From: Candidatus Zambryskibacteria bacterium RIFCSPLOWO2_02_FULL_39_26
GTDB taxonomy: Bacteria; Patescibacteriota; Minisyncoccia; Phycocordibacterales; DATDWN01
NCBI GenBank assembly: GCA_001825395.1
Contig: MHWN01000019.1
Location: 1 to 50,198 of the forward strand
DNA length: 50,198 nt
Direction of reading: 5' to 3'
Shown: one piece after another, positions 1 to 50,198 of the stretch
Position numbering within the stretch: position 1 is the stretch's first letter
Layout of the letters: each line of letters opens with the position of its first letter
Notes under the pieces: generated by a model
Database searches by the model: none
What the model saw: only the letters and a program-made list of their open reading frames with translations
What the model was told of the DNA's origin: nothing
Made by a program: the position numbers and the translations under genes

Positions 1-35
1 ACTGACTCCTTACAGGAGCTGTACGCCTTTTGGAT

Positions 36-173
36 CTTTTTCAGAAGAATAAGTATTAATTTGCTTTGTGCGCGTGTAGCTCAGCTGGTAGAGCGCTCGA
101 CTGATACTCGTGAGGTCCATGGTTCGAACCCATGCACGCGCACAAAGCACGGTAGTTTATTCTTCTGAAAAAG
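36..173. repeat. 17-bp inverted repeat enclosing tRNA-Ile
   Basis: Arms 36-52 and 157-173 are perfect reverse complements (17 bp). Nearer the tRNA, TGCTTTGTGCG is also matched by CGCACAAAGCA. A transcript would fold into a long stem with the tRNA at its tip. This resembles a precursor processing stem like those around the 16S and 5S genes here, but a hairpin-bounded mobile cassette is also possible. Confidence 0.75.
70..142 (+). tRNA. tRNA-Ile (anticodon GAT)
   Basis: This is a complete cloverleaf. The acceptor GCGCGTG pairs with CACGCGC, the D stem is GCTC/GAGC, the anticodon loop is CTGATAC with anticodon GAT, and the T arm is CATGG-TTCGAAC-CCATG. The discriminator base is A and CCA is not encoded. 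The second base pair of the anticodon stem is a T-T mismatch (97/111), which is odd. The gene lies beyond the 3' end of the 16S gene but on the opposite strand; in many bacteria tRNA-Ile lies in the 16S-23S spacer. Confidence 0.9.
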
Positions 174-211
174 CTCTCGAAAGGTCTTGCGAAAGTGCCC
201 CGCACTTTCGC

Positions 212-249
212 ACTCGTGAGGTCCATGGTTCGAACCCATGCACGCGCAC
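212..249 (+). repeat. Duplicated 3' half of tRNA-Ile
   Basis: These 38 bases repeat 106-143 exactly, covering the 3' anticodon stem, variable loop, T arm and acceptor strand. They lie about 70 nt after the real tRNA and follow a 10-bp hairpin (189-198/202-211). The 5' half is missing, so this is not a second tRNA. Duplicated tRNA 3' ends are a known mark of integrase attachment sites, but no integrase gene is visible nearby. Confidence 0.8.
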
Positions 250-254
250 TAGCG

Positions 255-282
255 AAAAAATCCCAACTGCTTGGGATTTTTT
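255..282 (+). terminator. Rho-independent terminator after tRNA-Ile
   Basis: The arms AAAAAATCCCAA and TTGGGATTTTTT enclose a CTGC loop, giving a 12-bp stem that ends in a T run. It ends the tRNA-Ile transcript and its duplicated half. Confidence 0.85.
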
Positions 283-398
283 CAGACTAGTGCGAGCCGG
301 AGACATGTTTTCCAGCAGGAAAACGGTCGAGGTCGGGCCGAGAAATTTTGCGAGCGACGGCGAGAAAAATATTGTTGGCCACAAGAACTTTCGGCAAC

Positions 399-431
399 AA
401 AAAAAGGGTGGCGCAACTTGCACGCCACCCC
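399..431 (-). terminator. Terminator of the 451-708 gene
   Basis: On the minus strand the stem GGGTGGCG/CGCCACCC is followed by a run of seven T. It lies about 20 nt after the stop codon of the small gene at 451-708. Confidence 0.85.
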
Positions 432-450
432 TTCACCAATCCCGCGCCGA

Positions 451-708
451 CTAGCGCGGGCGAACAATCTTCGTCCGATTCGTGTTGATGGGTCGGGTCA
501 TCCGATGCCACCAACCCGGAAACCAAGCTAGGAACATCCTGTCGGCTTCCAGAGACATCACGAAAATTGCGATGATGGATACGGCTCCGACCGCCATCCA
601 CGAGTTAGTCGGAATTACCGAGTCGTCCGGGACTTCGAGCCCGCCCACAGACGTGAGAGCGAGAACGAAAAACATGCCGAAGATCAAGCCTCTGATGCTG
701 ATTTGCAT
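451..708 (-). CDS. Small two-helix membrane protein, SD class
   Basis: This is an 85-aa protein of unknown function. It has two likely membrane helices (about residues 6-22 and 36-53) and a basic, tryptophan-containing tail, so the C-terminus is probably cytoplasmic. The start is fixed by AAGGAGA seven bases upstream of the ATG. A consensus promoter (TTGACT-17-TATAAT) precedes it and a strong terminator follows, so it is a complete one-gene transcription unit. Its base composition is clearly more G+C-rich than the flanking DNA. It belongs to a set of such cassettes in this window (3517, 6851, 11899, 19070, 29369, 31399, 46524). No family is recognised. Confidence 0.75.
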   Translation of the reverse strand: MQISIRGLIFGMFFVLALTSVGGLEVPDDSVIPTNSWMAVGAVSIIAIFVMSLEADRMFLAWFPGWWHRMTRPINTNRTKIVRPR

Positions 709-731
709 CGTGGTCTCCTTTTCAACCCTAA

Positions 732-760
732 ATTATATACTACTTTGTATGTAAAGTCAA
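732..760 (-). promoter_or_regulatory. Promoter of the 451-708 gene
   Basis: The -35 box TTGACT (755-760) and the -10 box TATAAT (732-737) are separated by 17 bp on the minus strand. Confidence 0.8.
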
Positions 761-773
761 GTATTTTTCGAGT

Positions 774-807
774 AGCAAAATACCCCTATTTCTAGGGGTA
801 TTTTGCT
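774..807. terminator. Bidirectional hairpin downstream of 16S
   Basis: The perfect 15-bp arms AGCAAAATACCCCTA and TAGGGGTATTTTGCT enclose a TTTC loop. It lies just beyond the 16S processing stem and likely ends the 16S transcript (minus strand). Confidence 0.75.
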
Positions 808-816
808 TATATCATC

Positions 817-836
817 CTTTATTTTGTTCCGTTCAA
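817..836 (-). other. 16S precursor processing stem, 3' arm
   Basis: These 20 bases are the exact reverse complement of 6430-6449. The pair brackets the whole 16S gene, as RNase III-type processing stems do, and so limits how far the mature 16S 3' end can extend. Confidence 0.85.
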
Positions 837-996
837 TCCAGTCTTTCCCGGTGTCATGCCGATTTAATGACTACGGCAATCGTCAATTATGTGCTCAATT
901 GAAGCACACAATATCGACTCACATTCTTCTGTCAAAGACAGAAAAGGTTTCAAATTGAATTATTCCACGACCAGCTTCCGCTAGCCGTGCCTTGTT

Positions 997-1776
997 CAGG
1001 CACTTCTACATGTCGCCATGTAGCTTGGACTATATCATCATCCGTTGAAAGAAAATTTCTGCTTTTATTGGATGCCATGATCCTATTATTCTAGCAAATT
1101 CTTTGTGGCTCCTTCGACTAACAAAGAATCTCCAATAATACGGATCTACCCTTTTACTTGGATTGTGGATTTTTCCACATCCTATTCCAAGACCAATAAG
1201 AATACTTTTTAAGGTTTCCATTTTTTCGAAGTCTTTTTGAACTAACTGAATGTAGAATTCGTCACGAGTTCGTGGAATTCCACCCTCGGCATCAAAAAAT
1301 CCTCGAATATAAGCAATTTTCTCTCCTTCTGTCATTAGTGTGATCGGATCAAAAGAGAAATGTAGATCTTTACATACTGTTTCCAGTATATAATAATCAC
1401 GATCTTTCCCTTCTTTATAGATCCATGCATTCACACCAACCGACATCAATAAATCTTTCAACATATCGAGCCATTCCGGATATTTCTGTCCAAAACGGAT
1501 TCTTTTTTTCTTATTAAGAGAGGCGTCATGCATAGCTCCTTGAAGATACGCATATATTTCTCTCTTACTCAATACTCCAGATTTAAACGGAGTTCGGCGT
1601 GTAGTCTCTGAGGGGTTACTCTTTATTAAAAGAGAACTTCCCTGCTGATTGTCTGCACTTAAAGCATTTTCACTCATTTGGTAATTATACCAAGTGAGTA
1701 GCCTAAGATACACAGAGTTTCCAGCATACAGCCAATTTTTTCACAAAGAATTACTTCTTTGGGTCGCAACAAGTTT
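997..1776 (-). ncRNA. Group I intron S1498
   Basis: The intron is inserted after U1498 (E. coli numbering) in AAGTCGT^AACAAGG. P1 is visible as GTCGT pairing with GCGAC with the usual U.G at the splice site, and the intron ends in G before AACAAGG. The core shows CAATCAGCAGGG (P4 region), CAGAGACTACACGCC (P7/P3) and GATGATGATATAGTCC (P8/P7'). It is 780 nt long and carries an endonuclease gene whose reading frame runs through the catalytic core. Confidence 0.9.
1030..1677 (-). CDS. LAGLIDADG homing endonuclease in intron S1498
   Basis: The protein is about 215 aa with two LAGLIDADG-type helices (YAYLQGAMHDAS near residue 47 and IAYIRGFFDAEGG near residue 125). Such enzymes cut the intronless rRNA allele and so spread the intron. 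The ATG at 1677 is preferred over the longer frame because TATAAT lies six bases before it. The N-terminal 30 residues are encoded by the intron core itself (P4 to P7), so the RNA and protein constraints overlap. A later start (MHDASLNKK) would lose the first motif. No Shine-Dalgarno is present. Confidence 0.85.
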   Translation of the reverse strand: MSENALSADNQQGSSLLIKSNPSETTRRTPFKSGVLSKREIYAYLQGAMHDASLNKKKRIRFGQKYPEWLDMLKDLLMSVGVNAWIYKEGKDRDYYILETVCKDLHFSFDPITLMTEGEKIAYIRGFFDAEGGIPRTRDEFYIQLVQKDFEKMETLKSILIGLGIGCGKIHNPSKRVDPYYWRFFVSRRSHKEFARIIGSWHPIKAEIFFQRMMI

Positions 1777-2089
1777 ACGACTTACTCCCTGTTACCGAAT
1801 TTACCGTGGTCTAGCATACGCTAGCCTTCGGGTATTCCCGGTTCCCTTGAGTTGACGGGCGGTGAGTACAAGACTTGAGAACGTATTCACCGCGGTATAG
1901 CTGACCCGCGATTACTAGCAATTCCAACTTCATGGGGTCGAGTTTCAGCCCCCAATCTGAACTGGGGCGACTTTTATTAAGATTGGCTCAGGGTTACCCC
2001 GTCGCAACTCGTTGTAGTCGCCATTGTATTATGTGTGTAGCCCAAGGTATCAAAGGGACATGCTGACCTGGCGTCATCCTCGCCTTCCT

Positions 2090-2236
2090 CCCAGCTTTTT
2101 GCTAGCAAGCAAAAAGTAGTTTGATAAGTTAAAAAAGTTTAAGAAGTTTTATAAGTTTTTGAATTCTAACTTATTCAACTTTTCTGACTTATTAACTTAT
2201 ACAACTTGCTTTTTGAGCTTACGCTCAAAAAGCTGG
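2090..2236 (-). other. About 137-nt insertion in 16S helix 39 region
   Basis: E. coli has a short loop here (CCAGT...ACTGG). This gene has arms CCCAGCTTTTTG and CAAAAAGCTGGG, each followed by a second hairpin (CTTTTTGCT/AGCAAAAAG and CTTTTTGAGC/GCTCAAAAAG), and an A+T-rich, imperfectly self-complementary centre rich in AAGTT and AACTT. There is no group I core and no ORF, so it is an expansion of the rRNA helix, probably derived from an intergenic palindrome. Confidence 0.75.
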
Positions 2237-2681
2237 GCAGTCTCGCCTGATACGTATAACAGACAACGAGGGTTGCGTTCGTTACCCCACTTAAGGGAAC
2301 AATTCAAATCACGAACTGACGACGGCCATGCATCACCTGTCCAACTGTCCTTGTGAGACGGCACACGTTTCTGCGTGCCTTCAGTTGGATTTCTAACCTT
2401 GGTAAGGTTCTTCGTTTATCATCGAATTAAACCACATAATCCACTGCTTGTGCAAGTCCCCGTCTATTCCTTTGAGTTTTAACCTTGCGGTCGTACTACC
2501 CAGGCGCCGAGCTTAACGCGTTAGCTTCGTCTCTCAGAGGGTCGATACTCCGAAAAACCAGCTCGGAAAGTTTAGGGCGTGGACTACTGGGGTATCTACA
2601 TACGTGTTACTTCTTTCGAAGACCACTGTACCCAGTATTACAGATGGATCTCTATGTCGCCATAGAGGTCGGACTATATCA

Positions 2682-3404
2682 TTATCTTAATGTAAACTGT
2701 CGCAACGAATATGTTTCTTTTGGATTATGGTAGGAATCTATCATTTTTTCCAGAAGTTTTTGTTTTTCAATGTTCGGCCAGAATCGTGATGTGTGCGTAA
2801 TATGCACACCATCAATAAATCCGACTTTTTGATAAAACTTTTTCATATTTTCTTTGTCTCTTATTTTTACTTTACCATCCCCTGCATCACAGGCTGTAAT
2901 ACCTAGTGATTGGAGGAGAGTGATATATTCTTTTCTGAGCTTTGGATGAGCACAAGCGAGATAGACTCCACGAATCAGCCATTTAGCTTCATCTTTTTTA
3001 GTCTTTCTCCGTGCTACATACAAACTCACTCCACCATCACAACTAAATGCTGATTGCAAGAATTCTTTTACGACGTTATGTCGAATAAGTTCTTCAATTG
3101 GTAACTTAGTTTTAGGAAGCTCGCCATTTTTATACCGAAGTGTTCGGAATGTTCCAAACTTTTCAGTAAATAATTGACCTGCTTCTTTTGAATCAACGAT
3201 CGCTCGATGGAGTCCGTCAGAAGTCATGTCCAAACGGACACGATTTTCTGGTAATGCAAATTCTTGCATTATAGACTCTTTGAAAATCGAAACAAGTCGC
3301 TGTGATTTATTGGAGAAGTAGAATCGCCAGCTGTTTCTGCCTTTCGGCGACAAACAACCGTCGGTAAAAATAAGTCCAAGTAATGTTGCAGTAGTTTTGT
3401 TCAT
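2682..3404 (-). CDS. LAGLIDADG homing endonuclease in intron S788
   Basis: This 240-aa protein has LAGLIDADG motifs LLGLIFTDGCLS (residues 8-19) and FLQSAFSCDGGVS (about 114-126). Its gene starts just after the P7/P3 strand and its stop codon is part of the P8 region, so it fills the P8 loop. No Shine-Dalgarno and no clear TATAAT box are seen at this start, unlike the endonuclease genes of S1498, S516 and S328. Function is inferred from family membership and location. Confidence 0.88.
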   Translation of the reverse strand: MNKTTATLLGLIFTDGCLSPKGRNSWRFYFSNKSQRLVSIFKESIMQEFALPENRVRLDMTSDGLHRAIVDSKEAGQLFTEKFGTFRTLRYKNGELPKTKLPIEELIRHNVVKEFLQSAFSCDGGVSLYVARRKTKKDEAKWLIRGVYLACAHPKLRKEYITLLQSLGITACDAGDGKVKIRDKENMKKFYQKVGFIDGVHITHTSRFWPNIEKQKLLEKMIDSYHNPKETYSLRQFTLR

Positions 3405-3470
3405 TAAGATATTCGGCGTTTAGTCTCTGAGGGGTCAATCAAGCACTAATTTTTGGAGTCAAGATAATAC

Positions 3471-3499
3471 TTGACAATAATAGTAGTCTATGTTATTCT
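3471..3499 (+). promoter_or_regulatory. Promoter of the intron-nested gene
   Basis: TTGACA (3471-3476), a 17-bp spacer and TATTCT (3494-3499). Confidence 0.8.
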
Positions 3500-3516
3500 G
3501 TTAGTCGGAGGTGACC

Positions 3517-3636
3517 ATGACAGACACAAAGAATTTTGCCGAGTCCTTGGAAGGAAAGGGTCTCACACCGCAAGAGAAAGCTGTCCTGATGAAACAGGCT
3601 GGACTTCCCTACGATGAGAATTCTCCCAAAAGGTAG
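3517..3636 (+). CDS. 39-aa orphan protein nested in 16S intron, antisense
   Basis: The product is MTDTKNFAESLEGKGLTPQE... ending in NSPKR. It is charged and soluble with no signal or membrane segment, and no family is recognised. The ATG is set by the perfect ribosome site GGAGGTGA with a 2-base gap. The gene is too short for the ORF track. It is antisense to the 16S gene and lies within a group I intron. Base composition is near 50% G+C, unlike the intron around it. The 3' UTR (3637-3698) is bounded by GCCTGGC and GCCAGGC and may fold. Confidence 0.7.
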   Translation: MTDTKNFAESLEGKGLTPQEKAVLMKQAGLPYDENSPKR

Positions 3637-3707
3637 CCTGGCGGATGCTTTGGAGCGACGTATCGCGCGACTCGCGATTATGAAGCTTTAGGCCAGGCGG
3701 TTCTCGA

Positions 3708-3742
3708 GAGGTTGTGTCGTTCCGACACAACCTCTTATTCTT
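3708..3742 (+). terminator. Terminator of the intron-nested gene
   Basis: A 12-bp stem GAGGTTGTGTCG/CGACACAACCTC with a TTC loop is followed by TTATTCTTTTT. Confidence 0.9.
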
Positions 3743-4176
3743 TTTCCAAAAATTAGTGCTTGATGACTTCCCTGCTGATTGCCTGCACTCAAAACATTTT
3801 CACTTACTTAATAATTATACTAAATAAGTAGTCTGAGATACACAGGTATTCCAGCATACAGCCAAATTCTCATTCCGACGTCACCGTCGGAAGGGACCAG
3901 ATCGATCCCATTCGCTACCCACGCTTTCGTGTTTCAGTGTCAGGAGTGGCCCAATGAACTGCCTTCGCTTTTGGTGTTCCCCATGATATCAACGGATTTC
4001 ACCCCTACTCCATGAGTTCCATTCATCCCTGCCATCCTCTAGCTGTGCCGTTTCAATCGCACTTCCGAGGTTAAGCCTCGGGTTTTAACAATTGACTAAC
4101 ACTGCCACCTACACACCCTTTACGCCCAATGATTCCGGATAACGCTCGGGGCACTCGTATTACCGCTGCTGCTGGC

Positions 4177-5117
4177 CAATTTATTCTCATATCACTACGA
4201 GGATTGGACTATATCATCATCCATTATTTATTTTAAAAACAAATAATGGAGTTCGGCGTCTGATAGAAAATTTAAAAATCTCTCTATCTCACTGTTTTGG
4301 AAGTTTTTTAGACTTTCTCAAGATCAGTCTCTGAGGGGTCAAGTATAATTTGGGGTAGTTTGTAATCAAAACAGGATAAAATGTATGGCTGTATGGTGGA
4401 AAGAAAAATATCTCTTCCATCTTTGCCAACATATAGTTTTATATATTTCTTGCCTCTGCAAGATGGTGTTTGTATAGAAGTTTTTATTTTAAACTTTTCA
4501 TACAATACTTCTTGCAAAAGTCTTACATCTGATTGGCTGAATGAATCAGTACTAAAGGAAAACGAGTAATGTGATTTGACTCGATAATCCAATGTTCCAT
4601 CATCCATAAACCAAACTGCAAGACTAAGAGAAGAAACTGGTAACTTTTTAATAGTAGCTGGAACTGATTTTGACCCTGATCCATAGAACAAATTTCTAAA
4701 GAAATCTAATTCAACAAGAGATCTCGTGCTGAAATACCATTGCCCATTATCTTTTCTTTGTTTAGGAGGAGTTTTGACTAGATTTTGAAACTCATTATAG
4801 AGCCAGAAAACGTAATCTTTTTTGCGTTCAGACTGTTTTATTTGTAATCTGCTCGCCTTGAAACCATCATGTTCCAAGTATCCATCTCCCAACAAAGTTC
4901 CTACTACTATTTCTTTTTGTCGTTCTGTTAAACTCACTACTTAATTATACCGACTTTCCTGCTGATTGTCTGTCAAGAATCTCTTATGAGACGCAGCTCT
5001 TAACAGATTTCCAGCATATAAGCCGAATTTGCTTAGAACCTTACGATTCTAAGTCGCGCACAGTAATTACGAATTTTTAATGCTACTAAATTGGAAGTGG
5101 AGCTTAATCCACATTTC
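4177..5117 (-). ncRNA. Group I intron S516
   Basis: The intron is inserted after U516 in the 530-loop stem (CTCGT^GCCAGCAGCAGCGG). It ends in G before GCCAGC. The core has ACAATCAGCAGGAAAG, CCCTCAGAGACTGATC and GATGATGATATAGTCC, as in S788 and S1498. P1 is weak by eye (short pairings such as GCGA with CTCGT). It is 941 nt long with an endonuclease gene in the P6 loop. Confidence 0.88.
4308..4937 (-). CDS. LAGLIDADG homing endonuclease in intron S516
   Basis: This 209-aa protein begins at GTG (4937). Motifs VVGTLLGDGYLE (about residues 11-22) and AVWFMDDGTL (about 107-116) are the two catalytic helices of the LAGLIDADG_2 type (single chain, two motifs). TATAAT lies six bases before the GTG, and the same sequence is part of an intron hairpin shared with S788 and S1498. 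The last codons (TDLEKV) read into the start of the 3' core. Confidence 0.88.
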   Translation of the reverse strand: MSLTERQKEIVVGTLLGDGYLEHDGFKASRLQIKQSERKKDYVFWLYNEFQNLVKTPPKQRKDNGQWYFSTRSLVELDFFRNLFYGSGSKSVPATIKKLPVSSLSLAVWFMDDGTLDYRVKSHYSFSFSTDSFSQSDVRLLQEVLYEKFKIKTSIQTPSCRGKKYIKLYVGKDGRDIFLSTIQPYILSCFDYKLPQIILDPSETDLEKV

Positions 5118-5285
5118 ACGAGTTTAGCAACCCCTTATTCGTGAGGTACTATCAATAAACTTTCTCCCTCATAAAAGATGTTTACGACCCAGAGGGTCTT
5201 CATCCATCACGCGGTGTCGCTCCATCAGACTTTCGTCCATTGTGGAAGATTCTCGACTGCGGCCACCCGTAGGTGTATGGTCCGT

Positions 5286-6019
5286 CATAGTGTTTTCCCC
5301 GATCACTCGGGGTATCAGACTATACCTTCATCCTCGACTAAACTTGTAAATTTAGAGAGGAGCCAACATGTTAGCTTGTACATAGGTCTTCTAACCGGTA
5401 CAAACTCTCTCGCGTCAATTTATAAAATTGTACGAGAAGTCGTTACGGGGTCAAATGATAAAAATTTTCTTTTTCCGCCAGTTTTCGAATTTAGAGATCG
5501 TATTTCTTCAATCTTTTTAAGGATTGAGGAATAATTTTCGTCTGAAATTCGATTTGTCCGGAGGTTATCGCCAAATTGAGATAATATCTCAAGAGCGATA
5601 CTTGCTTGTTTCTTTTTCAAAATAAGATGCGGAAGCATTTTATTGAGAATGCGGCGTACGTCTTTGCGGTCTACAATTACTAACTCCGCTTGATCGTGCG
5701 CCACAGAAACCCGCACTTTTCCCGCATTAAGATATTTTTGCATTTTCTCTAACATATCGATATGTCGAATATGTTGAGTGAAATTAATCCGAATGCGAGG
5801 ACGATATAAACGCTGGTATTGTGGAGACTGTTTCGTCAGTATTGCTACCAAAGAACCGTCTCCATCAAAGAAACCTGCGATATACGCGTCAGAAAACTTT
5901 TTTTCATCGACTTCCCACGGTATTGCCTTCATATACATGTATTATATCATGTCCTCTGAAGGTTCCACCGTTATGAGTTGGATTTTACTTGAGAATCACT
6001 TCTCAAGGAGACAAATTTT
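5286..6019 (-). ncRNA. Group I intron S328
   Basis: The intron is inserted at GAGAT^ACGGACC (after position 328). P1 is GAGAT pairing with GTCTC. The 3' core reads GATGAAGGTATAGTCTG and the end is G before ACGG. The 5' part with AACGGTGGAACC and the CCCCGTAACGACT core place it in a second intron type, resembling L2449 and L2584 rather than the other 16S introns. It is 734 nt long. Confidence 0.88.
5420..5938 (-). CDS. LAGLIDADG homing endonuclease in intron S328
   Basis: This protein of up to 172 aa has one clear LAGLIDADG motif, AYIAGFFDGDGSLVA (about residues 18-32), so it probably acts as a homodimer. TATAAT lies eight bases before the ATG at 5932 (MKAIPWEV) and two before the ATG at 5938; the former start fits the leaderless pattern better. 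It is the only single-motif endonuclease in the 16S gene. Confidence 0.85.
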   Translation of the reverse strand: MYMKAIPWEVDEKKFSDAYIAGFFDGDGSLVAILTKQSPQYQRLYRPRIRINFTQHIRHIDMLEKMQKYLNAGKVRVSVAHDQAELVIVDRKDVRRILNKMLPHLILKKKQASIALEILSQFGDNLRTNRISDENYSSILKKIEEIRSLNSKTGGKRKFLSFDPVTTSRTIL

Positions 6020-6461
6020 ATCTCAGTACCATCGGTGGGGGCCAAGCTCTCACTCCCCCTAAGCGTCATTGCCTTGGTAGGCCATTACCCTACCAACTAG
6101 CTGATACTCCGCAGGCCATTCTTTTAGCGCAACTGTAATAAAACAGCGCTTTACTCCGAAGAGACTATCAAGTATTACCCAATCTTTCGACTAGTTATTC
6201 CTGACTAAAAGGGATGTGCCCACGTGTTACTACCTCGTTCGCCACTGCTCTTGCGAGCCGTTTGACTTGCATGCCTTATCCACACCGCCAGCGTTCATCC
6301 TGAGCTAGGATCAAACTCTTAAAATAATTTCTGTGAAATTATTTTATCCGACCCATGAGACGAAGTCTCGTCTGGGTTTAGGATAAGCCCTAAACGCTTT
6401 CGCGTCGGGCAAAATTTGATTCACAAATTTTGAACGGAACAAAATAAAGAAGAATATAATT

Positions 6462-6543
6462 TAGTCTATAAAGTCAAGGGTCTTAAAGTCTGTAAAGTAA
6501 ATTTGAATTCACTTTATGGACTTTATGGACTTTATGGACTTTC
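6462..6543. repeat. Palindrome family C, copy 1
   Basis: AGTCTATAAAGTC and AAAGTCTGTAAAGT on the left are answered by ACTTTATGGACTT (three times) on the right, giving a long imperfect hairpin. Other copies are at 6642, 20352, 28162 and 32883. Confidence 0.75.
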
Positions 6544-6641
6544 TACTTATCTTGGGCTGTTGTGATGTTTTTTATGATTGATTTTTATTGATATTGAAAA
6601 TCGTTGCTTAGATTTTCATATCCGAAAGCATTTATAGGAAA

Positions 6642-6730
6642 CTAGTCTATAAAGTCAAAGGTCTTAAAGTCTGTAAAGTAAATCTGAATTCACTTTATGG
6701 ACTTTTAACTTTATGGACTTTACGGACTAC
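6642..6730. repeat. Palindrome family C, copy 2
   Basis: Nearly the same sequence as copy 1 (CTAGTCTATAAAGTC..., then ACTTTATGGACTT), 100 bp away. Both lie in the 16S leader. Confidence 0.75.
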
Positions 6731-6843
6731 TTAGTTTCTTGCACTTATAAATACATTCTTGCCCGACCAAATAATAATTTGGTTTAGGGCTATAATTCAT
6801 TCAATTTTCAATGAACTAAAATGTGCCTTTTGGGCACCATAGT

Positions 6844-6871
6844 AGTATAGTCATTTTTCAAATCGAGTCAA
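6844..6871 (-). promoter_or_regulatory. Putative 16S rRNA promoter
   Basis: TTGACT (6866-6871), a 16-bp spacer and TATACT (6844-6849) on the minus strand are the best promoter upstream of 16S and give a leader of about 510 nt. The -35 box lies inside the 37-codon ORF just upstream. Confidence 0.6.
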
Positions 6872-6964
6872 GTCCTGAATCCCTTTATTTTTAAGTAAAT
6901 GACCGCACCTGAAACATTCCACACGCCGATGAGAGTCTGCCTTTACAGGTAAATCGTAAAACAT
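6851..6964 (-). CDS. 37-aa CxxC mini-protein, SD class
   Basis: The product is MFYDLPVKADSHRRVECF... ending in DLTRFEK, with a single CFRC motif that could be half of a zinc site. GGAGG lies six bases before the ATG. The gene starts 20 bp after the secF stop and may be read from the secF transcript. Its 3' end overlaps the 16S promoter. It is shorter than the ORF-track cut-off and no homolog is recognised, so it may be fortuitous. Confidence 0.45.
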   Translation of the reverse strand: MFYDLPVKADSHRRVECFRCGHLLKNKGIQDLTRFEK

Positions 6965-6984
6965 ATTTTGCCTCCATAGAAATA

Positions 6985-7896
6985 CTACACTTTCTTCTGA
7001 AACTTTTCAAGAGTGACGAGCAATGGGCTTGCGACGAAAATTGAGGAGTAAGTTCCGGCGATGATACCGACGAGAAGGACGAAGGCAAAATCTTTTGTAG
7101 ACTCTCCACCTATGAAATACAGAGCGACAAGAGCGAAGAAAATTGTAAGCGAGGTGTTAATTGATCTGCCGAAGGTTTGAGTAACTGACTTACCAACGGT
7201 TTGCTCAAATGTCACTTTCGAGCTCAGTGAGAGGTTTAAACTCTCACGAAGATTTTCTCGTACTCGGTCAAATACTACTATGGTATCGTGGACAGAGTAG
7301 CCGAGAATGGCCAAGAGTGCCGTGACGAAAAGCAAATCAATCTCTCCTCCGCGAAAATGAGTCCATGTTACGAAAATCCCAGTTGGAATAATAACATCGT
7401 GCGCTAAGGCAACAATCGTAGCCAAACCATATTTCCAAGAAGCCACAGGACGAGAAACTTTTCTAAAAGCGAATGTGATAAAAAGTACTATGCAAATAAT
7501 CACAATAACTATGGCGATCATAGCTTTATTTTTGAGCTGATCCCCAACTACAGGACCGATTGAGTTAAACCTCTCTTCTTTTGCCGGATTTACAGAATCT
7601 TTTTGAAATGCGCCCAATACAACCATTTTTTCTCCAGGAGTTAAATCTCGAGACTTTAAGATATATCGCAAATCCCCTGAAGGAGAGAGAATATATGTGC
7701 CAATATTTAAAGTATCCAAACTTTCCTTGATTGACTCTGGGGCTGGTCTTGAAGTAGCATAGCTTATTTCCAAAAGTGACCCCCCTTTGAAATCAATGCC
7801 GAGGTTAAAACCGTACACGAACACAGCCAGTACTGAACCTGCAATGAGCAAAGTTGAGAGCATGAAAAATATTTTTCTGTGATTAATTATATACAT
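6985..7896 (-). CDS. secF: Protein translocase subunit SecF
   Basis: SecF (303 aa) forms a membrane complex with SecD that uses the proton gradient to help pull secreted proteins through SecYEG. Residues 9-29 form the first membrane helix, followed by the family signature GIDFKGGSLLEI (about 33-44), a short periplasmic domain, and a cluster of five helices containing VHDTIVVFDRVRENL near residue 199. It lies about 105 bp downstream of secD, in the usual order. No Shine-Dalgarno is present; the ATG follows A+T-rich sequence containing TAAAAT. Confidence 0.95.
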   Translation of the reverse strand: MYIINHRKIFFMLSTLLIAGSVLAVFVYGFNLGIDFKGGSLLEISYATSRPAPESIKESLDTLNIGTYILSPSGDLRYILKSRDLTPGEKMVVLGAFQKDSVNPAKEERFNSIGPVVGDQLKNKAMIAIVIVIICIVLFITFAFRKVSRPVASWKYGLATIVALAHDVIIPTGIFVTWTHFRGGEIDLLFVTALLAILGYSVHDTIVVFDRVRENLRESLNLSLSSKVTFEQTVGKSVTQTFGRSINTSLTIFFALVALYFIGGESTKDFAFVLLVGIIAGTYSSIFVASPLLVTLEKFQKKV

Positions 7897-7902
7897 GTTC
7901 GT

Positions 7903-8000
7903 TTTAATTTTAAATTCTAAATTTTAAGTTTTAAATGAATGTTTTAATTTTAAAATTTGAATTTGATTTAAAATTTATAAATTAAAATTTAAAATTTTGT
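7903..8000. repeat. A+T palindrome family D in the secD-secF gap
   Basis: This stretch consists almost wholly of AAATTTTAAA-type blocks in inverted order. The same style recurs at 9404, 26209, 26908, 27721, 28424 and 32264. Confidence 0.6.
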
Positions 8001-8001
8001 A

Positions 8002-9354
8002 TTACATATGTAATCCGTTACTGAATAAAAATTTTTTAAACTTTGATTCGTTATTATCAAATGATTTTTTGGCCACAGCAAACAAAAATGTTCTAGATAT
8101 GGTGATGGCTGTAAGCATTGAAATTAAAACTCCTATACCCAAAGTCAGGGCGAAACCTTTGATAGCTGAAGTACCGAGCCAGAAAAGGATGATGGCGGTG
8201 ATGATTGAAGAAATGTTTGAATCGCGGATAGAAAGCCATGCTCTTGAAAAACCCTCGTGCAAGGCGTCATAAATAGATTTGCCTTTTTTCAGTTCTTCTT
8301 TGGTTCTTTCAAAAATTAAAATATTGGCATCCACCGCCATGCCGATGGAAAGTATAAATCCGGCGATGCCAGCCGCGGTCAGAGTTACGGGAATAAGTTT
8401 GAAAATAGCCAGAGACAAAATGATATAAATAACAAGAGAGACCGAGGCAAGAAACCCCGGAAGTCTGTACCAAAATATCAAAAAAATAACTATCAAAGCA
8501 AAGCCCCAAATTCCCGCTTTGACCCCTGCCGTTTTTGCATTTTCTCCAAGAGAGGCGCCGATTGTTTGGGTGGAAATAAGCTCAACCGGCACAGGTAAAG
8601 CGCCGTAGTTTAAATCGCGGACCAAGGACTTGGCTTCTTCAGTGGTAAAACCGCCTGAAATCACGGCCTTACCGTCTGTGATTTCATCTTGAATGACCGG
8701 ACTGGAAATGATCACACCATCCAGAAAAATGGCCAGCACTTCGCCTTTATGCTCTTTGGTTATCTTTCCAAACAAATCCTTTCCTTCGGGGTTAAGAGTT
8801 AAAGCCACGATTGGCTGTCCTGATATTTGACCCGATCCAGAGTTTGTAAATTGGAGTGCCGCACTGCCGATATATTGTCCATCCAAACCTGTTGGTAAAA
8901 ATACTTCGTCTATTGTTTTATTTTTCAATTCTTCTGCTGTAAAATTTTTAGCTTCTGGTCGAACGAGCTGAAACTCTAGTTGTGGAGTTTTGCCGATAAG
9001 AGCGACAGCTTGTTCAATATCAGCGACTCCCGGCAGTTCAACCAAAAGTCTCCAGTCGCTTAAACCCGAAACTATTCCGGGGTTAACCACTTGGACGACC
9101 GGCTCGCCAACGCCGAAAAGATTAACTCTTCTTTCAATGACATCGCGAAGAGAGGACATGGCATCTCCCACACTTCCTGATTTTACTTTGGAAACATCGG
9201 CTCGGTAAGTTAGCTCCGTTCCGCCGTTTAGATCAAGACCGAGTTTGAAAGCATATTTTGACCAAGTTGGTGAAGTTTGCGATTTGTAGACAAAAAAACC
9301 GATTCCGGCTACTAGAATAACTAGAAAAATCGATATTATTCTGTGTTTTAACAT
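8002..9354 (-). CDS. secD: Protein translocase subunit SecD
   Basis: SecD (450 aa) is the partner of SecF. It has an N-terminal membrane helix (about 5-23), the signature GLDLNGGTELTYR (about 39-51), a large extracytoplasmic region, and a C-terminal helix bundle with GMAVDANILIFERTKEE near residue 336. The ATG is preceded at nine bases by TATAAT, with TTGATT 16 bp further up, so the mRNA would begin only about two bases before the start codon. There is no Shine-Dalgarno. It is first in a secD-secF operon. Confidence 0.95.
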   Translation of the reverse strand: MLKHRIISIFLVILVAGIGFFVYKSQTSPTWSKYAFKLGLDLNGGTELTYRADVSKVKSGSVGDAMSSLRDVIERRVNLFGVGEPVVQVVNPGIVSGLSDWRLLVELPGVADIEQAVALIGKTPQLEFQLVRPEAKNFTAEELKNKTIDEVFLPTGLDGQYIGSAALQFTNSGSGQISGQPIVALTLNPEGKDLFGKITKEHKGEVLAIFLDGVIISSPVIQDEITDGKAVISGGFTTEEAKSLVRDLNYGALPVPVELISTQTIGASLGENAKTAGVKAGIWGFALIVIFLIFWYRLPGFLASVSLVIYIILSLAIFKLIPVTLTAAGIAGFILSIGMAVDANILIFERTKEELKKGKSIYDALHEGFSRAWLSIRDSNISSIITAIILFWLGTSAIKGFALTLGIGVLISMLTAITISRTFLFAVAKKSFDNNESKFKKFLFSNGLHM

Positions 9355-9363
9355 ACCCGAACT

Positions 9364-9391
9364 ATTATAGGGATTCAGGATAATAAATCAA
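9364..9391 (-). promoter_or_regulatory. secD promoter, leaderless geometry
   Basis: TTGATT (9386-9391), a 16-bp spacer and TATAAT (9364-9369). The -10 box ends nine bases before the ATG, so transcription should start almost at the start codon. Confidence 0.65.
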
Positions 9392-9403
9392 GAGTAAATT
9401 TTC

Positions 9404-9512
9404 ACTTTTTAATTTAGAATTTTTAATGAATTTTCAATGATTAATTTTAAATTTTAAAATTAGAAATTAAGTAAAAATTAAAAAGTATAAAATTAAAAAT
9501 TATTTAATATTT
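9404..9512. repeat. A+T palindrome family D upstream of secD
   Basis: AATTTAGAATTTTTAATG, TTTTAAAATTAGAAATT and AAATTAAAAAGT form inverted blocks between the end of the secreted-protein gene and the secD promoter. Confidence 0.55.
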
Positions 9513-9515
9513 TTT

Positions 9516-11341
9516 CTAAAACTCTTGGTAGTTGAAAGCTCTCGGCACGAAGATGGCCGTCACACTTTTTGAATTATCAACAGTAACGGTGCATGGTCCG
9601 GTGCCACTACAATCCCCCGTCCAGCCATTAAATCTCCAGTAAGCCGAACTAGGAATGGCAGTTAAGATAACCGTGCTGTTTTCAGTATAAATTTTTGTGC
9701 AAGGTGATCCGCAAACGCTCGTGTCTATAACATTGTCAGTAGATTTGACTCTGCCCCCAACTGTTGAACTGCTGTGACTGTTTTGTTTGGAGAGCCGGGT
9801 GGAGAAACGGTTACGGTAACTTGATTACTGTCGGCGGAAACCCCCTCTCGAGTAGTGTTAATCTTTACAGTATATGTGCCGGTGCCGAAAGAACAGCCTC
9901 TTGATTCAACTGTATTGGAAGATGAAAATGTGTATTGCGGATTGATATTGCCGGGCAAGAAACAATAAAACTTATAATCTATTGCTCCGGTAGCCGTACC
10001 AGACACATTGGCCGTAACAGTTCCACTTAGCGGCGAAACTCCGGAAGCTGGAGAGGCCGAAGCCGAAACAGAAAGCGTCGGTGAAGCGGGAGGATTTACG
10101 GTTATTGGAACATTGTCCGAGACTTCTCCAAACCAACCAATACCCTCTTTAACCATCCGCCATCGGAAATTATATGTGCCCTGTGTGGTAGGAGCTGTGA
10201 TATTGAAAGTAAATATTTTTGAATCGCCCGGAGCAATTGAATCGCCCGGGGCAAGAAGAACTCTGGCGCTGGCCAACCATGTACTATCATCCGGTGGCTC
10301 TCCCGGCTTCCAGCCACCCAATTTGTATTCGTCAGCTTGCGTCCAAGTCGTATCACCGTCATTTGTCATTGTTAAAGTGACGGTTTGAGTTTGGCCAGTT
10401 GTCATGGACGTTGACGGCACATTTTGGGAAATGAAATCGGCGTTATCAACCGGAGCTTGCGGCCAAATGGTTCTCTGGGCAACGGCTTTACCATTGTTAC
10501 AGTTTAATTCGTAGGTATAGCCATTATTATAATCGGTCAAATTTCCGGTAAAGGATGTGCCTTGATATGATATGCCTGTGTCTGGGATCGGAGTTGGAGT
10601 GGTGGCAACACCAACCAAAGTTATGGTCCAAGGTAAGGTAAAATTAAGGTTGAATCTTAAAGTCGTGCTGGTGTTGTATGGAGGAAAATAATCATCAGCT
10701 TCAAATGAAGTGATTTGGCATATCGACCTTTGATTAACTTGACAAGTGGCGCTACATAACGCCGGAGACGAGCCGTTATTGCTTCCTTCATCACACCCCT
10801 CGCCCGTCTCCCGAACATTATTGCCACAATATGGTCCACCCGTGCCACCATAACCTTCAGAACAATCTAAGGGACAAGACTCATAACTTTCTCCCATCCC
10901 TGGTGCGCATATACCATCACCACAACCCTCTCCACCGCCAGCACCGGTACAGCTATCCGTCGCCGGACCGTTACAAGAGGTGCAACTACTATATGCGGCA
11001 CTGCAAAGACAAGCAGGGACACCCGGCGCAGTACATTCCGCTGGATCATAATAAGCTGATTCACATACTAATGCTGCATCTAACCCCCAACTTGGATCAA
11101 TACACAAATATTCTCCATTGACTGAACACCAGATAAACCCTCCGTTTGTGCAATCATAACAGCCCCCGCCTGTTGCGCCAAAAAAATCGTCCCAATTACC
11201 GTCCCCATTTGTATCCCCATAGCATCCCAGACTTTGAGCATTGGCATCAGATGTGAAAGCGAAAAAAGATGAAAATACGAGGAGACCGATTATTACTGAT
11301 AATTTTATAAAATCGGATTTTTTGTGATTTTTATTTTTCAT
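9516..11341 (-). CDS. Secreted multidomain surface protein, 3' frameshift
   Basis: The protein has a signal peptide (about residues 1-37, ending ANAQS). A Cys-rich region follows with two repeats of the type CGDGICAPGMGESYESCPLDC and CGNNVRETGEGCDEG, then Ig-like/PKD-like beta domains. The in-frame ORF stops at 9725. The next 210 bases, read one frame over, encode TVGGRVKSTDNVIDTSVCGSP...WRFNGWTGDCSGTGPCTVTVDNS, an InlB-B-type repeat, and end at 9516. A one-base frameshift near 9760 (GTTGGGGGCAG) therefore cuts off the last domain. It could be a sequencing error in the G run, a real mutation or recoding. The start overlaps the preceding gene by 11 bp; no Shine-Dalgarno is seen. Role: probably cell-surface adhesion. 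Confidence 0.8.
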
Positions 11342-11792
11342 ATTGAAATGTAACCATAACACCTTTGTCCTTCAAAGAAGAAATGGTTAAAATTATTTTT
11401 TGATTAGTTTTTCCCGCCAAAAAAACGGCGATGGTCTGCGACACTGTCTTTTTTGAAATGTTCCAGTCGTTGGTTTTTAGGACATTCTCGTACATAACTG
11501 CCAAATCTTTCAAAGACTTGCTTGAAACATAAGATACTGTGGTTTTTGTTTTATCTCCCGGAACAGCCACTGTTCCAGAATAATTTAGACTAGCATTCTC
11601 CAAAATGAGCTCAACCGGAAAATCAGGCGGCAAATCCTTGTACAAAGAAATCCTGGTTCCGACAGGATAATTGCCGGGGATAATCACTTCCGGCCCATTT
11701 ATAAACGAATCGTAATTAAAGTAGGCAAAAGTTGAAACTATTATTATAAAAATGACAAGATAGACTAACTTGGATTTGTATAAGTTACTCAT
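11331..11792 (-). CDS. Membrane-anchored protein of unknown function
   Basis: This 153-aa protein has one N-terminal membrane helix (about residues 9-26) and an extracytoplasmic domain of mixed strand and helix (VGTRISLYKDLPPDFP, SLKDLAVMYENVLKTNDW). The second half resembles small lipoprotein/PASTA-neighbour domains of CPR bacteria, but no family is assigned. The ATG at 11792 is chosen over the track start because TATAAT lies six bases before it; the longer start would place that box inside the coding sequence. It overlaps the next gene by 11 bp, so the two are co-transcribed. Confidence 0.8.
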   Translation of the reverse strand: MSNLYKSKLVYLVIFIIIVSTFAYFNYDSFINGPEVIIPGNYPVGTRISLYKDLPPDFPVELILENASLNYSGTVAVPGDKTKTTVSYVSSKSLKDLAVMYENVLKTNDWNISKKTVSQTIAVFLAGKTNQKIILTISSLKDKGVMVTFQYEK

Positions 11793-11847
11793 GGGTTTAT
11801 TATACAACCATCATATAGCATTTTCAATACTTTAAGTAAAATCTGAC

Positions 11848-11884
11848 AAAAGAAACGCCCAGCACTTTCCGAAGAAAATGCTGG
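11848..11884 (-). terminator. Terminator of the metalloprotease gene
   Basis: On the minus strand CCAGCATTTTC-TTCG-GAAAGTGCTGG is followed by a T-rich stretch. The loop is the very stable UUCG tetraloop. Confidence 0.8.
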
Positions 11885-11898
11885 ACGGTATGAGAGAA

Positions 11899-12897
11899 CT
11901 ACTTGTGGGAGTAAGTCATGACTTCGTCCACAATTCCCCTGGAAGTCTGACGGCACCCAATGGTCACCATCTGTTTCCCAGAGAATCTGGACCTAGTCAA
12001 TATCCCACTACTTGCATCACTTAGAGGCCACGTCGTTCCAGGCTTCCAAGTGAGCATGAGTTTGATGTTTTCCACCTCGTTAGCCGAATACTCCCAAGGC
12101 GGAGTGGCTCGGAGGTTCAGAAGACCCGGGGCGTTATGGTGAGACAACCCGAATACATGGCCAAACTCATGACCAACAACAAGATCATAAAGCTGGCTAC
12201 GGGAAAAGGCAATGCCTCCACCCACGATCCGATAGTTGATGATGTCCCAAGTCACAATCGCGTCGAAACCTTTATCTTCGATGGTCTGATCTATCCGCAG
12301 TGGAAAGACAGCCGTGCCGGGAACAGCCGAGGTACTGGCATAAACCTGAAAGCCGATTTGGTTTTGGAGCTTTTGAGCCCAAGTGTATATGAGAGAAGCA
12401 CTGTTGGGCCACTCTTCAATAAACCTCTGCTCGAGCACAATTGAAACCGGGCCATCAAGACGATATAGCGGGTGAAGGCCTGGATTGAAATCGGCTCCGA
12501 TATCTCCAAAAACCGCCTGCCTGACTGTCAGCTCACTATTGCCTGCCGCATGCAGACAATAGATGAGCAAATTGGTCAGTGCAGTTCTTTGCGCCGTCAC
12601 GAAAGGCAAGCAACTCTCGGCAGTTACGGTGATTTGGAAACCACCGGTTGTCGAGCGAATGATCACCTTGCCAGATTCGTCAGTTTGAAACTGACCGAAA
12701 CTGGTTGAGAGCGTTGCTCCGGAAATCGGCTGATTCGACCCGCGTTCCAGCACCCAAAAGGTGTATTCCGCCTCAGCCGGCGGAGTAACTGTTGGAGTTG
12801 GAAGTGGAGAAGGGCTGGTCTGGGTCTCATCACAGGCGGACGAGAAAAAAGCCATGGCCAGAACGACCATGACTGCGAAAAACTTACTGCGCGTCAT
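11899..12897 (-). CDS. Lipoprotein zinc metalloprotease (metzincin-like)
   Basis: This 332-aa protein has a lipoprotein signal (lipobox FSSAC, Cys at about residue 22), a Pro/Ser/Thr linker, a small carboxypeptidase-regulatory-like beta domain (SGATLSTSFGQFQTDESGKV), and a catalytic domain with VGHEFGHVFGLSHH near residue 240. The last motif is HExxHxxGxxH, the three-histidine zinc site of metzincins. The start is fixed by AAGGAGG seven bases upstream. It is the largest member of the SD-class genes and is more G+C-rich than its neighbours, which suggests transfer or a separate expression class. A TATAAT lies about 70 bp upstream without a well-placed -35 box. Likely role: surface proteolysis. 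Confidence 0.85.
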   Translation of the reverse strand: MTRSKFFAVMVVLAMAFFSSACDETQTSPSPLPTPTVTPPAEAEYTFWVLERGSNQPISGATLSTSFGQFQTDESGKVIIRSTTGGFQITVTAESCLPFVTAQRTALTNLLIYCLHAAGNSELTVRQAVFGDIGADFNPGLHPLYRLDGPVSIVLEQRFIEEWPNSASLIYTWAQKLQNQIGFQVYASTSAVPGTAVFPLRIDQTIEDKGFDAIVTWDIINYRIVGGGIAFSRSQLYDLVVGHEFGHVFGLSHHNAPGLLNLRATPPWEYSANEVENIKLMLTWKPGTTWPLSDASSGILTRSRFSGKQMVTIGCRQTSRGIVDEVMTYSHK

Positions 12898-13058
12898 GGT
12901 TGGCCTCCTTTTTTGGCCTTATCGAAAATGACAAAGTGCAACAAAAAGCGTTTGTACAGTTCTAAACGCATTATACACCAAAAAGTCAAGATTGGGGAAA
13001 AGTCAAGTTCAAACAGTGGATATCCTGTGCACATCCCCATACCCTATTTTCTAGATTT

Positions 13059-13099
13059 CCCTCCCATTCCCCTAGGCGACGCCTAGGGGAATGGGAGGG
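13059..13099. repeat. REP palindrome family A, copy 1 (3' of RAYT)
   Basis: A perfect palindrome with 19-bp arms (CCCTCCCATTCCCCTAGGC and complement) and a GAC loop, flanked by T and A runs. It sits 12 bp after the RAYT stop codon and also looks like its terminator. Confidence 0.9.
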
Positions 13100-13110
13100 A
13101 AAAATAAATA

Positions 13111-13797
13111 TTATTTATTAAAGGTCACCCAATCAAAAATCTCTTTATCGAAAATTTCTTTGTCTAAAAAATATTGTGGAAAAACCTTTAGATTTAAAAT
13201 CCTGCCTCTTAATCTTTTGATTTTCCTAAAATCTAAATAACTGCTCCACTCATATTTATTTAAAAATTCAATGCTTTTTTTAACATTTCGTATCTCCTTT
13301 TCTTTCCATAAAGGATCTATTAATTTTAAAGGGTTTAGATGTATATATGAAAAAATGTATTTTGATTGAACATCATTTTTTGTATGAACTGCTTTAAATG
13401 GACCTTCAAAAAGTTTTCCTGTTCTTTTATATTTTTTATTAAAGTACATTGAATATGATGTGCAAAGTTTTTGAACGAACACGCTGATTGAATTCGTCTC
13501 CTCTCCTAGGTCCCCTAGGCGACGCCTAGGGGAAATGTATAGATGAAAATGATTGGGCATTAAAACCCATGCTCCGATTGAAACAAGTTCTTCCCCTCTA
13601 TTGAAATCGAAGGCATCAATTTTTTTACCAACAATATCATCCCTAAAATTTATACTTTTTTCTGAATTGCACAAATATAATAATTTTGTAAATCTGTCTC
13701 TATCTAGATCATCGGTAAAAATATTTTGCTTGCTGTTCCCACGATTATAAATATGGTAATACTCCCCTTCAACTAAAGCTTCTTTTCTATATGTCAT
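13111..13797 (-). CDS. REP-associated tyrosine transposase (RAYT, Y1 HUH)
   Basis: RAYTs are single-copy relatives of IS200/IS605 TnpA that cut single-stranded REP hairpins. Seen in this 228-aa protein: EYYHIYNRGNSKQNIF near residue 13, the HUH motif VLMPNHFHL near residue 78, a Tyr in the helix FVQKLCTSYSMYF (about 110-122), and the RAYT hallmarks RTGKLFEGPFKA and YIHLNPLK. Copies of one palindrome lie upstream, downstream and inside the gene; the inner copy encodes SPRRRLGDLG between the HUH motif and the Tyr helix without breaking the frame. TATAAT lies seven bases before the ATG, with no Shine-Dalgarno. Confidence 0.92.
   Translation of the reverse strand: MTYRKEALVEGEYYHIYNRGNSKQNIFTDDLDRDRFTKLLYLCNSEKSINFRDDIVGKKIDAFDFNRGEELVSIGAWVLMPNHFHLYISPRRRLGDLGEETNSISVFVQKLCTSYSMYFNKKYKRTGKLFEGPFKAVHTKNDVQSKYIFSYIHLNPLKLIDPLWKEKEIRNVKKSIEFLNKYEWSSYLDFRKIKRLRGRILNLKVFPQYFLDKEIFDKEIFDWVTFNK
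13511..13533. repeat. REP palindrome family A, copy 2 (inside RAYT)
   Basis: TCCCCTAGGC-GAC-GCCTAGGGGA lies in frame within the RAYT coding sequence. Confidence 0.9.
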
Positions 13798-13819
13798 ACG
13801 TAAGATTATATCATACCTA

Positions 13820-13840
13820 CCCCTAGGCGTCGCCTAGGGG
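13820..13840. repeat. REP palindrome family A, copy 3 (5' of RAYT)
   Basis: CCCCTAGGCG and CGCCTAGGGG around a single T, 23 bp upstream of the RAYT start and about where a -35 box would lie. Confidence 0.9.
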
Positions 13841-13861
13841 ACTAGGGGATAAAAGATAGAG

Positions 13862-15211
13862 CTAGACTCCGCTTCGGGAAAGGAGAGCTTTGATGGTTTT
13901 TAGGGCTATTTTGATATCCAGCCAGAATGAGCGGTTTTTTATGTAAAAGAGGTCATAAGAGAGTTTGGTTTTAGTTTGATTGTAGTCCGTTGAAAATTTC
14001 GGCGGAGTTTTCTGGTAAAGCTGGGCCCAACCGGAAAGCCCGGGTTTTATCAAGTGTCTGACATTATAAAAACTGATTTCTTTTTCATAAAGCTCTACGA
14101 GCTTTGGTAATTCCGGTCTTGGGCCGATGAGCGATAAATCACCCTTCAAAATATTCCAAAGTTGCGGTAACTCATCAATCCTTGAGGCTCGCAGGAAGGC
14201 ACCGACTGTTGTCACCTTCTCTTGCCTATTTAACTCGCCATCACCACCGTCATCCAAAGACATTGTCCTAAATTTTATGATATTGACCAGATGATTGTTT
14301 TGACCGATTCTTTCCTGTTTAATAAATATTTTTCCCCGGTCATCAAGAATGATGGCTAGAAAAACAAAAGGATAAAAGACCAAAGAAATAATCCCTAAAA
14401 TAATGGATAGGGCAATATCCATCATTCTTTTTAGAAAGTCGTATGTAAATTTAGGAGAAACTGAAATATTTTCCAAAAACCATGAGTAAGTGACCAAAGA
14501 CAGCGGAATCCTGTCAAAAATATCTTCATATATCCGGTGGGAGTCAATAAAACGGACTTTGGAGAAAATAAGATTATAGAGATGTGGTAGAAGAGGAGTG
14601 ATTTTCTCATGGGAGAAATCTATGGCAATAATTTTAATATTATTTGAATAGACATTCTTAATAATATCTTCCTGGATATCAATAGCCTCTATATTGTGAA
14701 CATCCACCGAAGAAGTGAAAAATAAATCATAACGAGTGTTAACATTCACTTCGTGCAAAAGTTCTTTCATCTCCTCCCCCGCCCCAATCAGTAGCGCCGG
14801 CTGTTTCTCGCGTCTTGTAAAAAGAGCGATGCCATAAAGTCTCCAGACCAAAACGCAAGCAAAGGAAATAAAAAGGTATATGAAAAGGATTGTTTTCGGA
14901 GTAATGCCGAAGACAGGTATTGCGTAGAAAAATATTATGGCAAAAATACTGTTGACTACTTGAGCGTTGAAAATAACTCCCGGAAGTTTGCTTTTTAGTA
15001 TAAGGGTGTGTTTTTCATAAAGTCCTGAAATAAAATAGACTAAAATCCATACAATAAAAAGAATGGAGAAAGGGTTGAGGTGGGTTAGAAATAAGTCCCT
15101 AGTTGGAATTTCAGCAAAACGCAAATAAAGGGCAAACCACAGCGAAAAAACAAAGAAAAATATGTCGCCAAAAAAGAGGATGACGGCTTCTTTTCGAGTC
15201 AGGTTACTCAT
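13862..15211 (-). CDS. Polyprenyl-phosphate sugar-1-phosphate transferase
   Basis: The 449-aa membrane protein has four to five N-terminal helices (to about residue 130), a Rossmann-like middle part (LLIGAGEEMKELL), and a C-terminal bacterial sugar transferase domain from about residue 262. That domain shows the family motifs KRMMDIALS, KQERIGQNN, IIKFRTM, SRIDELPQLWNILKGDLSLIGPRPE and KPGLSGWAQ. It resembles WbaP/WcaJ-type enzymes that start exopolysaccharide or glycan synthesis on undecaprenyl phosphate; sugar specificity cannot be read. It is divergent from the glycosyltransferase gene, with start codons 37 bp apart. Confidence 0.9.
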   Translation of the reverse strand: MSNLTRKEAVILFFGDIFFFVFSLWFALYLRFAEIPTRDLFLTHLNPFSILFIVWILVYFISGLYEKHTLILKSKLPGVIFNAQVVNSIFAIIFFYAIPVFGITPKTILFIYLFISFACVLVWRLYGIALFTRREKQPALLIGAGEEMKELLHEVNVNTRYDLFFTSSVDVHNIEAIDIQEDIIKNVYSNNIKIIAIDFSHEKITPLLPHLYNLIFSKVRFIDSHRIYEDIFDRIPLSLVTYSWFLENISVSPKFTYDFLKRMMDIALSIILGIISLVFYPFVFLAIILDDRGKIFIKQERIGQNNHLVNIIKFRTMSLDDGGDGELNRQEKVTTVGAFLRASRIDELPQLWNILKGDLSLIGPRPELPKLVELYEKEISFYNVRHLIKPGLSGWAQLYQKTPPKFSTDYNQTKTKLSYDLFYIKNRSFWLDIKIALKTIKALLSRSGV

Positions 15212-15248
15212 GTGTAATATGGGTAATACTATGATAAAATGGCCAAAT

Positions 15249-16394
15249 ATGCAATCCGATGGGCAAATAGTTAAAGTCTGCTACATCATAACTAAAGGGG
15301 TTTGGGGAGGAGCCGGGAAGTATGTTTGGAGCCTCGCTACAAACTTGCCAAAGGAAAAATATGAAGTAGTGGTCATAACCGGGGAGGGCGAAGCTTTGAA
15401 GGAAAGGCTTGAAAAATCAGGTATCAAGACTTACACCTTAAGAAATCTAAAAAGAGACATTTCCATAATAAATGAAATAGAAAGTTTTTTTAAACTCCTA
15501 AGAATTATACGGAAAGAACGTCCTAAAATACTCCATCTTAACAGTCCCAAAGCCAGCGGGCTTGGCTCGGTTGCCGGAAGACTATTGTTTGTTCCACAAA
15601 TAATCCAAACTGTCCACGGATTTAGTTGGAACGAAGACAGACCGGAGTGGCAGAAAATTTTAATCACTTTGTTTTCTTGGTTGACCATAATCCTTTGTCA
15701 CAAAACCATAGTACTTTCTTCCCAAGAACAAAGACAAGCTAAAAAGTTACCACTTGTCAGAGATTCAAAAATAATTTTAATAAGAAACGGTATTGAAAAA
15801 ATTGCATTTAAAGAAAAAGATACGGCTCGGCAAGAATTACTGACCCTATTTGGACATCCGATGTCCAAGTTCAAAGAATTGCTGTGGATTGGCACCATAT
15901 CCGAGCTTCACAAAAACAAAGGGTTGGAATATGCGATATCAGCTATAGCGTACATAAAAAAATCTTTCATATTCTGCATTATTGGTGAGGGTGACGAAAG
16001 AGAAAATTTAGAGAAATTGATTAAAAAAAATAAATTGCAGGAAAAAGTTTTTCTTTTGGGGTTTGTGGATAAAGCAAACGAATACCTAAAAACCTTTGAT
16101 ATCTTTACTTTAACTTCTTTGAAGGAGGGTCTCCCCTACTCAATACTAGAAGCTGGACTTGCGGAACTCCCAGTTATTGCAAGTAATGTCGGAGGGATCC
16201 CTGACATTATTGAAAACGGCGTAAGCGGAATTCTCACAACCAAAAGCAGAGTTGGTGAGATAACTCGAGCAATTGAGTATTTGATGGACAACCCAGACAA
16301 AAGAGAACTGTATGGTAAAAATCTCAAACAAAAAGTAGAGAAAGATTTTTCTTTTGAGCAAATGTTAGAGAGAACCACTGTTTTATACATTTAG
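15249..16394 (+). CDS. GT4-type glycosyltransferase
   Basis: This protein of about 381 aa has two Rossmann halves. Near the N-terminus is KGVWGGAGKYVWSLATNLP. The C-terminal nucleotide-sugar half holds LWIGTISELHKNKGLEYAI, IIGEGDERENLEKL and the acidic loop SLKEGLPYSILEAGLAELPVIASNVGGIPDII (EX7E). This is a retaining GT-B enzyme, probably extending the glycan begun by the adjacent sugar transferase. The ATG at 15249 is chosen because the protein family begins here and TAAAAT lies eight bases upstream; the longer track frame runs into the divergent gene. Confidence 0.9.
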   Translation: MQSDGQIVKVCYIITKGVWGGAGKYVWSLATNLPKEKYEVVVITGEGEALKERLEKSGIKTYTLRNLKRDISIINEIESFFKLLRIIRKERPKILHLNSPKASGLGSVAGRLLFVPQIIQTVHGFSWNEDRPEWQKILITLFSWLTIILCHKTIVLSSQEQRQAKKLPLVRDSKIILIRNGIEKIAFKEKDTARQELLTLFGHPMSKFKELLWIGTISELHKNKGLEYAISAIAYIKKSFIFCIIGEGDERENLEKLIKKNKLQEKVFLLGFVDKANEYLKTFDIFTLTSLKEGLPYSILEAGLAELPVIASNVGGIPDIIENGVSGILTTKSRVGEITRAIEYLMDNPDKRELYGKNLKQKVEKDFSFEQMLERTTVLYI

Positions 16395-16416
16395 AAATTT
16401 AAAATTAGAAATTGTT

Positions 16417-17568
16417 TTATACCCCCACCATCTCGTTGGACGCCACATCAGGATGCACCGTCCGGCTCGACTTCTTCATCCCCATCAAAATCCCCAACCC
16501 CAAAAACTCTGTTAATAAATGACTCCCACCATAGCTCATAAACGGGAGCGTATTACCTGTAACTGGCAGTAAACCAATATTCATACCTATATGAATAAAA
16601 CTGTGAATAAAGAAGAATATAAAAAGACCAATACCAAATAAAATCTCAAAATTGCTTCCGCCGCGAAAAGAAATTTTAAGCATTCTCCAAAAAATAATCC
16701 CGTAGACCATAAACAAAAGCATAACACCAGCAAAACCCCACTCTTCCGCAAAGGCCGAGAAAATAAAATCGGTTTGATATTCAGGTAAAAATTGGAGCTT
16801 GGATTGAGTGCCATAACCTATGCCCTTTCCTAGAAGCTGTCCGGAACCAATAGCGATAATCGACTGGTATGAATTGTAGCCACTGCCTCGAATATCGGTT
16901 AAGGGATTGAGAAAATTTTTTATACGATCTTTTTGATATGGAGCAAAAACAAAAAACCATAGGGCCCCGAAACTAAAAAGCCCGACAAGAAACACCGCCA
17001 GTAAATGTTTTTTGGATATTCCCGAAACTAAAACCATTCCGAGCCATAGAAAAAAGATAATAATAGCCGAGCCAAAATCCGGCTGGAGGAAGATGAGGCT
17101 AAAAATAACAAAGGCATAAAACCCAGAAACCAGGATGTGTCTGATGTTGGCTATTTCAATATGCCGTCTGGAAAAATATTTGGCTAAAATTAGAATTAAA
17201 ATAAGTTTTATCGGGTCTGTCGGCTGGAATGACAAAAACCCCAAATCAAACCAGCTTTTTGCTCCTTTATATATACTGCCAAAAACAAACAGTAATAAAA
17301 GTAAAATTATTGACAATATGAAAAGAATTACAATAATTCTGGTATTTTTTAAAAAGGTCCAGTTAATTACACTAGCCAGAAGAAAAACAATGATGGAAAC
17401 GACCAGCCAAATTGTTTGACGTTCAAAAAAAAGATTTTTTACTATTCCCCCTTCTTTAAACTGAAAAGAGTTCATGGTGATAAGACCGGCCAGAGAGACC
17501 AAGACTACGCTACCAAATAAAATCCAGTCAATATTTCTGAAAATATTTTTCAATGATATGGAATTCAT
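16417..17568 (-). CDS. rodA: RodA/FtsW-type peptidoglycan polymerase
   Basis: This 383-aa SEDS protein has about ten membrane helices. It polymerises lipid II into glycan strands with a partner class B PBP. Conserved parts are QPDFGSAIII, the loop GYNSYQSIIAIGSGQLLGKGIGYGTQSKLQFLPEYQTDFIFSAFAEE and GLLPVTGNTLPFMSYGG. The loop sequence is closer to RodA (elongation) than FtsW. The ATG at 17568 (MNSISLKNIF) is preferred; upstream codons lie in the intergenic gap. It follows the VWA gene by 29 bp and is probably co-transcribed with it. Confidence 0.9.
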   Translation of the reverse strand: MNSISLKNIFRNIDWILFGSVVLVSLAGLITMNSFQFKEGGIVKNLFFERQTIWLVVSIIVFLLASVINWTFLKNTRIIVILFILSIILLLLLFVFGSIYKGAKSWFDLGFLSFQPTDPIKLILILILAKYFSRRHIEIANIRHILVSGFYAFVIFSLIFLQPDFGSAIIIFFLWLGMVLVSGISKKHLLAVFLVGLFSFGALWFFVFAPYQKDRIKNFLNPLTDIRGSGYNSYQSIIAIGSGQLLGKGIGYGTQSKLQFLPEYQTDFIFSAFAEEWGFAGVMLLFMVYGIIFWRMLKISFRGGSNFEILFGIGLFIFFFIHSFIHIGMNIGLLPVTGNTLPFMSYGGSHLLTEFLGLGILMGMKKSSRTVHPDVASNEMVGV

Positions 17569-17597
17569 AGAGGTGCGCCAGATTTGAAAGTTTAGAG

Positions 17598-18959
17598 CTA
17601 GATTTCTCGGTAGATGACAGTAATAACATTCGGTTTCTTCGGACAAATGGCCCTGCCTATTTTATTGTAAATAGAACTTAAATCTTCTTTTGACGGAGCA
17701 AAAAAGTAGTGAGATGGATTCGAACTTAATCCTCTCAAAAAACCTTCGTCAACGTTCTTGCCAAGACCTATGGTATAAATGGCAACCCCCCCTGACTTAA
17801 TCTCTCCTGCAATGTTTTGAGCGGAGGCGCTTGGATAATTGGTCTCGCCTATTTTCTGCGGCTCTGTCGGAACCCCGTCAGTGAGAAGTATAACCACTTT
17901 TTTACTGTCAGCCCCTCCGCGAATAGACCTTAACTCCTGGAAGGCATCATTTAAACCGCCGGTAATATTTGTCTGCTCAAGAGTGGTGGTGCTTAAAAAA
18001 AGATTGTTTACCGCTTCCGTGGCAATATTTTTATCAGCTGATAAAGTGCTTTCTTGCTTTGAGTTCGTGCCGAAAGAAGTAATGGCCACTTGGTCTTGGG
18101 CGGATAAATTTTTTATGAAATTTTGGGCTGTACTAATAACAGTTGAAAACGGTTCGGGCGGACTGACGCTCTCTGACATCATGCTTCCTGATTTGTCCAA
18201 AACCAAATCCACATCAACCGGATTGAGACATGCTTCCACTCCGAGATTAAATGGCTTCGGCCAAGTAAAGACGAAATCCTGGGTTACTTTTTTGACTAAA
18301 CTATCAACAAACGAGCGAGAGGCGGCTACCACATTTTCGTTGTTGTCCAAGACTAGCACTACTAGTTCAACTTGCGGTATTGTCTCGGTAGAATTGTTTG
18401 TGATACTTCCAGTAATTCTCGGCGTTGTAGAAGCAAAAAGTAGCGTGCTGTGATTTACGGTTACATCCAAGTCTTTCCTTTCATCCTTTTCCCACGGAGC
18501 AAAGTTTGTAAACTGGAAATCAGCAGTTTTTGGTTTTTGATTTTTCAAAACGATACCAGTTTCAAAAACGGCAAATTTTTTACCTTTTGGAATGCTCGTC
18601 TCCCCCTCAATGGTTGTAATTAATTTGTTGTTTGTATCATAAATACCGAAGCGATATTTTGCTCTAGGATTTTTGGAAGTAATATTTGGGTTTTCTATGT
18701 ACGCCACTGCACTATAGACATCTCCGGAAATATTGAAAACTTTGGACCATAAGACTACCGGAGCCAAAGCCTCGTTGCTACAAATATTTTTACACGACCC
18801 CCCGCAGTCAATGCCGAGTTCACTGCCATTTTTAACACCGTCACTACAAGTTGGTGTTTTGTAAATAATTTTCCAAAAAACCGCGCCGACAATCAGCGCT
18901 AGCACCAATATTACACTGCCTCCATATAAAAACCGCCTTTTAGCCGACCAAGATGTCAT
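17598..18959 (-). CDS. Membrane-anchored VWA-domain protein
   Basis: This protein of about 453 aa has one membrane helix (about residues 11-34), a Cys-containing segment (CSDGVKNGSELGIDCGGSCKNIC), a beta-rich domain, and a C-terminal von Willebrand factor A domain from about residue 255. The domain has the metal site DKSGSM and VVILLTDGVPTEP. VWA domains bind protein or matrix ligands through a divalent metal. The start MTSWSAKRR is chosen because TATACT lies six bases before the ATG; the longer frame would include that box. Confidence 0.88.
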   Translation of the reverse strand: MTSWSAKRRFLYGGSVILVLALIVGAVFWKIIYKTPTCSDGVKNGSELGIDCGGSCKNICSNEALAPVVLWSKVFNISGDVYSAVAYIENPNITSKNPRAKYRFGIYDTNNKLITTIEGETSIPKGKKFAVFETGIVLKNQKPKTADFQFTNFAPWEKDERKDLDVTVNHSTLLFASTTPRITGSITNNSTETIPQVELVVLVLDNNENVVAASRSFVDSLVKKVTQDFVFTWPKPFNLGVEACLNPVDVDLVLDKSGSMMSESVSPPEPFSTVISTAQNFIKNLSAQDQVAITSFGTNSKQESTLSADKNIATEAVNNLFLSTTTLEQTNITGGLNDAFQELRSIRGGADSKKVVILLTDGVPTEPQKIGETNYPSASAQNIAGEIKSGGVAIYTIGLGKNVDEGFLRGLSSNPSHYFFAPSKEDLSSIYNKIGRAICPKKPNVITVIYREI

Positions 18960-18960
18960 G

Positions 18961-18994
18961 CGGATAGTATAACGTATAAAGTATAAGGTATAAA
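18961..18994 (-). promoter_or_regulatory. GTATAA direct repeats at VWA promoter
   Basis: GTATAA occurs four times at 8-9-nt spacing (AGTATAAcGTATAAAGTATAAGGTATAA on the plus strand), the copy nearest the gene being its -10 box. This could allow sliding transcription starts or bind a repressor. Confidence 0.45.
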
Positions 18995-19024
18995 GGTAAA
19001 AAATTGGAAAGCAGAAAGTAGTAT

Positions 19025-19052
19025 TTGACAATGACAGTAAAAAGCATAGCCT
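19025..19052 (+). promoter_or_regulatory. Promoter of the 19070 gene
   Basis: TTGACA (19025-19030), a 16-bp spacer and TAGCCT. Confidence 0.65.
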
Positions 19053-19069
19053 GATTAAGAGAGGTGGTT

Positions 19070-19282
19070 ATGATGGCTGGTTATATCACCAGACTTTGGT
19101 ACAAAGACGGTACTCTTGATCGAGTTGAGGTACAGGTCGGTAGGGGGTACGAGAAATTCTGGAGCAATACCGTGAGATTCAGAAATACGGATCCACTGGC
19201 GGTCACAAGGGTGGGACATGGCAGTTATGTAGAGGTCCATCGTTTTTGGTTTTTTGGATCACTCATAACTGTCCTGAACTAG
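19070..19282 (+). CDS. Small basic beta-rich protein, SD class
   Basis: The product is 70 aa (MMAGYITRLWYKDGTLDRVEV...), rich in aromatic and charged residues with alternating polarity typical of strands. No signal peptide or family is recognised. AGAGGTGG lies just before two adjacent ATGs (19070, 19073). A TTGACA promoter precedes it and a strong terminator follows 22 bp after the stop. It is a free-standing cassette between the VWA and 5S genes, opposite in strand to both. Confidence 0.7.
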   Translation: MMAGYITRLWYKDGTLDRVEVQVGRGYEKFWSNTVRFRNTDPLAVTRVGHGSYVEVHRFWFFGSLITVLN

Positions 19283-19303
19283 CTCTGAAAAAACCCAACA
19301 AAC

Positions 19304-19332
19304 AAGGCGCGACATTTCTGTCGCGCCTTTTG
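19304..19332 (+). terminator. Terminator of the 19070 gene
   Basis: AGGCGCGACA-TTTC-TGTCGCGCCT followed by TTTTGATTT. Confidence 0.9.
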
Positions 19333-19373
19333 ATTTGTCTAAAATCGAATCACCTGTTCTGGCGCCTACCTAT

Positions 19374-19404
19374 CCCAGTAGTAGATGCTTCGCATCACTA
19401 CGGG
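19374..19404. repeat. Hairpin family B, copy 1
   Basis: Pairs CCCAGTAGTAGATGC with GCATCACTACGGG across a TTC loop (one-base asymmetry). Inserted in the outer 5S and followed by CATG. Confidence 0.85.
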
Positions 19405-19431
19405 ACATGCTTTCCCACGAGTGAGTACTTG

Positions 19432-19462
19432 CCCCGTAGCGAGCTTCGCTCTGCTACTAGGG
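19432..19462. repeat. Hairpin family B, copy 2
   Basis: Pairs CCCCGTAGCGAGC with GCTCTGCTACTAGGG; inserted in the opposite orientation to copy 1. Confidence 0.85.
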
Positions 19463-19485
19463 TCATCGGCACTATTGGGCTTAAC

Positions 19486-19670
19486 CCCAGTAGTAGAAAT
19501 TTGAAAAGTTAAATAATTTGTTCTGGCGGCTAGCTACTTTCCCCGTGAGAGTATCATCGCCTCAACCGAGCTTAACTTCCGTGTTCGGAATGAGAACGGG
19601 TGTGACCTCGGCGATAAGCCACCAAAACAAATTATTCAACTTTATTTACTTTTCAAATTTCACTACAGGG
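19486..19670. repeat. Hairpin family B, copy 3, carrying 5S in its loop
   Basis: The left end CCCAGTAGTAG (19486) and right end CACTACAGGG (to 19670) match the family. The stem continues through AAATTTGAAAAGT/ACTTTTCAAATTT and AAATAATTTGTT/AACAAATTATT and encloses the intact 5S gene. Confidence 0.75.
19522..19625 (-). rRNA. 5S rRNA, intact copy
   Basis: The minus strand reads TGGTGGCTTATCGCCGAGG, ACACCCGTTCTCATTCCGAA, CACGGAAGTTAAGCTCGG and GGGGAAAGTAGCTAGCCGCCA. Helix I (TGGTGGCT/AGCCGCCA) closes properly, and flanking AAATAATTTGTT/AACAAATTATT forms a processing stem. It lies about 400 bp downstream of 23S on the same strand. Confidence 0.93.
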
Positions 19671-19694
19671 CATGCTTCCGTGTCGGAATGCCTG

Positions 19695-19725
19695 GCCCGT
19701 ACCGAGCTATGCTCTGGTACTGGGC
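19695..19725. repeat. Hairpin family B, copy 4
   Basis: Pairs GCCCGTACCGAGC with GCTCTGGTACTGGGC. It carries compensating changes relative to copy 5 (GTACC/GGTAC instead of GTAGT/ACTAC). Confidence 0.85.
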
Positions 19726-19739
19726 AGAACAGGTGCCTG

Positions 19740-19770
19740 TCCCGTAGTCAGCTTTGCTGTACTACTGGGA
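19740..19770. repeat. Hairpin family B, copy 5
   Basis: Pairs TCCCGTAGTCAGC with GCTGTACTACTGGGA. Copies 4 and 5 are both preceded by CCTG. Confidence 0.85.
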
Positions 19771-19793
19771 TGACCACCACGTTAAATCACCAA

Positions 19794-20015
19794 CACAAAG
19801 AATTCAATCTATTTTGTATATTGTATCTAATTGTAAAAGTAACGTTCATGGCTGTATTATGATAATTAAAAATAAATTTTTAATTGTATTCATTCCATGT
19901 AACAGGATAAAGCTCACCCACGAATAATACAAACAGATACTAATCTTTCGAATAAATTTAGTAATTCATTCGTTAAAATTCGTACATTCGTAGATTGGTG
20001 GGCTGGTTCTCAAAT
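19794..20015. other. 23S-5S spacer, no gene
   Basis: The spacer is A+T-rich and holds ATTCGTTAAAATTCGTACATTCGTAG repeats (family E, also at 44795) and the 3' part of the 23S processing stem (CAAATTTCCTAATAG). I see no ORF. Confidence 0.6.
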
Positions 20016-20308
20016 TTCCTAATAGAAATCGGCTAATTAGTACACCTCGGCTCAACACATTACTGTGCTTACACCTAGTGCCTATCACGTAATAATCTCT
20101 TACGGGCCTCAAACGATTCCTAATCTTGAAGTTGGCTTCATGCTTAGATGCTTTCAGCATTTATCCATTCCCGACTTAGCTACTCTGCGGTGCCCTTGGC
20201 AGGACAGCAGACACACCAGAGGTCAGTTCATCCCGGTCCTCTCGTACTAGGGACAAATCTTCTCAAGAATCAACGCCTACAGTAGATAGGAGACCAACCT
20301 GTCTCACG

Positions 20309-20918
20309 CATGTTCCCACAAATTACTTTGTGCATTGGACTATAACTTGATCAAGTCCAAAGTCTGTAAAGTCGTAAAGTCTTTAAAGGAAATTCCTTTA
20401 GGGACTTTATGGACTTTTAACTTTCGACTCAACTGTTGATGTTTAGTCTCTACGGGCACTTATGAAGTTGAGAGAAGGAGCGAAGAAAAATCTTCGCTGA
20501 AGGAGTGTGGGCCGAAAGGAGACTCCGGCCAATCAAGACAATCAAGCTTGAACCAGCGCGAAGCTTACAATCCAAGCGCCTAGTCACTTTCTAGTATTAT
20601 CAAGTCCAGAAATGCACTCCCGACTCCACACATCCTTCTCTCAACTTCATAAACTTCCCTCGGTATTACCCACACATATGGGTTCCACCGATATAAATCA
20701 ACTTTAACCCCTCCCTCCTCGTACGAGGAGGGAGGGAACCGCCGTGATTTGATTGATCTCGCCCTGCGAAGCTCGTAATCGAGCGAAGTAGGGGCTCTAT
20801 CTTTTATTTGCAGAAATAAATTTCTGCAATTTTAAAACGAACTATATTATTTTTTGCCTCTGAGGATTCAGATTGTGGAGGAATCATTATATATCTTGCG
20901 ATATGATATGAATCCTCC
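20309..20918 (-). ncRNA. Group I intron L2593, no ORF
   Basis: The intron is inserted after U2593 (GACCGT^CGTGAGACAGG). P1 is GACCGT with GCGGTT, well inside the intron. It has ATATCGGTGGAACC, ACCGAGGGAAGTTT and CCCGTAGAGACTAAA core parts and ends TATAGTCC...ACATG. It is 610 nt, encodes no endonuclease, and contains family C palindrome copy 3 (20352-20424). Confidence 0.88.
20352..20424. repeat. Palindrome family C, copy 3 (in intron L2593)
   Basis: AAGTCTGTAAAGTC...TTTAAAGG and CCTTTAGGGACTTTATGGAC form a hairpin between the P7/P3 and P8/P7' core strands. Confidence 0.7.
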
Positions 20919-20927
20919 ACGGTCTGA

Positions 20928-21806
20928 CATGCCTTCCATTATTACTAATGGTACTGACTATACTTTTTCCAGGTTTTCCACTTCTAGAACTGACGTGTTA
21001 GCACCCGCCTCTTCGGCGAGCACTCTGTCTATCTTACTAGACAAGTCGATACGGGGATTATCAATCTTATAGTTCATTACTTCTGGAATAAACGGAGTAA
21101 CAATTGAAATAAAACGAGTATAATCGTTTCTCCCAATTGCAATTTTCCATTGATTTCTATCTTTCACAATTGTTGGATGTAGATGATACTTTTCCTTCAG
21201 AAAATCTGCAATTACTTTTTGATCTTCAAAAGAAAACGAATGTGTGTTCAAGGTGATGTCGCCACCATTATTTGAACCGTCATCCATATACCACACTGCC
21301 AACATTTGATCCGAAAAAATCGGTAGTATTTCTGTTGGGAACTTCTTCACTCCATTTTTATAAAAAATTTCGTGAATTATTCCAAAGTTTTTTAGACTTT
21401 TTGTGTGAAAGTACCAAGATACTTCTTTTAGATTTCGTTTCTTGTTTAGCCAAGAAATCTCCCTTGGTTCTTTAGAAACTAAATCTTTTAACATCTTATA
21501 CTTCCACCAGACATACTCTTTTTGTTTATCACCATGATGCACTCGAAGGCGAGCAGTGTAACTAGCTCGTATTCCTTTCGATCGACACTCAAGCCGTACA
21601 TCGCCAAGCAATGACCCTATAATCACATCTAATTGATGTGATGGAAATGCAGATTGTAATCTTCCCACGATATTATCCATTACCTATATTTTACCACCAT
21701 AAGTGATAAAAATGTGCAACCGGACTTCACCGTTATGAGTCAGTTTATTTTTATTTATTTCTTATTTATTCTCGTAAATTGTCTTAAGCTGGGCTCATGA
21801 ATCCTT
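20928..21806 (-). ncRNA. Group I intron L2584
   Basis: The intron is inserted after U2584 (GCTGGGT^TCAGACC). P1 is a perfect GCTGGGT/GCCCAGC. The 3' core is GTATAGTCAGTACC and the end is G before TCAGACCGT. It is 879 nt. Together with L2593 it leaves only nine exon bases between them. Confidence 0.88.
20958..21680 (-). CDS. LAGLIDADG homing endonuclease in intron L2584
   Basis: This 240-aa protein has motifs DVIIGSLLGDVRLE (about 18-31) and AVWYMDDGSNNGG (about 130-142), i.e. two-motif LAGLIDADG_2 type. TAAAAT lies seven bases before the ATG; there is no Shine-Dalgarno. The C-terminal codons read into the P7' strand of the intron (the TAG stop is part of GTATAGTC). Confidence 0.88.
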   Translation of the reverse strand: MDNIVGRLQSAFPSHQLDVIIGSLLGDVRLECRSKGIRASYTARLRVHHGDKQKEYVWWKYKMLKDLVSKEPREISWLNKKRNLKEVSWYFHTKSLKNFGIIHEIFYKNGVKKFPTEILPIFSDQMLAVWYMDDGSNNGGDITLNTHSFSFEDQKVIADFLKEKYHLHPTIVKDRNQWKIAIGRNDYTRFISIVTPFIPEVMNYKIDNPRIDLSSKIDRVLAEEAGANTSVLEVENLEKV

Positions 21807-21890
21807 ACCCAGCTCGCGTATCTTTTTAAATGGCGAACAGCCATACCCTTGGGAGCTTCTTCACCCCCAGGCTAAGATGAGCCGACATCG

Positions 21891-22120
21891 CTGTCGTATT
21901 TTTCTCCCATTACTGAGAGGATCGGACTATATCTTCATCCTAATTTGAAATTAGGAGATTGGCGTGTAGTCTCTACGGGTTCCCAAATATAATTTAATAT
22001 ATGAGCCTTCCCACGGTATTGTCCATGGCTAATGGAGTTCACCGTTATAGCCAATTTATTTTTGTATCGCATTACTGCGATAGGCACCCCGATGTTGCTC
22101 AATTTTTACATTGAACGTTA
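21891..22120 (-). ncRNA. Group I intron L2500, minimal, no ORF
   Basis: The intron is inserted after U2500 (GGCACCT^CGATGTCGG), a residue of the peptidyl-transferase ring. P1 is a perfect GGCACCT/GGGTGCC. Core strands AACGGTGAACTCC, CCCGTAGAGACTACACGCC and GATGAAGATATAGTCC are all present in only 230 nt, making it the smallest intron here. Confidence 0.9.
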
Positions 22121-22306
22121 AGGTGCCGAACTGCACCGTCGCTATGGACGCTTAGGTGCAACCAGCCTGTTCATTTCTGTTTTGTAACAGGTGTGTGGCT
22201 GGTGAATAGACTATATCATCATCCCTCTGCTCACGAGCGGAGGGAGACGGCGTGTTAGCGTAAACCTGTGTTCGAAGCAGGAATACACTCTGATCACAGA
22301 AAGTGA

Positions 22307-22915
22307 TCAAGTCGTTACAGGGTCAAAGAGTTTATATTGTAATGATTCAATAATGAATGGGTAGATTAAAGATTGGAATTTTTTAGTCTCTCTTGCTCCA
22401 AAAAATAACGCGAAACCTTTATTTTTCTTATCATAGATTTTGGTAGCAATGTCAAAATTTTTCTCAATAGTTTTTTGTAATATTTCTGATTCAGTACGCG
22501 TTATGCGACCGAGATAAATAAAACTATTTCTGTTTATTTTGTCATAGTAACCATCATCCATATACCAAACAGCAAGTGTTATTGGATGGATTAAAAAATT
22601 TCCAATATCAGTTGGGATAATTTTCTTTCCATTGGGATAGAAATACTTTCGCCATTTTCCAAAGCTGGGTGATGCACTCGACTGCCATCGGCAATACGAG
22701 TACGTTGCCTTAGTTTTGGGATGTATTCTTTCGAGGTAACTTGGTGTTCCTTGAAATAATCTGCCGAAAATTTTTCCTTTCCACAAAACATAATCTTTTT
22801 GTTTATCACTATGTTCCAGTCTTAGTCTGGCATTCTTCTCTCCGGTTTTTTGTAAAAAACCATCACCGAGAACTGTACCGACCAAGACATTTGTTTGTTG
22901 TTTAGTTAATTCCAT
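22307..22915 (-). CDS. LAGLIDADG homing endonuclease in intron L2449
   Basis: This 202-aa protein has motifs NVLVGTVLGDGFLQ (about 9-22) and AVWYMDDGYYDK (about 115-126), with LEHSDKQKDYVLWK between, as in its relatives at 4308 and 20958. TATAAT lies seven bases before the ATG. The stop codon lies where the core strand GACCCTGTAACGAC begins. Confidence 0.88.
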   Translation of the reverse strand: MELTKQQTNVLVGTVLGDGFLQKTGEKNARLRLEHSDKQKDYVLWKGKIFGRLFQGTPSYLERIHPKTKATYSYCRWQSSASPSFGKWRKYFYPNGKKIIPTDIGNFLIHPITLAVWYMDDGYYDKINRNSFIYLGRITRTESEILQKTIEKNFDIATKIYDKKNKGFALFFGARETKKFQSLIYPFIIESLQYKLFDPVTT

Positions 22916-23089
22916 TGCATCAATTATACATTACATTTTTTCTCTCGACTTCCCACGGGATTGCGCACTCTAGAACTCCTAAAACTTTTTTACAAAAGTT
23001 CGGAGAGACCTGTGCGTGTCAACCGTTATAAGCCGTTTATACCCCGACCTAGATCGTCGGGACACAGGAGTAACACAAAATTATTTGAG

Positions 23090-23184
23090 TCATGATTTTT
23101 TATAGTATCTGCGGAACCTGTGAAAAGGTGAGCAGAAAGAAAATTTTCACCAGAAAATTATTCTGTTACTAGAAAAAATTATGA
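23090..23184 (-). repeat. Structured 95-nt element, copy 1 (in intron L2449)
   Basis: Imperfect 18-bp terminal inverted repeats (TCATgATTTTTTaTAGTA and complement) enclose a hairpin CTGC-GGA-ACCT/AGGT-GA-GCAG and a second hairpin CAGAA/TTCTG. Its core matches the element after recA at about 70 of 75 positions. Two differences are paired changes (CTGC/GCAG versus CTAC/GTAG, and ACCT/AGGT versus ATCT/AGAT), so the fold is conserved. Both copies have the same orientation relative to transcription. Confidence 0.75.
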
Positions 23185-23463
23185 CGAAAAACAATTCCAT
23201 GTATCCTATTTCTCCGCAAATTACTTCGCGGGAGGACAACAAGACTCTTCTAAACAAATCTATAAATAGATCTATCGCAGAGTCCATCCCCGGGGTAGCT
23301 TTTATCCGATAATCTCCGGCCGCCTCTAACACGGACCGTCGGTTCACTATGTTCTGCTTTCGCATCTGTTTGGCATGTACGCCTTACAGTTAAGCCAGCT
23401 TGTGCCATTACACTATCGCCATGGTTTCCATTCACGGCTAGCTGACCTTAATAAACTCCTCCG

Positions 23464-24099
23464 TTACTCTTTAGGCATTTTGTTCCCTAATTTATATCTA
23501 AGAGATGGAATAATATATGGACTTACAATATTCCTAAACTTTTCAGCTGATTCTGAAATAATATAAAGTCTTAAGTATTTTTGTTTTTGAACATGAAGTT
23601 TTGTTTCAATGTCAAATTTTTTACTTAAAACATTTTGTATTCTTTTAAGCTCATCTCTTTTATATCCAAGTGTATGAATAATATAGGTATTGTGTTTTTT
23701 GGACTTCAATGACCCATCATCCATAAACCAAATCGCTAAGCTCAATGGTGTAAGTAATTCGTGAATAGAATTTGGAATTATTTTCTTTTTTCTACTGTAG
23801 AATTGCTCACCATAAAATTTTAGTAATTCATGTGAATATGTAGAGAAATGATAACTGAATGGTTTATTGTTTTTTAGTCTTATCTTAGGAGTCATTCGCA
23901 CCCAATTATGTAATTCCTTATGTAACCAGTCTAAATATTCTTTTTGAATGACAGAATGTTCAATCTTTAGTTTATAAGTTTTTCCATTATTTTGAGTTTC
24001 CAAATGACCATCGCCAAGCGTAAGACCAACAATAATATCTCTCTGTTTTGAGGTGAGTTCTAGATTCTTTTTGTAATCTTCTATCTCTTTTGACCTCAT
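23464..24099 (-). CDS. LAGLIDADG homing endonuclease in intron L2262
   Basis: This 211-aa protein has motifs DIIVGLTLGDGHLE (about 22-35) and LAIWFMDDGSLKS (about 113-125). The reading frame runs past the intron end: the last codons (CCT AAA GAG TAA) belong to the conserved 23S 3' exon, so the stop codon is supplied by the rRNA. No Shine-Dalgarno is present; TAAAAT lies close to the ATG. Confidence 0.88.
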   Translation of the reverse strand: MRSKEIEDYKKNLELTSKQRDIIVGLTLGDGHLETQNNGKTYKLKIEHSVIQKEYLDWLHKELHNWVRMTPKIRLKNNKPFSYHFSTYSHELLKFYGEQFYSRKKKIIPNSIHELLTPLSLAIWFMDDGSLKSKKHNTYIIHTLGYKRDELKRIQNVLSKKFDIETKLHVQKQKYLRLYIISESAEKFRNIVSPYIIPSLRYKLGNKMPKE

Positions 24100-24506
24100 T
24101 TTATTTTAATTAGGTTGATACAACTTAATGTATCTACTTTGTGTCACCACAAAGATCGGACTATATCTTCATCCTTTTTACTGGATGGCTGACATTTAGT
24201 CTCTACGGGTATTTATGAATTAGAAGATGAGTGGGTCCGACCGTACGTTCGGACCCAGATGAATTAAGAGCCAAAACTCTGCAATTTTCGTACTACTACG
24301 AGCCCTAAGTCTCGCACCACGCCGCCTGATGCAGTGGTTTGCAGAATATTGTTCCAATTGCTGGACTCTTTACTCATCTTCTAATTCACAAACTTCCCTC
24401 GGTGTAATCTTAATTATATCAAGATTTCCACCGATATAGTCAACTTTTCTCATACCGTTTTCACGATATGGTCCCCCTTATTTCTTTTTTTCGGTATGAA
24501 CCACCT
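23476..24506 (-). ncRNA. Group I intron L2262
   Basis: The intron is inserted after about U2262 (CCTCCT^CCTAAAGAG), so that CTCCTCC pairs with GGAGGAG in the spliced helix 81. P1 is CTCCT with GGGGG. Core strands ATATCGGTGGAA, ACCGAGGGAAGTTT, CCCGTAGAGACTAAA and GATGAAGATATAGTCC are present. It is about 1031 nt, with the endonuclease gene downstream of P7'. Confidence 0.85.
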
Positions 24507-24853
24507 AGGAGGCGCCACGGATTGAAGAAACGAAATTACTTTCGCGTCCTCAAGGATAGCGCCCCACTAAAACTGCCCACCAGAAACTGTCTCTCGTCGT
24601 TTTTGCCGCCGAGGTTAGAAATTACATCAAACAAAATGGCTATTTCACTGTCGAGTAGATTCCATCCGAAAACGAAACCGTCAAACCTCTGACCACTATG
24701 CTACGTATGTCAAACGTAATCTCAATATCAAGTTGCAGTAAAGCTCCCGGGGTCTTTTCGTCTAACTGCAGGTAACCGGCATCTTCACCGGTATTGTATT
24801 TTCACCGAGCAAATCCCCGAGACAGTTCTCCAGTCATTATACCATTCGTGCAC

Positions 24854-24891
<38 letters not shown>

Positions 24892-25704
24892 CAATATTAT
24901 ACTTTCATATAACCTTATGGACTATATCTTATCAGTTTTAATATTCTGATTTTGGCGTGTAGTCTCTGAGGATTTTCTAAGAGTGTCGAATTGTTCTGAT
25001 AATGTTTCAGAAATATATTCTTTTGAATATTTTCTGTTTTTACCTTGAGCATTCATAGTAAATGCTATGTCTACAATTCGTTTGAACCCTCCAATAGTTA
25101 AATGCTCCTTTTTCATAATCCTATCTATAATATCGGTGAATTTCTCAAAATCTTGTGTTTTCGTCGCTAAACGATATTTTCTGAAAAACGGAATTATTTT
25201 TTCTTGAAGAGTCTTGTGATTTTCAACCGTGTACGTCATCACATTATATGGTGACGTCTTGCGGTGTATTCTTCCAGTTTTAAAGACATGATCTTTAAGA
25301 AGGAGAAGCACATCTACATTGTTTTCATGTTGATAAACTTGAAAACAAGGATTTAATATCCATTTCCATCCTTGGCCCGTGCCATCTGAATAGACGTAAT
25401 ATTTTTGTTTTGTCATCGCGACACTGAAACTAGACTCACCATCTACAAATCCAGCCATGAAATAGTTTAAATATTTTCCAGGTAGTTTTGATAGACGGTC
25501 ATAATATTCTTTATGTTTTTCTTTTTTCATTGTGTTAGATGACACTCTTAGAATCTTTCCTGCTGATTGTTCGCGTCGGCTTTTGGATTTTTACCGTCAA
25601 GGTACCAAAAGTTCATTGCGAGTTTTCCAGCATTTGGCCAAATTTTAGAACGGCCCTTTTTGTTTCCCGGCACTTTCTTAGAAAGTGCTGGGCGTAGCAA
25701 AATT
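24892..25704 (-). ncRNA. Group I intron L1923
   Basis: The intron is inserted after U1923 (AACGGT^CCTAAGGTAGCG). P1 is ACGGT with GCCGT, its loop extended by a GCACTTTC/GAAAGTGC hairpin. The end is TATTG before CCTAAGG. The core is of the same type as L1917 and the 16S introns S516/S788/S1498 (AATCAGCAGG, CTCAGAGACTACACGCC). It is 813 nt. Confidence 0.9.
24922..25545 (-). CDS. LAGLIDADG homing endonuclease in intron L1923
   Basis: This protein of up to 207 aa has motif NYFMAGFVDGESSFSVA (about 27-43) and an internal region SKLPGKYL/KTSPYNVMTY typical of single-motif LAGLIDADG_1 proteins. The start is uncertain: GTG at 25545 or ATG at 25530 (MKKEKHKEY). Neither has a Shine-Dalgarno or a clear TATAAT box. 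The last codons overlap the P7/P3 strand. Confidence 0.83.
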   Translation of the reverse strand: MSSNTMKKEKHKEYYDRLSKLPGKYLNYFMAGFVDGESSFSVAMTKQKYYVYSDGTGQGWKWILNPCFQVYQHENNVDVLLLLKDHVFKTGRIHRKTSPYNVMTYTVENHKTLQEKIIPFFRKYRLATKTQDFEKFTDIIDRIMKKEHLTIGGFKRIVDIAFTMNAQGKNRKYSKEYISETLSEQFDTLRKSSETTRQNQNIKTDKI

Positions 25705-25710
25705 ACCGTT
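25705..25710 (-). rRNA. Six-nucleotide 23S micro-exon AACGGU
   Basis: These are E. coli positions 1918-1923, the 3' strand of helix 69. They are bounded by the last G of L1917 and the first base of L1923. Both flanking P1 helices use the bases next to it. Confidence 0.85.
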
Positions 25711-26005
25711 CATTTTGTGTAGTTTTTTGTATAATGATGCACAACTTTATTTTATCATCAAAAACTTTCTATTGTTAACTCATTGTCGCCAATGAGATCG
25801 GACTATATCATCTCCTCGATTTCTCTCGGAGTTCTGCGTATAGTCTCTGAGGGTTTCCTTCGATTTCTCTCAGGATCTTCCCTGCTGATTGTCCGCGCTG
25901 AACAGATTTTCACTACTTGGTGGTTAAACCGCCAAGTGAGTACTGTTAGATTCTCGGATTTTCCAGCATATAGCAGAATTTTTTGTAACTACAACAGTCC
26001 AGTCT
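25711..26005 (-). ncRNA. Group I intron L1917, no ORF
   Basis: The intron is inserted after U1917 in helix 69 (GTAACTAT^AACGGT). P1 is an 8-bp GTAACTAT/GTAGTTAC. Core strands GACAATCAGCAGGGAAG, CCCTCAGAGACTATACGC and GATGATATAGTCC are present. It is 295 nt without an endonuclease gene. Confidence 0.9.
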
Positions 26006-26208
26006 ATAGTTACGGCCGACATTCACCAGGGCTTATATAGTCAGCCTACAATCTTGCGATTTTCAGTTACCATATTTGACCTTCTGGCATTGGTCAGGCA
26101 TCACCCCCTATACATCCTCTTGCGAGTTCGCAGGGAGCTGTGTTTTTGATAAACAGTTGCCAGAGAGACTTTTGTTGCAACCTCGCACGCAGCGCGAGGA
26201 AATCCAAA

Positions 26209-26322
26209 TTACAAAATCCAAATGACAAATCAATTACAAAATCCAAATGACAAAGTTTTTAATTTTGAAATTTAAATTTTGAATTTGATTGGAAATTTGA
26301 AATTTGAGCTTTGAAATTCCTT
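26209..26322. repeat. Family D palindrome as 23S expansion 1
   Basis: AAATCCAAAT/ACAAAATCCAAATGACAAA on one side and AAATTTGAAATTTGAGC on the other, inserted in a helix closed by GGAAATCC...GGAAATTT-type pairing. No ORF or intron core. Confidence 0.7.
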
Positions 26323-26907
26323 GTGCTACGCACAAGGTAAGCCTTATTCCGAAGTTACGGCTGCTTTTTTGCCGAGTTCCTTGGGGATCTCTCACTCGTT
26401 CGCCTTACTCTACTCGAGCTGACTACCTGTGTCGGTTTACGGTACGGATTTCTGCGTGTTATGCTTAGAAAATTTTCTTGGAAGCGTGCTTTGTTGAATC
26501 CCTTTTGACGTATCGCCAGGTTTAAATGTTAATTGGTATTCTCAATTAAGAGCTCGTGCGGATTTTCCTACACGACTACCTTCTAACATTTACTCAAATC
26601 CAATAATGAGCTCAACATACTACACTCCGTCATTCCATCGCACACACAGAAAGTTCGGGAATATTAACCCGATGTCCATCGGCTGCGGATCTCTCCATTG
26701 CCTTAGGCCCGACTAACCCTGCTCTGATTGACATTGAACAGGAAACCTTAGTCTTTCGGCGTGAAGGGTTCTCACCTTCATTGTGGTTACTTGTGCCAAC
26801 ATTCTTACTTCACAACGCTCCAGCGTGGGTCACCCCTTCACCTTCACAGCAGATGCGAATACTCTCCTACCGCTCCGCTCGCATCTCGCTACACTCGATG
26901 CTTGCTA

Positions 26908-27032
26908 AATTTAAAATTGAAAAATCAAAGTGTAAAATGACAATGCAAAATTAAAAATTTTAATTCTCGAAATTCCTTAATTTTACATTTTTAACTGTCA
27001 TTTTGATTTTTGATATTTACATTTTACATTTA
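26908..27032. repeat. Family D palindrome as 23S expansion 2
   Basis: AAATCAAAGTGTAAAATGACAA on the left pairs with TTTACATTTTAACTGTCATTTTGATTT-like sequence on the right. It extends the helix whose base reads CGCATCTCG/CGAACACAGTGAGATGCG. Confidence 0.75.
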
Positions 27033-27720
27033 GTTCGCCTCGAACACAGTGAGATGCGAACGAAACCCTCAGTTTCGGTACTATGTTTAACCCCGATTAT
27101 TTGCGGCGCGGATTCTCTTACTGAGTGAGCTGTTACGCTATCTTTAAAGGATGGCTGCTTCTAAGCCAACCTCCTCAGTGTTTGAGAAAATCCACCACCT
27201 TAAGTGTACTTAACATAGATTTAGGGACCTTAAATAGAGATCTAGGCTGTTTCCTTTTTGACGTGTGGAGCTTAGCCCCCACCGTCTAACTGCCGTATAT
27301 TTAATCTTCCGTATTCGGAGTTTGATAGGTCTCACGAGATTGCTCCCTGTTGAGACCTTCCAGTGCTCTACCCCGGAAGGATACGTACGACGCTAGCCCA
27401 AAAGCTATTTCGGAGAGAACCAGCTATTACCAGGCTCGATTAGCTTTTCACTTCTTATCACAAGTCATCCGGTAGTATTGCACGGCTAAACGGTTCGGGC
27501 CTCCCAAGGGATTTCTCCCTTGTTCACCCTGCTCATGACAAGCTCGCTCTGGCTTCGGGTCTGTACCACACGATACTATAAATAAATATAGAAGCGCGCT
27601 ATTCACACTCGGTTTCCCTGTGACTCCACCCCGATGAAGGGCTTAGTCGAACCGCGTAGTACAACTCGTTGGCTCATTCTTCAATAGGCACGCCATGACG
27701 GCGCCTCACTTCGTTCGCCA

Positions 27721-27808
27721 CCTAAATTCAAAATGAAAATATCAAAATGAAAAATTAAATTCTGAGAATTTTCATTTTACACTTTGATTTCTTATTTTTA
27801 CATTTAAG
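27721..27808. repeat. Family D palindrome as 23S expansion 3
   Basis: AAATTCAAAATGAAAATATCAAAATGA and complement, closed by GGCGCCTCACTTCG and CGCAGTGAGACGCCG in the rRNA. Confidence 0.75.
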
Positions 27809-27890
27809 CGGTGTCGAACGCAGTGAGACGCCGCGCTGACTCCTTGTAAGCATATGGTTTCAGATCTATTTCACTGTCCTAATCGGACTT

Positions 27891-27927
<37 letters not shown>

Positions 27928-28161
27928 ATCTCAAAATGTATTTAGCCTTACCGGTTAGTACCGGCAAATTCCTCCGAGCTATTCATGTCTCGAAGTACTC
28001 AAGAACAGAAACAAAGAAGATATTATATTTTCACTTACGGGACCATTACCCTCTAGGGTCGCGCTTTCCAGCGCGTTCAGTTAACATAATATTTTTTAAC
28101 TCCTCTCATAATAAATTATGACGTTTCTGCCTTACAACCCCACGCAACTAACCGAAGTTCG

Positions 28162-28257
28162 TTGCAAGTCTATAAAGTCAAAAGTTTATAAAGTCCTTAA
28201 AGTGGGATGCAAATGCATTTCACTTTATAACTTTACAGACTTTAAGGACTTTCGACT
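28162..28257. repeat. Family C palindrome as 23S expansion 4
   Basis: AAGTCTATAAAGTCAAAAG and ACTTTATAACTTTACAGACT form a long hairpin inside domain I of 23S, flanked by CTTCGGTTAGTTGC. Confidence 0.75.
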
Positions 28258-28423
28258 CGCATCTTACCTCAGTAAGGTGCGTGGTTTGGGCTTTTGCGTT
28301 TTCGCTCGCCGCTACTTGCGCAATTCTTATTAGTCTTTTTTCCTCCAGGTACTGAAATGTTTTACTTCCCTGGGTGTACTCTGTACATAATCTGCACAGT
28401 TCCAACACCTCACACAAGATTGA

Positions 28424-28547
28424 TGTTCAAAATCAAAATTTAAAAATCAAAGTGTAAAATGACAATGCAAAATTAAAAATTTTTAATTCTATAATTTTAC
28501 ATTTTCAACTGTCATTTTTATTTTTGATATTTACATTTTACATTTCA
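28424..28547. repeat. Family D palindrome as 23S expansion 5
   Basis: AAATCAAAGTGTAAAATGACAATG pairs with CATTTTCAACTGTCATTTTTATTTT. It sits at the tip of the helix CCAACATCTCACA/TGTGAGGTGTTGG. Confidence 0.75.
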
Positions 28548-28708
28548 AGCATCTCACCTCTGTGAGATGTTGGAGGGTTTCCCCATTCAGAGATTTCCGG
28601 ATCGCAGGTTGCTAGGCACCTCCCCGAAACTTATCGCAGCCATGCTACGTCTTTCATCGCCATTTTGAGTCAAGGCATCCACCATACGCTCTTAAATTTC
28701 CCATTAGG

Positions 28709-28975
28709 AAATTTAAAAACCACATGACTGCAAAATATCACCACTGATACTTTGTAATCATTTACCCCAGTAGTAGAGCAAGGCTCACTACAGGGTTTCA
28801 CTTTATCCTGTTACATAAAATTAATATGTAACACTTTTACTTACTTTTACCTACTCCATCTACACTCGAAAAGACCCCAGTCTTTTATTAAAGTGCGATG
28901 GTATGAAGTTTTCAAATAACTTTCTTTTCTGAAATTTCACTTTTCACCCATCCGAAGAATTGGGGTTGCGGAATC
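28709..28975 (-). other. 23S leader region, no gene
   Basis: Contains family B hairpin copy 6 (28766-28795), a hairpin GTTACATA/TATGTAAC near 28813-28835, and a weak promoter-like TTGAAA-18-TTAATA further up. I see no ORF. Confidence 0.55.
28766..28795. repeat. Hairpin family B, copy 6
   Basis: CCCAGTAGTAGAGC-AAG-GCTCACTACAGGG, about 60 bp upstream of the 23S 5' end. Confidence 0.8.
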
Positions 28976-29081
28976 AAAAAACCGCTCTTTTCAAAGCGGT
29001 TTTTTGAGCAACAACCAAATAGGCCGTTATCTATACCGCTGTGAAATTAAGTGAAATGTAAACATATCTGTGATGAGTTAG
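28976..29081 (-). ncRNA. Candidate short RNA or attenuated rRNA leader
   Basis: A near-consensus minus-strand promoter (29082-29110) would start transcription near 29075. About 70-100 nt later a strong terminator-like hairpin follows (AAAAAACCGCTTT/AAAGAGCGGTTTTTT with T run, 28976-29005). This could yield a free-standing small RNA of about 100 nt, or regulate read-through into 23S. Confidence 0.4.
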
Positions 29082-29110
29082 AGTATATAGGAAACCTCCT
29101 ATAGTGTCAA
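29082..29110 (-). promoter_or_regulatory. Strong promoter upstream of 23S
   Basis: TTGACA (29105-29110), a 17-bp spacer and TATACT (29082-29087). It is the closest to consensus of all promoters upstream of 23S. Confidence 0.65.
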
Positions 29111-29210
29111 ATCCTATTTTATCTAACAACCTGGGGATAAAAAAGCCTTTTGATACCGCCCCACTTAGCGATCTTATCCGGCCGACTAAATCACCAAGTA
29201 AGATTAGTCT

Positions 29211-29256
29211 ACACATACATTATAATAGTGCTATAGCACTATTATAATGTATGTGT
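29211..29256. repeat. 46-bp perfect palindrome
   Basis: Each arm is ACACATACATTATAATAGTGCTA with no loop bases. Each strand contains a TATAAT. It could be a large operator, a hairpin or a cruciform-forming site; it separates the 23S promoter from the gene at 29369. Confidence 0.85.
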
Positions 29257-29295
29257 AAAATATGCATGTAAAAGAATTTCAAATAAATGCGAAAA

Positions 29296-29330
29296 CCCGC
29301 TCAAGTTTTGCAAAGCAAAATTTGAGCGGG
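29296..29330 (-). terminator. Terminator of the 29369 gene
   Basis: Stem CCCGCTCAAATTTTG/CAAAACTTGAGCGGG followed by TTTTCGC on the minus strand. Confidence 0.85.
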
Positions 29331-29368
29331 CAGACCGTCCTTGCAAACGATTGTCGCAAGACGATAGT

Positions 29369-29731
29369 TTAGAATGCCTTCCTGTACTTTCTCGAGGCAC
29401 GGAAACTGAAAAGCGACCAGAGTAAATCAATGAAACTTCCGAGTACCCCAATCAATATCAAAAACGGTATGACAACGAAAGTGATACTCAAAATCCAGTC
29501 CATGGGTGTTGCAAGATATGGCCAGACCACATCTTTCAGAAAGTGAACAAAGCGAGCAATGAGATGCTTCTGAATACCGACTGGATGATGCCAGTCTGCA
29601 TTTTGAAGCCACCAAAAACCGCAGTACAGAGAAATTACGAAAAAGGTAAAATCTCTTACAACCCTTCTTACTCTGTGGAAAGTCAACCAGCCAACTCCCA
29701 CAAGCTTGAGCTCCGGCTTCAAATCCGTCAT
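29369..29731 (-). CDS. Small membrane protein, SD class
   Basis: This 120-aa protein of unknown function has one hydrophobic segment near residues 24-45 (VVRDFTFFVISLYCGFWWLQ) and another near 79-110 (WILSITFVVIPFLILIGVLG). Its C-terminus is basic (FRASRKYRKAF). The start MTDLKPELK is fixed by GGAGG five bases upstream; the track's longer frame covers the ribosome site. Promoter TTGACG-17-TAGTTT and a strong terminator make it another complete single-gene unit. Confidence 0.75.
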   Translation of the reverse strand: MTDLKPELKLVGVGWLTFHRVRRVVRDFTFFVISLYCGFWWLQNADWHHPVGIQKHLIARFVHFLKDVVWPYLATPMDWILSITFVVIPFLILIGVLGSFIDLLWSLFSFRASRKYRKAF

Positions 29732-29747
29732 GGAACCTCCAAATATC

Positions 29748-29776
29748 AAACTACCCCAAAAACCGATTTACGTCAA
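29748..29776 (-). promoter_or_regulatory. Promoter of the 29369 gene
   Basis: TTGACG (29771-29776), 17-bp spacer, TAGTTT (29748-29753). Confidence 0.6.
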
Positions 29777-29852
29777 TTGTATGTAATATCCAAATAGCTT
29801 GGAATCACCCAAACCCCTAGGAATACCTGTACCGAATAATAATTATGTCAAT

Positions 29853-29880
29853 CAAAAGGCTCCCGAGTGGGAGCTTTTTG
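29853..29880 (-). terminator. Terminator of the 30004 gene
   Basis: CAAAAAGCTCCC-ACTC-GGGAGCCTTTTG on the minus strand. Confidence 0.85.
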
Positions 29881-30003
29881 GAAACTTTCACAATTTGGAT
29901 GCAGTTCAAGAAGCAAGATTTTTTGGCGACCAAGCTGTAGAAAACTACTGCGCATAGAGCCAAAAAATTAAGGCGACAAAGAAATGCGCCAAATTTGGAA
30001 GTT

Positions 30004-30690
30004 TTAGTGGTGGGCGATTTCGCTTTGAATGCGCTCAATGGATCGTGCCGCAGCCGCCTGTCCCCCAAGACCGAAAGACAAACCAAGAGCAAGTGACACT
30101 GCTACCACAAAGCCTGTGAAGAGAGTCTGGATAAATGCTCCGGCAATTCCCATTTGGGAAAGAGCAACCAGAATGGCAAAAACCCAAACAGCCCATCTTG
30201 AAACTGTTCCCAAGAAATTTGCCTGTGAGAGACTGGCTGTGCGAGCTGATGCCACTACTATTCTTGAGAGCACGTCACCAACCACTGCCCCAACTAGCAA
30301 TATGAGAACTGCAATGATTAGCTGTGGCAAATAGCCAATAACAACCTGTTGTAGAAAAGCTGTTACTTGGTTCAAACCAAGAACGTCAAAGCTGGCAATC
30401 AAGAATACTACGATAGTAAAGTATTTGACTAGACTGCCCAAAAAATGACCGGAGTTGAGATTGAGACCGGATCTTTTTATAACACTTTCAAACCCAGCTC
30501 TTCTCAAAGCCTCATCAAACTTTATGACCTTGATGAGGTGAGTAATGGCCTTTCCAATGGCAACACCTATGGCCCAACCAATTGCTAAAATAACTATTGC
30601 AACAATCAAGTTAGGAATGAAAAGAATCACTCCCGTCCAAAGATTTTGGAAAGAAGTATTCAAAACTTGACCCCATGTGGTTAAAATCAT
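30004..30690 (-). CDS. Conserved TM-helix protein (MscS-like family)
   Basis: The 228-aa protein has about five membrane helices: IPNLIVAIVILAIGWAIGVAIG (about 27-48), YFTIVVFLIASFDVLGL, LPQLIIAVLILLVGAVVGDVLS, WAVWVFAILVALSQMGIA and FVVAVSLALGLSFGLGGQAAA. The repeated V/I-rich helices followed by the pore-like GLSFGLGGQ match the conserved TM helix repeat family related to small-conductance mechanosensitive channels, but the cytoplasmic MscS beta domain is absent. Probable role: membrane-tension or ion channel. There is no Shine-Dalgarno; A+T-rich sequence with TATAGT precedes the ATG. Confidence 0.8.
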   Translation of the reverse strand: MILTTWGQVLNTSFQNLWTGVILFIPNLIVAIVILAIGWAIGVAIGKAITHLIKVIKFDEALRRAGFESVIKRSGLNLNSGHFLGSLVKYFTIVVFLIASFDVLGLNQVTAFLQQVVIGYLPQLIIAVLILLVGAVVGDVLSRIVVASARTASLSQANFLGTVSRWAVWVFAILVALSQMGIAGAFIQTLFTGFVVAVSLALGLSFGLGGQAAAARSIERIQSEIAHH

Positions 30691-30733
30691 ATAAACTATA
30701 TTAACGAATAATACCCATATTATACGTTAATAT

Positions 30734-31315
30734 CTATACAATGCCAAGCTTGTTTAGCACCTTCCTGTGTGGATAGTCCAAAATGTCCCTTATGAGCTTA
30801 TCAAACATGGACAAGCGGTATTTGAAGTCTTCTGTTGTAAAATGGGCGTATTTTAGCTCTTTTCCGATCTCCGACTCAAGGGTTTTTATGGTATTTTGCA
30901 GTCTTCCTTTCTTTATGTTATCCCCGACGATAAGCAAATCTGCCCGGCTTTCCGGCTCCTGAATGAATACTCCCGCCACTATTATAAGTTTTATTGACCC
31001 CAACTTGCTTATTCTTCTCATGATTTCCTTTGATTGAAGCGGCTCTGTATTGATTAAAAAGTTTTGAAGCGGAACAAGATATGAGAAATCTTTATTTAAG
31101 ATAAACCCCCCATTTTTTTTCCTTTGACCACCACCTTTTCTTCTAATCAAGCCCGTTTTTCTCAAGACCGAAATTTCTCTGCGAACCTTGGATGTTCTGG
31201 CTTTTATTCGAAAAGCGATATTTCTGGCATCAAATGCCATATCTGGATTAAAAAGAAACAGCCGCATTATTTTGACCTTGTTTTCACTTCCAAACAATTT
31301 AGATAAGGTCTCCAT
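30734..31315 (-). CDS. Winged-helix regulator with nucleotidyltransferase-like domain
   Basis: The protein (193 aa) has an N-terminal winged helix (KVKIMRLFLFNPDMAFDARNIAFRIKARTSKVRREISVLRKTGLIRRK, about residues 12-57) and a C-terminal domain with SIKLIIVAGVFIQEPESRADLLIVGD, which resembles the core of minimal nucleotidyltransferases. This fusion is common in CPR genomes; its target is unknown. The start METLSKLFG is chosen because TATAAT lies exactly seven bases upstream. The gene is divergent from the small gene at 31399. Confidence 0.8.
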   Translation of the reverse strand: METLSKLFGSENKVKIMRLFLFNPDMAFDARNIAFRIKARTSKVRREISVLRKTGLIRRKGGGQRKKNGGFILNKDFSYLVPLQNFLINTEPLQSKEIMRRISKLGSIKLIIVAGVFIQEPESRADLLIVGDNIKKGRLQNTIKTLESEIGKELKYAHFTTEDFKYRLSMFDKLIRDILDYPHRKVLNKLGIV

Positions 31316-31354
31316 TAGGGTCATTATAATCATCTTTTCAAAAAAAGCTATAGA

Positions 31355-31382
31355 TTGACATATATATCAAATGTGATATTAA
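31355..31382 (+). promoter_or_regulatory. Promoter of the 31399 gene
   Basis: TTGACA (31355-31360), 16-bp spacer, TATTAA. Confidence 0.6.
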
Positions 31383-31398
31383 TACAAATGGAGGCTCG

Positions 31399-31581
31399 AT
31401 GGAAAATGTTTTGAGGGTGTTGAGTGGAATCATGCTTGGAATTGGATGTCTACTGTTGGTCATCGACTTCATGGCTATATACGAGCTGAAAAAAGCATCG
31501 GCTATTCCACTCCAGACAATTAGTATGACTGCTCTTTGTTTTCTCGGGAGCTTGGCCGCTAGTAGTCTCTCGAAAAAATAG
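31399..31581 (+). CDS. Small two-helix membrane protein, SD class
   Basis: The product (60 aa) is MENVLRVLSGIMLGIGCLLL... with helices at about residues 7-26 and 39-54 and a short polar turn (YELKKASAIP). No family is recognised. GGAGG lies four bases before the ATG. TTGACA promoter upstream, strong terminator 16 bp after the stop. The layout is the same as for 451-708, also a two-helix protein. Confidence 0.75.
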   Translation: MENVLRVLSGIMLGIGCLLLVIDFMAIYELKKASAIPLQTISMTALCFLGSLAASSLSKK

Positions 31582-31595
31582 ATCAGTCATCGTCC

Positions 31596-31632
31596 AAACG
31601 GCGTACTTAAAAAGTACGCCGTAAAATTTTAT
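31596..31632 (+). terminator. Terminator of the 31399 gene
   Basis: ACGGCGTACTT-AAA-AAGTACGCCGT followed by AAAATTTT; it could also act on the minus strand. Confidence 0.8.
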
Positions 31633-31689
31633 ATATAATAGTTATTTATTATTTTAAATCTTTATTTTATATGACATTTTAAATCATAC

Positions 31690-31715
31690 CATTTACTAGC
31701 GATCGCTGGTAAATA
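31690..31715. repeat. Palindrome centred on GCGATCGC
   Basis: ATTTACTAGCGATCGCTGGTAAAT is a near-perfect palindrome with one mismatched pair, in the gap after rplL. Confidence 0.6.
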
Positions 31716-31749
31716 GTTTGATTTAGGTAAAGGTAAGTAATCTCTAATC

Positions 31750-31784
31750 AAAACTCCCTTAGGTTTAACCTTGGGGAAGTTTTA
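31750..31784 (-). terminator. Terminator of the rplJ-rplL operon
   Basis: AAACTTCCCC-AAGGTTAAACCT-AAGGGAGTTTT on the minus strand, about 80 bp after the rplL stop. Confidence 0.75.
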
Positions 31785-31860
31785 TCTTTAATCCTGAATC
31801 TATTTTAATGAGATCTTCGTTCCCTGCCCCTCGCTTGGTAGCTCGGGACACCCGCTAAAA

Positions 31861-32259
31861 TTACTTTAAGGTAATTTTTGCTCCGGCTTCCTCTAGTTTT
31901 TTCTTAAATGCTTCTCCATCCGCTTTTTTCATTCCCTCTTTAAGCATACTTGGTGCTGCATCTACTAAATCTTTTGCTTCTTTAAGGCCTAGGCCCAAGA
32001 CTTCTTTAACAACTTTAATAACAGCGATTTTTGTTGCACCACCATCTGTTAGTTCAACATTGACTGTTGATTTCTCTTCTGCGCCACTCGCTACTGCACC
32101 ACCTGCCGGTGCTGCTACAGCAACCGCTGCTGCTGAAACACCGAACTTCTCTTCTAAGTGCTTAACAAGTTCGTGTAAATCCAAGACTGACATAGAATCA
32201 ATAGCTGATACTATATCCTTGAACTTTGCTGGAGTTGATATTGTTTTAATTTCTTCCAT
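31861..32259 (-). CDS. rplL: Ribosomal protein bL12 (L7/L12)
   Basis: This 132-aa stalk protein recruits translation factors. N-terminal dimer domain ([25 protein letters not shown]), Ala/Gly-rich hinge ([16 protein letters not shown]) and C-terminal domain ([48 protein letters not shown]) are all standard. It follows rplJ in the usual order, but the gap of about 130 bp is filled by a family D palindrome. There is no Shine-Dalgarno. Confidence 0.97.
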
Positions 32260-32263
32260 GATA

Positions 32264-32384
32264 ATAAATGTAAAATGTAAATCTCAAAAATCAAAATGAC
32301 AATTCAAAATGTAAAATTGTAATGCGTTTACATTTTGTATTTTACTTTGTCATTTTACATTTTGATTTTTGCATTTTTAATTAA
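32264..32384. repeat. Family D palindrome between rplJ and rplL
   Basis: AAATGTAAAATGTAAATCTCAAAAATCAAAATGACA on the left mirrors GTCATTTTACATTTTGATTTTTGCATTTT on the right. Very similar to the 23S expansions at 26908 and 28424. Confidence 0.8.
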
Positions 32385-32390
32385 TGATAA

Positions 32391-32879
32391 TTATACTTTC
32401 TTCTTCGCTATTTCACTAAGTGCCATTACAAAACCCTGAATAGGTGAATTAATGAGATTAACAAACTGGACCTGCAGAGTCTTCAGTCCAGGAATTTGAG
32501 CGATTGAAACCATCTCTTCCCTATTCATGAACTTGCCTTCAAAAATTCCTCCGATAATCTGCACTTTCTTGTCCAAAGACTTTTGGAAAGAATAAATCTC
32601 TCTAGCAGAGTCTAATGGATCTGTTCCATAAACTATTCCAAGCTCTCCCGGCATCTCTGGCATATTCCCGGCAATGTTATTTTCTGACAAAGCCTTCCTT
32701 GTCAAAGTTTTTTTAGCGATGGTATAACCGATATCCCTTTCTCTCAAAACTTTTCGAATTTTAGTTGATTCGGAAACAGGAAGAGAGTGGAAGTTAATAA
32801 ACACAATTCCCGCCGAATCTTTTAGAATTTTTTTAAGTTTTGTCAAAATTTCTCCCTTTTTTTCTTTTGATACCGCCAT
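32391..32879 (-). CDS. rplJ: Ribosomal protein uL10
   Basis: This 162-aa protein anchors L12 dimers to 23S. The N-terminal RNA-binding part (MAVSKEKKGEILTKLKKILKDSAGIVFINFHSLPVSESTKIRKVLRE) and the Gly-rich motif KVQIIGGIFEGKFM are typical; the C-terminal helix ends FVMALSEIAKKKV. There is no Shine-Dalgarno; TATAAC lies eight bases before the ATG, and a separate TTGACA promoter with a leader of about 190 nt lies further up. Confidence 0.95.
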   Translation of the reverse strand: MAVSKEKKGEILTKLKKILKDSAGIVFINFHSLPVSESTKIRKVLRERDIGYTIAKKTLTRKALSENNIAGNMPEMPGELGIVYGTDPLDSAREIYSFQKSLDKKVQIIGGIFEGKFMNREEMVSIAQIPGLKTLQVQFVNLINSPIQGFVMALSEIAKKKV

Positions 32880-33074
32880 AATGAATAGTTATAAAGTTCT
32901 TAAAGTCAAAAGTCTATAAAGGCAGGGTTCTGCTTTACTTTATGGACTTTAGAGACTTGATAGACTTTCGACTAATAATCCGACCTAAGGTTAAAATTGA
33001 GTTCTTCACTTTAGATGAAGAAAAATCTCGATAGGGCTTATGGATTGCCTATTGTCTTTGACCTTATGCACCAT
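32880..33074 (-). promoter_or_regulatory. rplJ leader with family C palindrome
   Basis: The leader includes AGACAATAGGCAATCC and AACCTTAGGTCGG stretches that could form an L10-binding leader, followed by family C palindrome copy 5 (32883-32972). L10 leaders that mimic the 23S L10 site are known in other bacteria, but I cannot confirm the fold by eye. Confidence 0.4.
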
Positions 33075-33102
33075 AGGATACAGGAAGATTATTTTTTGTC
33101 AA
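33075..33102 (-). promoter_or_regulatory. Promoter of rplJ-rplL
   Basis: TTGACA (33097-33102), 16-bp spacer, TATCCT (33075-33080). Confidence 0.6.
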
Positions 33103-33107
33103 TTATT

Positions 33108-34418
33108 CTATTTCCCCACAAATAAACGTTTTACAAAACTAAATATACTACTTAAAAAACCTTGTCTTTCTGGTGCTTCGAAAACTTCTATAACATTGGC
33201 AAGTTGATTAGAATCTTTCTCTAAAATTTCTGATTTTTCTTGCTCTTCTTGTTCCAGCTGTTTTGTTACCACTTCTACTTTCTGAACAGAAGCTATTTTT
33301 GTGTTGTCACCTTGAAGGGCGGGGGAAATATTATTTAAAGCTACTTTAACTTCATTTATTTTTGCTTGTATTTCTCCCAGATTAATTTCTGGTAAGGTAG
33401 TAGTAATAATTTTTTTTATTGGATTTGAAAGTGTTATGTCGGCACTATTTATTCCTGTAGTTTCATCCGCGAAAACAACTCTTGTCCCCGTCGAAACTAG
33501 AGTATCTTCCGGTATAATGAAAGACTTATTATTATTTGCAAGACTCCACCCGCCCAGATTAATTTCTGATCCAGATTTGTTTTCTATTTCAATACCATCT
33601 GAAACTCTTTGAAGTGAAATCAAGGGCAAAATTACCTTCACATTTATTCGACTGACAGCTTGTTTATCAGAACCATAAGCATTTAAAACAATCGCATAAT
33701 TCCCCGCGTGCCTATAGTTGTGTGTAACTGTTTTACCAAGAAGAGTGGTACCATCACCAAAGGACCATTTATATGTAATGGCTTGTTCTGATAAGTTTTG
33801 CAGTTTGGTTGGACTTGCAATAAAGATGACGGGGTTTCCTACTGCCGTTAACCTATCTCTCCCGGCCGAAACCTCAAACTCGATTTTGTTCTCTGTACTA
33901 CTTAGTGGAGCGGGGCTGCTGTGGGCAGAATTTGCTGTGTTGGTTTGACTGGAACTAGACTGGTCAGTTGTGGTTTCTGTACTGGTCTGCTCGTTGGTTG
34001 TTGTACTATTTGAAGACGAGCTAGATTCTCCACCGATAGTTATTTGCTGGCTAGCCGAGAAGGATTGTAAGCTTGTCCTTCCTGTGGCTGTTATCGTTAG
34101 TGTGTACGTTCCGACAGTGGAATCTTGGTATAGAAAATTCTTATTGGCTGTATTTTTAGACATTGTTGTGGAAACCGGATTGCCGGAGGTGTTGAAAAAT
34201 TGGCCTGTTGGAGATATCGAAGTAAAAACAAGATCATGAGTTTCGGTAATGTTTTCTGAAACTCCTTGCGAGTTTTGTGATTGTATAGTGATGGTTTCTG
34301 AAGAAACTCCAATAGAAACAGTTTGTGGTTCTGTAATAAATACAAATTGGGAAACTTGAGCGCTAGCAGTACTGGCCATTAAGAAAAAAGTAATTGGAAC
34401 GGAAATTAGCCTTTTCAT
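33108..34418 (-). CDS. Secreted protein with PKD and lamin-tail domains
   Basis: This protein of about 436 aa has a signal peptide (to about residue 21, STASA), an Ig-like domain, a Ser/Thr/Gln-rich linker (SSSNSTTTNEQTSTETT), a PKD domain (YKWSFGDGTTLLGKTVTHNY, about 218-237), a lamin-tail domain (IEIENKSGSEINLGGWSL, about 275-292), and a C-terminal coiled coil ending in a hydrophobic basic tail (GFLSSIFSFVKRLFVGK). The tail suggests retention at the membrane. Likely a surface or S-layer-associated protein. Confidence 0.82.
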   Translation of the reverse strand: MKRLISVPITFFLMASTASAQVSQFVFITEPQTVSIGVSSETITIQSQNSQGVSENITETHDLVFTSISPTGQFFNTSGNPVSTTMSKNTANKNFLYQDSTVGTYTLTITATGRTSLQSFSASQQITIGGESSSSSNSTTTNEQTSTETTTDQSSSSQTNTANSAHSSPAPLSSTENKIEFEVSAGRDRLTAVGNPVIFIASPTKLQNLSEQAITYKWSFGDGTTLLGKTVTHNYRHAGNYAIVLNAYGSDKQAVSRINVKVILPLISLQRVSDGIEIENKSGSEINLGGWSLANNNKSFIIPEDTLVSTGTRVVFADETTGINSADITLSNPIKKIITTTLPEINLGEIQAKINEVKVALNNISPALQGDNTKIASVQKVEVVTKQLEQEEQEKSEILEKDSNQLANVIEVFEAPERQGFLSSIFSFVKRLFVGK

Positions 34419-34430
34419 CAAATTATAAAA

Positions 34431-34595
34431 TTAATTTTTAATTGTTGCTTGAATTGCTGAAGCAGCGTTGTCGCCACTAGCCGAAGATTTTTTCTCATAA
34501 AATCTGGTTGCGAAAATAATCATTAGACTGACAGAGATAATGGCGGCAAAACCCAAGAAAAATTTTATAAAATCTTTATCAAAATATTGAGACAT
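34431..34595 (-). CDS. 54-aa single-helix membrane protein
   Basis: The product MSQYFDKDFIKFFLGFAAII... has one membrane helix (about residues 11-30) and a soluble tail ending IQATIKN. It is too short for the ORF track. The gene sits 12 bp before the PKD protein gene on the same strand and is probably co-transcribed. The left end of a family B element (CCCAGTAGTAG) abuts the start codon, so the 5' UTR is the element itself. There is no Shine-Dalgarno. No family is recognised. Confidence 0.6.
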   Translation of the reverse strand: MSQYFDKDFIKFFLGFAAIISVSLMIIFATRFYEKKSSASGDNAASAIQATIKN

Positions 34596-34733
34596 CCCAG
34601 TAGTAGAAAATTAATTTATAATATATATCTTTATTACTTTATATAGTAACTAATTCTTCATATTTGTTCAAATCTGATATATGTAATTTTCACTACGGGA
34701 TAGCCCTGTAGTGAGCTCTGCTCTACTACTGGG
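34596..34733. repeat. Hairpin family B, copies 7 and 8
   Basis: Copy 7 has its left end CCCAGTAGTAG at 34596 and right end CACTACGGG at 34691-34699, with about 85 bp of A+T-rich cargo in the loop. Copy 8 (34704-34733) is an ordinary hairpin CCCTGTAGTGAGC-TCT-GCTCTACTACTGGG. Copy 7 shows, like the 5S copy, that the two ends can be separated by cargo. Confidence 0.75.
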
Positions 34734-34741
34734 ACATTGTT

Positions 34742-35452
34742 TTATTGTAAACTAGCTTTTAGTTGGAGAAGGCTAGCATCATTGGGTATTTTAGATAAAC
34801 CTTGGTTAACTATCGTCCTGGCTTTATCCAAATCCTTAAAAATATCCCTGTAAATTTCAGCCAACTGGACATAAAGATAGGCTTGATTGGGAGCTTTGGA
34901 TATGGCTTGTTGGTAGTACACCTCTGCCTGCCCGTTATCCTTCAAAAAATAAGCGTACAAATTACCTAAATTACCAAGAGAAATGTAATTAGTCGGAGCA
35001 AGCCGCCCGGCGTATTGCCATGAAAATATCGCGCCCTGATAGTCCCCGGCCATTTTTTGATAAATACCTAGATTAATCCATGCTTTAAAATCCGTCGAGT
35101 CTTTCTTTAATTGAGCCTGCAGTGCAAGAATTTTTTCAGTAGCCAGATTGCTGGCCTCCGGGGAAATCATGGCCCCGGCATAAATTGTAACTTTTCTGTT
35201 TAGATCTGGCACTGGTTGTGGAATGCCTCCACCGCCTCCAACCTGCTCTATCTTATAATTGCCTGTACCTTCTATGTTAACGAGATCAGTATTGTTTTTA
35301 TCAGTTGTAGTAGTTGTAGTCGTGGCTTTAGTGGCATAAATATCCGGCAAATTATCTGTATTGCGAGATTGTCTATCAAAAAAGATGTAGATAGCAAACA
35401 GCGCAATAATAACAACAGCACTTCCAATAATTTTGTGTGTTTTTGTAATCAT
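34742..35452 (-). CDS. Membrane-anchored TPR protein
   Basis: The protein (236 aa) has one N-terminal membrane helix (about residues 9-26), a Thr/Asp-rich linker (ATTTTTTDKNN), and three to four TPR units from about residue 95 (WINLGIYQKMAGDYQGAIFSW, SLGNLGNLYAYFLKDNGQAEVY, YVQLAEIYRDIFKDLDKARTI). TPRs bind partner proteins. The start MITKTHK is chosen because TATACT lies seven bases upstream. Confidence 0.82.
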   Translation of the reverse strand: MITKTHKIIGSAVVIIALFAIYIFFDRQSRNTDNLPDIYATKATTTTTTTDKNNTDLVNIEGTGNYKIEQVGGGGGIPQPVPDLNRKVTIYAGAMISPEASNLATEKILALQAQLKKDSTDFKAWINLGIYQKMAGDYQGAIFSWQYAGRLAPTNYISLGNLGNLYAYFLKDNGQAEVYYQQAISKAPNQAYLYVQLAEIYRDIFKDLDKARTIVNQGLSKIPNDASLLQLKASLQ

Positions 35453-35473
35453 TAGAAATAGTATAAACGACAA

Positions 35474-35502
35474 AAACTCCCTTTGCAATCAAAGGAAGTT
35501 TT
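35474..35502 (-). terminator. Terminator of the 35522 gene
   Basis: AAAACTTCCTTTG-ATTG-CAAAGGGAGTTTTT on the minus strand, 20 bp after the stop. Confidence 0.8.
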
Positions 35503-35521
35503 CGTCTTTTTTGGGTTTGCT

Positions 35522-36400
35522 TTAGAAGCCTTTCAGTTTAGAAACCTCGGCCATTTTAGCTCTAGTCTTCGGTCCGAAAACTCCATAGCCTGGCGCGCCC
35601 GGTCCTGCTATGCCGTACTTGACTTGGAATTTCTGAATGGCCGTCCTGGTCAATGAGCCGAAATAAGTGGTTTCATTGCCCGGTGAACCAACGCCCGATG
35701 AAGCTATCTGTGTATCTGAATCGGAATTTAGAACTTTTTGAAGATTTTTAACATCGGCGCCGGTGCTACCGACAATTAAATTTCTACTGAAAACAAAACC
35801 TGTGCCGGACCCTATACTGACTATTCCGAGTTGGGCTTGCAAAAGCTGAACTTGGGCCAGCAGAGCGGCAATTTGATTTTGTAGACTGGATGTGGATGAT
35901 GTTTGAGTGGTGGCTGAAGAAGCTGTTGGAGTAGCCACTATTCCCCCGCCTCCGCCCCCGCTACCGGTGGAAGTGGTGGTTACTGGAGTTGAAGGATTGC
36001 CAGAACCACTGCTACCACCCCCGCCCCCACTGCCTATATTAACACTGCAAACGGTAGTGCTTGGGGTGATAATAACCGCCTGGGTTGATGTGGCCGACAG
36101 ACTCAATTTTGATACGTCCGCACATTGGTTAGATGTGATATTTCCGATCGGCGCATCGCTTGATAGTGTATATCTGTCAGCTGAAGTTACTGAAAAAAGA
36201 GAGTTTTCCAATAAATTCACCGTAAAACTGGAAGCGCTCACCACGATTGACTCCACCACCGAACTTTCCCCATCAACATTCAATGTCATTCCCCCCACAG
36301 AGATTATGGCTGAAGAAGTAAGCGAGACATCATTATAGTCTGCCAGAGCGATAAACGGAGCCGACAGAAGGCTTAAGTAAATTATTAATTTTTTCATCAT
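35522..36400 (-). CDS. Secreted protein with C-terminal peptidoglycan-binding domain
   Basis: The 292-aa protein has a signal peptide (about 1-20), a beta-sandwich N-terminal part, Gly/Ser/Thr linkers, a coiled coil (SLQNQIAALLAQVQLLQAQLG), and a PG_binding_1 domain (STGADVKNLQKVLN...YFGSLTRTAIQKFQVKYGI, about 212-285). Coiled coil plus binding domain are nearly the same as in the N-terminal part of the 1170-aa protein at 37330, so the pair share a cell-wall anchor. Confidence 0.85.
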   Translation of the reverse strand: MMKKLIIYLSLLSAPFIALADYNDVSLTSSAIISVGGMTLNVDGESSVVESIVVSASSFTVNLLENSLFSVTSADRYTLSSDAPIGNITSNQCADVSKLSLSATSTQAVIITPSTTVCSVNIGSGGGGGSSGSGNPSTPVTTTSTGSGGGGGGIVATPTASSATTQTSSTSSLQNQIAALLAQVQLLQAQLGIVSIGSGTGFVFSRNLIVGSTGADVKNLQKVLNSDSDTQIASSGVGSPGNETTYFGSLTRTAIQKFQVKYGIAGPGAPGYGVFGPKTRAKMAEVSKLKGF

Positions 36401-36421
36401 AGTGTTTTTACATTATCTCGT

Positions 36422-37114
36422 TTAACGCAAAGCCATCCAATACCATGCATTATCTGTTGGATTTCTCGTACCAAGCCCGGATAAATTCACATTTAAAACT
36501 GATACTTGAATACCAAGAGTAGTTGATGAAGCACTAACAAATATTATGTCTTTATCCTCATCAGCGGCACCGTTAATCTTTGGGGTTACAAACACTCTCC
36601 ATCCTGTACCATTCACCGCTTCACTACCTGTACAAATAACAGAGACTGTGGAAGAGCCTGTAAGAGCTCCTATAGTTGGTGTACATGTTCCAAAAAGTAA
36701 TTGACTTACTCCTGAGCCATTTCCACCAATAACCATACCTAGAGAAGCCGTGGTTGTACCTGTCACCCCCAAAGCCACATAAGGCGATGTAGAAGCAATA
36801 CCAACTTTAGCGCTTGATGAACCGATAATAACCGATGTGGCTGTGGTTGTGCCAAGGTTCAAAACTCCGCCACCAGCGGTATCAAGACCATATCCGGCAA
36901 CAACTGTCATGTTACCGCTTGTTGCAAGAGTACTTGAAGCATTGACCGCGCCGGTCAGTGCAGAAGCTCCAGTGACAGTTAGAGTCCCATCTGTACTAAT
37001 ATTTGTACTTATGGTGCTGGAAGCCGAAGCGGCCATAGCACTCATCAAAATACCAAACAAAAACAAGGACACATAAAAAACGAATTCCTTTCTAAAAAAT
37101 ATTGTTTTTAACAT
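36422..37114 (-). CDS. Secreted repeat protein of unknown function
   Basis: The protein (about 230 aa) has a signal peptide (KEFVFYVSLFLFGILMSAMAASA). The mature part is rich in Ser/Thr/Gly with short beta repeats (ISTDGTLTVTGASALTGAVNASSTL, KVGIASTSPYVALGVTGTTTASLGMVIGGNG), as seen in surface or fibre-like proteins of Parcubacteria. The start MLKTIFFRKEF is chosen over the track start because the region upstream is A+T-rich non-coding with TAGAAT/AATAAT boxes. Confidence 0.7.
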   Translation of the reverse strand: MLKTIFFRKEFVFYVSLFLFGILMSAMAASASSTISTNISTDGTLTVTGASALTGAVNASSTLATSGNMTVVAGYGLDTAGGGVLNLGTTTATSVIIGSSSAKVGIASTSPYVALGVTGTTTASLGMVIGGNGSGVSQLLFGTCTPTIGALTGSSTVSVICTGSEAVNGTGWRVFVTPKINGAADEDKDIIFVSASSTTLGIQVSVLNVNLSGLGTRNPTDNAWYWMALR

Positions 37115-37247
37115 ATTTATTATTATTCTAATAATTTGATAACTACACACTCTCGGTTTTTAAACCGACTTCTTAAAATTATACTCTTTTTTTTGACTAA
37201 TGGGTAATAATCTGGGCTAACTGTGGATAAGTCGGCTATTTAGAGAC

Positions 37248-37291
37248 AACAAAAAACCACTCAATCCATAAAGGAAAGGTGGTTTTTTGTT
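37248..37291 (-). terminator. Terminator of the S-layer-like gene
   Basis: AACAAAAAACCAC/GTGGTTTTTTGTT around an 18-base loop, 40 bp after the stop codon. Confidence 0.8.
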
Positions 37292-37329
37292 AACTTAGGC
37301 TAAACCAGACCGACTAGCTAATCCAAGGA

Positions 37330-40300
37330 TTAGTAAGATCGAGACTGTAGAAGACCTGAAGTTGGGAAGCCTACGATACCGTATCCTGTAGTCCAATCAA
37401 CTGAACTAAAGACGGCGGTCGAAGTTGCGTTTGGTGACCAAACGAAGTTACTTGTAGCAAGGGTTGTACCATTTGCAGTACTTGTAGCTGCGGATGAGTC
37501 TGCCAACATCTTTGTCACAACTGAAGCGCCAGTAGCGTTGGCTCCGATAGAACCTCGAAGTTCAAAGTATCGAGTTTGTCCTGCAGGAACCTCAACTGGG
37601 TTAGAAGCTGTTTGGAAGTCAAGAGTAGTCAAGCTGCCTGTAGATGCACAAGTACTACTTGCGTTAGTCATGTTGACTGCACCATTACTACATGTAGATG
37701 TAGCTAGGTTTTCGTCAATTTGACCACCACTACTTGTTCCACCAACTGCGAAGTTTCCTGACATTGCTGTTGAGTATCCAGAATCAGTGTATCCGAACAA
37801 ACCAACATTTGTAACCGCCAATGTTGTTGTAGCTAGAGTGAAGGTGAATCGGAAGATGCCCACGTCTCCAGCTGAATCAGCCGTTACCTTGAATCTCATC
37901 AGTCTGCCATCTCCAATACCTGTACTTGAAAGTGATTCAAGCGCGATGGTTGGGAATGTGTTGAATAGTCTTACTCCAGCAACACCAGCCGTGATAGCAC
38001 TAACTGTAAGTGTGTTACCAGACGATAGACCGGATCCTTCGGCATTTGTAGGGTCAATCTTGACTAGATCTCCCTCTACCCCCGTCAGTCCTGTTCCAAC
38101 ATCCTGGAAGTCAGCTTTAACAGTAACTAGAACGTCTGTATCTTTTGGAAGAAGCAGAGTGCTATTTAATGTTGAAGTTGCTGTTGTGTTTGAACCGGTG
38201 AAGGTTGCAGTACCTATAAGTCCACCTGAAGAGTTGTATAGGTAAACTGTACCCAAGTTTTGAGCAACGTTTGCACTGTTACCAGCAGTTACGGCTGTTA
38301 GAGCCAAACCAATCTTTGATAGATTGACTGACTCGTTTGTAGCTCGGAACTTGATAACCCCCGTGGTTACACCTGTTGAACCTCCAGCCACTAGCTTATA
38401 TGCCGGTGATGATGGATCAACTGAACCGGTGAATGAACCTGTAGCAACCGTCATAACTTGACCGTTATTAGATGTTAGAGTTTCCGAAACACTAGCTCCC
38501 GAAGTTACGCCTGTAACTGTTGGATCGCTGGTGCTTAGAAGACCCCATTGCATCTGGGAGTTGGCGTGAGCTGAAGAGGCAACGTTACACTCAAGTCTAA
38601 GCGTCTTAACTACACCCTTTGCAATAGTAAGTTGCTGATCAAATGTAAATGTCTGACTAAGTGCTGTAGATGTTGCAACGGTAGTTGAAGGGTTAACAAC
38701 GTTTGAACCCGTGTTCAAAGGTGTTGCGCCATCATAAACCTGACATGAAGTCATAATTGTCTCATCTGCCGCAAATGATTGTGAGCTTCCGTTGTAATAG
38801 AAAGGAATTGCTCCCAATCTGACATCTTCACCTGATGCTGAAGCGTCAAACTGATAGTTAGCGAATGTCACTCTGCCACCAGGAACGATTGAAGCCGCGC
38901 TTGGTGTAGCGGAAACAGTAACAGTAAGGGCCGCTGACTTGACAGTCATGGTGTTCATACTGAATGCCCCGTTTGCCGACAAACTGATGGTGTTACCCGT
39001 TGTTTGTCCAGTGACACTTGTCCATCCCGATGAAGGTGTAGCGGACACTATTACTGTAGCCCCGTTAGGTGCGCCTGTTGGGATTTTACCCTTAATAGTG
39101 TAAGTACTTATTCCAAGAGGGAAGGTGATTGTGTCTGTGAATGTAATTGTACAACCTGTTGTACATGTTGATGCCTCGTCAATTGGGCCGGCAATCACCG
39201 CGCCGTTTTGATTAACGATAGTGATGCTTGTGATACCAGTTGAAGAAGTCCATGATCCGGTTGTAGCAATGGTGAAGGCCAATGATTGTACAGAGATAGG
39301 TTCACCCTTGATGTCTGTTTGGAATCCACCGAGTACTTGGTTAGGAACGTTTACAGCAATGTTTTGAGCGGCAACTGATGTTGCTTTTCCGATTGATGTA
39401 ACTGTACCTGCAGAAACCGTCACAATGTTTGCTTGGAACCAAGGTGTGCCTGTAGTGAAATTACCGCAAGCCTGTGAAGTTGAACATGTGACTACAGAGT
39501 TAGAACCTGCTGGAGGCGTAATTCCATAACCATATGTTACTCCGGATACGTATAGGTCAGTTGTTTTGTAGAGATCAAATTTGATTGTTCTACCAGCTGA
39601 ACCTGATCCTGTTATGTCACCTTGAACGTAAATATCTTTTGCAAGACCCTTGTCAATAAGGAGACCTCCAGAGAAGTTTGCAGAATAGTATTTACCATCC
39701 ACTGAAACTGTTGTTGGGTAAGCAGTACCATCAACATAGACCATTACATTTGAAAGGTCGTCCTTTGATGCTGAACCCGACTGATTCCATCGTATTGACC
39801 AAAGTTTAACCTGTTCTGCTGAACCGGCTGTAACTCTGATACCGGAGAATTTGTAACCAGTTGTGCCAATTTCCTTACTTTGGGATGTCCCTGGATCGTA
39901 AGATGAAGCAGCAATCGTAACACTACCCAATGTTAGGGAAGCGTTTATGGTGTGCATTGCACCTCCGATAGGAAGGGATCCGGAAACTGACGCTGAAGTG
40001 TTGACTGCAACAACATTTAAGCCGACCACTTGTCCAGCGTATGCACTAAGTGAAGCGGCCATGTTGCCTGCAATTGTAACTGTTTGAGAAGTACCTGCTG
40101 GAATGACAAATGGCTCACCCACGTTTGCTTGGTGGTTTGAGTTCAGTGTCTTTGCAATACCGATCTGGGTACCATCGCTCTTGAGTAGAACGACGCCACC
40201 GAAGACAGCGTCCACTCCAAGACCTGTTCGCTCTACCGTAATAGAATTAACTGTCACATCAGATGCTCCTGCTGTCAGGATAACTGTTGTGAAAGGAATT

Positions 40301-40842
40301 CTGGCTGCACTTGTTGGTGCAAGAGAATTTGCAGGTTGTGAACCAGCCACGATTGATAGTCCGCCTCCAGTTGGAAGTGAAGGACCAACAACCACTGTGT
40401 TCATTGAGTTGAGCTTTGCCCTTGTGATTGGGCCGACATAACCAACTGCTGGCGTAATTCCATATTTATTCTGGAATTTAATAACCGCTGCCCGTGTAAG
40501 CGCACCAAAGTATGAAGTTTCATTCCCCGGTGAACCAACACCTGAAGAGGCCACTTGGGTATCAGCGCTCATATTCAGAACCTTTTGAAGATTCATAACA
40601 TCTGCGCCGGTACTGCCAATAGTCAAGTTTGTATTGAAGGTGTAGCCTGTAGAGCTACTTCCTGTCGTAGCCGCAAGTTGTGCTTGCAACGCTTGAATGG
40701 TTGCCAGCAAACTGTTGATCTGCGCTTGCAAATCCGAGGCGGTATCGGCACTGGCCAATCCTGGCGCGAATGCAGAAACTGCCATAGCGAATCCAACCGC
40801 AACAGCAACATATTTTACAGCTATTGATTTTGATAAAGTCAT
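37330..40842 (-). CDS. S-layer-like protein with peptidoglycan-binding domain
   Basis: This 1170-aa protein has a signal peptide (cleavage near ASADTA, about residue 32), a coiled coil (DLQAQINSLLATIQALQAQLAAT), and a PG_binding_1 domain (TGADVMNLQKVLN...YFGALTRAAVIKFQNKYGI, about 75-125). Then follow about 1000 residues of beta-rich, Thr/Ser/Val-rich repeats with few charges and a few disulfide-like CSTSQAC/CTTGC pairs. Size, composition and the wall-binding head fit an S-layer or major cell-surface protein. A+T-rich TATTAA lies six bases before the ATG. Confidence 0.85.
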   Translation of the reverse strand: MTLSKSIAVKYVAVAVGFAMAVSAFAPGLASADTASDLQAQINSLLATIQALQAQLAATTGSSSTGYTFNTNLTIGSTGADVMNLQKVLNMSADTQVASSGVGSPGNETSYFGALTRAAVIKFQNKYGITPAVGYVGPITRAKLNSMNTVVVGPSLPTGGGLSIVAGSQPANSLAPTSAARIPFTTVILTAGASDVTVNSITVERTGLGVDAVFGGVVLLKSDGTQIGIAKTLNSNHQANVGEPFVIPAGTSQTVTIAGNMAASLSAYAGQVVGLNVVAVNTSASVSGSLPIGGAMHTINASLTLGSVTIAASSYDPGTSQSKEIGTTGYKFSGIRVTAGSAEQVKLWSIRWNQSGSASKDDLSNVMVYVDGTAYPTTVSVDGKYYSANFSGGLLIDKGLAKDIYVQGDITGSGSAGRTIKFDLYKTTDLYVSGVTYGYGITPPAGSNSVVTCSTSQACGNFTTGTPWFQANIVTVSAGTVTSIGKATSVAAQNIAVNVPNQVLGGFQTDIKGEPISVQSLAFTIATTGSWTSSTGITSITIVNQNGAVIAGPIDEASTCTTGCTITFTDTITFPLGISTYTIKGKIPTGAPNGATVIVSATPSSGWTSVTGQTTGNTISLSANGAFSMNTMTVKSAALTVTVSATPSAASIVPGGRVTFANYQFDASASGEDVRLGAIPFYYNGSSQSFAADETIMTSCQVYDGATPLNTGSNVVNPSTTVATSTALSQTFTFDQQLTIAKGVVKTLRLECNVASSAHANSQMQWGLLSTSDPTVTGVTSGASVSETLTSNNGQVMTVATGSFTGSVDPSSPAYKLVAGGSTGVTTGVIKFRATNESVNLSKIGLALTAVTAGNSANVAQNLGTVYLYNSSGGLIGTATFTGSNTTATSTLNSTLLLPKDTDVLVTVKADFQDVGTGLTGVEGDLVKIDPTNAEGSGLSSGNTLTVSAITAGVAGVRLFNTFPTIALESLSSTGIGDGRLMRFKVTADSAGDVGIFRFTFTLATTTLAVTNVGLFGYTDSGYSTAMSGNFAVGGTSSGGQIDENLATSTCSNGAVNMTNASSTCASTGSLTTLDFQTASNPVEVPAGQTRYFELRGSIGANATGASVVTKMLADSSAATSTANGTTLATSNFVWSPNATSTAVFSSVDWTTGYGIVGFPTSGLLQSRSY

Positions 40843-41562
40843 ATATATTTAATAAAACAACCCCTCCCTACTTTACTATTAATAATTGTGTAGAGAGATG
40901 TTATTGAAAACAATTAACTAACTTCTTAACAATTCTAGATACAATTACAAAATACAAATTTTCCATAAATATTTCATAATCATACCTACATACTAATCCC
41001 TCACTTTAATTGTTTACTTTTGCACCTAACTTAATCTTTACTTTGAAAGTAAAAACGTGCTGACACAAAATGAATCGACACAAAAGTGAAGAGATAGATG
41101 ATAAGTTTGGACGGAATTTCTGAAATGCGGACGTAAAGGAAATTGTGCGACAAGTTCTGAAGGCGCGATTCTATAATCGCGCTTTATAAAATCCATATTT
41201 ATCCGCACACTAACTTTAGCATCGCTTTACCGTGTTTTTTCAAAACACAATACCAAAGTTAGTGTGTGGATTTATTTGTCAAATAACTTTCTGTTCTGAC
41301 AAAGAGAATGTACAGTGAATTGCACAAGGTGCCTAAACACCTGTACAGAAACCATTATATAGTCTCCTGACAAGACTTTCAAATAACCGTGTGGATAACT
41401 CTAACTTTTTAGCCATTTTTGGATAAAACAGCCAAAATACGCCACGGAAACCATTATTCCAAAAAGGGCGATGAAAGTCAATGTTACTCTAGAGAGAGGC
41501 AATAAGTACACCCGTATTTTACTCCCAATATCCAGAAAAACAGTATTATTATGGCCTAATAT
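40843..41562. other. 720-bp region without a clear gene
   Basis: Contains the upstream region of the S-layer-like gene, a hairpin GCGCGATT-CTAT-AATCGCGC (41163-41182), family F palindrome copy 1, and A+T-rich sequence downstream of the HTH gene. I find no ORF with coding features. Confidence 0.6.
41203..41269. repeat. Family F palindrome, copy 1
   Basis: CCGCACACTAACTTT and AAAGTTAGTGTGTGG enclose about 37 bases containing GTGTTTT/AAAACAC. Copy 2 lies on the other side of the HTH gene. Confidence 0.8.
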
Positions 41563-42291
41563 TTATGCCAGAGAGTACTTGCTCCAGCGCCTCTCTCCAG
41601 TTCTTTTCAGTACCCCAGCTTTTATGAATGAGGTCAACTCCCTCTGTATGGTTTTTTCACTGCAATCCTTTATGACAGCAGATATGTCTTTAATCGTTAA
41701 TTCCTTTTTTTTCCTTAGTAAATTTAAAATTATATTTTGGCGATTTGACCTTTTAAACTGGTCTCGACTCTTTAAAAGACTGTTGTCCTTTATACCACCT
41801 CCACTGGATAAATATCTGTCCTTTATACCCAAACCGACCTCTTTAACATTAAAAAATGATTTTGGGATAGTACCATCAACTGCTCCACTGTGGTTTGACA
41901 TTTCAGAGTCCATAATTCCGACTAAACTTGAAAATTCCTTCTTTAAAATAGTGAAATTCATATTGGATAACAACCCCCCAAAAGAAGATATTTCTAACAA
42001 AGAGACTAGCTCCAAGATACGAGTCTTAACGTTATAAATAAAATCACCACAGCTAGATTCATTTATATCCTTGTAATTTAAGATAAAGGACATTAGATCT
42101 CCGGCTTTTTTCCTTAGAGTCCACTTCGTTGGTTCATTTTCGGAAAATAAATTGGTAACCATATAGACTGCCGATACTAGTTTTTCTGTCTTTTTGTACA
42201 CAAAAACGAAATTGGCATCTTCGCCAAAAAATGAGATGGGGTCTATATTATTTGTATTTAAATTTGCGGAAACCCTATTTTCTTGTTCCAT
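41563..42291 (-). CDS. HTH protein, likely transcriptional regulator
   Basis: The protein (242 aa) has no membrane helix. An N-terminal helical region (FVYKKTEKLVSAVYMVTNLFSENEPTKWTLRKKAGDLMSFIL) precedes a C-terminal winged helix (NIILNLLRKKKELTIKDISAVIKDCSEKTIQRELTSFIKAGVLKRTGERRWSKYSLA, about 185-242). Upstream are four copies of an AATGTCCTT motif around and after the promoter, which suggests self-regulation. The gene with its control region lies between two family F palindromes. No exact family name. Confidence 0.75.
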   Translation of the reverse strand: MEQENRVSANLNTNNIDPISFFGEDANFVFVYKKTEKLVSAVYMVTNLFSENEPTKWTLRKKAGDLMSFILNYKDINESSCGDFIYNVKTRILELVSLLEISSFGGLLSNMNFTILKKEFSSLVGIMDSEMSNHSGAVDGTIPKSFFNVKEVGLGIKDRYLSSGGGIKDNSLLKSRDQFKRSNRQNIILNLLRKKKELTIKDISAVIKDCSEKTIQRELTSFIKAGVLKRTGERRWSKYSLA

Positions 42292-42312
42292 ATATTTACC
42301 ACTTTAAGGGAG

Positions 42313-42412
42313 TAATGTCCTTAATTGTTATTTAATATGTCCTATATAAATAATAAATGTCCTTTAGAACATTAAGCACGTCCATTATACTCATTAAAGA
42401 CATTTAGGCAAG
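42313..42412 (-). promoter_or_regulatory. Promoter and repeated motif of the HTH gene
   Basis: TAATGTCCTTAA, ATATGTCCTATA and TAAATGTCCTTTA lie in the 5' UTR; an inverted copy (TTAAAGACATTTA) lies between a -35-like TTGCCT and TATAAT (42383-42388). The leader is about 85 nt, so this gene is not leaderless. The repeats may be operator sites or an RNA binding array. Confidence 0.5.
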
Positions 42413-42413
42413 C

Positions 42414-42547
42414 CCGCACACTAACATTGCCATCATCCTGCTTTTCAAAAACGACACTAGTACCAACTTAGATATCTTTGCCATAATCTCGCTTTAAGCG
42501 ATGATTACTACAGAACATATTAGAGCAATGGCAATGTTAGTGTGCGG
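42414..42547. repeat. Family F palindrome, copy 2
   Basis: CCGCACACTAACATTGCCAT and its complement at 42528-42547 (20 bp, perfect) enclose about 94 bases that contain their own TCGCTTTAAGCGA hairpin. The right arm ends 44 bp before the ftsK start. Confidence 0.85.
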
Positions 42548-42590
42548 ACGTGCCAGACAAGTAATGATTTATTTGCTAAAATACCTAGAT

Positions 42591-44807
42591 ATGGCCAAGA
42601 AGGATAAGAAAAGAAGAGGTGGAGAGGCAAATAGTGAATCTTCTTATGGGTATCTAAAAGATGAAACTTTGCAAGGCATAATTGCCATCCTATTTTTTGT
42701 ATTGAGTGTATTTTTTACACTATCCAGTTTTACCACCAAAGGGGGTAATAATTTGGCTGGCTTTGTCGGTGAGCAGTCTTATAAAATATTTCATGATATT
42801 CTTTTCGGAGTCGGATATTATTTGTTGCCTGTAATATTTTTAATGCTATGTATTTCCTTCTTCAAATCGTTGAAAAAGAAACTGGCCACGACCCATACTA
42901 TCGGCGGTATTTTATTTTTCATTTCCGGACTTGGACTTATCAATATAAGTTTACCTGACAGGGGCGGGTTTGTTGGGGGACTTATCTCCAGCCCCCTTGT
43001 AAGTTTATTTGATGTTTACGCCAGTGTTGTCATACTTTTAGCTCTTATGGTTATATCATGTCTGATCATATTTGACGCGCCACTTAAGCTTACATTCATT
43101 ACTTCATTATTTAAAAAAAGGGATATTCTCCCCGAAACGGAAGATTCTGGACCGGAGATAATTATCGCTAATTCGGGCGGTTTAAGCCAAGATGATTTAA
43201 AAAATTTAAGAAAAGACGGTCATGCGATTGAAAAAACTCTCGAAACAAAAAGAACTGGGGAAATATTACCAAATAATAAAAAGGAGGAATTTGGCGTAAA
43301 TCTTCTTTCTTTTAACGGAAAAGAATTTGTTCCGCCACCTCTTTCTCTTCTTCAAGAAGATCATGGCAAACCGGGAGTTGGAGATATAAAAGCTAATTCA
43401 AATATTATCAAAAGAACACTGGCGAACTTTGGCATTAATGTTGAAATGGATGAAATTTCCATTGGCCCATCAATAACCAGATACGCCCTGAAGCCGGCGG
43501 AGGGAGTAAAATTGTCCCGCATTGTCGGACTTCAAAATGATCTGTCTTTGGCTCTTGCCGCCCATCCAATACGAATAGAAGCTCCAATTCCCGGAAAATC
43601 TCTGGTCGGAATTGAAATACCGAATAGTATTAAAACAACCGTCGGACTTGGGACGCTATTGTCCTCAAACGAATTTCAAAATTCGGATAAACCGCTTTTG
43701 GTTTCTCTTGGAAAAGGAATCTCCGGAATGTCATATTTTGCCAATTTATCCAGAGCTCCACACTTTCTTATTGCCGGAGCAACCGGTGCCGGCAAATCGG
43801 TCTCTATACACGCCATCATTACCTCGCTCCTTTATAGAAATTCCCCTGATAATTTGAAATTCATAATGATAGATCCTAAGCGAGTGGAGTTGACCCTTTA
43901 TAACAAAATACCCCATTTACTGACTCCTGTTATTACCGACGCTAAAAAAACTATTTTGGCCCTGAAATGGGCGGCTAAAGAAATGGATAGGCGTTATGAC
44001 ATTCTTCAGGCCGAAAGTTTGCAAAATATTTCTTCTTACCATAAAAATGTGGTTGAGCCGGAACTAAAAAAGAAAAAAACAGTTAAGGCGTCAGCTACGA
44101 CAGACGACAAACAAATTGAGACCATGCCTTATATCGTCATCGTTATTGACGAATTGGCTGATATTATGTCAATGTATCCTCGCGAACTGGAATCGGCTAT
44201 TGTTCGCTTGGCCCAAATGTCTCGAGCAGTTGGAATCCATCTTATTCTTTCCACCCAAAGACCTTCGGTAAACATCATTACCGGACTTATCAAAGCCAAC
44301 ATTCCGACAAGAATCGCCTTGCAGGTGGCCTCCCAAGTAGACTCCCGAACTATTCTTGATATGGGCGGGGCGGAAAAACTTTTGGGAGCCGGGGATATGC
44401 TTTACCTTTCCGGAGAAATGTCTCAACCACAAAGAATCCAATCGGCATATATATCGGAAAATGAAGTCAAGGCAGTGGTGAAATATCTGGCCCAAAGTTA
44501 TGAAAGTGATGTGCCAAATGAAATAAACCTAACCGGTGAAAATCAGAAAAATAATATTTTTGAAGCAACACTTGAAGATGAGAAAATGGAAAACGATGAC
44601 GAACTTTATGAAGAAGCCAAGAAGACTGTCATGGAAGCCGGCAAGGCATCTACCTCTTATCTTCAGCGAAAACTGGGTATTGGTTACGCCCGGGCCGCCC
44701 GGCTTATTGATATGCTTGAAGAGCGCGGAGTGATTGGCCCAGGTTCTGGAGCCAAACCACGAGAAGTTATAGGAAACACGACATCAATTACGAATGAGAA
44801 CGAATGA
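42591..44807 (+). CDS. ftsK: DNA translocase FtsK
   Basis: FtsK (738 aa) pumps chromosomal DNA through the division septum and helps resolve dimers. Four N-terminal membrane helices (to about residue 165), a short linker, then the motor domain: Walker A LIAGATGAGKS (about 388-398), Walker B YIVIVIDELADIM (about 514-526), LSTQRPSV. At the C-terminus is a gamma winged helix (STSYLQRKLGIGYARAARLIDMLEERGVIGP) that reads polar KOPS-like sites. The linker is short compared with E. coli, like SpoIIIE. Start MAKKDKKRRGG is chosen: TAAAAT lies eight bases upstream and the longer track frame runs through family F palindrome. Confidence 0.95.
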   Translation: MAKKDKKRRGGEANSESSYGYLKDETLQGIIAILFFVLSVFFTLSSFTTKGGNNLAGFVGEQSYKIFHDILFGVGYYLLPVIFLMLCISFFKSLKKKLATTHTIGGILFFISGLGLINISLPDRGGFVGGLISSPLVSLFDVYASVVILLALMVISCLIIFDAPLKLTFITSLFKKRDILPETEDSGPEIIIANSGGLSQDDLKNLRKDGHAIEKTLETKRTGEILPNNKKEEFGVNLLSFNGKEFVPPPLSLLQEDHGKPGVGDIKANSNIIKRTLANFGINVEMDEISIGPSITRYALKPAEGVKLSRIVGLQNDLSLALAAHPIRIEAPIPGKSLVGIEIPNSIKTTVGLGTLLSSNEFQNSDKPLLVSLGKGISGMSYFANLSRAPHFLIAGATGAGKSVSIHAIITSLLYRNSPDNLKFIMIDPKRVELTLYNKIPHLLTPVITDAKKTILALKWAAKEMDRRYDILQAESLQNISSYHKNVVEPELKKKKTVKASATTDDKQIETMPYIVIVIDELADIMSMYPRELESAIVRLAQMSRAVGIHLILSTQRPSVNIITGLIKANIPTRIALQVASQVDSRTILDMGGAEKLLGAGDMLYLSGEMSQPQRIQSAYISENEVKAVVKYLAQSYESDVPNEINLTGENQKNNIFEATLEDEKMENDDELYEEAKKTVMEAGKASTSYLQRKLGIGYARAARLIDMLEERGVIGPGSGAKPREVIGNTTSITNENE

Positions 44808-44880
44808 CACGAATGGAATTTATTCATGTGCCCTATTCGCAAAGGTTTTTAACTATTCGTGTCATTCGCATGAATTCTGG
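44795..44880. repeat. Family E palindrome after ftsK
   Basis: AACGAATGACACGAATGGAATTTATTCATG on the left and TATTCGTGTCATTCGCATGAATTC on the right form a long hairpin that overlaps the ftsK stop codon. Related ATTCGT blocks occur at 19960 and 48985. Confidence 0.7.
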
Positions 44881-44900
44881 TGGATTAGTGTCGCACTTAC

Positions 44901-45254
44901 ATGAATAGAAACGCCACATCCTTACTGCGAATTACCTTATTTTCTATCCTAGGTATGGTTATAGTGGGATATTCCATATTTCAGGCATGGAAGCTTATTT
45001 CTGGACCAATTATTGATATATACACACCCCAAAACGGCGCGACCTACAGCCAGACTCTCATAGAAATAGAGGGTCGGGCTCGAAATATTTCTTACTTAAA
45101 CTTAAACGATAGACCAATCTTTACAAACAAGAATGGTTATTTTAAAGAAAAATTGCTCCTGTCACCGGGGTATAATATAATCAAATTAGACGCAAAAGAT
45201 AAGTTCAAAAATTACACGAAAAAGAGATTGGAAATTATATTAAAAGAGTTTTAA
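44901..45254 (+). CDS. Membrane-anchored protein with Ig-like domain
   Basis: This 117-aa protein has one N-terminal membrane helix (about 10-31) and an extracytoplasmic beta domain (IDIYTPQNGATYSQTLIEIEGRARNISYLNLNDRPIF...GYNIIKLDAKDKFKN) of the kind found in glucodextranase-like/bacillopeptidase F repeats. It lies between ftsK and recA, 16 bp before recA, and may be co-transcribed with it. Function unknown. Confidence 0.78.
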   Translation: MNRNATSLLRITLFSILGMVIVGYSIFQAWKLISGPIIDIYTPQNGATYSQTLIEIEGRARNISYLNLNDRPIFTNKNGYFKEKLLLSPGYNIIKLDAKDKFKNYTKKRLEIILKEF

Positions 45255-45270
45255 TAATTAAAATAATACT

Positions 45271-46341
45271 ATGAAGAAAAAAGTACAGAAAGAACCTAAA
45301 AACGAAATCGGGAAAGTTAACGTGGAAAATACTTTAAGAGAAATCCGAACGAAGTTTGGTGACGACGCGATTATGATGCTTGGTGACAAGCCACACGTGG
45401 ACGTTAACGCCATATCCACCGGCTCTATTGGTCTTGATGCGGCACTCGGTGTTGGAGGACTTCCGCGCGGCAGAATAATTGAAATCTTTGGACCGGAATC
45501 GTCGGGAAAGACAACATTGTCTTTACACGTCATCGCTGAAGCCCAGAAAAAAGGCGGGATTTGCGCATTTATTGATGCCGAACACTCCATGGATCCGGAA
45601 TACTCAAAACGCTTGGGTGTGAACATTGCCGAGCTTTTGATCTCCCAGCCGGACAATGGCGAACAGGCTCTGGAGATTGTGGATTCGCTTGTACGCTCCG
45701 GCAAAATTGATGTTATCGTCATTGACTCCGTAGCCGCTCTTACTCCAAAAGATGAAATTGAAGGCGATATGGGCGCACACCATGTCGGCAAGCAGGCCCG
45801 CCTTATGTCCCAAGCTCTTCGCAAACTAACCGCCATTGTGGCAAAGTCAAAGACAATTGTCATTTTTATAAACCAAATCCGAATGCAGATTGGTGTAATG
45901 TTTGGCAATCCTGAAACCACTCCTGGAGGAAAAGCGCTTAAGTTTTACACTTCTATTCGAATAGATATCCGCCGCATCGCCCAAATAAAAAAAGGTGAGG
46001 AAGTGATGGGTGGACGAATCAGAGTAAAAGTGGTCAAAAACAAAGTTGCCGCTCCTTTCAAACAAACCGAGTTTGATTTAATGTACAACGAAGGCATTTC
46101 TCGCGAGGGTGAACTTATCGCTCTTGGTGAAAAGATGGGAATTATAAAAAAATCCGGCACAAGTTATGCCTACGGCGAAGAAAAACTTGGTCGTGGATAT
46201 GATGCAACTCGCCAATTTCTCAAAGACAAAGCCAACAAAAAAATCGCTGACCATATTCTAAAAGAAATTCGCGCAGGTCTCGCTAAAAACGGCGGGTCAG
46301 TTGTGGCTGTAAATACTGGTGAATCAAGTTCGGAAGAATAA
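45271..46341 (+). CDS. recA: Recombinase RecA
   Basis: RecA (356 aa) forms filaments on single-stranded DNA for homologous recombination and the SOS response. Walker A GPESSGKT (about 69-76), [18 protein letters not shown], Walker [13 protein letters not shown] and the DNA-binding loops [23 protein letters not shown] and [22 protein letters not shown] are all intact; the C-terminal tail is acidic. No intein. There is no Shine-Dalgarno; TAAAAT lies six bases before the ATG. A structured 97-nt element follows the stop by nine bases. Confidence 0.97.
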
Positions 46342-46350
46342 ATCTTTTTC

Positions 46351-46447
46351 GTAATAAATTTTTCTAGTAACAGAATAATTTTCTGCTGAAAATTTTCTTT
46401 CTACTCATCTTTTCACAGATTCCGTAGATACTAGAAAAATTTATTAC
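46351..46447 (+). repeat. Structured 97-nt element, copy 2 (after recA)
   Basis: Perfect 19-bp terminal inverted repeats (GTAATAAATTTTTCTAGTA and complement). The inner hairpin reads CTAC-TC-ATCT/AGAT-TCC-GTAG in the recA-sense strand and a second hairpin is CAGAA/TTCTG. The same element, same transcript orientation, lies in intron L2449. Here it could end or stabilise the recA mRNA. Confidence 0.75.
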
Positions 46448-46466
46448 TCAACGATTTTATAATACA

Positions 46467-46491
46467 GAAAACCGACTCAGCGAGACGGTTT
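46467..46491 (-). terminator. Terminator of the 46524 gene
   Basis: AAACCGTCTC-GCT-GAGTCGGTTTT followed by CTG on the minus strand. Confidence 0.7.
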
Positions 46492-46523
46492 GTCTGCTTG
46501 CCGGTATAACGCTGAACCTTTGA

Positions 46524-46739
46524 CTACCTACCGGTAGCTGTCTCCTCATGAGGCCTAAGGCAGGTATCGCAGTTCTTGCAACACCCAGATCCATCCCACT
46601 TGTGTTTCTCATCTTTGCATCTAGGCTTATCTTTTCGGTATAAACCATCGCCACAAAGGTGCCACCCTTTGGCTGGTTTTCTTCGGGCATTTCCAGATTT
46701 CAAGTCGATACGATTCCATTCAGCCATGGTCTTTCTCAT
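46524..46739 (-). CDS. Small Cys/His-rich protein, SD class
   Basis: The product (71 aa) is basic, with WHLCGDGLYRKDKPRC, CKNCDTC and nearby His residues, which suggests one or two small zinc sites. A role in RNA or DNA binding is possible but no family is recognised. GGAGGG lies eight bases before the ATG at 46739. Promoter TTGACA-16-TAGTAT upstream and a terminator after the stop. The layout is that of the other SD-class cassettes. Confidence 0.7.
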   Translation of the reverse strand: MRKTMAEWNRIDLKSGNARRKPAKGWHLCGDGLYRKDKPRCKDEKHKWDGSGCCKNCDTCLRPHEETATGR

Positions 46740-46760
46740 TTTATAAACCCTCCATAAAAA

Positions 46761-46788
46761 ATACTACAGTTAAAAAATAACTTGTCAA
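46761..46788 (-). promoter_or_regulatory. Promoter of the 46524 gene
   Basis: TTGACA (46783-46788), 16-bp spacer, TAGTAT (46761-46766). Confidence 0.65.
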
Positions 46789-46887
46789 ACTGGCTTTTAG
46801 GCCTTAAATAAGCTATATTATCCCCAGTTACTTGTCCCGTTAGAAGCTTCAGTCAAAATCTCTCTCGGAAAAACAGTGAAATATTAA

Positions 46888-46968
46888 ACACTCGGTGTTT
46901 AATATTAGTGTCTATTAAATAAAACTTTGATGCAGAAAACCCCGTACCAAGTAATCTTTGGTACGGGG
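46888..46968 (-). terminator. Terminator of the SIMPL gene and nearby hairpin
   Basis: CCCCGTACCAA and TTGGTACGGGG (46940-46968) with a 7-base loop are followed by TTTTCT on the minus strand. A second hairpin, TATTAAACAC-TCG-GTGTTTAATA, lies just beyond. Confidence 0.8.
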
Positions 46969-47006
46969 TATACCCTGCAAGGGAGACCTTTGATAAACTG
47001 AAGGCC

Positions 47007-47837
47007 TTATTTTACCTCATATGTTATAGTCACATTTGATACTATTTCGTTTTCTCCGACTGGCACTTGTGGTGATGTTGAAACCACATCCGTAGCTATA
47101 GACTTTGCTTCCAGTCCATAATACATTGGCACTGGATAATTTCCGTTCTCATTAAAGCTTACAATCCTAACAAGTTTTACACCAAGAGACTTTGCTAGAA
47201 TTTTTGCTTTTGCTTTTGCATCAGTTATTGCTTTATCCCGTGCATCGGCTTGTACTGCGTCCATATCGTCTGTGACAAAATTAAGTCCACTTATATTTTG
47301 AGCTCCTAGACTTCCGACTTTTGTCAAAATATCTCCGGCTGTGTCTGTTTTTCTGACTTTGACAGAAATAGTTTGACTAACTTCGTAACCGATAAGCACT
47401 TGCTTACCTGGAGGGCAATAAACCGGCATCATGACTCCATTTGTTGATTCAGCTCTCTGGCAGACACTGCTTGAATATTCATATTTCGGATTTGAATAAT
47501 ACCCCACTGTCTTTATATCTTTCTCATCCACTCCCATACCCTTGACTGCGTCTAAAATAGAATTGATTTTTTTGCTTTCTTTACCCTGCGCCTCTTTCAC
47601 CGTCTTACCTTCCTCAATCACTGAAAATGAAAACGAGCCTGTATCAGGAATGGCAAAAACAGATCCTTTTCCTGAAATCGTTATAGTATTTGCCGGGTAA
47701 ACTCCTCCGCCAATGTACGAAAACTCCTTTATGGTATTAAGGGCTTTGAAACCCAAGAAAACGGCCAACGTTATGACGACAGCGAAAACTCCCTTAAATA
47801 AACGGCTCTTTTGAACATCATTTAGATATTGATACAT
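47007..47837 (-). CDS. SIMPL-domain (DUF541) protein
   Basis: The 276-aa protein has one N-terminal membrane helix (about 14-31) and a SIMPL domain (ANTITISGKGSVFAIPDTGSFSFSVIEEGKTVKEAQ, VKGMGVDEKDIKTVGYYSNPKYEY, IGYEVSQTISVKVRKTDTAGDIL, AKAKILAKSLGVKLVRIVSF). SIMPL proteins are periplasmic or surface proteins of poorly known role, linked in some bacteria to oxidative stress and common in CPR genomes. No Shine-Dalgarno is seen. Confidence 0.88.
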   Translation of the reverse strand: MYQYLNDVQKSRLFKGVFAVVITLAVFLGFKALNTIKEFSYIGGGVYPANTITISGKGSVFAIPDTGSFSFSVIEEGKTVKEAQGKESKKINSILDAVKGMGVDEKDIKTVGYYSNPKYEYSSSVCQRAESTNGVMMPVYCPPGKQVLIGYEVSQTISVKVRKTDTAGDILTKVGSLGAQNISGLNFVTDDMDAVQADARDKAITDAKAKAKILAKSLGVKLVRIVSFNENGNYPVPMYYGLEAKSIATDVVSTSPQVPVGENEIVSNVTITYEVK

Positions 47838-47883
47838 ATTTTTATCCGCCTCTTGCGAAAATTAATAAAAGGTAATAATTTAT

Positions 47884-48438
47884 TTATCGCATATTTAGAC
47901 GATTGTTTTGCCTAAACATTACAAGCTTGAAAATAAAAATGGAAATATAACTAATCAGAACACCGAGTATTATACCAAAAAGCACATCGCTTAACCAATG
48001 AACACCGAGATAAAGCCGTGAAAAAGCCACTAGCATGATGCCTGAAAGACAAATGGTATTAAAAATAACTCTTCCCCTACTTCTGAAACACGAATCAAAA
48101 ATGTAAATAAGTATCACAAAAAATATTGTGGCTGAAGTGGCATGATAACTTGGAAAACTGGAACTAAACACCGACATAAAACCGTCCAAAGGCCTAGCAA
48201 TATTAAAAATATTTTTTAAAATATAAACTATGACTGTCCCAAACAATAATGTGGAGAAAAAAAGAAGGGCATAACGAAAATTTCTAATCAGAAAAATAAG
48301 TATGGTAAAACAAATGACCAGTAAAATAAAATACCAAGATGCATCAAAAAAAGTTGTGAGGGTATACATGACATCCGTAAGAATCGGGGTTCTGGTCAGT
48401 GAAAAATAATTTTGTACTGGAACATCAAATGAATACAT
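47884..48438 (-). CDS. PAP2-family membrane phosphatase
   Basis: The protein (184 aa) has about five membrane helices. The three PAP2 motifs are visible: KNIFNIARP (about 70-78), SFPSYHATSA (about 87-96, with PSYH in place of PSGH) and SRLYLGVHWLSDVLFG (about 142-157). Such enzymes remove phosphate from lipids, for example undecaprenyl pyrophosphate recycling in wall synthesis. It lies between the methyltransferase and SIMPL genes on the same strand. Confidence 0.88.
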   Translation of the reverse strand: MYSFDVPVQNYFSLTRTPILTDVMYTLTTFFDASWYFILLVICFTILIFLIRNFRYALLFFSTLLFGTVIVYILKNIFNIARPLDGFMSVFSSSFPSYHATSATIFFVILIYIFDSCFRSRGRVIFNTICLSGIMLVAFSRLYLGVHWLSDVLFGIILGVLISYISIFIFKLVMFRQNNRLNMR

Positions 48439-48456
48439 GACAAAAATTTTTAATTT

Positions 48457-49356
48457 CTAATTTTCAATTTCCAAACGAGCGAAAATGCCACAGGGCAAAA
48501 GTCTGCCGCCTGAAGTTTCTTTGATGGCCAACTCCCCTGAAGTTATTTTACTATTATAGTTTTTTGCAAAAGACTCCAATAGTTGTGCATATGTAATGTG
48601 GGAGTATCCTGAAGCGTAACCGTTTAGAACTACAGCAATAGGATTTGGTGAAAGTAAACTTTTCAAACGCAACAGTAGTGGTTGCAAATCAGTTTTAATA
48701 TTCCAAGCTTCTCCTTTAGGACCTTTGCCATACACAGGAGGATCTAAAAGAATAACATCGTATTTATTTCCTCTTTTTATTTCTCGTTCAACAAATTTTC
48801 TGACGTCATCAACAATAAATCTCACTGGTTTGTCAGAAAGTCCGGATGAGTCTAAATTTTTGTGAGCTAAATCAACCATAAATTTAGAAGCGTCCACATG
48901 AACAACGCTTGCTCCGGTTCGTGCGCAAGTCATACTTGCACCCCCTGTGTAGGCAAAAAGATTTAGAACTTGGATTTTTTTATTCGTCTCATTCGCATGT
49001 TTCGTAGATTCGTATCGCATTTTGATTTTCTCCTCCAACCACTTCCACTGCCCGGATTGTTCAGGAAAAAGTCCTAAATGCTTGGAAGGTAGAAGTTCCA
49101 GGTTAAAAGTTAGATCACCCAGAGATACCTGCCAATTTTTATTTATTCCCTCTTTAACTTTCCACTTGCCAGAAGTGCCAACGCGAGTGTAAACTGCATC
49201 CGCTTTTTCCCACTGACTTTTATCTAATTTCTTTGACCAAATCGCCTGCGGATCCGGACGAGTTAAAATTATGCTTCCATATCTCTCCAATTTCTCTCCA
49301 TCTCCGCTATCAAAAAACTCATAATCAGCCGATTTTTTTGTGATGAGTATTTTCAT
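48457..49356 (-). CDS. SAM-dependent RNA methyltransferase (RlmI/RlmK-like)
   Basis: The protein (299 aa) has an N-terminal small domain and a class I methyltransferase core: motif I VLNLFAYTGGASMTCA (about 128-143), VHVDASKFMVDLAHKN, VRFIVDDVRKFVERE and motif IV VILLDPPVYGKG (about 200-211). The spacing and LNLFAYTG / DPP signatures match 23S rRNA cytosine/guanine methyltransferases of the RlmI/RlmL-K group; the exact target cannot be read. The start lies three bases after the stop of the cupredoxin gene, so they form an operon. Confidence 0.85.
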   Translation of the reverse strand: MKILITKKSADYEFFDSGDGEKLERYGSIILTRPDPQAIWSKKLDKSQWEKADAVYTRVGTSGKWKVKEGINKNWQVSLGDLTFNLELLPSKHLGLFPEQSGQWKWLEEKIKMRYESTKHANETNKKIQVLNLFAYTGGASMTCARTGASVVHVDASKFMVDLAHKNLDSSGLSDKPVRFIVDDVRKFVEREIKRGNKYDVILLDPPVYGKGPKGEAWNIKTDLQPLLLRLKSLLSPNPIAVVLNGYASGYSHITYAQLLESFAKNYNSKITSGELAIKETSGGRLLPCGIFARLEIEN

Positions 49357-49358
49357 AA

Positions 49359-50107
49359 CTACTGAACGATGATATTTCCAGTCATTTCTGTATGGGCGCT
49401 GCAGTGGTAAGGATATGCCCCAATCTTACTAAAAACAACTGAATGTAACTCTCCTTTATTAAGCGCTTTTGAATTTTGTTTCTCAAAATAAGTATGTGCA
49501 GGATGACTATCAGTATTAACATAGTGGATAGTGTCATCATCATTCACCCAGATTACTTTGGTATTAGGACTCACAATCAAATCTTTAGGTAAAAATTTAA
49601 TTTCGGACATCCTTATCGTTATCTCACTTTTATTTCTCATATCCTGAAATGGCACGGCTGTGTCTCTGTCTATCGCAAATTCAAAATAACCCTGATGGCA
49701 GGATCTGTCCGGCCAGCAAGCATTGTAGTCAACTTTATAAAGCCCATTCGGGGCATCCGCATCAAAGTTTTTTCTCAATACAAGTTTATTACTATCTATT
49801 ACTGTCTCTCCAACACTGTATTCAACCCCGTCTTTTTTAATGGAAATGGATGAAGGTGGAGCAAGATCAAAATTGAAATCAATAACAATGTTTATTGGGG
49901 ATGCGGCCAAGACAGAAGCATGGGCAGGGGTATTAGTTTCATAATGAGCACTCTTCTTTGGACGGTTAAAGTCAAAATTCAAACTGGATGACTTCTCCAA
50001 ATTTTCATTCTTTAGACCACCAACACTTTCATCTTTATTCAAACTGTAGAAAGCAAAAATGCTTATCAAAATAAGAATAACTAATATAACTAATGCTTTT
50101 TTGCTCA
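49359..50107 (-). CDS. Secreted copper protein: CopC-like plus cupredoxin domain
   Basis: This protein of about 249 aa has a membrane/signal segment (KKALVILVILILISIFAFY, about 4-22), a CopC-like Ig domain (HASVLAASPINIVIDFNFDLAPPSSISIKKDG...APNGLYKVDYNACWPDRSCHQGYFEFAI, about 65-155) and a plastocyanin-type domain (IRMSEIKFLPKDLIVSPNTKVIWVNDDDTIHYV...YPYHCSAHTEMTG, about 167-247). The copper ligands His, Cys, His, Met are all in place (about 189, 235, 238, 241). Start MSKKALV is chosen; the longer track frame overlaps tRNA-His. It lies ten bases downstream of the tRNA and may be co-transcribed with it. Confidence 0.88.
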
Positions 50108-50117
50108 TAATTTTTTG

Positions 50118-50191
50118 GGTGACTATCCGGTGTTGATCCGGAACTTGAAGTTCCACAAACTTCCGTGCAGAGCCGCTACACTATAGTCACC
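50118..50191 (-). tRNA. tRNA-His (anticodon GTG)
   Basis: The 8-bp acceptor GGTGACTA/TAGTCACC contains the extra G-1:C73 pair that identifies tRNA-His. Anticodon arm GAAGT-TTGTGGA-ACTTC gives GTG. The D stem is short (GTG/CAC). The T arm is TCCGG-ATCAACA-CCGGA, with A where T54 is almost universal. CCA is not encoded. Confidence 0.88.
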
Positions 50192-50198
50192 ATTAATA

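Follow-up and report, generated by a model that had tools for sequence, protein, structure and literature searches.

The window, by which we mean the whole stretch of 50,198 nucleotides that was analysed, comes from a 611-kb draft assembly (G000) of 28 contigs that is 92.6% complete. On its minus strand the 16S and 23S rRNA genes are broken by group I introns, as identified with Rfam, and the same strand carries an intact 5S rRNA gene. This gene covers the full RF00001 model at 78.2 bits, against a gathering score of 38 bits, and is the sole Rfam 5S match both in the region and in the whole 611-kb assembly, no second 5S being found elsewhere in the genome by the same search. All 24 of the base pairs tested are kept in it and none is broken, and it scored 106.5 bits with an HMM built from the 5S sequences of 29 relatives. 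A linked protein led to close relatives, and these belong to the Parcubacteria ('Candidatus Zambryskibacteria').

A second 5S sequence surrounds this gene. It is present as six ordered pieces on the same strand (19355-19793, minus), split by four hairpins of 35-37 nt and by one of 190 nt that holds the intact gene in its loop; the positions are listed in Table 1. An earlier note on this DNA had claimed that a different 5S lies around the intact one, that the loop of the third hairpin contains the intact gene and that the outer pieces retain their order and strand, and in each of these respects it was correct; its span of 19360-19793 was right at the upper end, but the lower end lies 5 bases further out. 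When the outer pieces were spliced together they gave a 5S of 107 nt that scored 93.1 bits with the HMM of the 29 relatives, which was used here in place of the Rfam covariance model, whereas the best match in the unspliced sequence reached 15 bits. For comparison, the intact 5S sequences of the relatives gave leave-one-out scores of 80-108 bits. When the intact 5S was aligned with free gaps against the sequence on either side of it, the score was 88.7, the maximum over 100 shuffles being 47.

Table 1. Features of the 5S locus and further family-B hairpins in the window (coordinates are those of the window; ^ marks the point of entry).
Feature	Coordinates	Strand	Basis or remark
Intact inner 5S rRNA gene	19521-19626	-	Rfam RF00001, 78.2 bits, model 1-120
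Outer 5S piece 1 (5S positions 1-24)	19771-19793	-	splice boundaries
Outer 5S piece 2 (25-34)	19726-19735	-	splice boundaries
Outer 5S piece 3 (35-50; one base deleted in CCGAAC)	19675-19690	-	splice boundaries
Outer 5S piece 4 (51-73)	19463-19484	-	junction of CTACTACTGGGG and TTAAGCCC common to G008
Outer 5S piece 5 (74-90)	19410-19427	-	splice boundaries
Outer 5S piece 6 (91-106)	19355-19372	-	splice boundaries
B1, hairpin + CAGG, at GGTCA^CACC	19736-19770	-	family-B repeat
B2, hairpin + CAGG, at TTCT^CATTCC	19691-19725	-	L295 and L105 occupied at same site
B3, 190-nt hairpin cassette, CATG, inner 5S in loop	19485-19674	-	boundaries, fold
B3 arm CCCTGTAGTGAAATTTGAAAAG..., after CATG	19627-19674	-	boundaries
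B3 arm ...CTTTTCAAATTTCTACTACTGGGG	19485-19520	-	boundaries
B4, hairpin + CAAG, at GATGA^TACT	19428-19462	-	L012 and L067: same site and tag
B5, CATG + hairpin, at GAAAG^TAG	19373-19409	-	L012: same site, tag and GATGC/GCATC tip
Family-B hairpin directly upstream of 23S gene	28766-28795	+	
Family-B double element: short hairpin + CTAT + long hairpin, 103-nt span, gene-free	34596-34733	-	

The five insertions are indeed family-B hairpins, as had been proposed, but the exact unit is not the hairpin alone. It consists of a hairpin together with one CANG tetranucleotide on a fixed side (35, 35, 190, 35 and 37 nt), and excision of both restores the 5S at all five sites, with no target-site duplication. 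The arms are polar, with CCCAGTAGTA on one side and CCC(T)GTAGTG on the other, the tetranucleotide always standing on the second side. B3 is a long form, and in its predicted fold the arms pass into the flanking stem of the 5S. Family B also occurs on several other contigs of the genome and at the two further places in the window given in Table 1, where the four bases vary. It resembles a mobile repeat made of small hairpins. At one locus of a relative (L172, about 3100-3166; G002:C15) one family-B hairpin is nested within another.

The same long arms (GTAGTGAA.../...TTCTACTACTGG) enclose a GIY-YIG nuclease gene elsewhere, in four copies from three genomes. One is on contig C28 of the window's own genome (L220 1035-1344, equivalent to G000:C28:10963-11272), and the assembly has no other PF01541 match; the three in relatives (G008 C15, G008 C2 and G010 C5) are each 315 nt long. 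No GIY-YIG gene is present in B3, the loop of which holds the 5S, the genome's gene-bearing copy being that on C28. Because these arms elsewhere surround the nuclease gene, B3 looks like a family-B shell in which the cargo is a 5S gene in place of the nuclease gene, and the nuclease may move or target family-B elements, the 5S cassette included. Elements of about 315 nt that consist of family-B arms and a GIY-YIG gene alone (L220, L250, L262, L267) are possibly a minimal mobile element. Inverted repeats are not a general feature of the flanks of GIY-YIG genes, as they were clear only for genes within family-B arms, and such arms are missing from most of the other GIY-YIG genes that were examined.

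We also considered whether family B is moved by RAYT-type Y1 transposases. Family B shares with REP/RAYT systems short, imperfect, polar hairpins, a tetranucleotide on one side and the lack of a target duplication; however, none of the RAYT genes examined in the window's genome has family-B arms, and the surroundings of the Y1 genes examined there were free of such arms out to about 1 kb. The five RAYT-type genes (window 13111-13797, and contigs C5, C9, C12 and C28 of G000) are each flanked by a hairpin of their own, for instance CCCCTAGGCGACGCCTAGGGG near the window copy, and since each has its own, different hairpin we rejected a RAYT as the mover in this genome. Mitochondrial double-hairpin elements are likewise small, paired hairpins that are scattered and found also in rRNA genes; they differ from family B in sequence and in host.

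The outer 5S has lost one base from the conserved CCGAAC loop (loop C), and 5 of its 24 tested pairs are broken, 19 being kept; furthermore, its counterparts in several relatives lack whole ends. For these reasons it is best read from its sequence as a relic and not as a second working 5S. The earlier note had left a choice between a 5S pseudogene that served as a landing pad and an outer 5S that is still made with hairpin extensions. The former agrees better with a relic, although it is incomplete as an account, since the arms elsewhere enclose a GIY-YIG gene and the sites recur across families. The latter fits less well with the deletion and the broken pairs. That the outer copy is transcribed and functional, with its hairpin extensions kept, its pieces assembled or its product acting as a separate RNA, is favoured by the preserved piece order and high similarity, by the recurrence of the same insertion positions in distant families, and by the existence of natural 5S expansions (PMC7530397, PMC7812874) and of helix IV hairpin extensions in the only 5S matches listed for G194 and G095. 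Against the lesions in loop C and in the helices, the missing ends in relatives and the presence of an intact 5S, we consider it very improbable. The insertions do not belong to two familiar classes: an rRNA intervening sequence was rejected because the gene that is interrupted is a relic with an intact copy next to it, and a group I intron was rejected as Rfam gave no such match within 19200-20000.

A comparison with relatives, which the earlier note had suggested, revealed the same arrangement elsewhere. In G008 (GW2011_GWA2_40_14, an independent assembly) the arm meets the outer 5S at the same junction, CTACTACTGGGG followed by TTAAGCCC, and the counterpart of the window's inner 5S has in its turn a newer, intact 5S within it, giving three levels. 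Because this junction is common to both, we conclude from the two sequences that the insertion is older than the split from G008 and is not an assembly error. An artefact might otherwise be suspected in a draft genome with repeats, but an independent assembly has the same junction and many others have analogous loci, and we give the idea almost no credence.

Nested loci number at least seven and occur in different families. In G010 the outer 5S, in which other repeats are present as well, is interrupted after GTTAA and before CGATGG by an intact 5S, and clear split outer 5S sequences around an intact gene were likewise found at L126, L105, L318, L130, L278 and L012; the free-gap scores of these seven were 70-184, against shuffle maxima of 42-58. 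Those outside the genus include L126 (Kaiserbacteria MFLU01000020), L105 (Nomurabacteria MFUG01000018) and L130 (Nomurabacteria MFVU01000036). The nesting, which the earlier note had called very unusual, is indeed out of the ordinary, but this genome is not alone in having it. Among 140 distinct Parcubacteria 5S loci, about 15 had a split or second 5S that scored far above shuffles, although some of these are downstream copies and not nests; the sample was weighted to the window's own family, such that the fraction is not an order-wide frequency. We did not count G002, which was not above its shuffles, or G004, which was barely above the shuffle maximum, as clear nests; in both, 5S pieces can be made out by eye on the downstream side. 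L328 failed the free-gap test. When the inserts of the relatives were searched with Rfam, only rRNA, tRNA and group I introns were returned at usable scores.

The cassettes are of two kinds. Those of the first kind have family-B arms, and no target is lost where they enter, at 5S positions 50/51 or 42/43. Entry at 50/51 is seen in the window, and the right-hand joint also in G008, L315 and L067; entry at 42/43 is seen at L105 and L318, and the cassettes at L012 and L295 appear to resemble these. Arms with CNTG + CCC and ends with GGGG are found in the cassettes of the window, L105 and L318, with a similar left arm in L222 and similar right arms in L315, L067 and L073. The second kind (G010, L126, L130) has no family-B arms, and about 12 nt of the target near 55-67 are replaced. 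Since the cassettes lie at different positions, and some have matching arms, the sequences argue for repeated events rather than for one inherited accident.

Three of the short hairpins recur as well. Counterparts at the same 5S position and with the same tetranucleotide are present in other families for B2 (L295), B4 (L012, L067) and B5 (L012), L113 has a short family-B hairpin without a 5S at the B3 site, and neighbouring 5S sites are taken by other repeat families (P, Q, R). Such recurrence could reflect either site- or structure-specific insertion or the passing around of an outer 5S already laden with hairpins. As the insertion sites recur across families, the outer 5S looks like a preferred target and not merely tolerated junk.

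The duplex flanking the inner gene in B3 has a predicted energy of -38 kcal/mol. The flanking stems of nested 5S genes have a median of -31.9 kcal/mol against -19.8 kcal/mol at the other loci (p = 7e-6), a difference that is partly circular where the arms are part of the cassette. With regard to ancestry, the outer 5S is nearest to the present 5S of G008 (87%) and is 80% identical to the inner 5S, which ranks 26th of 143. The inner 5S is nearest to that of L073, from another family (91%), and the trailing arm of L073 is also the best match. This hints at import of the inner gene, 5S being too short for a firm claim of transfer. At L315 inner and outer copies have a 21-nt trailer in common, and at L278 the inner is nearly identical to the outer. 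As these are near copies of one another, the two loci point to local copying, which seems also to happen.

5S rRNA is usually regarded as essential, strongly conserved and vertically inherited. Our preferred explanation, to which we assign a probability of about 60%, is that a 5S-bearing hairpin cassette landed in the resident 5S gene and took over its role, the old gene then decaying and gathering hairpins. A long family-B hairpin with a complete 5S and its processing stem in the loop would have entered the resident gene at 50/51. With an essential single-copy gene broken, an insertion survives only if the loss is repaired; here the cassette would supply a working copy in the same transcript or operon and for that reason would not be lethal. 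With arms of this length the inner 5S could fold on its own and, if it is expressed in this way, be cut from the precursor through cleavage of the stem. The outer gene, freed of function, would subsequently have decayed and taken up the short hairpins B1, B2, B4 and B5 at preferred sites. Given that the gene-bearing form of family B encodes a GIY-YIG nuclease, the 5S cassette would be the same shell with another cargo.

Several observations stand against this explanation. No 5S cassette was seen outside 5S loci, and free movement as a unit would predict some; B3 has no nuclease gene, and cutting of the 5S by the nuclease is only presumed; and G010, L126 and L130 have lost about 12 nt of target and have no family-B arms. 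A search of viral contigs with two exact patterns, the cassette junction and the 5S core, gave no match. More tentatively, and at somewhat less than even odds, we propose that in Parcubacteria mobile hairpin cassettes with a whole working 5S home to fixed positions within the resident gene, which they break and replace in one step, and that repeated rounds produce Russian-doll loci in which a single-copy essential rRNA gene is overwritten, possibly by a foreign allele.

An explanation that would dispense with a mobile cassette is that the resident 5S and its stem were copied into the gene itself by template switching during replication or repair of hairpin-rich rDNA, the family-B arms being already in the target. 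It would account for the confinement of the copies to the 5S locus, for the common trailer in L315 and for the nearly identical copies in L278 and G009. However, the inner and outer 5S of the window are only 80% identical, the outer being nearer to the 5S of another species, and in several families the joints at 50/51 and 42/43 between family-B arms are exact and without loss, as is more readily expected of an element than of random switching; for the window we therefore regard local copying as unlikely. A tandem array could also give the mere appearance of nesting, if three 5S copies stood in a row and hairpins filled the outer two, each of these being truncated from the end that faces the other. 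Simple partial copies do lie up- or downstream in the relatives G012, G009, G015, G014 and L019, and 5S remnants with insertions beside a normal 5S are known from other bacteria (PMC7812874). In the window, L105 and L318, though, the left piece stops exactly one base before the right piece starts and matching hairpin arms flank the joints, and we think a tandem origin improbable.

Degenerate 5S-like copies with large insertions beside normal 5S genes (RNA 2021, PMC7812874) and expanded 5S rRNA, such as that of Halococcus morrhuae (PMC7530397), are known, and the former resemble the window in having degenerate, insertion-bearing copies near a normal 5S. In the available portions of these two papers, however, the remnants lie downstream of the normal genes, and none is described with a normal 5S inside it or tied to a nuclease-bearing repeat family. 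In open-access text we found no earlier description of a 5S relic with a complete 5S inside it; what appears new from the sequence is this nesting, and its repetition in relatives suggests a hitherto undescribed in-place overwriting of an essential gene. A survey of the CPR, the same radiation, found rRNA genes heavily invaded and GIY-YIG insertions that are not introns, as here, but an insertion of at least 100 bp in 0 of 645 5S genes (PMC11270868). Split relics would probably escape the covariance-model search of that survey; rRNA surveys miss such relics in that model searches score the intact copy only. The nearest logic, by analogy, may be that of the mitochondrial mobile ORF hybrids (Allomyces atp6; Glomus atp6, atp9, cox2 and nad3; PMC3630166), in which an element enters an essential gene, brings a replacement part and leaves the native part as an unused relic. 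Those elements carry part of a protein-coding gene and their own endonuclease gene, whereas here a whole rRNA gene is carried in a cassette without a nuclease gene.

On our preferred explanation, the common ancestor of two species would have had its single-copy 5S overwritten from within at least once, one of the two would have gone through a further such event, and comparable events would have recurred throughout the order. Complete replacement would, if the cassettes are mobile, be a third route by which an insertion in an essential gene survives, the others being self-splicing and restoration of a tRNA gene end. The GIY-YIG insertions in CPR rRNA that are not introns are moreover linked to a defined hairpin family, and the locus offers a direct test of rRNA gene swapping between lineages.

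Other structured elements were also noted. A repeat of the form CTTACAGNNNCTGTACACCT...AAGGTCTTGCG followed by a hairpin and CTCAC occurs order-wide, with 1-26 copies in 26 of 31 genomes, and is almost absent from a reversed-pattern control; it has no Rfam match and is often within 5S relics (L157-L164, L185 and about 30 more loci; for example, window 9-28). Repeats Q (GCAAGTCCGGAGCGCGACGGCGCGAGGAGGGG...) and R (CCGCCTCCGTAAAGCTTTGGCGGATTGCGATTTGT...) interrupt 5S relics at recurring positions (L158 2229-2316, L162, L163, L318, L126). Finally, at L221 (G194:C74:250-402) and L222 (G095:C19:37005-37145), each the only 5S match listed for its genome, helix IV of the 5S is lengthened by a long hairpin insertion, and the two score 75-76 bits.
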